Source: Desulfovibrio sp. (GTDB lineage: Bacteria > Desulfobacterota > Desulfovibrionia > Desulfovibrionales > Desulfovibrionaceae). From it: 43,869 nucleotides of DNA. The notes under the pieces are model-generated. The model was not told where the DNA came from. It saw only the letters and a list, made by a program, of their open reading frames with translations, and searched no databases. A program made the position numbers and the translations under genes. Below are positions 1 to 43,869 of the stretch, piece by piece. Where the stretch lies: assembly GCA_031287575.1 (NCBI GenBank), contig JAITSV010000075.1:1-43869 (forward strand). Reading direction: 5' to 3'. The first letter of the stretch is position 1; the number at the start of each line of letters is the position of its first letter.

Positions 1-282
1 CGACCGCAGAGCGAAAAGGGTCTCCCTCCCCCGGCCCCTCCCTCTTTCCCCAAAACGTTTTCATTGTTGGCGGGTTGGTGATGGCAAAAGGCTCTGGAAC
101 CTCCAGGACCAATTGCCCACCGTACTGCCCACAAACAAAAAGTTTAGGGGGGAGCTTCAGCCGTTATGCGAGTCTTCGAGCATTACGGATGAAGACAGCA
201 GAGCGGGGTCCGGGGAGGGAGACCCTTTTCGCTCTGCGGTCGCCATCCGTAAGGTTCGCACTTCGTGCTCACCTAACGGCTG
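1..282. repeat. REP-like palindromic intergenic repeats (two or more copies)
   Basis: Bases 1-31 are the reverse complement of 212-242, and both contain CGACCGCAGAGCG. Within 158-282 a second palindrome is seen: the arm from 158 begins CAGCCGTTATGCGAG and reaches CATTACGGATG, and the arm 243-282 is its imperfect reverse complement, ending CTAACGGCTG. A related copy lies at 34286-34333. The form (imperfect palindrome, intergenic, dispersed, paired copies in opposite orientation) is that of REP/BIME elements. Bases 283-343 hold only a short CCGCG/CGCGG hairpin at 332-344, just past the end of the next gene. Confidence 0.6.
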
Positions 283-343
283 CCGCAAAGGGTCCCCTCC
301 CCGGTTCTCTTTTCCAACATAGTTGCCGCGATACGCGGAACAC

Positions 344-3300
344 CTACCCCGCCGAAAGCGGCAGGGGGCAGCGGCGTTCCAGCACCTTGACGATGCGGTC
401 GAAGGGCAGCGGGCGGGAGTACAGGAAGCCCTGCCCGTACAGGCAGCCCAGTTCCAGCAGCACCTCGGCCTGTTCGGGCAGTTCGATGCCTTCGGCCACC
501 ACGCCGAGTCCAAGGCCCCGGCCCAGGCTGACGATGGACTGCACGATGCCGTAGGCGGCCTTTTCCTCGTGCACGCGGCTGGTGAACGACTTGTCGATCT
601 TGATCATGTCCATGGGGAACTGGCGCAGGTAGTTCAGCGAGGAATAGCCGGTGCCGAAGTCGTCGAGCACCAGCGAGACGCCCAGTTCCTTGAACTTCCA
701 CAGCTTGTCGGTGACGGCGTCCACGCCGGTCAGCAGCAGGCTTTCGGTGATCTCCAGCCGCACGTCCAGCGGGTTGCAGCCCGATTCCAGGATGACGGCG
801 GAATAGCTTTCCACCATGTTCCAGCGGCGGAAGCTGCGCGCGGAAATGTTCAGGTTCAGGGCGAATTCCGCCGCCGGTCCGGCCCGCTCGCGCAGGGCGC
901 GCACGGAGGCGCAGCCCAGTTCCAGCACGTGCCGGTCCAGGTGGTAGATCAGCCCCGATTCCTCGGCCAGGGGGATGAACTCCGACGGCGTCAGCAGGCC
1001 AAGGTCCGGATGATTCCAGCGCACCAGCGCCTCCAGCCCGGTGATGCGCGCGGTACGCAGCGAAACAACGGGCTGGAAATACAGTTCTATCTCGCCGCGC
1101 TCCATGGCCCGGCGCAGTTCGTTTTCGCGGCGCAGCTTGTCCGGGGCGGCGGGAACCACGTCCTCGTCGAACAGTTCGTAGCGGCCCTTGCCCGATTCCT
1201 TGGCGCGGAACATGGCAAGGTCCGCGTCGCGCAGGATGTCCTCGGCGGATGTATACTGCCGGGCGCGTACCACCACGCCGATGCTTGCGGCCATGTACAC
1301 TTCGGTGTCGTGCACCGGAAACGGCGTACGCAGGGCATCCTGGATGCGCTCGACGATGGTGCCCACCTCGGCGGTGTCCTCCACGTCGTCCAGCAGCACG
1401 GCAAACTCGTCGCCGCCGCAGCGGGCCAGGGTGTCCACCTCGCGCAGGCAGGGCAGCACCCGGTCGGAAAACAGCCGCAGCAGTTCGTCGCCCGCGCGGT
1501 GCCCCAGACTTTCGTTGACCACCTTGAAGCGGTCGATGTCCAGAAACAGCACGGCAAAGCGGTAATGATCGTGGCGCCGGGCACGCTTGAGGGCGCTTTC
1601 CACGCGGTCCAGCAACAGTACCCGGTTGGGCAGGCCGGTGAGCACGTCGTGGAAGGCGGTCTGGGTCATGCGCTCCTCGTCGCGGGTGGCCGGGTCGCGC
1701 CCGGCGCGGCCGTTGCCGCCCTCCAGCGGGGTGACCTGCAACAGCGCGCACGGGGGGTGGCCCGCCTCGCCGGGCAGGATGCGCAGGCTCTGCTGCATCC
1801 AGCGCTTTTCACCGTCGGCCCGCAGGAACGGCCACGAGGTCTCCACCATGGACCCGGCGGCCTCGCCCATGCCCGCCGCCGCCCGGATGGCCGACACCGA
1901 AAGCCACAGTCCGCCGAACTCGCGCAGGGCCTGCCCAGCCACGTCGGGGGGCAGCAGGTCGCGCAGGTCCGTGCCCGCCAGCACGCCGTCGGGGTAGCCG
2001 AAGGCGGCCTCGAAGGCCCGGTTCACCGCCAGCAGCCTGCCCCCGGCATCCAGCAGGGCCATGCCCGCCACGGCGTCCATGAACGAGGCGCGGTAGCGCA
2101 CCTCGTCCAGGGCCCGGCGCCCCAGGTCGCGCCGGGCGGCCAGCGCGTCGGCCACGTGGCCGGACACCAGTTCCAGCAGGCGGCGGTCCTCCGCCGAAAA
2201 ACCCGGTCTGGCCCGCGCGGGCACGGCACGCGGCAAGGGCTGCGCGTCGGGCCGATCGGCATCGCTCTCGCCTTCCACCTGGCACACGATGGCCCCCAGC
2301 ACCTCGCCGGTGCGGGTGCGCAACGGCACGCCCAACCAGTGGGCGGGCACGGGGTCGGGCAGCAGGCATTCGCCAAGCTCGGCCAGTTCGCGCAATTCGT
2401 CGGCGTCCACGCGCACGGTTTCACCGCGCAAATACACCCGCGCCGCAAGGTCGCACGGGGGCGCGGCATCCTTGCGCCCCGCCGCCTCGGCGGAAGAGTA
2501 CACGGTGCGGCTGCCATCGCCGGGGTAAACCACCAGTTCCGGCGGCCCGCCCGGCAGCAGCGAGCGGAAGATGCGCGTGAAGGCCGCCCCCAGACTGTCG
2601 GAATCGGCCTCGTGCAGGGTGGCATGGGCGATAAGGTGCAAGGCGGCGCGGTAGCGGTCTGGCCGCGCTGTGCCGGGTGTCTGGGCGCCGTCGGTGGCGG
2701 ACCAGCCCACGGGAAAGGGCACGTCGTCGAAACGGCGCCGGGCCAGGGCCTCCGGCCGGTCGCCGCCCCTTTCTGCCCTGTCCGACCGGTCCGACCGGTC
2801 CTGTCGGTCCATACGCTCCAGCGGCCGCACCAGATGCACCACGTGCAGCGGCAGCCCCAGGGCGTCGTGCACCGCATACAGGGTGACCGAGGCGAGCATG
2901 GTACCGCCGTCGCCGCGCAGAAAGCGCTTGCGCACGCTGCCGCCCTCGTCCTGGCCGGAGGCCACGCGCAGGAACAGCGCCAGCACGTCGGCCGTGCCCT
3001 CCAACCCCACCATGCGGGCGCAGAACAACGAGGGAATGTTTTCCGGGCCGCAGCCCAGCAGGTCGGACATCCGGCCGTTCATGTACAGCAGCTGGCCCGC
3101 CGGGTCGAACACGCACACGCCGATGCCCGCCGCGCCGAACTGCGCGGCAAGGTCGCCATGGGGCCAGAATCTGGCGGAGGAGGTCTGTTTCGGCTCTGGC
3201 TCGTCGGATGGGGAATCCTGCGCGGCGGGGGCGGAAATTGTCTCGGAGGTACCGGGTATGGGCGACGCGCCCAGTTCTTCCCGCAACGCGCTCGGTGCGG

Positions 3301-3529
3301 GCTTGCCCAGCATGGCGGCCAGGTCCGGCAGTCCGGCGAACAGGCCGTCACCAGCCACGCAGAGGGGTGACGGCAACGGCGACAGCGAGGGCAGTGGTGC
3401 GTCCGGATGGCCAAAGGGCCGGGGGGCGTTCGGACTCGCCATGGCATCGACCACGGTGGGGCGTTCCGGATCGGGATGCGATTCGGCGGAGCCGGACACC
3501 GGGTGTGCACCGGAAGGTTCGCGCAACAC
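344..3529 (-). CDS. PAS-GAF-PAS-GGDEF-EAL cyclic-di-GMP turnover protein
   Basis: Predicted cytoplasmic, bifunctional c-di-GMP enzyme of 1061 aa with no membrane segment seen. Order: low-complexity N-terminus (1-120), PAS (about 122-235), GAF-like (about 295-465), PAS (about 475-600), GGDEF (about 625-790), EAL (about 805-1050). The cyclase motif GGDEF is intact at 705-709. An RxxD inhibitory site (R696, D699) sits exactly five residues before it. The EAL domain keeps the residues needed for phosphodiesterase activity: EAL at 833-835, NIS, LEITES, DDFGTGYSS, KIDK, AEGIE and QG near the end. Both activities are therefore possible, with sensory input from PAS/GAF. The start is a GTG at 3529 after AGGGGAGAC. 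The ATG at 3442 lacks a ribosome site, but the N-terminus is not conserved enough to decide. Residues 240-254 (DRQDRSDRSDR) come from a 9-bp repeat. Confidence 0.9.
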   Translation of the reverse strand: MLREPSGAHPVSGSAESHPDPERPTVVDAMASPNAPRPFGHPDAPLPSLSPLPSPLCVAGDGLFAGLPDLAAMLGKPAPSALREELGASPIPGTSETISAPAAQDSPSDEPEPKQTSSARFWPHGDLAAQFGAAGIGVCVFDPAGQLLYMNGRMSDLLGCGPENIPSLFCARMVGLEGTADVLALFLRVASGQDEGGSVRKRFLRGDGGTMLASVTLYAVHDALGLPLHVVHLVRPLERMDRQDRSDRSDRAERGGDRPEALARRRFDDVPFPVGWSATDGAQTPGTARPDRYRAALHLIAHATLHEADSDSLGAAFTRIFRSLLPGGPPELVVYPGDGSRTVYSSAEAAGRKDAAPPCDLAARVYLRGETVRVDADELRELAELGECLLPDPVPAHWLGVPLRTRTGEVLGAIVCQVEGESDADRPDAQPLPRAVPARARPGFSAEDRRLLELVSGHVADALAARRDLGRRALDEVRYRASFMDAVAGMALLDAGGRLLAVNRAFEAAFGYPDGVLAGTDLRDLLPPDVAGQALREFGGLWLSVSAIRAAAGMGEAAGSMVETSWPFLRADGEKRWMQQSLRILPGEAGHPPCALLQVTPLEGGNGRAGRDPATRDEERMTQTAFHDVLTGLPNRVLLLDRVESALKRARRHDHYRFAVLFLDIDRFKVVNESLGHRAGDELLRLFSDRVLPCLREVDTLARCGGDEFAVLLDDVEDTAEVGTIVERIQDALRTPFPVHDTEVYMAASIGVVVRARQYTSAEDILRDADLAMFRAKESGKGRYELFDEDVVPAAPDKLRRENELRRAMERGEIELYFQPVVSLRTARITGLEALVRWNHPDLGLLTPSEFIPLAEESGLIYHLDRHVLELGCASVRALRERAGPAAEFALNLNISARSFRRWNMVESYSAVILESGCNPLDVRLEITESLLLTGVDAVTDKLWKFKELGVSLVLDDFGTGYSSLNYLRQFPMDMIKIDKSFTSRVHEEKAAYGIVQSIVSLGRGLGLGVVAEGIELPEQAEVLLELGCLYGQGFLYSRPLPFDRIVKVLERRCPLPLSAG

Positions 3530-3765
3530 GTCTCCCCCTGCGGGCCGAAACCCGGCTCATCGACGGTTTGCGATACAAGGCCGGACGTACCGGCGGGGCC
3601 GCGCTTCGCACCGGTCACGGCGCATGGCCGTACGGCGGCGGACGACGCGCGGGCGGTCAGCGTTCACACCAGTCCACGCCTACCGGTAACCTTGAAAAAT
3701 GGCAAGAAGGGCACGCGCGTACGAAATCCGCGAGTTTCCGGCCCAGGCTACGCCCGTGGCCGCCG

Positions 3766-4959
3766 CTATCCGCCGCCCTTTCCTTCTGGCGGCGCGGTTG
3801 CTGCGTCTCCGGCCCCCTCCGCCCTGCGGTCCGGCACCGGACAATTTGTCCCGTTCGCCGCCTGTGGGGCCAGGATGTCGCGGTATTCCTCGCCGTACAG
3901 GTTCAGCATGACCATGGTGAAGCTGAGAATGAGCGGGCCGTAGATGATGCCCGCCATGCCGAAGGTCTTCAGCCCGCCCAGGATGGACAGGAAGATGTAG
4001 AACACCGAGGCCCCGGAACTGCCGCGCATGAAGTAGGGCCGCAGGAAGGAGTCTGCCCCGGCCACCACCAGCGAGCACCACAGCACCAGGAACACCGCGC
4101 CCTTCCACTGGCCCATCAGCAGCAGATAGATGGAGGCAGGTCCCCATACCAGTCCCGTGCCCACCACCGGCACCAGCGAGGCAAAGCCCATCACCGTGCC
4201 CCAGAACAGGCCGGGCATGCCCACGATGGCCATGCCAAGCCCCCCCAGCACGCCCTGCACCACGGCCACCAGCAGCCCGCCCACCAGCACGGCGCGGGCC
4301 ACCCGGCGCAGGCTCTGGATGATCATGTCCTCCTGTTCCTCGCGCAGGGGGCACAGGTACTTCACCCCGTCCACCATGCGCTTGCCGTCCTTCAGCATGA
4401 AGAACATCACCAGAAGCAGCAGCAAAAAATGCAGGAAGAACAGCATGGTGTTCCCCAGCACGTATGTCCCCCACTGGATCAGCGTTTGCCCTGCCGTGCG
4501 CGACAGTTGCAGCAGGCTGGTCTGGAAGTCGATGTGGCCCAGGTCGATGAACGGCAGGTTCACCCGCACCCATTGCAGCCACGGCTCCAGGTTCGATTCC
4601 GACAACAGTTCCGCCGGTCCACCGCCGCTCAGCCACTTGTTGATGGCCGTCACCGTATGCATGCCCTGGGGAATCAGCAGGGCCACGAACACGCACAGCG
4701 GAATGACGATGCACACCACCAGCCCCGTCAGCACCAGCAGCGCGGAAACGATGGAGCTGCCCCGCACCAGCGGCTTGCAGCGCAGGTACAGCGGATAGCA
4801 GATGGCGGAAAACACCGCCCCCAGGATGAGGGTGTGCAGGAAGGATTCCACCAGTTGGTAGGACAGCCACAAGGCCAGCAACAGCAACAGGAAGAGGAAG
4901 TACGAGAACAGGTTGCGCGAGGCGGTGGCGCGATTTCCCTTGGCCGGGGTGATCTTCAT
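3766..4959 (-). CDS. AI-2E transporter family (PF01594-type) permease
   Basis: Integral membrane protein of 397 aa. Hydrophobic segments follow the family pattern: a pair near the N-terminus (SYFLFLLLLLALWLS, then a segment around the first 60 residues), a long extracytoplasmic stretch, a segment LFFLHFLLLLLVMFFML, and a C-terminal cluster containing the glycine-rich GGLGMAIVGMPGLFWG and PVVGTGLVWGP. Family members have been linked to autoinducer-2 or Na+/H+ export, but most have no known substrate. I chose the ATG at 4959 (MKITPAKG) because the first hydrophobic segment follows directly. The reading frame stays open to 5163, but that extension is Arg/Pro-rich and shows no conservation pattern. 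No strong ribosome site precedes 4959, so the start is uncertain. The substrate cannot be told from the sequence. Confidence 0.85.
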   Translation of the reverse strand: MKITPAKGNRATASRNLFSYFLFLLLLLALWLSYQLVESFLHTLILGAVFSAICYPLYLRCKPLVRGSSIVSALLVLTGLVVCIVIPLCVFVALLIPQGMHTVTAINKWLSGGGPAELLSESNLEPWLQWVRVNLPFIDLGHIDFQTSLLQLSRTAGQTLIQWGTYVLGNTMLFFLHFLLLLLVMFFMLKDGKRMVDGVKYLCPLREEQEDMIIQSLRRVARAVLVGGLLVAVVQGVLGGLGMAIVGMPGLFWGTVMGFASLVPVVGTGLVWGPASIYLLLMGQWKGAVFLVLWCSLVVAGADSFLRPYFMRGSSGASVFYIFLSILGGLKTFGMAGIIYGPLILSFTMVMLNLYGEEYRDILAPQAANGTNCPVPDRRAEGAGDAATAPPEGKGGG

Positions 4960-5126
4960 GGATGGGTGCCCGCTGGTGGGATGATGCATGCGGCGCAATG
5001 GATGCCGCGCATCGGACAAGGTGGAAGGAGGCGTCCATGCGGCCCGCCCCCTCGGTGCAGCAGAACTGAGGATATGAACATGGTCCGGCCTTGAGCCGGG
5101 CCTGAGTCCGGGCCTGAGTCCGGAGC

Positions 5127-5309
5127 CTACATGGCGCCGGCGGGCTTGCCAGCCAGCCCGCAATAGCCTTCGTCGCCTTCGCCGTTACGCTGGGGGTGCT
5201 TGTAGCGCCACATCATGCACTGGGCGCCGACGCAGAAACGCATCTTGTCGTCGCTGGTCTTCAGAAAGGGACAGTAACGGAACTTGGCTTCGTTCTGCGG
5301 CATGATCAT
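5127..5309 (-). CDS. Small four-cysteine protein (60 aa), unknown function
   Basis: The encoded peptide has cysteines at 13, 26, 31 and 50 in the contexts YCPFL, RFCVGAQC and GYCGL, plus clustered aromatic and basic residues (MMWRYKH). Four spaced cysteines suggest a zinc or iron-sulfur site. No named family is recognised. The start at 5309 has GAGAGG five bases upstream; a second in-frame ATG at 5303 is also possible. It lies 168 bases upstream of the AI-2E permease on the same strand and may share its transcript. Codon use matches its neighbours. Confidence 0.7.
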   Translation of the reverse strand: MIMPQNEAKFRYCPFLKTSDDKMRFCVGAQCMMWRYKHPQRNGEGDEGYCGLAGKPAGAM

Positions 5310-5319
5310 GGCTGCCTCT

Positions 5320-5348
5320 CTGGTTCCCTGGTTCCCTTGTTCCCTTGT
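5320..5348. repeat. Short tandem repeat, GGTTCCCTT-type unit
   Basis: About three units of GGTTCCCTT/GTTCCCTTG lie directly upstream of the small Cys-rich gene. One of several 9-bp-type tracts in this window. Confidence 0.55.
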
Positions 5349-5556
5349 GGGTACGGCCTGTCGCGTTCTGTCCGGCCCGTCCGGCTTTCCGTGTCCCGTG
5401 CGGCAGAAGGGGCAGGCAGGACTGGTGGGACTGGCGGCGATGATACGCAAGACAGGTGCGGAATGCATCCGTTTTCGTGGGCACCCCTGTGGAAAGCGTG
5501 GCACCTGCCGATAGGAGGGATACGGGGTGACTTCTCCCCCGGAAAGGAGGTGCGCC

Positions 5557-5763
5557 ATGCGGATAGACCAGTTTACCGGTGGCGCGGAGGGCATCCTGAA
5601 CGTGCTGGAGCAGACCCGCCTGATGCAACAGGACGGGCAGCAGCTTGCGGGCATTCAGGCAGACGCCCTTCCCCGGCAGGAACGCCGGGACGCCGGGCAG
5701 ACGCAGACCGAGTCCTCCGTGGCCGTGCGCGGCCTTGGGGAGCACGTGGACGTCACCGTCTGA
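5557..5763 (+). CDS. Small protein (68 aa), unknown function
   Basis: The start is fixed by a near-perfect ribosome site, AAAGGAGGT, six bases before ATG 5557. The product (MRIDQFTGGAEGILNVLEQ...) is hydrophilic, with a predicted amphipathic helix over residues 10-50 rich in Gln and Asp, and no cysteines or membrane segment. It is monocistronic: an intrinsic terminator follows 24 bases after the stop, and both flanking genes point the other way. I do not recognise a family. The strong translation signal and dedicated terminator argue that it is a real, well-expressed gene. Confidence 0.75.
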   Translation: MRIDQFTGGAEGILNVLEQTRLMQQDGQQLAGIQADALPRQERRDAGQTQTESSVAVRGLGEHVDVTV

Positions 5764-5786
5764 CGCGCGGGCGCCAATGGGCACCG

Positions 5787-5836
5787 GGGTGCGCCGTGGC
5801 GGAACGGTTCCGTTGCGGCGCACCCGACCTTTTTTG
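5787..5836 (+). terminator. Intrinsic terminator of the 68-aa gene
   Basis: Outer arms GGTGCGCC (5789-5796) and GGCGCACC (5817-5824) enclose an inner GGAAC/GTTCC hairpin, followed by a run of six T at 5830-5835. Confidence 0.8.
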
Positions 5837-6015
5837 ATGGGGGCAGGGATGCGGCGGGCGGAGATGCCTAGGTGGTATCGCACGAGCAAAAATTTTGCCC
5901 CCTGCCAAGGAAGAACAGTTTTTTATGGAGGGAGTGTACTCTGCTCGTACTCGACCGGAATAAAAAACCATTCTGACGAAGGAATCGGGCAAAAGGACGC
6001 CCGTGACGACACCAC

Positions 6016-7485
6016 CTACGAAAGCAGGCGCATCAGGTCGTCAAGCCCCGTCACCGGGTCGAACGCCCCCAGGTCGTGCCCGTCGGGCGCTTTGGGGGAC
6101 ATGTCCTCTTCCGCCGGGTCCAGCGCGGCGGGGCGACCCAGCACGGCCAGGCACATCCGGTCCATCAGGCGCACCCTGCGGCGCGCCTCGGCGGCATCCA
6201 GGGACGGGGCGTGCACCCCTTGCAGCATCAGGATTTCCATGTTCAGGCGGCCCAGCCGTTCGGTGAACTCGCTGGCCTCGCGCGCGGCGCGGGACAACCG
6301 TTCACGCCGCGCGGAAAGGGCCGCGTGCGCGCTCCTGCCGGGCGGCAGGTCGTGCAGCAGGTCCAGCCACAGGGCCAGCGTCTCGATGTAGCCGGGGTCG
6401 GACGGGGGCATGCGCCGGATGAACCGCAGCACCAGATCGGGGCGGCTTTCGCGGGCAGGCGCCGAAGGACTGCCGGAGGAATCACCACACGGGACGGGTG
6501 CGGGTTCCGTCAGGTCGAACCGGGCATCGCGCAGGGCCAGGCGCACCGCCAGGGCCTGCGGCTCCGGCAGGTGCTCCGCCACGGCTGCGGCCATGGGCGC
6601 GGGAATCACCCGGTCCAGCCGCAGGCGGCGCACCAGAAGGGCCATGGCCCAGCGGGGCACGGGCAGGGTGAGCCGGACGGGGGTGGACACGCCGCCGGGG
6701 TCGGGCGTGCCGGACGAATTGGGCGCATGGAACACCCGGCCAGAGTGCGGCCATCTGGACAGGTCGGACAGGTCTCCGGAAACGCCGGAGGCATCCGGAA
6801 CATGCAGCACGGCGCTGGCGCCCGGCGGCAGCAAGGCCAGCACCGCGTCCGCGAGGTGGGCCGCTTGCGCACCGGGAACGGATACGGCCCGTGCGTCTTC
6901 GCCAGCCTCCTGCGCCAGCAGTCGTTCCACGGACAGGCGCAACGCGGTGTCCGGATACAGCAGGTATTCCAGCGCGACTTCTGCGGCAGCGTCGGTTGTA
7001 TCGGGGACACCGGGGGCGTCTGGAACGGCAGGGGCACCGGGGGCAGTTTGGGAATCGGGAGCGGCCTGCCCTTCCGGTTTGGCCCCCAGCAACGGGGCCA
7101 GCCGCGCGGCGACCTCCCTTGCAGGCAGGCTCGCAAGTCCCGTCACGCCCAGTTGGGCCTCCAGAAACGTGCGGGCCGGGGTGTCCAGGCGCACTCCGCT
7201 GGCCAGCCAGCGGAGGATGGCTTCGGCAATGGGCCGGGCGTGCGGGGCCAGCGTCGTGTCGGCCCCTGGAAAAGCGGCGAGGCCAGGGACCATGACCGCC
7301 ACCGTGACCGGGCCAGTGCCATCCGGCGCGGCATCCCGCCCGATCACTCCAATCGCACTGGCCGCGCTGGCCGCACGGATTGCGCGGGCCAGGCGGCCAG
7401 GAAGGGGCGCGGGAGCACAGGCGGCCAGGCGCGCCCCGCGCTCCCCGCCACGCAACGCCGCGACACCGGCATGCCGGTCGGGCAT
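6016..7485 (-). CDS. Unknown protein encoded downstream of mazG (489 aa)
   Basis: Ala/Pro/Gly-rich protein without transmembrane segments or recognisable catalytic motifs. The middle (about residues 140-170) is a low-complexity PAPDSQTAPGAPAVPDAP type stretch. The C-terminal third is more regular and helical (REASEFTERLGRLNMEILML..., then DRMCLAVLG). The start at ATG 7485 overlaps the mazG stop as TGATG, which implies translational coupling. An upstream frame extension lies inside mazG and is rejected. The last gene of a cvpA-mazG-unknown transcript. Function not known; nothing in the sequence ties it to nucleotide metabolism beyond position. Confidence 0.75.
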   Translation of the reverse strand: MPDRHAGVAALRGGERGARLAACAPAPLPGRLARAIRAASAASAIGVIGRDAAPDGTGPVTVAVMVPGLAAFPGADTTLAPHARPIAEAILRWLASGVRLDTPARTFLEAQLGVTGLASLPAREVAARLAPLLGAKPEGQAAPDSQTAPGAPAVPDAPGVPDTTDAAAEVALEYLLYPDTALRLSVERLLAQEAGEDARAVSVPGAQAAHLADAVLALLPPGASAVLHVPDASGVSGDLSDLSRWPHSGRVFHAPNSSGTPDPGGVSTPVRLTLPVPRWAMALLVRRLRLDRVIPAPMAAAVAEHLPEPQALAVRLALRDARFDLTEPAPVPCGDSSGSPSAPARESRPDLVLRFIRRMPPSDPGYIETLALWLDLLHDLPPGRSAHAALSARRERLSRAAREASEFTERLGRLNMEILMLQGVHAPSLDAAEARRRVRLMDRMCLAVLGRPAALDPAEEDMSPKAPDGHDLGAFDPVTGLDDLMRLLS

Positions 7486-8363
7486 CAGGCCTTTTCGGCG
7501 GCCTTCACCTCGTTCCACAGCGCGTCCTTTTCTTCAAAGGGAAGGTTGGGAAAGTCCAGCCCGCGCTCGCGGGCCAGCGCCTCCATGCCCTCGAAGCGGC
7601 GCAGGAACTTCAGCGTGGCGTAGTCCAGCGCGGCGTTGGCCTTGATGCCCTTGCGGCGGCCAAGCTCCACGATGGTGAACAGAAAGTCGCCCAGTTCCTG
7701 CTCCTGGCGCTCCTTGTCGCCGCTGGCCGAGGCGTCCAGCCATTCCAGCCACTCGGCTTCCACCTGCTGCTCCACGTCCTCGTCGCTCTCCCAGGTGAAG
7801 TCCACGCGGGCGGCCTTGGAATGCAGGCGATACGCCTTGACCAGCGGGGGCAGCCCCTTGGGCAGGCTGTCGAACACGCCCCCCGGAGTATCGCCGGACG
7901 TGCCTTCGGCGGGCGCGGCTTTCGCGTCGGCGTCGGCATCGGCACCATCCCCGGCCATGGCCGCCGCCTTTTCCTCGCGCTTTATGCGCTCCCAGTTGCG
8001 CAGCAGTTCCTCCCGGCTGGCGCATTCGCCCTCGGCGAACACGTGCGGATGGCGGCGGATCATCTTGGCGGCGTTGCCTTCCACGGCATCGGCCAGGGTG
8101 AACGCCCCCTTGTCGGCATACAGGCGCCCGATGAACGCCAGCAGGAACATCACGTCGCCCAGTTCCTCGCGCACGTCGTGCACCTTGCCCGAGCGGATGG
8201 CCTCCACCAGTTCGAAGCATTCCTCGATGACGTAGTCGGCCAGCGATTCGGGGGTCTGCTCACGATCCCACGGGCAGCCTTCGGGGGCCAGCAGGCGGTC
8301 GATGACGTCGGTGATGGCCTGAAGGCCCTGGGGCGAAGCTGGGGACGTGGGTTCGGTGCTCAT
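7485..8363 (-). CDS. mazG: MazG nucleoside triphosphate pyrophosphohydrolase
   Basis: Cytosolic house-cleaning enzyme that hydrolyses (d)NTPs to NMP and pyrophosphate (family knowledge). 292 aa, slightly longer than the roughly 263-aa E. coli protein. Two MazG domains are visible: the first with CPWDREQT, EECFEL and EELGD, the second with WLEWLD, EQELGDFLF and a C-terminal RRFEGMEALA. The acidic metal-binding residues are kept in both. An Ala/Asp-rich linker (MAGDGADADADAKAA) separates them and accounts for the extra length. Start at ATG 8363 (MSTEPTSP); the longer open frame lacks support. Lies 166 bases after cvpA on the same strand. Confidence 0.93.
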   Translation of the reverse strand: MSTEPTSPASPQGLQAITDVIDRLLAPEGCPWDREQTPESLADYVIEECFELVEAIRSGKVHDVREELGDVMFLLAFIGRLYADKGAFTLADAVEGNAAKMIRRHPHVFAEGECASREELLRNWERIKREEKAAAMAGDGADADADAKAAPAEGTSGDTPGGVFDSLPKGLPPLVKAYRLHSKAARVDFTWESDEDVEQQVEAEWLEWLDASASGDKERQEQELGDFLFTIVELGRRKGIKANAALDYATLKFLRRFEGMEALARERGLDFPNLPFEEKDALWNEVKAAEKA

Positions 8364-8529
8364 GGTCTGCGATCCGTCGGATACCCGGCGCGCCGGGCGT
8401 TGGGGGTGGGGTTGGAGAGTCGGACCGGCGTCCGCGGTCCGTTGGGAATTTGGCTGGCATTCGCCGTCCGGCAAAAAGCCGGAGCTGCCTGCGCGGTCGG
8501 CGAAAATGCAGGCCGGTGTTCACCGTCCG

Positions 8530-9006
8530 TCAGAACAATTGCTGCGGCAAAAACGTCTTCACGTAGCCTGTGATCATTGAAAGGTACGGAATCACGCGAG
8601 AATCACGCACGAACGCGGCGTCGGGCAAGAAGTGCAGCAGCACGGCCAGCAGGATGGAGCAGATCAGCAGCCCCTTGGCCGCGCCCATGACTCCGCCCGC
8701 CATGTGGTCGAGCCACCCCGCGAAGGTGATGACCAGCAGTTTGCGGATGATGCGTGCCACGATGGCCACCACCAGCAGCACACCCAGGAATACGCCCACG
8801 TAGGCGATGACGTTGACCCAGCCGGGGTCGCCCACCACCTTGGCCACGTGGGGCGCGGCATCGCCGTGGTGGCGGTTGGCCAGGATGAACCCGCCGATGA
8901 CCCCCACCAGGCCCGCCACCTCTTCCACGAAGCCGCGAAACAGCCCGCGCAGCACGAACAACCCGACAATGATCAGGAACGCTGCGTCCAGCATGTTGAA
9001 ATTCAT
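8530..9006 (-). CDS. cvpA: CvpA family membrane protein
   Basis: 158-aa inner-membrane protein with four hydrophobic segments: residues about 6-25, 31-45, 66-86 and 106-126. The N-terminal MNFNMLDAAFLIIVGLFVLRG and the GFVEEV stretch after the first segment are typical of the CvpA/colicin V production family. CvpA proteins are linked to colicin V export, envelope stress and purF expression in enterobacteria; the exact biochemical role is unsettled. The start is supported by AAGGA six to seven bases before ATG 9006. Same strand as and upstream of mazG. Confidence 0.88.
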   Translation of the reverse strand: MNFNMLDAAFLIIVGLFVLRGLFRGFVEEVAGLVGVIGGFILANRHHGDAAPHVAKVVGDPGWVNVIAYVGVFLGVLLVVAIVARIIRKLLVITFAGWLDHMAGGVMGAAKGLLICSILLAVLLHFLPDAAFVRDSRVIPYLSMITGYVKTFLPQQLF

Positions 9007-9120
9007 TCGGTTTCCTTGGGCGAAGGGGAATGGCGTCCGCACCCGACAGCGAATGGTGGAACCGGGGGACGGGGAACTTCGGATGCGCTCCGCCACTGGC
9101 GGACGCTCACCGGAAGGAAT

Positions 9121-9190
9121 TGCCGGAACGTTTACCGGACATTCCCGAACATTGCCGGATGCTCCCGGACATTCCCGGATATTTCGGAAC
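9121..9190. repeat. Degenerate 10-bp tandem repeat
   Basis: On the minus strand about five successive units related to TCCGGGAATG (TCCGGGAGCA, TCCGGCAATG, TTCGGGAATG) run head to tail. The 10-bp period differs from the 9-bp tracts elsewhere. Confidence 0.6.
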
Positions 9191-9572
9191 TGGCCGGGCT
9201 GGCTGCCGACGCCCCGGAACAACACACTGGACGAACCCCGGAGATCGGCATGCGCCACACGGGGGACGCGCATGCGGCGCGGGTCCGCAACCTCCCGGTC
9301 CGGGCACGTACCTACCAGAACTCGCACCGAAGGGGAAGCAACGCGCGGCGGCCAAGGCACGGGGGCAGGCGCAGCGGCGGTAACGGGGCGGCATGGGGTG
9401 GTGCACGGCAACCCTGTTGCATGCGCCCGGTCATTTCCTGTACTATGCTTCGGGTCCGTGTTGCCCTCGTGCGCCTGACACGCCAGGCGCACCTGAACAA
9501 TCTGGCATGCCAAGCATCCCTCGCCGGGCTGGGCACACGCCAGATCGTCCGGTCGGGGGCACAGCGAATCAT

Positions 9573-9660
9573 GCCAGTTCTGCCCAATCAGCCAGTTCAG
9601 CCAGTTCGGCTAGGCTGGCAGAACCAGCCAGACTGGAAGGATCAGCCAGACCAGCAGAAT
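9573..9660. repeat. 9-bp tandem repeat, CTGGCTGAA-type unit
   Basis: Repeated CCAGTTCAG/CCAGNCAG motifs upstream of the HDOD gene. The period of 9 keeps all three frames open on the minus strand. Confidence 0.6.
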
Positions 9661-9757
9661 CTGTCGGACCATACCGGACCACGCCGGGCCACAGCAGCCC
9701 GGCACACAGGCCGCGAGCCGTTGCGGGCATCTGCCCGCAACCCCCGCACGGAGCCTC

Positions 9758-10984
9758 ATGACACGGATCAGCATCACAGACCTGAAGCCAGGCATGCGCG
9801 TGGCCGACGACATCCGCGACGGCAACGGACGCCTGCTGTTCAAGTGCGGCGACGTGCTCTCGCCCGCGGGCCTGCGCATCCTCAAGATATGGGGCGTCAC
9901 CGAGGCCGCCGTCATCGGCGAAGAGGACAACGAAGGAGGCATGCCGCCCACGGTGGCCGCCCGCTTCGACGAGGCCATGGAGCGCACCCGCGCCCACTTC
10001 GCCCTGCACGAACCGTCCAACCAGCACGTGGCCGCGCTGATGCGTCACTGTGCCATGCGCCTTGCCGCCACGCCCACGCCATGGCCCATCGCCCCCGGCG
10101 AGACCCACAGCCCGATGCGGCCAGACCCGGCCCCCCGCCCGGTGGCGCTGGAATCGGTCCTGCGCGAGGACATGCGCTTCGGCACCCTGCCCAGCGTGTT
10201 CCACCGCCTGGTCGAGGTGGTCAACGACCCGCGCAGTTCCGCCGCCGACGCGGCAGAAATCATTTCCAAGGACACCGACCTTTCCGCGCGGCTCCTGCGC
10301 ATTGCCAACAGTGCCTACTACGGGCTGCGGTCGCGCATAGAAACCATCACCCGAGCCGTATCCATCATCGGCACCAACCAGCTGGTCTCGCTGGCCATGG
10401 GGGTCAGCGTGGTGACGGCCTTCCGGGGGGTGCCGCAGGACCTCGTGGACATGCGCGCCTTCTGGACGCACTCCATCGCCTGCGGCGTGGCCGCGCGCAT
10501 CCTGGCCGGGCTGCACCGCATGAGCAACAGCGAGCGGTTCTTCGTGGCCGGGCTGCTGCACGATCTGGGTCGGCTGGCCATCTACGGGCAGCTGCCCGAC
10601 CACGGGCGTCTGCTGCTGGCGGAGGCCCGGGCGCGTGGCACCACGGTGCGCTCGCTGGAACGCGACATCGTCGGCTTCACCCATGACGAAATGGGCGGGG
10701 CCATCCTGCGGCAATGGAAATGCCCGGTCTCGCTGGAACGCAACGTCCAGCGGCACCACACCCCCGAAAGCTCCAGCGGCAGCTGCGAACCGGCCATCAT
10801 GGCCGTGGCCGACCTTCTGGCCAACGCCCTGGGCTACGGCACCAGCGGCGAAGTGCTGGTGCCGCCCCTGACGGAAGAGGGCTGGGCCGCCCTGGCCCTG
10901 CCCCCCGGCGCGGTGGTGCAGACGGCCAACCAGATGGAATATCAGGTGCTGGAAATAATCAGGTTCCTGGAAACGCATGACTAG
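9758..10984 (+). CDS. HDOD domain signalling protein
   Basis: 408-aa cytosolic protein. Residues 1-60 form a small N-terminal module (ITDLKPGMRVADDIRD...LLFKCGDVL) like those preceding HD-type domains. The HDOD domain spans about 140-345, with FGTLPSVFHRLVEVV, LSARLLRIANSAYYG and ITRAVSIIG, its most conserved blocks. An HD pair survives in VAGLLHDLGRLAIYG; many HDOD domains lose catalysis, so enzyme activity is doubtful. HDOD proteins act in signal transduction and stress regulation (family knowledge). ATG 9758 has GGAG five bases upstream. The stop overlaps the next start by 8 bases, so the two are co-translated. Confidence 0.9.
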   Translation: MTRISITDLKPGMRVADDIRDGNGRLLFKCGDVLSPAGLRILKIWGVTEAAVIGEEDNEGGMPPTVAARFDEAMERTRAHFALHEPSNQHVAALMRHCAMRLAATPTPWPIAPGETHSPMRPDPAPRPVALESVLREDMRFGTLPSVFHRLVEVVNDPRSSAADAAEIISKDTDLSARLLRIANSAYYGLRSRIETITRAVSIIGTNQLVSLAMGVSVVTAFRGVPQDLVDMRAFWTHSIACGVAARILAGLHRMSNSERFFVAGLLHDLGRLAIYGQLPDHGRLLLAEARARGTTVRSLERDIVGFTHDEMGGAILRQWKCPVSLERNVQRHHTPESSSGSCEPAIMAVADLLANALGYGTSGEVLVPPLTEEGWAALALPPGAVVQTANQMEYQVLEIIRFLETHD

Positions 10985-11888
10985 CAACGATCCCACCTTC
11001 GGCAGCGCGGGCCTGCACGCCCGGCTGCGCCACCTGGAAGACCAGGCCCGGTTCACGCTCGACGTACTGGACATGGCCTTCAACCTCGGCGACTTCCAGA
11101 CCTGCATCAACCGGCTGGAAGAACCCTCCGCCCTGCTGGACGAGGCCGTGGCGCGCATCGGCGAACTGGTGCAGTTCTCGGTGACGGCGTTCTATCTGGT
11201 GGACGAGCACACCTCGGACTTCGTGCTGGGCCTGTGCCGCCCCAGCGAGGAAGGCCCGGCCATCGAACGCGAGGTGGAACGACTCATCGAGACCGGGGTG
11301 TTCGCCCTGGCCGTACGCGAAAACCGGCCCATCACCGTGTATTCCTCCGACAACAGCCACCGCCTGGTGCTCAGCGTGCTGGCCACCACCTCGCGCGTGC
11401 GGGGGATGTTCATCGGGGCCATGCCGCGCACCGAAAAGAACCTTTCCGGCATCCTGCTCTCGCTGCTTTCGCTCATTCTCAAGCACTGCGCCAACGCCAT
11501 CGAGAGCTTCGAGCTGTACCGCCTGCTGCGCGAGCACGAACGCCGCCAGCGCGAATTCATCGATACCCTGTCCGTCACGGTGTTCGAAACCGATCCGGCG
11601 GGCGTCCTGCGCTCGCTGAACCGCGCCGCCGCCGCCCAGTTCGGCATCGACCCGGCAGCCCTGCCCCCGGCGGCGGGCCTGCTGGACCTGCTGGCCCCGG
11701 ACGAGCGTCCCCGCATGGCCGCCGCCATTGCCGCGGCGCTGCGCGACGGCCAGCCCGCCTCGCTGGCCTGTACGGCCATGCACGCCTCGGGCGCCACCTT
11801 CCCCGCCGTGCTGCACCTTGCCCCCTGCATGCACGAGGGGCTGTGCATGGGGCTGCGCGGCGTGGTGGGCCGCCATCCGGGGGAATAA
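10977..11888 (+). CDS. GAF-PAS sensor protein without an output domain
   Basis: 303 aa, soluble. Residues 1-50 are helical. A GAF-like domain covers about 50-175 (SVTAFYLVDEHTSDFVLGLC...). A linking helix follows (LYRLLREHERRQREFIDTLS), then a PAS domain at about 195-295 (TVFETDPAGVLRSLNRAAAAQFGID). No kinase, GGDEF or DNA-binding part is present, so it probably passes a signal to a partner. The start overlaps the HDOD gene by 8 bases (10977-10984), which makes the HDOD protein the obvious candidate partner. Ligand not predictable. Confidence 0.85.
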   Translation: MTSNDPTFGSAGLHARLRHLEDQARFTLDVLDMAFNLGDFQTCINRLEEPSALLDEAVARIGELVQFSVTAFYLVDEHTSDFVLGLCRPSEEGPAIEREVERLIETGVFALAVRENRPITVYSSDNSHRLVLSVLATTSRVRGMFIGAMPRTEKNLSGILLSLLSLILKHCANAIESFELYRLLREHERRQREFIDTLSVTVFETDPAGVLRSLNRAAAAQFGIDPAALPPAAGLLDLLAPDERPRMAAAIAAALRDGQPASLACTAMHASGATFPAVLHLAPCMHEGLCMGLRGVVGRHPGE

Positions 11889-12362
11889 CGTTCCACGCGC
11901 CGGAGCGGCAGTCCGCTCCGGCCATCCGGCGCCATGCATCCCGTGCGGTCCCCATGTTCCTTGGAGCCCAGGCGACCAGGCATGTGAGCGCGCAGGCCAC
12001 GCGGGCTGTCAGGACACTCTGGACGCCCCCCACCCATGCCCACCCGTCTCATCCCCGGACTGTGCCCCACCCCCTTGCGGTGGTTACCGCCGCCTGCTAG
12101 TGTTCGCATACTCGATACGTATCCGGCCATGGCCTGTCGCCATGGCGTGTCGGGCCGTGACGTGCCGGTCGTGACGCCTCGGATATCCGGTCACCCCCGT
12201 TCCGTCTGGTTCCACCCGGTTCCGCTCGATTCCGCCGGTTCCGCCCGGTCCCGCCGGTCCCGCCGGTCCCGCCGGTCCTGTCTGGCCCCGTCCCGCCCGG
12301 CCAATCCGCCACCCATCCCAACCCGGTCCTGCGTACGCCCCGCCGTACTTTCGGAACGTGCC
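11889..12362. other. 474-bp gap with a 9-bp repeat tract
   Basis: Contains a tandem tract at about 12199-12300 (unit GGTCCCGCC) close to the start of the HD-GYP gene. The upstream part shows no gene, hairpin or promoter that I can support. Whether the HD-GYP gene is co-transcribed with the HDOD/GAF-PAS pair is open. Confidence 0.5.
12199..12300. repeat. 9-bp tandem repeat, GGTCCCGCC-type unit
   Basis: Degenerate GGTTCC units pass into at least three exact CGGTCCCGC repeats at about 12246-12280, 60-160 bases before the HD-GYP start. Confidence 0.65.
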
Positions 12363-13454
12363 ATGCCCACTCCTCCCAGCATCCTGGTCATCGACGACGA
12401 CCCGCAGGTCCGCGGCTCGCTGGCCGACTTTCTGTCGGACAGCGGCTACGAGGTATTGCAGGCCGAGGATGGCCGCGCCGGTCTGGATGCCTGGCAGACA
12501 CACCAGCCCGACCTTGTGCTGGTGGACCTGCGCATGCCGGTGCTGGACGGGCTTTCGGTAATCCGGGCCATCACCGCATCGGGCCTGGGCACGCCGGTGA
12601 TCGTGGTTTCCGGCACCGGCGTGCTGCGCGACGCCGTGGCCGCCCTGCGCGAAGGTGCCTGGGACTACCTGACCAAGCCCCTGGAAGACATGGGCGCCCT
12701 GGAACACACCGTGGAACGCTGCCTGGAACGGGCGCGCCTGCTGGCGGAAAACGAGGCCTACCGGGCCGGGCTGGAGGCGCGCATCGCCGAGCGCACCCGT
12801 GAACTGCGCACCGCCTGCGACCAGCTCAGCGGCATGATGGAAGCCACGGTGGATTCGCTGTCGCGGGTCACCAACCTGAAGGACGCCTACACCGGCACCC
12901 ACCAGGCCCGGGTCACCGTGTTGGCCACGGCCATGGCCCGCAGGCTCGGCATGCCCGACGACGAGGTGGAGGCGGTGCGGGTGGCGGGCATGCTGCACGA
13001 CATCGGCAAGCTGTGCATTCCCGCCCAGTACCTGCTCAAACCCACCGTGCTCGATACCCACGAAATGGCCTTCATGCGCCAGCACCCCCAGTTCGGGCAC
13101 GACATCCTGGAACGCATTCCCTTCCCCCATCCCGTGGCGCGCATGGTCTTGCAGCACCACGAGCGGCTGGACGGCTCCGGCTACCCGCACGGCGTCGCGG
13201 GCGATGCCATCCTGCCGGGGGCGCGCATCCTGGGGGTGGCCGACGTGGCCGAGGCCATGTGCTCGCACCGCCCCTACCGCCCCGCCCACTGCCTGGAGGC
13301 GGCCATGGACGAGCTTTCCGCAGGCAGCGGCACCCTGTACGCCGCCGATGTGGTGGACGCCTGCCTGGACCTTTTGCGCGGCAACCACGCCGACCTTCCG
13401 GATGTGGCCGAAGTGCTGCGCCAGTTGCGCAACGGCGACGCCGTGTGCTCGTGA
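12363..13454 (+). CDS. Response regulator with HD-GYP cyclic-di-GMP phosphodiesterase domain
   Basis: 363 aa, RpfG-like architecture. Receiver domain 1-120 with acidic pocket D11-D13, phosphoacceptor D55 (LVLVDLRMP) and the KP signature (YLTKPLED). A coiled coil (LEARIAERTRELRTACDQL) links to the HD-GYP domain at about 165-350. The domain keeps the HD metal pair (MLHDIGKL) and the full HHERLDGSGYPHG block, so it should linearise c-di-GMP. Start at ATG 12363 (MPTPPSILVIDDD); the frame upstream is repeat-derived and rejected. The start has only a weak GGAA ribosome site. A cognate histidine kinase is not in the window. Confidence 0.92.
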   Translation: MPTPPSILVIDDDPQVRGSLADFLSDSGYEVLQAEDGRAGLDAWQTHQPDLVLVDLRMPVLDGLSVIRAITASGLGTPVIVVSGTGVLRDAVAALREGAWDYLTKPLEDMGALEHTVERCLERARLLAENEAYRAGLEARIAERTRELRTACDQLSGMMEATVDSLSRVTNLKDAYTGTHQARVTVLATAMARRLGMPDDEVEAVRVAGMLHDIGKLCIPAQYLLKPTVLDTHEMAFMRQHPQFGHDILERIPFPHPVARMVLQHHERLDGSGYPHGVAGDAILPGARILGVADVAEAMCSHRPYRPAHCLEAAMDELSAGSGTLYAADVVDACLDLLRGNHADLPDVAEVLRQLRNGDAVCS

Positions 13455-13711
13455 GCGCGCGGCCCCGCGTCCGCCCGCCCAGGCCTCACCGATTCCCTGC
13501 GCCCGCCGCCCCCGCCCCCCCCCGTCACCTCCCGTCACCCCCCGTCGGGCCACGGCCAGTCCCACCCGATGTGCGCACCGTGGCCACACCGTGTCCGCAC
13601 CGTGGCCATGCCGTGGCCGCCAACGCAAGACCGGGACCGCCCCCGCAGGGACGATCCCGATCCTCGTTTTCGGCCTGACGCCTCGGTACCAGGCTGACGC
13701 CTTTGGCCCGC

Positions 13712-15745
13712 TCAGGCGTTCTCGCGCTGCATCTGCCCGATGATGGCCTTCAGCTTCTGGGCCTGCGCCGCAAGCTCGCTCACGGCCAGGGCCGACTGGC
13801 GCATGGCGTCGCTGGTCTCGGTGGAGATGCGGTTCACCTCCTCCACGGCCCGGTTGATCTCTTCGGACGCGGCGGACTGCTCTTCGCTGGCGGTGGCGAT
13901 GGAGCGCACCTGATCGGACACGGAATCGGCCAGGGCCACGATGGACGCCAGCGACTGCCCCGCCTCGTGCGCCCTGCCGGTGACGTTTTCCACCTCGCGC
14001 GCCGTCTCGCCCACCTGGGCGATGCTCACCTTGGCCCCCTGCTGGATGCCGCCGATGGCCTCGCCCACTTCCCGGGTGGCGGTCATGGTCTTTTCCGCCA
14101 GCTTGCGCACCTCGTCGGCCACCACGGCAAAGCCGCGCCCGGCATCCCCTGCGCGAGCGGCTTCGATGGCGGCGTTCAGCGCCAGCAGGTTGGTCTGGTC
14201 GGCAATGTCGGAAATCACGCCCAGAATGGCCCCGATGCGCTCTGTGCTCTTGCCCAGGGCGTCCATGTCGCGGTTCAGGGTCTCGGAATGGCGCTGCACC
14301 ACGCCGATGCCGTCGATCATGGCCTCCACGATGCCCGACCCGGCGGAGGCCCTGGTCTTGGCGTCGCCCGCCGTTTCGGACGCAAGGCCCGCGCTGCGGG
14401 CCACCTCGAGCACGGTGGCGTTCATCTCTTCCATGGCCACGGCGGTCTCGCCGGTGCGGCGGCTTTGCAGTTCGGCCCCGCGCGAGGACTGTTCGATCTG
14501 CGCCGAAAGCTCTTCCGACGCGGCGGAGACGATGTCCACGATGCCTTCCAGCTCACGCGCGGCGTGCAGCATGCCCTCGCGCCGGGCCTGCTCGCCGCGA
14601 GCGCGGGCCTCTTCGGCCTCTGCCATGGCCTGCTGGGCCTTCTTCGTTTCTTCCGCCGCAAGGCGGGTCTGCTCCTGGGCCTCGCCGATCTTGTCCTTGA
14701 GCGTGCCCACCATGGACCGCAGGGCGTCGGCCAGTTGGCCCACCTCGTCGCCCGTACGCACGGTAAGCTCGGAATCCAGGTCACCCCCGGCCACGGTCGT
14801 GGCAAAGGCGGTGGTGCGCGCTATGGGCCGCGACAGGGCGCGGGCCAGTAGCCAGGCCACCGCGATCATTACCGGCAGCACGCCAGCCATCACCGCCAGC
14901 GATGAATCGGTCACCCTGTCCTGGGCCGCCAGAATGCTGGCCACCGGCATGCCGATGAACCACATGCCGATGGTCTTGCCATCCATGTCCAGAATGGGCC
15001 AGTAGGCCGTTTCGTATTCGCTGCCCAGAATCTGGTTGCGCGCCAGAAAGGTCTTGCCCGCGTTGAACACCGTCTCCATCACCTTGGGGTTGTCCATGCG
15101 CGTGCCGATGGCCCGCTTGCCGTCGCGCACGATGGTGGTCATGACGCGCGTGTCGCCCTTGAACACGGTAACCTCAAGGCCGGTGAACGACTTCAGGTCG
15201 TCCACGAAGCCCTCGCGCACCAGCGAGGTGCCGATGGCCACCGTGCCCACCACCTTGCCGTCGCGGCGGATGGGCGCGCCCGCGCGCAGGGTGAACGGCA
15301 CCACCGTGCCGGAAATGACTCCCACGGATGCTTCGCCGCGCAAGGCCCGGCGCACGGTATCCTGATCAAGCACCGAATCGCCCGTCTTGTCCGAATGGCC
15401 CCGCGCCAGCACGTTGCCCTTGTCGTCGGTGACGGTCATGAAGTCGGACCCCACGTCACGCATCAGCCGTTTGGCCAGTTCGGACGTGCGCGCGCCGTCG
15501 CCCGCCGCCACGGCGGCCACGAAATCCGAGTGCTGCGCAACCAGTGCCGCTTCTTCCAGAAATTTCGCGGAACGGTCGCCGATGTTGCGCACCACCACGT
15601 CGCGCAACCGGGTTACCGCCTGGGCAGATTCGCCGGCGAAACCGCGTTTCATGAAGTGGTGGGCCGTGCCGAAAATGGCCGCCGCCGTCAGCAGCACGAT
15701 ACAGATGACCATGAGGAGCAGTTTGCGAAGAATCGTCAGCTTCAT
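13712..15745 (-). CDS. Methyl-accepting chemotaxis protein with periplasmic Cache-type sensor
   Basis: 677-aa transmembrane chemoreceptor. TM1 at about 5-27, a periplasmic domain of about 250 residues, TM2 around 285-305 ([20 protein letters not shown]), then HAMP and the signalling domain. The periplasmic part resembles Cache folds: [16 protein letters not shown], then [19 protein letters not shown], then [19 protein letters not shown]. The hairpin tip is the conserved block around [18 protein letters not shown]. Adaptation-helix Glu/Gln pairs are visible ([20 protein letters not shown]). Such receptors sense small organic ligands. Start at ATG 15745 with GAGG six bases upstream. Converges with the HD-GYP gene across a 257-bp gap containing CACCGTGGCC repeats. 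Confidence 0.93.
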
Positions 15746-15957
15746 GCACGCCTCGCACGGTAACAAGGTGAGTGTGTACTTCACATATCGGACAACCACT
15801 CACGAACATTAGGGAACACGTGATCGCCCAATGCTTTTTTGAACCGTGGCACGCGCCTGCCCGGCGGCCTGCCTTTCTTGCCATGTAACAGAGATGACAA
15901 GCCGTTGTCTCGTTCCGGCAACCAAAAGGTCGCGCACGCCGACTGTCGCGCCGTGCA

Positions 15958-15990
15958 ATAAAGAAAAACCATGCGCGGAAAAACCGCATG
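15958..15990 (-). terminator. Likely terminator of the sigma-54 activator gene
   Basis: On the minus strand ATGCGG and CCGCGCAT arms surround TTTTT, with a two-base bulge, followed by GGTTTTTCTTTATT. Lies 66 bases after the stop. Confidence 0.55.
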
Positions 15991-16055
15991 CCCAGGCAGC
16001 GCGGGTGGGGGGACATTCGTGGACGTGCAACGGAAAGGGAGGGGGAGGTGCCCGG

Positions 16056-17924
16056 TCAGTTGCCGGTGCGCAGCGAAATGGAATGCTTCTGCAACAGTTC
16101 GTACAGCCGGGCGCGGGAAAGGCCGGAAAGGGCGATGGCCGAGGCTATCTCGCCCCGGCTGCGGCGGATGAGCTCCATGAGGTAGGCGGACTCCATGCGG
16201 TCCATGGTCACTTCACGCGCGGAACGGAACGAGGGGAACACCTCGTTGGCGAAGCCGAACCGTTCCCGCTCCACGGGCGGCGGGCAGGCATCCAACGAGG
16301 GTTCGGACATGGCGCCGGGGTCCCCGTGCCGGTCGGCAACGGCCATGGCGAATGAACCGCCAATGCCCGAATGAATTGCCGAGCCCGGCATCCCCGCTCC
16401 CCCCGTCGGGGCAGCGCCGCCCGGCAGGCCAGACAGACCAGACGGACCAGACAGACCAGACGGACCAGACAGACCAGACGGACCAGGCGGGCCAGACAGA
16501 CCAGACGGACCAGGCGGGCCAGAGGGACCAGGCGGGCCAAGCCCGCCAGAAGGGTCATACGCGCCAGTCAGGCCGAAATATCCAGGCAGACCGGACGGAC
16601 CGGACTCCACCTCGTGGCCGCGGCCGTTGTCTCCGGCCCCGGTCCCCGTATCCGCCGCACCCGGCATCGAAGACATCACCGCACCCGTCCCCGCATGGAA
16701 CAGGGGCGGGTGCATCTCTTCCTCGTGTTCGCGCGCGGGGGCATGGTCGCGCCGGGCGCGCATGACGTGGCCGCGTATCTCCACCGGCAGATGCTGGGGG
16801 TACAGCCGCTGCTCGGCAAAGGCCGCCTGCACCGAGTAGTGCAGGGCGTTGATCAGGTCGCGTACGTTGCCCGGCCAGTGGTAGAGCTGCACCGCATCCA
16901 CGAAGTCGGGCGACATCTGCTTGGCGGCCAGGCGGTGCTGGCGGCAGATGCGGTCCACGTAGTGCCGGGCCAGGGGCTCTATGTCGTCGCGCCGCTCGCG
17001 CAGGGGGGGCAACTGGATGATGCGGGTTTTCAGGCGGTGGTACAGGTCCTTGCGGAAGGCCCCGCGCCGCACCATGTCCTCGATGTCGCAGTTGGTGGCG
17101 GCCACCAGGCGGAAATCGCTGCGCACCTCGTTGCGGGCGCTGATGGGACGAAAGGTGCGTTCCTGCAACACCCGCAGCAGCGACTTCTGCACCGAAAGAT
17201 CCAGGTCGCCGATTTCGTCCAGAAAGATGGTGCCCCCGTCGGCCTGCTTGAACAAGCCGTCGCGCGCTACTTCGGCCCCGGTGAACGATCCGCGCTCGTG
17301 CCCGAACAGGATGCTTTCGGCCAGGGTGCTCGGCAGGTTGGTGCAGTCCACCACGATGAAGCCGCGCCCGGCACGCTCGCTGTTCTCGTGCACGGCCCGC
17401 GCGAACAGTTCCTTGCCGGTGCCCGTTTCGCCCAGGATCAGCACGTTGGTGTCGGTGCGGGCGGCCACGCCCAGCGAGTGCAGGCAACGCTCCAGCGGCA
17501 GGCTGGTGCCGATGATGTCGCCACGTTTGATGTTGGCCTGACCGATCAGGGCCACCTTGGCGGCGTGGTGGTACAGGCAGCGCTCCAGCACCTGGCGCAC
17601 GGAGGATTCGGGGATGGGGTGCAGCAGCACGTCCCAGGCCCCGGCGCGGATGGCGTCCTCCGCCCGGTTGCCCGTGCGCTGGGCCGTAAGGGCCAGCACC
17701 TCGGGCTGGCCGCGCATGGCGGACAGTTCCGACAGGCAGGCCATGCCCTCCGGGCCGGGCGTATCCACGTCCAGCAACACCACGTCACACGCGCGGCGGC
17801 GCCCGCTGGCCATGGCCTCCTCGCAGGTGGAGACCACGCGGCACGCATGCCCGGCGACAGTAATGGCGGGCACAAGGTATTCCCTGTACCGCCGCGTGGG
17901 ATCAATCACCAGAATGTCTGCCAT
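16056..17924 (-). CDS. Sigma-54-dependent transcriptional activator with collagen-like linker
   Basis: 622 aa. Receiver-like domain 1-115, AAA+ domain about 137-375, linker about 385-560, Fis-type helix-turn-helix 575-615. Walker A GETGTGKE (165-172), sigma-54 contact loop GSFTGA (212-217, usually GAFTGA), Walker B GGTIFLDEIGD (230-240), arginine-finger region LYHRL, and GNVRDL. The receiver is degenerate: one acidic residue remains near position 8 (VIDP), D52/D54 could be phosphorylated, but the KP lysine is replaced (LLHP). The linker contains about 45 residues of Gly-X-Y repeats (459-503) coded by a 9-bp tandem repeat. Start at ATG 17924 with AAGGGGA upstream; an earlier GTG at 17993 is less likely. 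Divergent from the RHH-PilZ gene. Confidence 0.93.
   Translation of the reverse strand: MADILVIDPTRRYREYLVPAITVAGHACRVVSTCEEAMASGRRRACDVVLLDVDTPGPEGMACLSELSAMRGQPEVLALTAQRTGNRAEDAIRAGAWDVLLHPIPESSVRQVLERCLYHHAAKVALIGQANIKRGDIIGTSLPLERCLHSLGVAARTDTNVLILGETGTGKELFARAVHENSERAGRGFIVVDCTNLPSTLAESILFGHERGSFTGAEVARDGLFKQADGGTIFLDEIGDLDLSVQKSLLRVLQERTFRPISARNEVRSDFRLVAATNCDIEDMVRRGAFRKDLYHRLKTRIIQLPPLRERRDDIEPLARHYVDRICRQHRLAAKQMSPDFVDAVQLYHWPGNVRDLINALHYSVQAAFAEQRLYPQHLPVEIRGHVMRARRDHAPAREHEEEMHPPLFHAGTGAVMSSMPGAADTGTGAGDNGRGHEVESGPSGLPGYFGLTGAYDPSGGLGPPGPSGPPGPSGLSGPPGPSGLSGPSGLSGPSGLSGLPGGAAPTGGAGMPGSAIHSGIGGSFAMAVADRHGDPGAMSEPSLDACPPPVERERFGFANEVFPSFRSAREVTMDRMESAYLMELIRRSRGEIASAIALSGLSRARLYELLQKHSISLRTGN
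16422..16550. repeat. In-frame 9-bp tandem repeat (GGTCCGTCT / GGTCTGTCT units)
   Basis: About 14 units inside the sigma-54 activator gene. On the coding strand they read Gly-Pro-Ser, Gly-Leu-Ser and Gly-Pro-Pro. Copy number should be able to change without a frameshift. Confidence 0.85.
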
Positions 17925-18337
17925 GGTCCCCTTCCACCGGCCGTATCCGCCGGCCCCCGCTCGTGCGCTATGCACCGCCTGTCGTGTATCCACGCGTCAT
18001 GACATACTTGGACGCACCCTTACGCAACCAGACGTGCTGCTCCGAAACCCGCAACATCCTGACCGAACGCATCCACCCCGCGGTGATGCGGCGGCACCCG
18101 ATTCCCCCCTCCGGCATCCCGCTGTCCAGAAGTACGAGCCATGCGTCGCGCACCTGTCCATATGTTATGCCACAGCATTATATTTTCTGAAAGGGGGGTA
18201 GATTTATGCCCTGCTGCATCACGCAGGTTCCTGTACCCCGTTTTGCCCTCCGCACCGGCCCTGCTGTCCACATTCTCCGGACGCGGACCGGCCCGACCGG
18301 ACCGTTTCCGGGTCTGCCCCGACCGGAAAAGCATCAC

Positions 18338-18380
18338 GAGAAAAACATATAATATAATAATATAATTATATTATTTTAAA
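18338..18380. promoter_or_regulatory. AT-rich island with 20-base perfect palindrome
   Basis: Nearly pure A/T over about 40 bases in a GC-rich genome. Bases 18356-18375 read AATAATATAATTATATTATT, which equals its own reverse complement. About 100 bases upstream of the RHH-PilZ start. Could be an operator, an UP element or a target of a nucleoid protein. Confidence 0.6.
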
Positions 18381-18403
18381 AAATACCACAATTTGCCACA
18401 CCG

Positions 18404-18420
18404 CTGGCACGAACTTTTCA
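18404..18420 (+). promoter_or_regulatory. Sigma-54-like promoter element, imperfect
   Basis: CTGGCACG matches the -24 element exactly. The -12 element reads TTTCA instead of TTGCA, so the expected GC doublet is TC. It sits 55 bases before the RHH-PilZ start and opposite a divergent sigma-54 activator gene, which raises its plausibility. Confidence 0.35.
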
Positions 18421-18475
18421 TGTCTTGTCGTCAAGCGTCATTGTCTGCCTTTTGTGGACAACCTGGAGAGCCGCC

Positions 18476-18967
18476 ATGAGAAGATTCCGCGAACTTCGTG
18501 TTCACCCCGACCTGCTGAAGCGCATCGACACCGCCGCGGAAGAAATGGGCATTACCACTGCGGCCCTCGTGGAGGGGCTGCTGGAACGCTACCTGCTGCG
18601 ACGCGATGCCAAATCGCGGGACGACACGGACCGGCGTTCCTTCGAGCGCCATCCCATCCGCCTGCCGGGGGTGGTGTACGTCACCGAGCCGGACGGCCAT
18701 TACGGACGCTACCAGCCCGTGGAACTGCACGACATCTCGCTGAACGGCGTGGGATTCCGGATGCCCCCCAATGCCGAATTGGACATGCGCCTGGCCGACG
18801 CCGAGTTCGAGGTGATCTTTCGCCTGGACGACAGCAATCCGCCGGTGCGCATGCGCTGCCGCAGCACCCGCAACGAACGCGGCAAGGGCGCCACGCGGGT
18901 AGGCGCATCGTTCATCGGCGGCGATACGGCCAGCCACGCCCTCATGGAGCGCTACTTCGTCCAGTAG
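18476..18967 (+). CDS. Ribbon-helix-helix plus PilZ domain protein, candidate c-di-GMP-responsive regulator
   Basis: 163 aa. Residues 1-42 look like a ribbon-helix-helix DNA-binding unit of the CopG/Arc kind: a short basic strand (RRFRELRVH), helix PDLLKRIDTAAEEMG, then helix TTAALVEGLLERYLL. Residues 53-163 are a PilZ domain with R54xxxR58 and D86-I-S-L-N-G91-V-G, the two c-di-GMP contact motifs. The combination suggests a dimeric DNA-binding protein whose activity is set by c-di-GMP; that is inference. Start at ATG 18476 with GGAGAG upstream. The N-terminus is short, so a non-DNA-binding dimerisation role is also possible. Confidence 0.85.
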   Translation: MRRFRELRVHPDLLKRIDTAAEEMGITTAALVEGLLERYLLRRDAKSRDDTDRRSFERHPIRLPGVVYVTEPDGHYGRYQPVELHDISLNGVGFRMPPNAELDMRLADAEFEVIFRLDDSNPPVRMRCRSTRNERGKGATRVGASFIGGDTASHALMERYFVQ

Positions 18968-19407
18968 CCTCTCCTCCACCGCACCCGCCGCGCGGCCCCG
19001 AAGGCAACTCCGGCCGCGCGGAAGGCATGCTTTTGCCAGCGTCCGGGCCGCACGCCGCCCCGGCACTGCCGCCTTTCACGTCCCGCTTCCCTCCCGCCCT
19101 TGCACCGTGCGCCGCGCCCGCCCGTGCTGGGCACCCGCTCGTGCCCTTCATGGTGCTTGCCCCTGCCGTCCTCCCCTTGCACCTTGACGCGCCCCGCGCC
19201 TTTCGCGCAAAGTCTCGTCCACGACGACGCGGGGACGACGCGGAGCGCGTCGGACAACTCCGGTCACGCCGGACAGCTCCGATCAACGCCGGTCAACGCC
19301 GAGCTGGCCCGCCGTGCAGGTACGGGCAACGGCTCCAGCCCCCGCGAACGCGGAAGCGCCACGGCGCACGCCGCCACCACACGAGCACAACCCCAGGAGA
19401 CAGGGAC
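18968..19407. other. 440-bp GC-rich gap, nothing recognised
   Basis: Very GC-rich, with scattered CCGGTCA and CGCCGG words near 19255-19310. The only translation signal is the AGGAG site of the next gene. No hairpin with a T run was found. Confidence 0.5.
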
Positions 19408-19971
19408 ATGGCGGAACATACTGCGGAAAAGCTTGACGTGCAGCCCTACTTCGACGTGGAACTGCTGATGAACACCAGCCAGGAGACGCGCATCGGCGGC
19501 GAGGTGATGAACCGCCTGATGCAGCGCTGGGAAGACTGGATGGACAAGCTGCACGCCCTGCACATCAACACCGGAAAGATCCAGTACCTGGTGGTGTGGC
19601 TGGACAGCGATGTGGAAGAAGACGTGGACGCCGCGTGGGAATCCTCTCCCTCCGACGCGTTCATCATCAACTCCCTGGCCCAGACCATGGTCATGAGCGC
19701 GGTCCACATGCTGCTGCCCGAAGTGGAGGACGTGGGCTGCGCCCCGGCTCCCAAGCCCACCGACAAGCTGCGCGCCGCGCTGGAAGCCGAAGGCCTGCCC
19801 TACAGCGGCGACGGCCCCACCCTGTCGCGCCGCTACGCCGTGGTCACCCACTTCCCGTTCAAGGGCGGCTGCGAAATCTGCACCCTGCTCAAGGACTGTC
19901 CCAAGGGGTCCGGCGCGGCGGGGGCACCGTCGTCCATCGTGCTGCCGGGGTACGAGCAGGGTAACGACTAG
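19408..19971 (+). CDS. Unknown protein (187 aa) with C-terminal CxxC-x(5)-C
   Basis: Acidic soluble protein. Start fixed by AGGAG eight to nine bases before ATG 19408; the frame upstream is open but repeat-like and lacks signals. The N-terminal half is helical (MNRLMQRWEDWMDKLHAL). A hydrophobic strand (IQYLVVWLDSDV) and a second helix rich in Met (AQTMVMSAVHMLLPEVEDVG) follow. Near the end FKGGCEICTLLKDCPKG places three cysteines close together, with another at GCAPAP. These could hold a metal or Fe-S site. No family recognised. A terminator follows at 20014. Confidence 0.75.
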   Translation: MAEHTAEKLDVQPYFDVELLMNTSQETRIGGEVMNRLMQRWEDWMDKLHALHINTGKIQYLVVWLDSDVEEDVDAAWESSPSDAFIINSLAQTMVMSAVHMLLPEVEDVGCAPAPKPTDKLRAALEAEGLPYSGDGPTLSRRYAVVTHFPFKGGCEICTLLKDCPKGSGAAGAPSSIVLPGYEQGND

Positions 19972-20013
19972 GGGCTGCCCCACCGGCCTACGGGACCGAG
20001 CTACGGAACACAG

Positions 20014-20047
20014 GGCCATGGCGCGCACCAGCACGCCATGGCCTTTC
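20014..20047 (+). terminator. Intrinsic terminator
   Basis: Perfect 10-bp stem GGCCATGGCG (20014-20023) / CGCCATGGCC (20034-20043), then TTT. Follows the 187-aa gene by 42 bases. Confidence 0.65.
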
Positions 20048-20138
20048 CGTTGCGTGGGGCGCGCCTTTACTTCACCCGGCGACTACCCTAGAATGCGCGC
20101 CCAAGGAACCGGACAGGATGAACGGCCCGGAGGCGGAC

Positions 20139-20435
20139 ATGTCCACGGATTTCGCCACGCAGCTTCCCGGACTGCGCCGCATGAGCCCCGGGCTGCTGCG
20201 GTCCATGTCCGCACCACTCGAACCGTGGCGCGACCCGCCCTACCTGACGCCGCCGTCCCCCACCCTGCTGGACAAGACCCGCACCATCATCGATGACATG
20301 GAGGCCGATGCGGCGGCCGAACGCCAGCGCCTGCAACGCGCGGGCTACAGCCCCCCCAGGGGCGACACCCGCCGCCAGAGCCCGCTGGTGGCGCCCGAAC
20401 GCATCGCGGGCACGCTGGTCTCGCTGATCGGCTGA
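20139..20435 (+). CDS. Small unknown protein (98 aa)
   Basis: Pro/Arg-rich, hydrophilic, no cysteines. It contains a helical stretch (LDKTRTIIDDMEADAAAERQRLQRAG) and ends in APERIAGTLVSLIG. ATG 20139 has GGAGG six bases upstream. An ATG at 20118 with AAGGA upstream is an alternative and would add seven residues. No family recognised; the good ribosome site and following hairpin favour a real gene. Confidence 0.55.
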   Translation: MSTDFATQLPGLRRMSPGLLRSMSAPLEPWRDPPYLTPPSPTLLDKTRTIIDDMEADAAAERQRLQRAGYSPPRGDTRRQSPLVAPERIAGTLVSLIG

Positions 20436-20442
20436 CGCGGCA

Positions 20443-20466
20443 ACCGGCCTTGCCGGTGCGCTTTAT
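20443..20466 (+). terminator. Weak terminator hairpin
   Basis: ACCGGC/GCCGGT six-base-pair stem with a three-base loop, followed by GCGCTTTATT, just after the 98-aa gene. Confidence 0.4.
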
Positions 20467-20538
20467 TCGCCCTGTCTGGCTGTCTGGCGGGAACTGGCCG
20501 AATCTGCAGCCGGTCCCATACTTTCCCAAGGAGCGTCC

Positions 20539-20916
20539 ATGAGTCAGGACCCGAAATACCCGACCCGAATCCGCTACGAATACGAGCACGATTCCGGCGT
20601 GCGGTTGGAATACGCCCACGGTGTGTGGGGCGGCATCAACCCGCAGGGCGAGATCGAAATGAGCTTCTACATAGAAACCGACAAGATGCCGCCGTTCTCG
20701 GAACGCCTGGTGGCGCCCGACGGCAGCTTTGGCCACGAAGTGGCTCCCTACGACGAAAACCTGAAGGTGATCACCCGCCACATCCGCTCCAAGGTGGTCC
20801 TGAACTACCACACCGCCCGCGCCGTTCTGGAATGGCTGGAGGAAAAGGTGGAAACCCTGGAGATGGAAGAAGAAGGCGGCATGATGTACGAAGGCGAAGG
20901 CGGCCTCGAACAGTAG
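20539..20916 (+). CDS. Small acidic unknown protein (125 aa)
   Basis: Start supported by AAGGAG six bases before ATG 20539. Beta-rich first part (RYEYEHDSGVRLEYAHGVWG, EIEMSFYIETD), then SKVVLNYHTARAVLEWLEEKVETLE and a highly acidic tail (EMEEEGGMMYEGEGGLE). The order beta sheet then VVLNYHTARAVLEWLEE vaguely recalls DUF3467-type proteins, but I cannot establish this. A terminator follows. Confidence 0.8.
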   Translation: MSQDPKYPTRIRYEYEHDSGVRLEYAHGVWGGINPQGEIEMSFYIETDKMPPFSERLVAPDGSFGHEVAPYDENLKVITRHIRSKVVLNYHTARAVLEWLEEKVETLEMEEEGGMMYEGEGGLEQ

Positions 20917-20942
20917 CCACCCCGCCCTTTCGGCACGGCCCG

Positions 20943-20980
20943 AAGCCCCTCGGCGCGGTTGACGCGACGGGGGGCTTTTC
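20943..20980 (+). terminator. Intrinsic terminator
   Basis: AAGCCCC and GGGGGCTT arms with inner TCG/CGA pairing, then TTTTC. Follows the 125-aa gene and lies before the convergent murJ end. Confidence 0.65.
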
Positions 20981-21098
20981 ATGTGGCGCGACAAGTGGAT
21001 ACCGGAAAGGGCCGTGGAAAAAGGCGGGACGGCCAAGAAGGCGGATAATGAACGCCGGGGCCTGAAATGCACCGCCCGGCGGCCCTCGCCGCACCCGT

Positions 21099-22697
21099 CT
21101 ATGGGCGTCGCAGGCGCGACAGCAACGGGCGCAGCCGCGACAGCACCGGTTCCGCCAGCTCCGGGGCAAGGCGGCGCGCCAGCAGCAGGTAGACGACGGC
21201 AAACACCGGGCCGCTGACGGCCAGCGCCAGAAACGCCCCCCACAACTGGCCCGCCGGGCCGGCCGGGGCCAGCAGCGGCGCGTACGCCAGCGCGGGCCAG
21301 GCGGGCAACGCGGCGGCTGCGCACAGGGTCAGCGATTTCGCGCCGCACCCGATGATGCCGGAAAGGCCGCCCCCGCCGTGGCGCCTGCGCCACACAAGGG
21401 CCAGCACCACGGTATACACGGCCACGGCCACCGTGCCCGCCACGGCCACGCCCAGGGTGCCGCGCGTGCCCGCGTGGCCCGCCAGCACGTACAGCGGCAG
21501 CGCGGCCAGGGTGGCCAGGGTGCCCACCACCGCCGGGGTCACCGTGTCCTGATGGGCATAGAAGGCCCGTCCCACCACCTGCTGCACGGCCCAGAAGGCC
21601 ACCCCGCACAGCATCACCCGCAACAGGGGCGCGGAGGCCAGCGTTTCGGCGGCGGCGAACCCGCCGCCCTGAAAAATCAGGCGCATGGTGGGTTCCGCCG
21701 CCAGCAGCATCCACACGGACAGGGGAATGATCACCGCCAGGGCGTTGCGCAGGGCCGTGGACAGGGTGGCGTCGAAGGCGTCCGTTTCTCCCCTGGCGGC
21801 CAGCGCCGCCAGGAACGGGTACGAGGCCACCCCGGCGGCCTGGGCCACCACTCCCACCGGCACCAGCATGATGCGCCGGGCGTAGTTGAGCAGGCTTACC
21901 GCGCCCTCGCCGGTCATGGAGCCGAAGATGCGCACGAACTGCTCGTCCAGCACCACCACCGACTGCCCGATCATCAGCGGCAAGGCCAGCAGCGCAAAGC
22001 GCCGCACGCCGGAGTGACGCAGCACCGGGCGCAGCCGCACCCCGCCGCCACGCGCGGCAGCCAGCACCGGCAAGGCAAAACTGCCCAGCGCCGCGCCCGC
22101 CAGCACGCCCCAGCAAAATCCCTCCATGCCGCGCGCCGGGGCCAGTGCCCACGACAGCAGGCCACCGCCAATGATGCAGCCGTTGTACACCAGCGGCCCC
22201 ATGGCGGGCACCGCGAACTGGCGGCGCATGTACAGCAGCGCGGTGACGCACGCCCCCGGCAGAAAGAAGGCCTGCGCGGGCAGGATGATGCGCAGGAAGC
22301 GCACCAGCCGCGCCGTGGACGATGCGTCGAAGCCCGGCGCGGCCACGCGGGCCAGTTCCGGCGCGAACCACCAGGCAACGCCGGTCAGCAGGCAGATGGT
22401 GATGGTTATCCACCAGAACGCGGCGGCAAAGAAGCGCCAGCCGTCCTCCGGATCGCGCTCGAAGCGCTCCGACAGCAGGGGAATGAGGGTGATGGAGAAG
22501 TAGCCGCCCGCCAGCAGGTAGTTGATGAAGTCGGGCACCACGAAGGCGGCGAAGTAGATGTCCGCCTCTGCCGTGGCGCCGAACAGGTAGGAGATGACCT
22601 TGTCGCGCAAGAGGCCCATGAACCGCGACGCGAAGACGCTGGCCGCCATGATCAGGGCGGCGGCGCCCATCTGGTGGGTGCGGGTGAACAGCTTCAT
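21099..22697 (-). CDS. murJ: MurJ lipid II flippase
   Basis: Inner-membrane flippase that moves lipid II to the outer face for peptidoglycan assembly. 532 aa with about 14 hydrophobic segments, the normal MurJ size. Diagnostic stretches: ASVFASRFMGLLRDKVISYLFG near the N-terminus, ADIYFAAFVVPDFINYLLAGG, and later LNYARRIMLVPVGVVAQAAG. Start at ATG 22697 (MKLFTRTHQMG) with AGGAG about 11 bases upstream; the longer frame lacks a signal. Divergent from the SAM-riboswitch unit. No terminator seen. Confidence 0.93.
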   Translation of the reverse strand: MKLFTRTHQMGAAALIMAASVFASRFMGLLRDKVISYLFGATAEADIYFAAFVVPDFINYLLAGGYFSITLIPLLSERFERDPEDGWRFFAAAFWWITITICLLTGVAWWFAPELARVAAPGFDASSTARLVRFLRIILPAQAFFLPGACVTALLYMRRQFAVPAMGPLVYNGCIIGGGLLSWALAPARGMEGFCWGVLAGAALGSFALPVLAAARGGGVRLRPVLRHSGVRRFALLALPLMIGQSVVVLDEQFVRIFGSMTGEGAVSLLNYARRIMLVPVGVVAQAAGVASYPFLAALAARGETDAFDATLSTALRNALAVIIPLSVWMLLAAEPTMRLIFQGGGFAAAETLASAPLLRVMLCGVAFWAVQQVVGRAFYAHQDTVTPAVVGTLATLAALPLYVLAGHAGTRGTLGVAVAGTVAVAVYTVVLALVWRRRHGGGGLSGIIGCGAKSLTLCAAAALPAWPALAYAPLLAPAGPAGQLWGAFLALAVSGPVFAVVYLLLARRLAPELAEPVLSRLRPLLSRLRRP

Positions 22698-22951
22698 GCG
22701 GCGGCGGACTCTCCTGTGGCGGGGCAAGGCGTGTTGGACGTGCGGTACGCAGGAACCACTACCCCATACTCCGGCCGTTGACAAAGTCCGCTTTGGGGCG
22801 CTTTCGGCGACCCCCTGGCCCCCGTTTTCCGGGTTTTCGGTCGCGCGAGCACATTTTTTTCAGCAGTGGTACTATCCGAGACCACTTTTTATACGCTCTA
22901 TCATGTTGAAAAACATGCTATACAAGCACTTCCTGATTTCCTGTTCATCCA
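22698..22951. other. Intergenic region with two short hairpins upstream of the riboswitch promoter
   Basis: Contains AGTGGT/ACCACT (22865-22886, ten-base loop, followed by TTTTT) and the inverted repeat CATGTT-GAAA-AACATG (22902-22917). Both lie between murJ and the plus-strand promoter and could be operator or leader structures for either direction. Confidence 0.45.
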
Positions 22952-22980
22952 TTGACAACTGTGCACTCAACCGCTAGATA
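22952..22980 (+). promoter_or_regulatory. Sigma-70 promoter of the riboswitch unit
   Basis: TTGACA (22952-22957), 17-base spacer, TAGATA (22975-22980). The expected start of transcription, near 22987, is just before the riboswitch. Confidence 0.8.
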
Positions 22981-22987
22981 TGCCCCA

Positions 22988-23116
22988 TTCATGGAGAGAG
23001 GCGCGAGGGTACGGCCCTGTGACCGCCCGGCAACCTGCCCTGACGTGACGCCGTCGGTCGGGACAAGGTGCCAACACCGACCGTGTAGCGCACGGGATCA
23101 TGATCGCGGGCTTGCG
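22988..23116 (+). ncRNA. SAM-I (S-box) riboswitch aptamer
   Basis: All signature blocks occur in order. GAGAGGCGCGAGGG and GGCCC give P2b (GGG-tacgg-CCC). GTGA with the earlier GA fits the kink-turn. CCCGGCAACC forms the conserved core. AAGGTGCCAA follows after a P3 stem-loop. P4 is CCGTG-tagcg-CACGG. P1 is the weaker TCATG (22989-22993) / CATGA. Inner P2a is GCG/CGC. S-box RNAs bind S-adenosylmethionine and usually turn transcription off when SAM is high. The assignment is by eye; a covariance search would settle it. Confidence 0.88.
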
Positions 23117-23121
23117 GCGTC

Positions 23122-23153
23122 GGCCTCTCCATGCGAGGGGCCTTTTCTGTTTT
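23122..23153 (+). terminator. Expression-platform terminator of the SAM riboswitch
   Basis: GGCCTCTC (23122-23129), loop CATGC, GAGGGGCC (23135-23142): eight pairs including one G-U, followed by TTTTCTGTTTT. Position right after the aptamer fits an OFF switch. Confidence 0.85.
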
Positions 23154-23185
23154 GGGGGCATCGTCCGGACGCTGGAGCCGTGCGG

Positions 23186-23236
23186 TGCATGTGGGTGGAT
23201 TTCAGGCCAATTGCGCACCCACAGAAAAAAAATGCA
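23186..23236 (+). promoter_or_regulatory. Second structured leader element after the riboswitch
   Basis: TGCAT followed by GTGGGTG (23186-23197) pairs with CACCCAC (23216-23222) and, after an A-rich bulge with eight A, with ATGCA (23232-23236). It lies in the roughly 240-base leader between the terminator and the ORF. Role unknown; could affect translation or RNA stability. Confidence 0.4.
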
Positions 23237-23394
23237 GCTAACAGGCCGTTGCGCCACGGGGGCCGCCACACACCCAGCCGGAACATCCGGCGGGACGGCG
23301 GACAGCCCAAGGGTGCACGGTGGTCCGCCGGCCCAGCCCCCGGCGGATTGACCACGCGAAGCCCGGACGGCTTTGCGGAAAAAAGGGAGACACG

Positions 23395-23661
23395 ATGAAG
23401 GATTTTCTGGAGAAGTTGCAGCCCGTTGGCGAGTGTGTGATCTACTACCTCTACCACAACGAGGACGACCCCATGCCTACCTGCTGGTCCGACCCGCTGG
23501 AACTCATGGGGGACATGACTCGCCTGCAACTCACCGACGCACAGATGCGCGAACTGCGCGACATCGTGAGCGAGGAAATCCGCAGCGAAGGCCCCGAGGC
23601 GGTCTGGAAGGGGCGCACCCTGCGCAAGAACATCATCCATTCCTGCGGCTACCTGGTGTAG
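23395..23661 (+). CDS. Unknown 88-aa protein under SAM riboswitch control
   Basis: Starts at ATG 23395 with GGGAG upstream (MKDFLEKLQPVGECVIYYLYH). Residues 25-45 contain PMPTCWSDPLELMGDM, then a helical part (TDAQMRELRDIVSEEIRSEG), and the end is IIHSCGYLV. Cysteines at about 14, 30 and 84. No membrane segment and no family recognised. It is the only gene between the riboswitch promoter and the terminator at 23843, so it should be repressed when S-adenosylmethionine is plentiful. That pattern predicts a role in methionine/SAM supply, sulfur metabolism or a methylation-linked process; this is inference only. Confidence 0.8.
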   Translation: MKDFLEKLQPVGECVIYYLYHNEDDPMPTCWSDPLELMGDMTRLQLTDAQMRELRDIVSEEIRSEGPEAVWKGRTLRKNIIHSCGYLV

Positions 23662-23842
23662 CCGGGCACCTTCGGCGGGCGCGTCCGGCAGCGCGCCCTG
23701 CCCGAAACGGTGCCCGCTCCGGCACCTGACCCGGTACCCGACCCGGCCTTCGACGCATCGCTTTCCGGGCCACTCCCCCGCCCCGCGTGCCCGCGCGCCC
23801 CGGCGGCCCACATGGCCCGGCACACATGACGACAAACACAAT

Positions 23843-23873
23843 GCCCCCGTCGGGAAACCGGCGGGGGCGTTTC
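23843..23873 (+). terminator. Intrinsic terminator ending the riboswitch-controlled transcript
   Basis: 11-bp stem GCCCCCGTCGG / CCGGCGGGGGC (one G-U) with GAAA loop, then GTTTCTG. May also serve the convergent HAD gene. Confidence 0.8.
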
Positions 23874-23953
23874 TGTTGATGACAGGGCGTGCGTGAGAGG
23901 GCATGCGCCAACGGCAAGAGCGGATGTTCACGGCTCGATGGCAATCCGCCCCG

Positions 23954-24529
23954 TCAGCCTTCGAACCCCAGTTCGGCCAGCAACGCAGGCAGTTCCCGGA
24001 AATCCCGCATGGTGCGCACGCGGGGCGCGGTGCGCGCCTCGCGCACGTTGCCGTTGCGCGGCGGATCGAACCATATCCCGGACATTCCGGCCTGCGTGGC
24101 GCCCCACACGTCGCCGGTCCAGTCGTCGCCGATCATCACCACCCGGTGGGCAGGCAGGCCCAGGTCGCGCAGCGCATACGCCCAGAACTGCGGCCAGGGC
24201 TTGGGCGTACCGGCAGAACGCCATGTGTACACCCCGGCCAGCAGCGGTCCCACGCCCATGGGGGCAAGGGCCGCGCGGATGGGGCCTTCGTCCGATTCCG
24301 AGGCGTTGGAGGCCAGGGCCAGCCGCCAGCCTGCGGCCAGCGAACACAGTACCTCGCCCGCGTGGGGCATGGGTTCCTCGTCGGTCCAGCCGTGCTGCTG
24401 CCCCATCCAGCGGGGCATGACGCGCATCAGCGTGCCGCCCCAGTCCAGCAGCAGCGCCCTGCCGGGGACAGGCGATGCGGTCGGGTCGTCCTGTACGCCG
24501 GATGTGTCGGTATGCTTGGCCGTCGGCAT
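23954..24529 (-). CDS. HAD-superfamily hydrolase, variant motif I
   Basis: 191 aa, soluble. Haloacid dehalogenase fold: motif I LLLDWGGTLM (nucleophile D29), motif II LALASNASES, motif III lysine in GTPKPWPQF, motif IV MIGDDWTGDVWGA. The second aspartate of the usual DxD is glycine (DWG), so the general acid for normal phosphatase turnover is missing; some HAD subfamilies with DxGGT motifs are known. Start at ATG 24529 with AGGAG seven bases upstream; the GTG at 24535 is too close to that site. Separated from groL by the groL terminator. Substrate unknown. Confidence 0.85.
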   Translation of the reverse strand: MPTAKHTDTSGVQDDPTASPVPGRALLLDWGGTLMRVMPRWMGQQHGWTDEEPMPHAGEVLCSLAAGWRLALASNASESDEGPIRAALAPMGVGPLLAGVYTWRSAGTPKPWPQFWAYALRDLGLPAHRVVMIGDDWTGDVWGATQAGMSGIWFDPPRNGNVREARTAPRVRTMRDFRELPALLAELGFEG

Positions 24530-24616
24530 GTTCACTCTCCTGCCCCGTGGTGCCCGTGCGCCGGGTCCGCGTCAAGCCGAAAAGGCCCGCATCCCCGCCG
24601 CTCCCCCCTCCGTACA

Positions 24617-24650
24617 AACGAAAAGGGCCGGAACCCGAAGGTTCCGGCCC
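24617..24650 (-). terminator. Terminator of the groESL operon
   Basis: Perfect 10-bp stem GGGCCGGAAC / GTTCCGGCCC (24625-24650), followed on the minus strand by TTTTCG. Confidence 0.85.
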
Positions 24651-24693
24651 ACAGTCACGTGCGATGATGCGCGGACCGTACCAGCCTTTCGGC

Positions 24694-26340
<1,647 letters not shown>

Positions 26341-26383
26341 TGTATTCATCCTCCTCGGGAGTAAGTGCTGAGTTCGCGGGGCG

Positions 26384-26671
26384 TTATTCGATGATGGCGA
26401 GAATGTCGTCTTCGCGCATGACGAGGTGCTCGACGCCGTCAAGCTTGATCTCGGTGCCCGCGTACTTGCTGAACAGCACCGTGTCGCCCTTCTTGACGGT
26501 CATGGCGATGAGCTTGCCGTCTTCCGCGACCTTGCCAGGACCGGCGGCGACGACTTCGCCGCGCGAGGGCTTTTCCTTGGCGGTGTCGGGGATGAACAGG
26601 CCGCCAGCGGTCTTTTCTTCGGTTTCGAGGCGCTTCACCAGAACGCGGTCATTCAAAGGCTTCAGATTCAT
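26384..26671 (-). CDS. groS: Co-chaperonin GroES (Hsp10)
   Basis: 95 aa. [15 protein letters not shown] at the N-terminus, mobile loop [20 protein letters not shown], and DILAIIE at the end match GroES, the lid of the GroEL chamber. ATG 26671 has GGAGGA nine bases upstream. First gene of the operon, controlled by the CIRCE element 46 bases upstream. Confidence 0.98.
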
Positions 26672-26716
26672 GACAACTAGTCCTCCAACTTTAGGTGATC
26701 GCTGTTTGTCCCGTCC

Positions 26717-26743
26717 TTGGCACTCGCGGGGTGCGAGTGCCAA
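26717..26743 (-). promoter_or_regulatory. CIRCE operator (HrcA binding site)
   Basis: TTGGCACTC (26717-26725), nine-base spacer, GAGTGCCAA (26735-26743). Consensus is TTAGCACTC-N9-GAGTGCTAA, so each arm has one symmetric change (A to G). HrcA represses groESL at this site in many bacteria. No clear -10/-35 could be assigned around it. Confidence 0.9.
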
Positions 26744-27234
26744 CAACAAGGGCGGTCATCTCGCCGCGCGTCATGACTGTGTCACGCGCGCGCCCTCCCG
26801 CCGCATGGCGGGGGGCGAAATTCGTCTCGCCCGGTGTATCGTGGCTTTTCGGCAGAGGCATGACCCGCAAATGCCTTGTCTGGCACCGGGTGCCTTCCAC
26901 CGGGTACGGCTGCGCGCCCGCTTCCGCTGACGCGGCGGCGGTGCATGGCAACCGCGTTGGATAATAAGGCAGGTTTACGGGTTGAAAAGGGGGGCGTGTG
27001 CATTTTTTTGCATTTTCTTCGCGCGCCATGCAAATTCAGCGGGTTGCATACCCGGCACGCCCCTTTGAAAAACCGTGCCCAGCTGCGCCGTTCCGCACGT
27101 TGCCCCCCCCCTGCGCCCCCTTTTCGCCCATTCCCCAGCCCGGCCTTGCACCGGGCTACGACGGATGCGGAAAGATATGCCGCTGGGGACAAGGCCTGAA
27201 AACCGGGCAATCGGCAAGCCGGGCAAATCGGGCG
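26744..27234. other. 491-bp gap between nhaC and the groESL operator
   Basis: No gene supported. It contains a distant inverted repeat, AAAGGGGGGCGTG (26986-26998) against CACGCCCCTTT (27055-27065), enclosing T- and A-rich TGCA words. On the minus strand the second arm is followed by TTTTC, so it might terminate nhaC, but the loop is about 55 bases. Confidence 0.4.
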
Positions 27235-28641
27235 CTACGCCCGCTCGGCCCCCGGCATGTCCGCTCGCGGGGCGCGCGGCACCCCGGTGACGATGGCCAG
27301 CACACCCGCCGCGCCCAGCAGCAGGCAGTAGTAGTTGGCCGACAGCACCGCCACGGGCGAGATGCCCGCGATGGACCCGGCCAGCAGCACCTGCGCCGCG
27401 TGCGGGGCCAGCCCCTGCACCACGCAGGAGAAGATGTCCAGCAGGCTGGCGCTGCGGCGCGGGTCCACGCCGGAGGTGGCGGCGATTTCGCGGGCCATGC
27501 CCCCGGTCAGGATGATGGCCACGGTGTTGTTGGCGGTGCACAGGTCGGCCACGGCCACCAGGCCGGAAATGCCCGCCTCTCCTGTGCGGGCCGCAGCCCC
27601 GCCGCGTTTGCCGGGCCGGTCGGTAAACCGGCGCACGGCGGCCAGCAGCCAGGCCACCCCGCCCTGATAGCGGATGAGTTCGCCAAGGCCACCCATGAGC
27701 ATGGACAGCACAAGTATCTCGTGCATGCCGGTGAAGCCCTTGTAAATGTCCTGAGAGAATTTCAGCGGGGTGTAGCCGTCCACCACGGCCATGCCCACGC
27801 CGCCCGCCAGGGCTATGCCCGCGAACAGCACGGCGAACACGTTCATGCCCGAAAGCGCCATGACCAGAATGGCCACGTAGGGCAGCACCGTGACCACGCG
27901 GTACCCGCCGGGCGCGGCGGCCCGGCCCGCGTCGCCGACCAGCCAGAATACGGCCACTGTCAGCAGCGCGGCGGGCAGCGCGATGGCGAAGTTCATGCGG
28001 AACTTGTCGCGCATGTCGCAGCCTTGGGTACGGGTGGCCGCGATGGTGGTGTCGGAGATCATGGACAGGTTGTCGCCGAACATGGCCCCGCCCACCACCG
28101 CGCCCATGAGCAACGCGGCATCCACGCCGGTCTGGGCGGCCACGCCCGCCGCGATGGGCCCCACGGCGGCGATGGTGCCCATGGAGGTACCCATGGCCGT
28201 GGCCACGAAGGCCGAAATGACGAACAGCCCCGGCAGCACCAGCCGCTGCGGCACCAGCGACAGCCCCAGGTTCACCGTGGATTCCACCCCGCCGATGGCC
28301 GAGGCCACCGAGGCAAAGCCACCCGCCAGCAGGTAGATGACGCACATGGTGACGATGTTGATCTCGCCCGCGCCGGACAGGAAGACGTTGACCCGCCGGG
28401 TCAGGCCGCCGGGCCGGGCCGCCGTGGCCGGGTCCTTTTCGCGCAGGACCAGGGCCAGGGCGATGGCGGGCAAAATGGCCACCGTGGGTGACAACTGGTA
28501 GAAGGCCATCTCCGTTCCGGCGGCGCCAAGGGCCAGCCCGGCGCCGATGAACAGCGTCAGGAACAGGCCCAGCGGCAGCAGGGCCACGGGATTGGGGGCG
28601 GGCTGATGCGGGGGCGCGGCAACGTGAGACGTCGGAGACAT
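27235..28641 (-). CDS. nhaC: NhaC-family Na+/H+ antiporter
   Basis: 468-aa inner-membrane protein with about 11 hydrophobic segments. Family signatures: GGAMFGDNLSMISDTTIAA in the middle, SAFVATAMGTSMGTIAAVGP, and DLCTANNTVAIILTGG near the C-terminus. NhaC-type carriers exchange Na+ for H+, and relatives take lactate/malate or other organic acids, so the precise substrate is open. ATG 28641 (MSPTSHVAAPP) with AAGGA eight bases upstream; the upstream frame reads LALLALLALL, a 9-bp repeat translation, and is rejected. Lies between uup and groS. Confidence 0.88.
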   Translation of the reverse strand: MSPTSHVAAPPHQPAPNPVALLPLGLFLTLFIGAGLALGAAGTEMAFYQLSPTVAILPAIALALVLREKDPATAARPGGLTRRVNVFLSGAGEINIVTMCVIYLLAGGFASVASAIGGVESTVNLGLSLVPQRLVLPGLFVISAFVATAMGTSMGTIAAVGPIAAGVAAQTGVDAALLMGAVVGGAMFGDNLSMISDTTIAATRTQGCDMRDKFRMNFAIALPAALLTVAVFWLVGDAGRAAAPGGYRVVTVLPYVAILVMALSGMNVFAVLFAGIALAGGVGMAVVDGYTPLKFSQDIYKGFTGMHEILVLSMLMGGLGELIRYQGGVAWLLAAVRRFTDRPGKRGGAAARTGEAGISGLVAVADLCTANNTVAIILTGGMAREIAATSGVDPRRSASLLDIFSCVVQGLAPHAAQVLLAGSIAGISPVAVLSANYYCLLLGAAGVLAIVTGVPRAPRADMPGAERA

Positions 28642-28751
28642 GGTGGTATCCTTGATGAAGCCCGGCGGCTGCCGGGCCGATGCATGCATGTGCGGTAGGC
28701 CGTGGTACCGGGACCGGAGGGGAAGAGGCCCCCACTCGCGTGGTGCGCGTG

Positions 28752-28816
28752 GCGCCAGTGGTGCCAGCAGGGCCAGCAGGGCCAGTAGGGCCAGTAGGGC
28801 CAGTAGGGCCAGTACG
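28752..28816. repeat. 9-bp tandem repeat, GGCCAGTAG-type unit
   Basis: Six to seven units (GGCCAGCAG then GGCCAGTAG) between uup and nhaC, about 110 bases upstream of the nhaC start. Would read Leu-Ala-Leu if translated in the nhaC frame. Confidence 0.75.
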
Positions 28817-28896
28817 GTCGGACGCTGCACATAGGAACGGGGACGCCGCATGTCCAGACCAACTGGCGCGGGCGTCCCCGAAATATCATGCCGCGC

Positions 28897-28926
28897 CGGT
28901 TATTGGCGGCTATTCGCGGTTATTCA
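28897..28926. repeat. Three 10-bp repeats spanning the uup stop codon
   Basis: CGGTTATTGG, CGGCTATTCG and CGGTTATTCA run in tandem, so the last residues and stop of uup are made of the repeat. Confidence 0.55.
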
Positions 28927-30899
28927 CGAAATTGGGCCAGTTCGGCGATGCGTGCCTCCACCACTTCCCAACGTTCCAGCAGGGCGGTCTGCTCGCCCTC
29001 CAGCGCGGCGACGCGCGCGGCGGCGGCATTGAAGCCCTCCGGGTCGGTGGTGAAGAAATCCGGCTCGGCAAGGCGGGCTTCCAGCGTGGCCTGTTCGCGC
29101 TCCAGCGCGTCCAGATTGCCGGGCAGGGCCGCCAGTTCCTCGCGCAGCCCGGCCAGTTCGCGCTGTTCCTTGAAGGTCAGCTTGCGGATCTGGCCGTTGA
29201 CGGGACCGTTGCCGGAACCGTTCCCAGGGCCGTCGCCCGCCTGACCGTTCCCTCTGCTGCCCGCCTCTCCACCGGCATTTTCTCCTCCGGCACCATCGGC
29301 TACCGGCTTCGGGCGCTGGCGCAGCCAGTCGGTGTAGCCGCCCACGTACTCGCGCACGTTGCCGTCGTCGTCAAAGGCCAGGGTGCTGGTCACCACGTCG
29401 TCAAGGAACGCGCGGTCGTGACTCACCAGCAGCACGGTGCCCTGGTATTCGGCCAGCAGTTCCTCCAGCAGGTCCAGCGTTTCCACGTCCAGGTCGTTGG
29501 TGGGTTCGTCCAGCACCAGCAGGTTGGAAGGACGGGTGAACAGCTTGGCCAGCAGCAGGCGGTTGCGCTCGCCGCCGGACAATACCTTGGCGGGCAGGCG
29601 CAGCCGGTCCGGCTCGAACAGGAAGTCGCGCAGATACCCGGCCACGTGGCGGCGGTTGCCGTTGACCTCTATGGTGTCCGCGCCCTCGGCCACGTTGTCC
29701 ATGACCGACTTCTCGCCGTCCAGCGCCGTGCGCAGCTGGTCGAAATAGGCGATCTCCAGCCGGGTGCCGTGGCGCACCTCGCCGGAATGCGGCGTAAGTT
29801 GCCCCAGCAGCAGGCGCAGCAGGGTGGTTTTGCCGGAGCCGTTGGGACCGATCAGCCCCACCCGGTCGCCGCGCTGGATCAGCGCCGAAAAATCGCGCAG
29901 CACCGATCTGGCGTTCTCATGGGCGAAGCACACGTTGCGCGCCTCGATGACCAGCTTGCCCGAGCGTTCCGCCTCTTGCGCCAGCATGGCCACCCCGCCC
30001 TGCTTTTCGCGGCGGCGGGCGCGTTCCTCGCGCAGGGCGTACAGGGCGCGCACCCGGCCCATGTTGCGCGTGCGCCGGGCCTTGATGCCCTGACGCACCC
30101 AGGCCTCTTCCTGGGCCAGTTTCTTGTCGAACAGGGCGAACTGGCGTTCCTCGTTTTCCAGGCGGGCCTCGCGCTGCTCCTGGTACTGGTCGTACCCGCA
30201 GGCATAGGAATGCAGCTTGCCCCGGTCCACCTCCACGATGCGGGTGGCCAGACGGCGCACGAAGGCCCGGTCGTGCGAAACGAACACCAGCGTGCGTGCG
30301 CGGCGCATCAGATAGTCTTCCAGCCAGGCAATGGTGTCGATGTCGATGTGGTTGGTGGGTTCGTCCAGCAGCAGGTCTTGCGAGGCCACCAGCGCGCGGG
30401 CCAGCAGCACGCGGCGCTTGCGCCCGCCGGACAGGGTGGAGAACTCGCGCTCCGGGTCCAGCCGCAGATGGTTGCACACCGACAGCACGTCGCCGTAGTG
30501 CTCCCACCCCTCGCCCGATTCCAGCCCGCGCCGCGCCGCCGCCAGGGCGGCCTCGTCCACGGGGCGACCCGCCTCGCGCGCGGCCTCCAGCACGTGAAAG
30601 GCGGCCAGCGCCTCGCCTTCGGGGCCAAGCCCTCCGGCCACTATGCCGAACACCGGGCCGGTCATGTCCACCGGCACCTCCTGCGGCATGCTGCCGAAGC
30701 GCATGCCCGGCGTGCGCACCACCTCGCCCGCGTCGGGGCGCAGGTCACCCGCCATCAGCCGCAGCAGCGTCGATTTGCCCGCGCCGTTGCGCCCCACGAG
30801 GCAAATGCGCTCGCCCTGCTCCACGTGCAGGGTGGCCCCGTCCAGCAGCTTGCCGGTGCCAAGGTTGAGCGAGACGTCCTGAATGCCCAGCAATGCCAT
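28920..30899 (-). CDS. uup: ABC-F ATPase, Uup subfamily
   Basis: 659 aa with two ABC modules and no membrane part. Module 1: Walker A GRNGAGKS, signature LSGGRKRRVLLARAL, Walker B LLLDEPTNHID. Module 2: GPNGSGKT, LSGGERNRLLLAKL, LLVLDEPTNDLD. A basic linker helix between them (KARRTRNMGRVRALYALREERARRREKQ) is the P-site-interaction segment of ABC-F proteins. The C-terminal coiled coil (FKEQRELAGLREELAALPGNL onwards) is typical of Uup, which binds nucleic acid. A Gly/Asn-rich stretch (GGENAGGEAGSRGNGQAG) precedes it. Family members act on ribosomes. The start at ATG 30899 has only a weak GGTGGG site. Confidence 0.93.
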   Translation of the reverse strand: MALLGIQDVSLNLGTGKLLDGATLHVEQGERICLVGRNGAGKSTLLRLMAGDLRPDAGEVVRTPGMRFGSMPQEVPVDMTGPVFGIVAGGLGPEGEALAAFHVLEAAREAGRPVDEAALAAARRGLESGEGWEHYGDVLSVCNHLRLDPEREFSTLSGGRKRRVLLARALVASQDLLLDEPTNHIDIDTIAWLEDYLMRRARTLVFVSHDRAFVRRLATRIVEVDRGKLHSYACGYDQYQEQREARLENEERQFALFDKKLAQEEAWVRQGIKARRTRNMGRVRALYALREERARRREKQGGVAMLAQEAERSGKLVIEARNVCFAHENARSVLRDFSALIQRGDRVGLIGPNGSGKTTLLRLLLGQLTPHSGEVRHGTRLEIAYFDQLRTALDGEKSVMDNVAEGADTIEVNGNRRHVAGYLRDFLFEPDRLRLPAKVLSGGERNRLLLAKLFTRPSNLLVLDEPTNDLDVETLDLLEELLAEYQGTVLLVSHDRAFLDDVVTSTLAFDDDGNVREYVGGYTDWLRQRPKPVADGAGGENAGGEAGSRGNGQAGDGPGNGSGNGPVNGQIRKLTFKEQRELAGLREELAALPGNLDALEREQATLEARLAEPDFFTTDPEGFNAAAARVAALEGEQTALLERWEVVEARIAELAQFRE

Positions 30900-31189
30900 G
30901 CGTGTATCCCACCAGAAATATATGTTTCCGCAAAAACACCGAACAAAAAAACGCGCATCCGAACAAATGTTCGCAAAGAGTCCGCCAACAACTGGATATA
31001 GCGTTCAATCAATCAGTCTAGCGCGCAACCGCCCCCTGAGCAAGCCGGACAAAACAAGTCCACAAAACCCTGCGATACCGGACTGTTATCACGGAGACAC
31101 CAAAACATGCGTAAGTACGTGCTAACATTGACACGTCTGCACAGCAGGAGATAGACGCAGCACTACCGTCGCATCAAGCGCCATGGGAA
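30900..31189. other. Divergent region between uup and the second chemoreceptor
   Basis: 290 bp, less GC-rich than average (AAAAACACCGAACAAAAAAA near 30940). A perfect -35 hexamer TTGACA occurs at 31128-31133, but no good -10 lies 16-18 bases downstream (best TAGACG). No gene seen. Confidence 0.4.
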
Positions 31190-33193
31190 ATGGCGCACAC
31201 GCCACAATCCCATGGGGTACCCATGCGCCACATTTCTTCACAAGCAGTGTTCTGTGCCATGGCCACCGGCCTTCTCGCGGCCGGGGCAGCCGTTCTTGTG
31301 CCGCTCGTTTCCGGCACGCTCTCCGCAGCGCACGGCATTGCCAGTCTGGCCGTGGCCTGCATTGCCGCAGTCGGCCTGCTGGTGTGCCGCACACGAGGGC
31401 AAGCCGCCGACGCGCGCCTGCTGCACGATGCAGCACTGAAGGGCCTTGGCACTGTCGCCGGGAATGCCCCCGCCGCCCTGGCCGATGCCGCCGCCGCCAT
31501 CGCCGCCCTGCGCGACGAGGCACTGCGCAATGCCGCCGCCGGACAGGCCATCCTTGAAGCACTCGACGCACAGGACGCCCCCAACGCTTCCCTTTCCGAC
31601 AATCACGCGGACGGAGCCGTCCCCTACGTGCTGCTGGATGCCAAGGGCATGGTCACCTGTGCCTCCCCGACCCTGCTGGCCCTGCTTGATGCAGGCACCA
31701 CCCCGCCCGCGCTGCCTGCCGCCCTGGAAGTAGTGGGCCTGCGCCCCGGCTCCACGGACAGCGCCGGGGCGGAACTGCTGCGCCATATCCGCGAAGGCCG
31801 CGCCATCACGGGCGAACTGGCCATCCCCCTGGCCTGCGGGACGCCGGGCAATGATGCAGCCTCCGGCGTGTCCTGCCTGATCCACCTCGCGGTGTCCTCC
31901 CGGCCCATCACCGACACGGCGGGCCGCGCCCACGGCAGCTTCGTGCTGCTGCGCGACATGACCCGGCTGCGCGCCGCGCAGTGTACCCTGGCCAGCACCT
32001 CGTCGCGCATCGAACGCTTTGCCGCCGATTCCATGTCGGCGGCCGGCGAGGTGACCCGCGCCGCGGAAGACCTGGCCACCCTGATCCAGGAAGCCAACGC
32101 GGGAGCCAACAGCCAGCAGGAACGCACGGCGGAAACCGCCACCGCCATGGAACAGATGAACGCCACGGTCATGGAAGTGGCCCGCAATGCGTCCCACGCC
32201 GCCGACCAGGCCGCCGAAACCCGCCGCCGCAGCGTGGACGGCGCCCGCCAGGTGAACGAACTGGTGGCCCACATCGACGGCGTGGAACAGGTCATCGGCC
32301 AACTGGCCGAACGCGTGGGCGCGCTGGACGCACAGGCGGGCAACATCGGCCAGGTGATGAACGTGATTTCCGACATCGCCGACCAGACCAACCTGCTGGC
32401 GCTGAACGCCGCCATCGAGGCTGCCCGAGCCGGGGACGCCGGGCGCGGATTCGCCGTGGTGGCCGACGAGGTGCGCAAGCTGGCCGAAAAGACCATGAAC
32501 GCCACCCGCGAGGTGAGCGAGGTGATCACCGGCATCCAGCAAAGTTCGCGCGCCGCCGCCCGCGAGATGGACGGGGCACGCACCGCCGTCAACGAGGCCG
32601 CCCGCCGCGCCCAGGATTCCGGCACCGCGCTGTCGGAAATCCTTACCCTTACCGACAACACCAGCATCCAGGTGCAGTCCATCGCCACCGCCGCGGAGCA
32701 GCAGTCGGCCACATCCGCCGAGATCAACCGCGCGGTGGAGGCCATCACCGGCATTGCCGGGCGCACCATGGACATGATGAATCACGCCGCGCAGGACATC
32801 TTCAGCCTGGCCGGGCGTTCCAGCGACCTTTCGCGCACCGTTGCGCGCATTTCCTCCACCGGGGACGACGACGCGGCCGAAGCCGCCATGGCGGGCAAGG
32901 CCCTGCCCTGCTGGGAATTCAAGAAGTGCGGACGCGAAAAGGGCGGCGCCAAGGAAAGGGAAATGGGCATCTGCCCCGCCTGGCCCGACCACGGCTTCAG
33001 CTGTGCCGGGGTTACCGGCACCTTCTGCGGCGGCAAGGTGCAGGAAACCTTTGCCAAGAAGATCGGCAACTGCGCCAAGTGCGACTTCTTCAAAAGCGCA
33101 TCCTACCGGCGCGAGGCGCACGATTCGCAGATGTCCGGCGGCATGTCCGGTGGCACGTCTGGCAAGGGCTTGCGGCTGGAACTGCGGCGCTAG
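31190..33193 (+). CDS. Methyl-accepting chemotaxis protein with PAS input and C-terminal seven-Cys module
   Basis: 667 aa. Two closely spaced membrane segments near 17-41 and 48-66 leave almost no periplasmic domain. A cytosolic PAS-like domain follows at about 140-265 ([22 protein letters not shown]). The signalling hairpin has [18 protein letters not shown] and flanking helices with methylation-type Glu pairs. After it comes a Cys-rich module (574-631): [24 protein letters not shown] and NCAKC, seven cysteines in all. This resembles the CW-containing modules found in anaerobe sensors, probably metal or redox binding. Input is therefore likely internal redox or metabolic state. The start is uncertain: ATG 31190 or ATG 31223 (MRHISSQ). 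Confidence 0.9.
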
Positions 33194-33247
33194 TCGTTAG
33201 CGTCCGGCGGGGCCCAGGCACCCGCACATCGCCGCCAACGAACACCA

Positions 33248-33277
33248 GGGGGGGGGGCGCACGACGCCCCGCCCCTT
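33248..33277 (+). terminator. Terminator after the second chemoreceptor, with a G10 tract
   Basis: GGGGCG / CGCCCC stem with a five-base loop, preceded by a run of ten G (33248-33257) and followed by GCCCCTTT. Confidence 0.5.
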
Positions 33278-33413
33278 TGCAATCCTGCTTGCCGCCCCCT
33301 CCACGAACCTGCCCGCCCTGTTCCAGCCCAATGCGCGCAGCCCAACACACGGAGCGCAACGCTTGCGCCCCGGCCTGCACAAGGGTACTAGGGCTATACA
33401 GGAGGTGCCATCC

Positions 33414-33812
33414 ATGCCCGCCACCGAACCCGACGCCCGCAAGGGGCGCGAAGCCCTTGGACACTGGCTCGAAGAAATGGCCGCCACCGTGCGTGACATC
33501 GAACGCGAGGCCGAACAGGCGCTGCACAGGAACGAGGACCAGGACGCCTACCGCGACCTGATGCGCCGCAAGGCGCAACTGCTGACCTCGCTGCCTGACC
33601 GTGCCCGCGACCTGCTGCCCCAGTTCGAGGGGCACGAGCGCGACGCCATCGCCGACCGGCTGTCGCGCTTCGCCTCCAGCGCATCCAACGCCCTGCGCAT
33701 CGATTCCGTGTTCTACATGTCCGCCCTGCTCTACCCGGAGGACCACACCCCCGGTCAGCCCAACGACCTCGAAACCTTCGCCGCCGCCGTACGGGCGGGA
33801 CGGGCCGGGTAA
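33414..33812 (+). CDS. Unknown helical protein (132 aa)
   Basis: ATG 33414 follows AGGAGGT by eight bases, a strong ribosome site. Highly charged, mostly helical: HWLEEMAATVRDIEREAEQA, then DLMRRKAQLLTSLPDRARDL, then a less polar part (SVFYMSALLYPEDHTPG). No cysteines or membrane segment. Next to a chemoreceptor, but nothing links it to chemotaxis. No family recognised. The strong hairpin at 33895 ends the unit. Confidence 0.75.
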   Translation: MPATEPDARKGREALGHWLEEMAATVRDIEREAEQALHRNEDQDAYRDLMRRKAQLLTSLPDRARDLLPQFEGHERDAIADRLSRFASSASNALRIDSVFYMSALLYPEDHTPGQPNDLETFAAAVRAGRAG

Positions 33813-33894
33813 GACGGACAGAGCGGGCGGATCACGCGGCCCCAAGAGACTGATCGGCGCTGCGAACCGCCTGACCTCTCGTATGAGAACAACA

Positions 33895-33949
33895 GCACCA
33901 AAGACAACCGCCCGGATACGAGAAGTATCCGGGCGGTTGTCTTTGGTGC
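33895..33949. terminator. Perfect 25-bp inverted repeat, likely bidirectional terminator
   Basis: Arms 33895-33919 and 33925-33949 are exact reverse complements around the loop GAGAA. AAAG near the base of one arm and CTTT in the other give T tracts in both directions. It lies between convergent transcription units. Confidence 0.75.
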
Positions 33950-34400
33950 ATACACAAGCTGAAGCCATTGCGGCTGATACCCGCGAAGCGCCCGCCTTCA
34001 ACTCACCACTATCTTCCGCCATCAGGCCCTTGCCCACCTCCGCCCGCGCACCGGGCGGGGCGAGGGGATGGGCTGCGATGGCGAAACGCGGCGGCGGCCC
34101 CGAAGGCAAGGCACGGTGCGCCACGGCGACGACGGCGTAGCAGCGCTACGTCGAGGAAGCCGGGGCGTGCCGCAACGCAGCCAGCGGGGAAGGGCGCCGC
34201 GTTGCTCCCTGCACCGCTTTGCGCATCCGGGAATTTTGTCCCGAGGGCAAGGAAGACGGCGCGTTGCGCGAAGGGAGCGTGCGTCCAGCCGTTATGCGAG
34301 GTTGCGAGCATTACGGATGGCGACCGCAGCGCGCTCTTCTCGTACGTGACCGTAGCGCACGCGCCGTCTGACGCAGCCATCGGGCAAAAGGCCCGATGCG
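33950..34400. other. 451-bp gap with a REP-like copy and a weak hairpin
   Basis: Contains the repeat at 34286-34333 and, just after the yajQ stop, ATCGGGC-AAAAG-GCCCGAT (34379-34397), a 7-bp hairpin with no T tail that might slow transcription. No gene supported. Confidence 0.45.
34286..34333. repeat. REP-like repeat, copy of the left-edge element
   Basis: CAGCCGTTATGCGAG and CGAGCATTACGGATG match 158-190 with only a few changes between them, and CGACCGCAG follows as at the left edge of the window. Confidence 0.6.
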
Positions 34401-34892
34401 CTAGGCCTTCATGTTGACGAACTGAAGAGGCACGCCCAACTCCTCCCCCCGCAGCAACTGGATGACTTCCTGAAGGTCGTCGATCTTCTTGCCGGTCACG
34501 CGCACCTGGTCGTCCTGGATGGCGGCCTGCACTTTCAGCTTCGAGTCCTTGATCTTCTTGACGATCTTCTGGGCGACATCCTTGGTGATGCCTTCCTGGA
34601 TCACCACGTCGCGCTTGACCTGGCCCTTGGACGTCGGCTCGATATCCTTGAATTCCAGGCACTTGGGGTCTACCTTGCGGCGGATGCAGTGGGATTGCAG
34701 CATGTCTTGCAGGGCGCGCATCTTCATTTCATCGCCCGCCAGCAGGTGGATGCGCTTGTCGCCGCGATGCAGTTCGATTTCGGTGACGGAATTGCGGAAG
34801 TCGTAGCGGGTGTCCACTTCTTTCTTCACGTTGTTCACGGCGTTATCGAGTTCCTGCATCTCGACCTTGTTGACCACGTCGAACGAGGGCAT
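34401..34892 (-). CDS. yajQ: YajQ family nucleotide-binding protein
   Basis: 163 aa, the usual size. [21 protein letters not shown] and the closing [10 protein letters not shown] are diagnostic, as are DTRYDFRNS and [17 protein letters not shown]. Two ferredoxin-like folds bind nucleotides or RNA; a Xanthomonas member has been reported to bind c-di-GMP, which would fit the c-di-GMP genes nearby, though that is only suggestive. ATG 34892 with GGAGGT five bases upstream. The frame upstream is rejected. Confidence 0.95.
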
Positions 34893-35177
34893 GCGAACCT
34901 CCGGATGAAGCGTGCCGTGGGGCACGCGGATTGAAACGTGTTCCGGGGACCGACTGGCCTGAACGAGGCTGCCCGCACGAGGTGACCTCCACGAACTGGC
35001 CGACGATCTGATCACCATCCGGCCGGGCCGGGAAAGGGCCTTCCGATCCCGCATGAGGACACAGGATGTAACAAAGGGCTCGCCATGGTTCAAGCCGATG
35101 CGCGGGACGCCGAACCCGGTACTGCGCCGCCCCATGTTCCGGCCTCCTGCGGTTTCCGCGCGGACCGGGATGCGCCG

Positions 35178-36890
35178 TCAGCTTGCGGATTGGGGACCGG
35201 AGCCGCCAGAAGAGCCGGAAGGCCCGCGTCCCCCGCCCTCGCGTCCCATGCCGTCCCGTCCGGCCTTGGGGCGCGCATCCTGCCCCGCATGCCCGGAAGT
35301 GCCGGGGCCTTGCTGCGGCCTTGCGGACTTGGCCGCCTGCTGGCCCTGCGACTGCGGCGCGCCGCCCAAGGTACCCTGGGCCGCCGGGGGCACGGCATGG
35401 CGGGCCGGGCGGGGCCGGGCTGGCTGACGCGGCGGTTCCGGGGCCTCGGCGGGTTGCAGTTGCGGCTTGCGCCCGCCGGGCAGGCGGGCCTGCCGGGGCG
35501 GCAGGGCGGGGCGTGCCCCTTCCGGGCTGCGCGCCGCCGCGCCGTAGTCGAAACCCTCGAACCGGCAGCGGGTCACCGGGCCGCCCAGGGCGCGCTCGAT
35601 GTGGCGTACCGCCGTCTCGTCGCCGGGGACCACCAGGGTCATGGCCGTGCCCGCGCGGGCGGCGCGTCCGGTGCGGCCGATGCGGTGGATGTAGGCGTCC
35701 GCCGTGGCGGGCACGTCGTAGTTCACCACGTGGGTCACCCGCGAAATGTCCAACCCGCGCGCGGCCACGTCGGTGGCCACCAGCACGGCGTAGCGCCCGG
35801 TACGAAACCCGTCCAGGGTCGCCTGCCGCCGCCGCTGCGAAAGCTTGCCTTGCAGGCACCCCACGCGCAGCCCGGTGGAGGCCAGTTGCTGCCACAGGCG
35901 GCGCGCCCCATGCCGGGTGCGCACGAACACCAGCACCGCACCGGCCAGGGGTTCATCCTCGATGGCGTGCAGGGGCGGATAGCCGCCGCCCATGTCCCCG
36001 GCGGAAACGGCAGCGTCATCGGTGTCGAAGCCGTCTGCAACGCCAGCATCGATGCCGTCGCCGATGCCTTCCGGCAGGCCGGGCATATCGGGTGCATGGG
36101 GCGCGACGGCATGCGCCGCAACGCCGGACAGCAGCCGGGCGCGCAGCATGGCCTTCAGCAGCGGGGTCTTGAGGTGGGCGGGCACCGGGTACAGGGCATG
36201 GTCCACGGTGGCCGCCGGGGCCTGCGCGTCCACGCTGACGGTGACGGGGTCGCGCAGGGCCTCGCCCGCCAGCCCTTGCACGGCCTGCGGCAAGGTGGCG
36301 GAAAACAGCATGCGCTGGCACCGCGCGGGCACGGCGGCCAGCAACGCCCGCACGTCGGCCAGAAAGCCCATCTCGAACAGCGAATCCCCCTCGTCCAGCA
36401 CCAGCACGTCCAGGGCGGACAAATCCAGGTTGCCGCGCCGCAGGTGGTCCAGCAGCCGACCGGGACAGGCCACCACGATCTCCACCCCGGTGCGCAGCCG
36501 CAGGGCCTGCGGCATGATGCCCACCCCGCCGTAGATGGTGGTGGAGCGCAGGCGGGTCATGGCGCCCAGCCGCCGGATGTGGTCGTGGATCTGCTCGGCC
36601 AGTTCGCGCGTGGGGGCCACCACCAGCGCCCGCACCTGCCCGCGCGGGCCTTCCAGCAGGCGTTGCAGCAACGGCAGCGCGTAGGCGGCGGTCTTGCCCG
36701 TGCCGGTGGCGGCCAGGGCCAGCACGTCGCGCCCGGACAACGCGGCGGGAATGGCCCGGCGCTGCACGGGGGTGGGCAGATGATAGCCCATGCTTTCCAC
36801 CCCGGCCAGCAGGCGGGCGTCAAGGGGCAGTTCGGCGAAGGTCACGGCGGAAACACTCCGGAATGGCCGGGGGCCGGGCTGTTCGGACAT
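35178..36890 (-). CDS. DEAD-box family RNA helicase with DEGD motif and an insertion
   Basis: 570 aa from ATG 36890. Q motif (F18 to Q43), Walker A AATGTGKT, PTRELAEQ, CPGR, motif III SAT and HRIGRTGRA are all present. Motif II reads DEGD (166-169) instead of DEAD. An insertion of about 60 residues (252-314, rich in Gly, Asp and Ala) separates the two RecA domains. The C-terminal tail (from about 455) is Pro/Gln/Gly/Arg-rich and disordered, as in RhlE-type helicases. A GTG at 36845, beginning VTFAELPLD, has GGAG upstream and is a plausible true start. The RNA target is unknown. Confidence 0.9.
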   Translation of the reverse strand: MSEQPGPRPFRSVSAVTFAELPLDARLLAGVESMGYHLPTPVQRRAIPAALSGRDVLALAATGTGKTAAYALPLLQRLLEGPRGQVRALVVAPTRELAEQIHDHIRRLGAMTRLRSTTIYGGVGIMPQALRLRTGVEIVVACPGRLLDHLRRGNLDLSALDVLVLDEGDSLFEMGFLADVRALLAAVPARCQRMLFSATLPQAVQGLAGEALRDPVTVSVDAQAPAATVDHALYPVPAHLKTPLLKAMLRARLLSGVAAHAVAPHAPDMPGLPEGIGDGIDAGVADGFDTDDAAVSAGDMGGGYPPLHAIEDEPLAGAVLVFVRTRHGARRLWQQLASTGLRVGCLQGKLSQRRRQATLDGFRTGRYAVLVATDVAARGLDISRVTHVVNYDVPATADAYIHRIGRTGRAARAGTAMTLVVPGDETAVRHIERALGGPVTRCRFEGFDYGAAARSPEGARPALPPRQARLPGGRKPQLQPAEAPEPPRQPARPRPARHAVPPAAQGTLGGAPQSQGQQAAKSARPQQGPGTSGHAGQDARPKAGRDGMGREGGGRGPSGSSGGSGPQSAS

Positions 36891-37127
36891 GGAACGCGGA
36901 ACGCGGAACCGCAACGCCGGGTGATACTACGTTGCCCCGACGGTCGTGGCAATGCCGGGAAAGGTCCGGACGCGCCATCCGCCCACACCGCGCGCGCATG
37001 GTCCTGCCCGGCTCCCCCGCCTCCTTGCCGCCTGCTTGCCAACTGGACACGGCGCTCCCGGCATGGAACACTGCGTCCTTCCGTTTTCCGGCCACCGCAA
37101 CCGCCACGCAACCGTCCCGGAGTTTCC

Positions 37128-38198
37128 ATGCTCGACCTGCTGTACCGTTTCGGCATCACCCCGCGCCGCCTGGCCACGGAATTTCCCCTGCCCGGCAGCC
37201 CGGAACGCTGCCTGACCCGCACGGCGGTGCAGGGCGACGACGGACGGCTGTGGATGCTGGAACGGCTGGCCCCGGCGCAGGTTCCCCGGCGCGAGGCCAT
37301 GGGCGACCTGTTGGCGCAACTGGCGGACCCGTCCGTGTCCGGCCCGGAACTGGCCGCGCTGGTGCCCGCGTATCTCCCGGTGGAGGATGGCGACCTGCGC
37401 CACGTGCTCAAGGCGGACGCCCCGCCCCACGCCGGGTACTGGCAGCTTTCGCCCTTCGTGCCCGGCGCGGAACCGCCCCGCCCGGACTATCTGGACCACG
37501 CCTGGCGCGGACGCGCCGTGGCCGCCCTGCTGCTGGCCCTGCACCGGGCCGGGGACAACCTGCCCGCCGGACTGCCCCCCGCGCCGGTGCCGCCGCTGCC
37601 CGCGTTCATCGGCGGTCTGCACGAGGCCGTGGCCCGTCGCATGCCGGAAGCCGCCCGCCGCCTGCACCCGGTACGCGATGCGCTGGAGGCCCTGCCCGAC
37701 GTGCTGGCCGCCCAGCCGGTGGTGCTGGCCCACGGCGACGCCCACCCCCTGAACCTGATCTGGACGCCCCGCGGGGATGGCGACAGCGCCGGAGATGGCG
37801 ACGACGCCCCGGCGGATGACAGAGGGACTCTGGCCTTCGGACCGCTGGCGGCATTGCGCGGCGTCATCGACTGGGAATTCGCCGGGGCGCAGCCCGCGCT
37901 GTACGACGCCGCCAACTGCATCGGCTGCGTGGGCTTCGAGCATCCTTCCGGCCTTGGGCGCGGCTTTGCCGCCGGGTTCACCGCCGCGCTGCGCGATGGC
38001 GTGGCCCCGTGCGGCCTTGCCGGAATGGAGACCGATACGCTGCGCCACCTGCCGCTGATGGTGCTGGCGTCCCGCTTCGGATGGCTGTCGGAATGGCTGC
38101 GCCGCAGCGACCGGGACATGCTGGAAATGGAACTGGACTATTGCGACATCCTGCTGCACCACCGCCAGCGACTGGCGGACATGTGGGCCGGGGGGTAG
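37128..38198 (+). CDS. Phosphotransferase of the aminoglycoside/choline kinase fold
   Basis: 356 aa, soluble. Kinase-like catalytic core: the Brenner motif HGDAHPLN (202-209) supplies the catalytic base and metal residues, and IDWEF (247-251) corresponds to the metal-binding DFG position. The N-lobe has VQGDDGRLWMLERL. A Gly/Asp-rich insertion (GDGDSAGDGDDAPADD, about 216-231) sits between the two motifs. Substrates in this family include aminoglycosides, choline, homoserine and sugars; no substrate can be chosen. ATG 37128 with GGAG six bases upstream. Divergent from the helicase gene. Confidence 0.85.
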   Translation: MLDLLYRFGITPRRLATEFPLPGSPERCLTRTAVQGDDGRLWMLERLAPAQVPRREAMGDLLAQLADPSVSGPELAALVPAYLPVEDGDLRHVLKADAPPHAGYWQLSPFVPGAEPPRPDYLDHAWRGRAVAALLLALHRAGDNLPAGLPPAPVPPLPAFIGGLHEAVARRMPEAARRLHPVRDALEALPDVLAAQPVVLAHGDAHPLNLIWTPRGDGDSAGDGDDAPADDRGTLAFGPLAALRGVIDWEFAGAQPALYDAANCIGCVGFEHPSGLGRGFAAGFTAALRDGVAPCGLAGMETDTLRHLPLMVLASRFGWLSEWLRRSDRDMLEMELDYCDILLHHRQRLADMWAGG

Positions 38199-38383
38199 CC
38201 GCCGCCGCTTCCGCCATGGGCACCCCGCCGCCCGTGCATGACGCGTCCGTTCCGCCCGCGCAGCAGCCACGTCACCCCACTCCCTCCCCCCTGTACTCCC
38301 GGCGCGGGCGTGCTATATCTGACATGATGCCCGAAGGGGCGCGCCACTTCCGGCGCACCGCCTCCGGCACGGGAGTGCGCATC

Positions 38384-39070
38384 ATGTCCACCCTGCTTCA
38401 GTCCCCGTTCATCGAGAGTGCAACGTCGGCGCTGACCGCGTTGGCGCACCTGTTGCCTCTTTCCGCCCTGCTGCTTGCTACCCTGCTGCTGCCCGCCACG
38501 GCCCGCGCCGCGCAGGCCGACGCAGCCTCGGCCCCCCGCCAGACCGCCACCACGGCCACCGCCGTGTTCGCCGGGGGCTGCTTCTGGTGCATGGAAAAAC
38601 CCTTCGACCAGTTGGACGGCGTGCTGGAAACCACCTCCGGCTATACCGGCGGCAACGTGGATGCGCCCACCTACAAACAGGTGTCCTCGGGCCTTACCGG
38701 CCACGCCGAGTCCCTGCGGGTGACCTACGATCCGGCCAAGGTCAGCTACGAAACCCTGCTGGACGTCTTCTGGCGCAACGTGGACCCGCTGGACGCGGGC
38801 GGCCAGTTCTGCGACCGGGGCAGCCAGTACCGCTCGGCCATCTTCGTGGCGGATGCGGCGCAGCGCCAGGCCGCCGAGGCCAGCAAGAAGGCCATCGAGG
38901 CGCGGTTGGGCAAGCCGGTGGCCACCGGCATAGAGGATGCCGCAACCTTCTGGCCCGCCGAAGAATATCATCAGGACTACTACCGCAAGAATCCCATCCG
39001 CTATGCCTACTACCGGACCGGCTGCGGGCGCGACAAGCGGCTGGAACAGGTCTGGGGCGCGGAAAAGTGA
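38384..39070 (+). CDS. msrA: Peptide methionine sulfoxide reductase MsrA, exported form
   Basis: 228 aa. Reduces the S-epimer of methionine sulfoxide in proteins. The catalytic C66 is in GGCFWCMEKPF, followed by GYTGG, YKQVSSGLTGHAE and the QFCDRGSQYRS block. Residues 1-42 form a signal peptide (hydrophobic PLSALLLATLLLPATARA), so it probably acts in the periplasm. C-terminal CGRDKRLEQVWG supplies a possible resolving cysteine. ATG 38384 with GGAG eight bases upstream. A terminator follows directly. Confidence 0.95.
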   Translation: MSTLLQSPFIESATSALTALAHLLPLSALLLATLLLPATARAAQADAASAPRQTATTATAVFAGGCFWCMEKPFDQLDGVLETTSGYTGGNVDAPTYKQVSSGLTGHAESLRVTYDPAKVSYETLLDVFWRNVDPLDAGGQFCDRGSQYRSAIFVADAAQRQAAEASKKAIEARLGKPVATGIEDAATFWPAEEYHQDYYRKNPIRYAYYRTGCGRDKRLEQVWGAEK

Positions 39071-39101
39071 CCCGGCGCGGGGGACCATACCCCGAAACAA
39101 G

Positions 39102-39139
39102 AAAGGACGCCGCCCATGATGGGGCGGCGTCCTTTTTTC
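39102..39139. terminator. Strong intrinsic terminator after msrA, bidirectional
   Basis: Perfect 14-bp stem AAAGGACGCCGCCC / GGGCGGCGTCCTTT, loop ATGATG, then TTTTTT. Serves msrA and probably also the convergent NifB-like operon. Confidence 0.9.
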
Positions 39140-39191
39140 CATGCTTTTCCGTCTGGGAGTGCCTTCGGCCATTCCGAAGACCACACCGCCC

Positions 39192-40160
39192 TCAATCGCA
39201 GCGTCGCCGCCCGGTACAGCCCCACATGCCCGACTGGCCAGACTGGCCAGACATGCCTGATTGGCCTGATTGGCCTGGCAGGCCATGTCCATGGCGCGGA
39301 CGCTCCGGCTGCATGGGCAACAGTCCCAGCCCGCCCAGCGTACCGCCGTCGCCCAGCAGTCCGGCGGCGTCGGCCCGGCAGCGGGCACAGTGGCGCATCT
39401 GGGGCAGATGGCGGCCCGCCGCCGCGCGCACGGCGTCCATCAGTCGCGGTCCCGGTGCCTCCACGCCGCCCAGCGGCGTCCCCGCGACCGGAATCAGCCC
39501 GATGCAGTTCATCAGCGATGCCCCCAGCGCGGCGGCGCGCCGGGCCACCGCCTCCACGTGGGCATCGTTGACGCCGGGCACCACCACGGTGTTCACCTTC
39601 ACGGCAATGCCCGCCCGCGCAAGGCGCGCCAAGCCTTCCTCCTGCCGGGCCAGCAGATGCGCCGCACCTTCCGCGCCGTGCAGCGCGCGGCCATCCTCCC
39701 CGGTCACGTGGGGGTACAGGCGCGCGCCCACCTCCGGGTCCACGGCGTTCAGGGTCACGGTGACGTGCCCCACGCCCAGCGCGCCCAGTGCATCCACATG
39801 GTCCGGCAGGGCCAGCCCGTTGGTGGACAGGCACAGCAACAAGCCGGGATGCGCCCGGCGCACCAAGGCCAGGGTTTCCAGCGTGGGACCGGGGTTTGCC
39901 AGCGGGTCGCCCGGCCCGGCGATGCCCACCACCGACAGGTGCGGCAGCGCGGCCACGGCGCGGTCCACCAGTTGCGCGGCCTCCGCCGGGTTCAGCACGC
40001 GGCTGGTCACGCCGGGGCGCGACTCGTTGACGCAGTCGTGCCGTCGGTCGCAATAGCCGCAACGGATGTTGCAGGCCGCCGCCACCGGCAGGTGGATGCG
40101 CGCGTGGGTTGCGTGCGCCCCGGCGGTAAAGCACGGATGGCGCGAATCGCCCGCGTTCAT
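39192..40160 (-). CDS. NifB-like radical SAM protein
   Basis: 322 aa. Radical SAM cluster CNIRCGYC (C30, C34, C37). The next block HDCVNESRPGVTS (C43) is a NifB hallmark. Residues that match NifB cluster ligands are also kept: H22 in RIHLPV, C110 in LLCLSTNG, and C258/C261 in MRHCARCRADAAGLL, plus C10. NifB builds the Fe8S9C core of nitrogenase cofactor from [4Fe4S] units. No nifH, nifD or nifK gene is in the window. ATG 40160 overlaps the stop of the preceding ferredoxin gene (ATGA). The C-terminal 30 residues (GLPGQSGQSGMSGQSGQSG...) come from a 9-bp repeat and lie beyond the conserved core. Confidence 0.88.
   Translation of the reverse strand: MNAGDSRHPCFTAGAHATHARIHLPVAAACNIRCGYCDRRHDCVNESRPGVTSRVLNPAEAAQLVDRAVAALPHLSVVGIAGPGDPLANPGPTLETLALVRRAHPGLLLCLSTNGLALPDHVDALGALGVGHVTVTLNAVDPEVGARLYPHVTGEDGRALHGAEGAAHLLARQEEGLARLARAGIAVKVNTVVVPGVNDAHVEAVARRAAALGASLMNCIGLIPVAGTPLGGVEAPGPRLMDAVRAAAGRHLPQMRHCARCRADAAGLLGDGGTLGGLGLLPMQPERPRHGHGLPGQSGQSGMSGQSGQSGMWGCTGRRRCD
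39225..39285. repeat. 9-bp tandem repeat in the 3' end of the NifB-like gene
   Basis: GGCCAGTCT and GGCCAATCA units on the coding strand, read in frame as Gly-Gln-Ser. Confidence 0.7.
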
Positions 40161-40984
40161 CGCGGCTTCCGCCCCATGCCGATGCAATCCTGCGGGCACG
40201 AGCCAAGGCAGTCCCCGCAGTTGGTACAGTTTGTTTCCTCGGGCCGCGTGGCCATGTAGCAAACCTTGCGGCACTTGTCGCAACCGTTGCAGGCGTCGGT
40301 CTTGTACACCGAGAACGGCGCAAAGCGACGCACCACTTCCAGCACCCCGCCAGCCGGACAGGCAAAGCGGCACCACGCGGCGGACACCGCCACACCCAAC
40401 GACAGAATGCCCACCACCGTCCAGGTGCGCACCAGCCACGGCGGCATGGCGTGCTCGAAGGTAAGGGCCACCGCGCCGAAGAATTCCCCGGTACGGATGG
40501 GCACGTTGACGCGCGGCTGCCCCAGCACGAAGTAGGCCCACAGGGCCAGCGCCAGGCCGCCGTACTTGCCGAAGGGCAGCAGGCGCGCGGCCAGGCCGCC
40601 GGGCTTCAGGCGCAGCGGCGCGAAGAGGCCCAACAGGCGGTTCACCGTGCCGCCGGGGCAGGCCCAGCCGCAGAAGGCGCGACCGAACAGGGCCGCCAGC
40701 GCCAGCCACCCGGCCCACACGCCCCAGAACATGGTGAACAGCCGCCCGTGGCAGGCCACCACCGGACAGTTCTGACAACTGATGTACGGCACCACGAAAG
40801 GGCAACGGAAGATGCCGTAGAACGACCACTGGCCGATAACCAGCAGCATGACGGCCTGCGCCGCACGGTTCCACAGGCGCACGGCGCGGGCGCGCGCGCC
40901 CTGACGCACGGCGCGGGGCTTCAGTTCCGTCAGGTTCACCGTGCCGCCCGTGGCATGCACGGCATTCACGCCCGCATCAGACAT
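40157..40984 (-). CDS. NapH-like membrane iron-sulfur protein
   Basis: 275 aa. About four membrane segments, two ending in CGWACPGG and CRFACPAGG, the CxxxCP motifs typical of NapH/CcoG-type proteins, where they lie at the membrane surface. The C-terminus carries two [4Fe4S] sets: CNGCDKCRKVC and CTNCGDCLGSCPQDC. Extra cysteines occur near the first loop (CPFVVPYISCQNCPVVAC). It should pass electrons across or along the inner membrane. ATG 40984 overlaps the ModA-like stop by eight bases and its own stop overlaps the NifB-like start, so all three are tightly coupled. Confidence 0.9.
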   Translation of the reverse strand: MSDAGVNAVHATGGTVNLTELKPRAVRQGARARAVRLWNRAAQAVMLLVIGQWSFYGIFRCPFVVPYISCQNCPVVACHGRLFTMFWGVWAGWLALAALFGRAFCGWACPGGTVNRLLGLFAPLRLKPGGLAARLLPFGKYGGLALALWAYFVLGQPRVNVPIRTGEFFGAVALTFEHAMPPWLVRTWTVVGILSLGVAVSAAWCRFACPAGGVLEVVRRFAPFSVYKTDACNGCDKCRKVCYMATRPEETNCTNCGDCLGSCPQDCIGMGRKPR

Positions 40985-41837
40985 CCTTCACCCCCAGCTT
41001 TTCCACCAGTTCCTGCCCGCGCGGCGAAATGGCGGGGATGAACCCGGCCCGCTCGAAGTGCGCCTGCCCTTCGGGAGACGTCACCCATGCCACGTAGTCG
41101 TCGGCCAGTGCGCGGTCACGCGCTTCCTGCATGACGCCCACGGTGAAGGTGAGCGGCGGCGGCGGAAACAGCCCGGCGGGAATCTCCACGATGTCCAGCT
41201 TGCCCGCGAATTGGGGCAGGCGGGTAACCCGCAGTTCCACGATCATGGCGTCGGCCTTGCCGGTGGTCACCGCCTCCACCGAACGCTGCACGCAGGTGCC
41301 GGGGTCGGCCACGTTGGCCATCACCGCATCCAGGCAGCCCGCCTTCTTGAGCAACCCAAGCACCGCCGCGCCGCCGGGGGGTGACGCCTCCGGCGCCATG
41401 ACCACCCGCACGCCCTTGCGGGCCATGTCATCCACGGAGCGCACGTTGCCCGGATTGCCCGTGGGCGTGACGATGACATAGCTGGTGAAGCACAACGGCC
41501 TGAAATAGGTCATCCGCCCTTCTGCCCGCAGCTTTTTGGCAAGGTCCAGCACCCGCCCCGCGAACACCTCTGTCGAGCCGCTGCCCAGCAGAGACTTGCC
41601 CAGCGCCGCCGCAAACGCCCCGGTGTACACCACCGCCGCGCCGCTGCGCCGTTCGTACTCCGCATGGGCGGGCTGCATGGCTTCCGCCAGCCCCCCGCAC
41701 GACCACACCTGCAACCTGCCGCCGGGGAATGGCGCGGCCTGCGCCGCCCCCGGCAACGAGGCGGCGGCCAGCCCCGCCACCCCGGTCAGCGAGGCGCGCA
41801 GAAACCCGCGCCGCCCCTCGTCCTGCAACTGACGCAT
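40977..41837 (-). CDS. ModA-like periplasmic binding protein with Tat signal
   Basis: 286 aa. Signal: RRGFLRAS twin-arginine motif, hydrophobic core, AQAAP cleavage zone. The mature part follows the molybdate/tungstate-type binding fold: LQVWSCGGLAEAMQPAHAEY, VVYTGAFAAALGKSLLGSG, EVFAG and VMAPEASPPGGAAVL correspond to ModA blocks. No ModB/ModC permease or ATPase gene is adjacent, so it may deliver or sense its ligand for the neighbouring Fe-S proteins. Tat export would suit folding with a bound ligand. ATG 41837 has GGAGGT close upstream; a GTG at 41843 is a weaker alternative. First gene of the operon. Confidence 0.85.
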   Translation of the reverse strand: MRQLQDEGRRGFLRASLTGVAGLAAASLPGAAQAAPFPGGRLQVWSCGGLAEAMQPAHAEYERRSGAAVVYTGAFAAALGKSLLGSGSTEVFAGRVLDLAKKLRAEGRMTYFRPLCFTSYVIVTPTGNPGNVRSVDDMARKGVRVVMAPEASPPGGAAVLGLLKKAGCLDAVMANVADPGTCVQRSVEAVTTGKADAMIVELRVTRLPQFAGKLDIVEIPAGLFPPPPLTFTVGVMQEARDRALADDYVAWVTSPEGQAHFERAGFIPAISPRGQELVEKLGVKDV

Positions 41838-42069
41838 GAACACCTCCGCGTAGTATGGGTAGTGGCGCCCACCCTATACGCCACGCGGCATGCCCACAAA
41901 GCGGAATAACCGATTCATTCCAAGACATTCGATAGTTTCAACCTATACAACCGCCCGGACAGATGATGCTTTCCGCGCCATTCCGCCCCCACGCGGCATG
42001 CCAGATGCCGACGGATGCAGCCACGAATCCGTAATAATTCATGAGCAAAACTTTCAGCGCCGCCCGCAA

Positions 42070-42086
42070 TTGCAGTGACACTGCAA
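42070..42086. promoter_or_regulatory. Perfect 17-base palindrome, candidate operator
   Basis: TTGCAGTG-A-CACTGCAA. It is 31 bases upstream of the proposed aldA -35 box and about 230 bases from the ModA-like start; a plausible activator or repressor site. Confidence 0.6.
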
Positions 42087-42117
42087 CACGACCATGCTGC
42101 ATCCCCTGTTTCATGCC

Positions 42118-42146
42118 TTGACTGCGGCGGCAAAAGGCGGTGTAGT
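42118..42146 (+). promoter_or_regulatory. Probable sigma-70 promoter of aldA
   Basis: TTGACT, 17-base spacer, TGTAGT. The -35 matches five of six and the -10 four of six. Confidence 0.45.
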
Positions 42147-42248
42147 CCCGCATGATCCCCCATGCCCCTCATGGTCGGGACCACAGGCCATCCCCTGCCC
42201 GCGCACGCCGGGCATCCTCCTTTCCCCCACCTGCAATCCGGAGGCATC

Positions 42249-43682
42249 ATGAAGGCTTACAAACAGTACATCGATGGTTCACTGGTTTCCTCCAGCAGCA
42301 AGGACGTCATAGAGGTTGAAAACCCGTTCACCGGCAAGATCGTGTCCACCGTGCCTGACGGCAACGAGGCCGATGCCGTGCGCGCGCTGGAAGCGGCCCG
42401 CGCCGCACAGCCCGCCTGGGCGGCCCGCAGCGCCCCCGACCGCGCGGGATACCTGAAGAAGATGGCGGAACTCATCCGCAAGCACCGCGTGGAACTGGCC
42501 CATGTCCTGGTGGAGGAACAGGCCAAGGTGCTGCCGCTGGCGCAGGTGGAAATCGACGTCACCGCGGAATACTTCGACTACTACGCCGGGTGGGGGCGCA
42601 TCTACGAAGGCGAGATCATCCAGAGCGACCGCCCGCGCGAAAGCATCTTCCTGATGCGCAAGCCGGTGGGGGTATCCGTGGGCATCTGCCCATGGAACTT
42701 CCCGTTCTTCGTCATGGCCCGCAAGGTGGCCCCGGCCCTGCTCACCGGCAACGCGGTGGTCATCAAGCCAAGCTCCGTGGCCCCCAACACCATCATGGCC
42801 TTTGCCGAACTGCTGACCGGGCTGGACCTGCCCAAGGGCATCGTCAACTTCATTACCGGCGCGGGGGGTACGCTGGGCGAGGCGCTGGTGCGCAGCCCCA
42901 TTCCGGGCATCATCTCGCTGACCGGCAGCGTGGAGGCGGGCCAGCGGGTCATCGCCTCGTCCGCAAAGAACATCACCAAGACCTCGCTGGAACTGGGCGG
43001 CAAGGCCCCGGCCATTGTCTGCGCCGATGCCGACCTGGAACTGGCGGCCAAGGCGGTGGTGGCATCGCGCGTGATCTTCAGCGGGCAGGTGTGCAACTGC
43101 GCCGAACGGCTGTACGTGGACGCACGCATCGCCGACCGGTTCACCGACATGCTGACCAAGGCCTTCAAGGCCGTGACCTACGGCGACCCCATGGCCGCCA
43201 CGGCGCCGGACATGTCCAGCCAGGTCAGCGCGGAACAGCAGAAAAAGGTGGCGGACATGGTGCAGCGCGCCGTGGAGGATGGGGCGCACGTGATCACCGG
43301 CGGGCACATCCCGGATACGCCTTCCGGCCACTTCTACCAGCCCACCCTGCTGGGCGGCTGCCGCCAGGCCATGGAGATAGTGCAGCAGGAAATCTTTGGC
43401 CCGGTGCTGCCGGTGCTGACCTTCACGGACCTGGACGAGGCCATCGCCCTCGCCAACGACAGCGAATACGGCCTGACCTCGTCCATCTTCACCACCAACG
43501 TGAACAGCGCCATGTACGCCATGAACCACCTGAAGTTTGGCGAAACGTACGTCAACCGCGAACACTTCGAGGCCATGCAGGGCTTCCACGCCGGGTGGCG
43601 CAAGTCCGGCATTGGCGGGGCCGACGGCAAGCACGGCCTGATGGAATACCTGCAAACCCACATCAGCTACGTACAGTGGTAG
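42249..43682 (+). CDS. aldA: NAD-dependent aldehyde dehydrogenase, AldA type
   Basis: 477 aa. Closely resembles E. coli AldA (lactaldehyde/glycolaldehyde dehydrogenase) in blocks such as YEGEIIQSDRP, GICPWNFPFF, KNITKTSLELGGKAPAIV, SGQVCNCAERLYV and the end EAMQGFHAGWRKSGIGG. Catalytic C282 (GQVC), general base E248 (LELGG) and N150 (PWNFP) are present. Oxidises aldehydes to acids in the cytosol; the in-vivo substrate here is not certain. ATG 42249 with GGAGG five bases upstream. Divergent from the ModA-like operon. Confidence 0.93.
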   Translation: MKAYKQYIDGSLVSSSSKDVIEVENPFTGKIVSTVPDGNEADAVRALEAARAAQPAWAARSAPDRAGYLKKMAELIRKHRVELAHVLVEEQAKVLPLAQVEIDVTAEYFDYYAGWGRIYEGEIIQSDRPRESIFLMRKPVGVSVGICPWNFPFFVMARKVAPALLTGNAVVIKPSSVAPNTIMAFAELLTGLDLPKGIVNFITGAGGTLGEALVRSPIPGIISLTGSVEAGQRVIASSAKNITKTSLELGGKAPAIVCADADLELAAKAVVASRVIFSGQVCNCAERLYVDARIADRFTDMLTKAFKAVTYGDPMAATAPDMSSQVSAEQQKKVADMVQRAVEDGAHVITGGHIPDTPSGHFYQPTLLGGCRQAMEIVQQEIFGPVLPVLTFTDLDEAIALANDSEYGLTSSIFTTNVNSAMYAMNHLKFGETYVNREHFEAMQGFHAGWRKSGIGGADGKHGLMEYLQTHISYVQW

Positions 43683-43750
43683 AGGGGCCGCAGACGCGCT
43701 GCCCCGCACCGGGCTTGTCCAGTTGAACACCTGGTGTTGCCCACTCCACC

Positions 43751-43785
43751 AAATAAAAATCCCCCGGCATAGCCGGGGGTATTTC
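43751..43785. terminator. Bidirectional terminator between aldA and the right-edge gene
   Basis: Eight-pair stem CCCCCGGC / GCCGGGGG (43761-43779, three-base loop). TATTTC follows on the plus strand, and ATTTTTATTT on the minus strand. Confidence 0.85.
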
Positions 43786-43814
43786 ATATGCGCCTGTAAG
43801 GCTCTGTTTCCAGC

Positions 43815-43836
43815 AGCGCCCTAGCAGGCGCTTTTT
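43815..43836 (+). terminator. Second hairpin with T tail
   Basis: AGCGCC-CTAGCA-GGCGCT followed by TTTT. It overlaps the putative stop of the right-edge gene, so it may be a coincidence or a second terminator. Confidence 0.45.
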
Positions 43837-43869
43837 AAAAGATCTGGCATCTGCATATCTGTTACTTGC
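43821..43869 (-). CDS. C-terminus of a gene continuing beyond the right edge
   Basis: The minus strand reads QVTDMQMPDLLKSAC and then TAG at 43823-43821. Codons such as CAA, GTA, ACA, TTA and AAA are unlike the GC-rich third positions of the other genes. The strong minus-strand terminator at 43761-43779 supports a transcript from the right. Too short for a family. Confidence 0.4.
   Translation of the reverse strand, partial: QVTDMQMPDLLKSAC

Follow-up and report, generated by a model that had tools for sequence, protein, structure and literature searches.

The window, the whole 43,869-nt stretch of Desulfovibrio sp. DNA analysed here, carries on its forward strand a SAM-I (S-box) riboswitch, a transcription attenuator, a second conserved RNA element and an open reading frame (ORF) of 88 amino acids. 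The aptamer lies at 22986-23106 and matches Rfam family RF00162 along the full model (positions 1-108 of 108) with 61.9 bits. The E-value of 4e-12 over the whole window rules out a chance S-box, and RF00162 is the sole match when the whole window is scanned at gathering thresholds (44.4 bits for this family). The first-pass annotation, which had described an S-box aptamer here and named RF00162 as the model to search with, is thus borne out. It had also read a promoter upstream, TTGACA-N17-TAGATA at 22952-22980 (+ strand). The -35 hexamer (22952-22957) matches perfectly and stands at the correct distance of 17 nt. The -10 is poor, with TAGATA agreeing with TATAAT at 3 of 6 positions, and a promoter scan reported no sites for this region. 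As a promoter, the sequence is only half convincing.

Behind the aptamer, pattern scanning and folding both place a terminator hairpin, GGCCTCTC-CATGC-GAGGGGCC, at 23122-23142 (+ strand), with a T-rich tract at 23143-23153. Within 22850-23950 the pattern scan gave three sites, this hairpin among them, where shuffles averaged 0.7, in agreement with the attenuator and T run described earlier. The single ORF runs on the same strand from an ATG at 23395 to a stop at 23661 (stop included), and a Shine-Dalgarno-like GGGAG, read from the sequence at 23385-23389, stands five bases before the ATG. A final terminator had been proposed as well; on reading, a terminator-like hairpin does follow the ORF at 23843-23868 (+ strand) and precedes TTTCTGTT, but the terminator scan listed this hairpin on the minus strand only. 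The overall observation of a SAM-I leader, an attenuator and an ORF is confirmed. The single-riboswitch account did overlook the second RNA element, which lies between the attenuator and the ORF.

The 88-aa protein family and other SAM-I targets

Judged by curated Pfam and NCBIfam cut-offs or by a clear relative in the PDB, the 88-aa protein belongs to no known family. Its best E-values were 0.1 in Pfam and 0.22 in NCBIfam; 15 family members reached 0.045 at best in Pfam, none at cut-off, a PDB profile search gave a best E of 0.086, and a PHROGs search returned nothing useful. A structure predicted from 10 sequences (mean pLDDT 86.8, pTM 0.78) has two long C-terminal helices, and Foldseek of this model against the PDB gave a best E of 4.2. 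In the 15-sequence alignment, 21 columns are invariant. Among the eight congeners (genus g1), the 28 pairs differ 21, 0 and 110 times at the three codon positions; this dominance of third positions indicates a real protein under selection. The ORFs of genera g8 and g22, with approximately 29-35% amino-acid difference, likewise have a third-position excess. Codon-position bias together with 35 homologues excludes a non-coding frame. A longer form from a GTG at 23320 (113 aa) is open in some congeners, yet the ATG is where alignment with the homologues starts and is itself preceded by GGGAG, and this form was rejected.

The small protein was found in 35 of 288 Desulfovibrionaceae genomes (8 in g1, 17 in g8 and 10 in g22). 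A search of the phylum recovered it in one of 297 genomes, the window's own, with none outside the family, and a search of viral contigs found none. Each of the 35 genes follows a SAM-I aptamer on the same strand, at a distance of 130-327 nt, and in a separate named collection the nine true homologue loci are also behind SAM-I. The tenth match in that collection (L056) is integrase-like, has no SAM-I and was discarded as false. Searches by genus found both features in 17 of 17 g8 genomes and SAM-I in 10 of 10 g22 genomes. It had been asked of this locus whether relatives of the ORF also follow S-box RNAs; they do, and since the other SAM-I copies in the family include those ahead of metK operons and metX, the sequence linkage supports the small gene as a probable part of the SAM or sulfur response. 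A single SAM-I match was obtained in the window's genome (4.19 Mb in 84 contigs, 99.75% complete). In this genome, panC is the immediate upstream neighbour of metK, and the search gave no SAM-I at that locus. The notion of a riboswitch-only regulon of one gene holds as far as this single SAM-I goes, but the leader also contains a SAM-II-like element.

Altogether, SAM-I occurs in 49 copies in 44 of the 288 genomes. The 14 copies not associated with the small protein precede panC-metK (five), metX (four), an orphan ORF of ~149 aa (three) and an ADP-ribosylglycohydrolase gene (two). At the panC-metK loci (L057-L061; genera g37, g3 and g44), SAM-I and a terminator are followed by panC and metK, with a DUF502 gene between them in four of the five, so that pantothenate and SAM synthesis genes have a common leader. 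Four g22 genomes (L067, L068, L153, L154) have their second SAM-I ahead of metX, a name that is our own reading, as Pfam shows only an alpha/beta hydrolase fold. A terminator follows SAM-I in 45 of 47 leaders tested, and the two exceptions are metX leaders (G504 and G505 contributed no metX leader to this set); metX control in those two may therefore be translational. One genome (G060) has two near-identical SAM-I copies (L065, L066) near the ends of two contigs, each before an ADP-ribosylglycohydrolase gene, and one of these loci has an integrase-like ORF upstream.

Predicted attenuation by the SAM-I aptamer

The window's leader can form a second, competing structure. In the unconstrained fold, CAUGGAGAG at 22990-22998 (+ strand), which overlaps the 5' strand of P1 and J1/2 of the aptamer, pairs with CUCUCCAUG at 23125-23133 (+ strand), within the 5' arm and loop of the terminator. 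This antiterminator has a pairing probability of 0.955-1.0, and the terminator 0.0. Forcing the SAM-I P1 raises the terminator to 0.99-1.0; in a fold begun at the first SAM-I base, the same constraint takes it from 0.11 to 1.0. In the usual S-box, the antiterminator is built from the 3' strand of P1. The leader is otherwise a typical member of RF00162, with a full-length match and a terminator attenuator, and metK operons and metX are among the Desulfovibrionaceae targets of the class. It departs from the class in using the P1 5' strand and J1/2 for the antiterminator and in having an orphan gene as its target.

A terminator and an antiterminator that exclude one another and are linked through P1 were found in the folds of the window and of all eight congeners. 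In the congener leaders (8/8), the terminator rises from 0.04-0.57 unconstrained to 0.97-1.0 with P1 forced. Three g22 leaders go from 0.0 to 0.72-0.79, and five further leaders (G021, G507, G108 and the two G060 copies) change modestly. For 29 of the 45 terminator-bearing leaders, the fold model keeps the terminator dominant (0.74-0.99) whether P1 is forced or not; all these values come from equilibrium folds, which leave out tertiary contacts and kinetics. The SAM-I attenuation step is well supported as a prediction from the leader sequences.

A second, SAM-II-like element

The overlooked element occupies 23188-23248 (+ strand) and is delineated by covariation, weak Rfam matches and R1, a covariance model built here from 18 sequences that include the window's. 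Its hairpin, the element's own P1, pairs 23191-23197 with 23216-23222. GATTT (23198-23202) opens the loop, TTGC (23211-23214) lies at its end, and GCTAA follows at 23237-23241. A proposed pseudoknot helix, P2, would join GGCC at 23205-23208 to GGCC at 23244-23247. We recognised these SAM-II-like features in a conserved stretch of the leaders downstream of the terminator, prior to any scan; as a pattern, GATTT...TTGC...GCTAA then proved present in 34 of the 35 small-protein leaders, and the leader of G021 is without the element. The same 34 leaders have the P1 hairpin with GAUUU at the loop start, UUGC at the loop end and a 3' GCUAA. Among the 18 distinct rows of our alignment (A3), GAUUU, UU and GCUAA are invariant.

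Conservation within the genus is sharply focused on this element. Among the eight congeners, 35 of 288 leader positions vary and none of the 61 within the element does (hypergeometric 1.3e-4). The longest invariant run in these leaders is 23187-23249 (63 nt), and 39 of 20,000 random placements give a run that long. P1 shows changes on both sides at four pairs, with 89.6% of cells paired, and the covariation score of the whole structure is 0.310, where shuffles give 0.134 and none of 500 reaches the observed value; it also exceeds all six slid versions. Counted over 26 distinct rows, paired cells number 163 of 182 in P1 (shuffle mean 138) and 56 of 104 in P2 (46.8). None of 5,000 shuffles reaches either value, though related sequences can beat such shuffles by kinship, without any structure. 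P2 pairing is uneven: four of four pairs form in the window and three of four in several g22 rows, and the helix is weak in g8, with one to three of four. Its strands vary from GGCC with GGCC in the window to AGC with GCU in most g22 rows and GAC with GUC in G096 and G504.

On the window element, R1 scores 64.7 bits, a value to which the window's own sequence contributes as part of the model. Over the 288 genomes, R1 gave 35 matches, 34 of them between SAM-I and the small ORF and one behind the SAM-I of G013, a genome of a fourth genus (g14). Searched directly at the g14 loci, R1 matches all three (34.0, 34.0 and 29.2 bits), with G054 at 34 and G013 at 29.2; on the panC, metX and g29 SAM-I leaders it gave no match. 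At these g14 loci (L062, L063, L064), the tandem of SAM-I and SAM-II-like element stands ahead of the ~149-aa orphan ORF, which has no Pfam match. The ~149-aa family showed no relation to the small-protein family when the two were compared. Another R1 match, in G201 of a different family (L150 1501-1557, 29.4 bits), lies between unrelated genes and lacks UUGC. No SAM-I was found nearby, no SAM-II match appeared at E up to 5, and we take this site as chance, so that 29 bits alone is no proof. The match in G013 at 29.2 bits counts only by virtue of its place directly behind SAM-I and of the scores of 34 in two congeners.

Scanned with Rfam at E up to 10, the region 23170-23270 matched the two SAM-II families and nothing else: RF01726 (SAM-II long loop; 15.9 bits, E 0.53) and RF00521 (SAM_alpha; 12.9 bits, E 0.55). 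Both scores are well below gathering (44 and 36 bits, respectively). These E-values span 4227 families, and by our arithmetic the chance for either named SAM-II family is approximately ten-thousandfold smaller per family. Of eight relatives searched with an E limit of 5, two gave RF00521 (L008, 20.5 bits; L006, 19.2 bits), amid unrelated families of lower E that are taken as chance. In g14, the G054 element (L063) reaches 27.6 bits against RF00521 with E 7.5e-5, again under the gathering score of 36. Our main argument for SAM-II ancestry is the chain that leads from the window element through R1 to g14 and from there to RF00521, and we consider the second element a divergent SAM-II-like RNA, with homology supported at the level of sequence comparison. 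Like SAM-II, it has one hairpin whose loop starts with GAUUU and ends with UUGC plus one base, and, further downstream, a GCUAA strand that could make a pseudoknot with the loop. Unlike SAM-II, it scores below gathering, and its start codon lies 24-159 nt past GCUAA across leaders rather than directly behind it. SAM-II is described as commonest in Alpha-, Beta- and Gammaproteobacteria in the accessible text of PMC2704228, and the element here occurs in Desulfovibrionaceae.

No U tract was seen behind the second element. As it lacks a terminator, its predicted action is post-transcriptional and most probably at translation. In a fold used as a proxy for the bound state, accessibility of the ribosome site was unchanged across 37 leaders (mean -0.003), with changes greater than 0.1 downward in two and upward in three. 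The distance between GCUAA and the start codon is shortest in G413, where the start codon lies 24 nt after the start of GCUAA and the predicted aptamer would come to lie nearly on top of the ribosome site. In g8 leaders (for example L045, L046 and L073-L075), the AAUGCCC that follows GCUAA has its complement in a conserved GGGCAUU, which lies in the loop of a hairpin some 40 nt upstream of the start codon. A script found this complementarity in 15 of 17 g8 leaders, and by reading G412 also has AAUGCCC. All three g14 leaders have competing hairpins at the ribosome site, of which the non-sequestering one is the stabler (-11.8 to -12.8 against -4.8 to -5.0 kcal/mol).

A precedent for such an arrangement is the marine SAM-II/SAM-V "bi-mechanism" tandem, which in the available text of PMC9481103 also joins two SAM aptamer classes with a terminator on the first and none on the second. 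Control of a terminator by the first aptamer was likewise found in the folds of the window and its congeners. The marine tandem differs in its classes, here SAM-I followed by a SAM-II-like element, and in its target, here an orphan small protein; translational action of the second element is here a prediction. By analogy with that tandem, the second element most likely represses post-transcriptionally.

The tandem leader as a probable two-stage switch

We think it probable that the locus is a one-gene unit in which the leader checks SAM twice, as a two-stage OFF switch over a new small-protein family. The SAM-I aptamer would begin close to the expected transcript start. With SAM bound, its P1 would form and take up CAUGGAGAG, the terminator at 23122-23142 would form, and the gene would be off. 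When SAM is scarce, CAUGGAGAG would instead pair with CUCUCCAUG, and RNA polymerase would read through. The resulting RNA would carry the SAM-II-like H-type pseudoknot aptamer, whose homology is supported and whose output is proposed, and upon recovery of SAM this element may shut off messages already made. The expected outcome is that the cell makes the protein, small and mostly helical, only when SAM or methionine runs short. Such a protein may help restore the SAM supply or adapt the cell to SAM shortage.

A simpler account, which we regard as unlikely, is that only SAM-I works and the second element is a structured part of the leader serving RNA stability or protein binding, its likeness to SAM-II having arisen by convergence. 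All scores against the SAM-II families are below the Rfam cut-off, the proxy fold produced no change at the ribosome site, and the G021 leader does without the element, as this account would expect. Convergence fits poorly with the RF00521 match of its relative in G054, where E is 7.5e-5 over 4227 families, with three blocks that share order and topology with the RF00521 consensus, and with an element directly behind SAM-I in three of three g14 genomes ahead of a different gene. Less probable still is a two-input gate, in which the second element binds a related ligand such as S-adenosylhomocysteine or another SAM derivative. Its divergence from the Rfam SAM-II models, enough to fall below their cut-offs, would leave room for another ligand, and a SAM/SAH class with an H-type pseudoknot exists according to the accessible text of PMC7367207; the uridine and adenine blocks with SAM-II contacts reported in that of PMC11508383 are kept, however, in a residue mapping that is our own. 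In Listeria, SAM-I leaders that have been terminated work in trans, and the RNA could in principle be the product here too, but this is very improbable for a leader whose ORF is under protein selection (the 21, 0 and 110 differences in congeners and the third-position excess in g8 and g22).

Mixed-class SAM tandems of the kind proposed in our two-stage reading have been listed before. The survey in PMC9481103 (Infernal, RefSeq 80) counts, in its available text, 149 SAM-II/SAM-V tandems, seven of SAM-II then SAM-I/IV and two of SAM-I/IV then SAM-II; it names SAM-I/IV, not SAM-I. The whole word "Desulfo" has no occurrences in that text, a search that would not catch "Desulfovibrio". For Oleidesulfovibrio alaskensis G20, the accessible portion of PMC11124144 (2024) describes a lone SAM riboswitch before the hypothetical gene RS11395. 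Shared with the present case is a single SAM-I in the genome, placed before a hypothetical gene; the difference is that a second element or a protein family is not described in that portion. We found no report of the SAM-I and SAM-II-like arrangement in the open-access literature, taken in available form and exclusive of supplements, which does not prove absence.

The 2004 reconstruction in PMC545781 lists, in the text available, S-boxes for Geobacter and Desulfuromonas and not for Desulfovibrio, and the accessible text of PMC4239095 names SahR as the regulator of SAM-cycle genes in D. alaskensis and further delta-proteobacteria. The same part of PMC545781 also reports no apparent process of homocysteine making in Desulfovibrio species, which would attach a concrete physiological question to genes of this family that respond to SAM shortage.

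A broader reading is possible, and we hold it only tentatively. The leader would be a two-stage sensor of mixed class, with SAM-I working at transcription and, after it, a divergent SAM-II branch working on the completed message. It would serve a previously unrecognised family of small proteins for times of SAM shortage, whose role would be to restore the supply of SAM or methionine; the second, unrelated orphan family in another genus would then make it a portable module for SAM-shortage genes. If true, this would place a divergent SAM-II branch in Desulfovibrionaceae and extend the few mixed SAM tandems listed so far by the order SAM-I/SAM-II. It would also leave two protein families whose sole known property is their expected switch-on under SAM shortage. 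A leader called as one riboswitch by a standard scan can hide a second, and here SAM-I and the second, SAM-II-like element together would tie an unstudied protein family to methionine and SAM metabolism.
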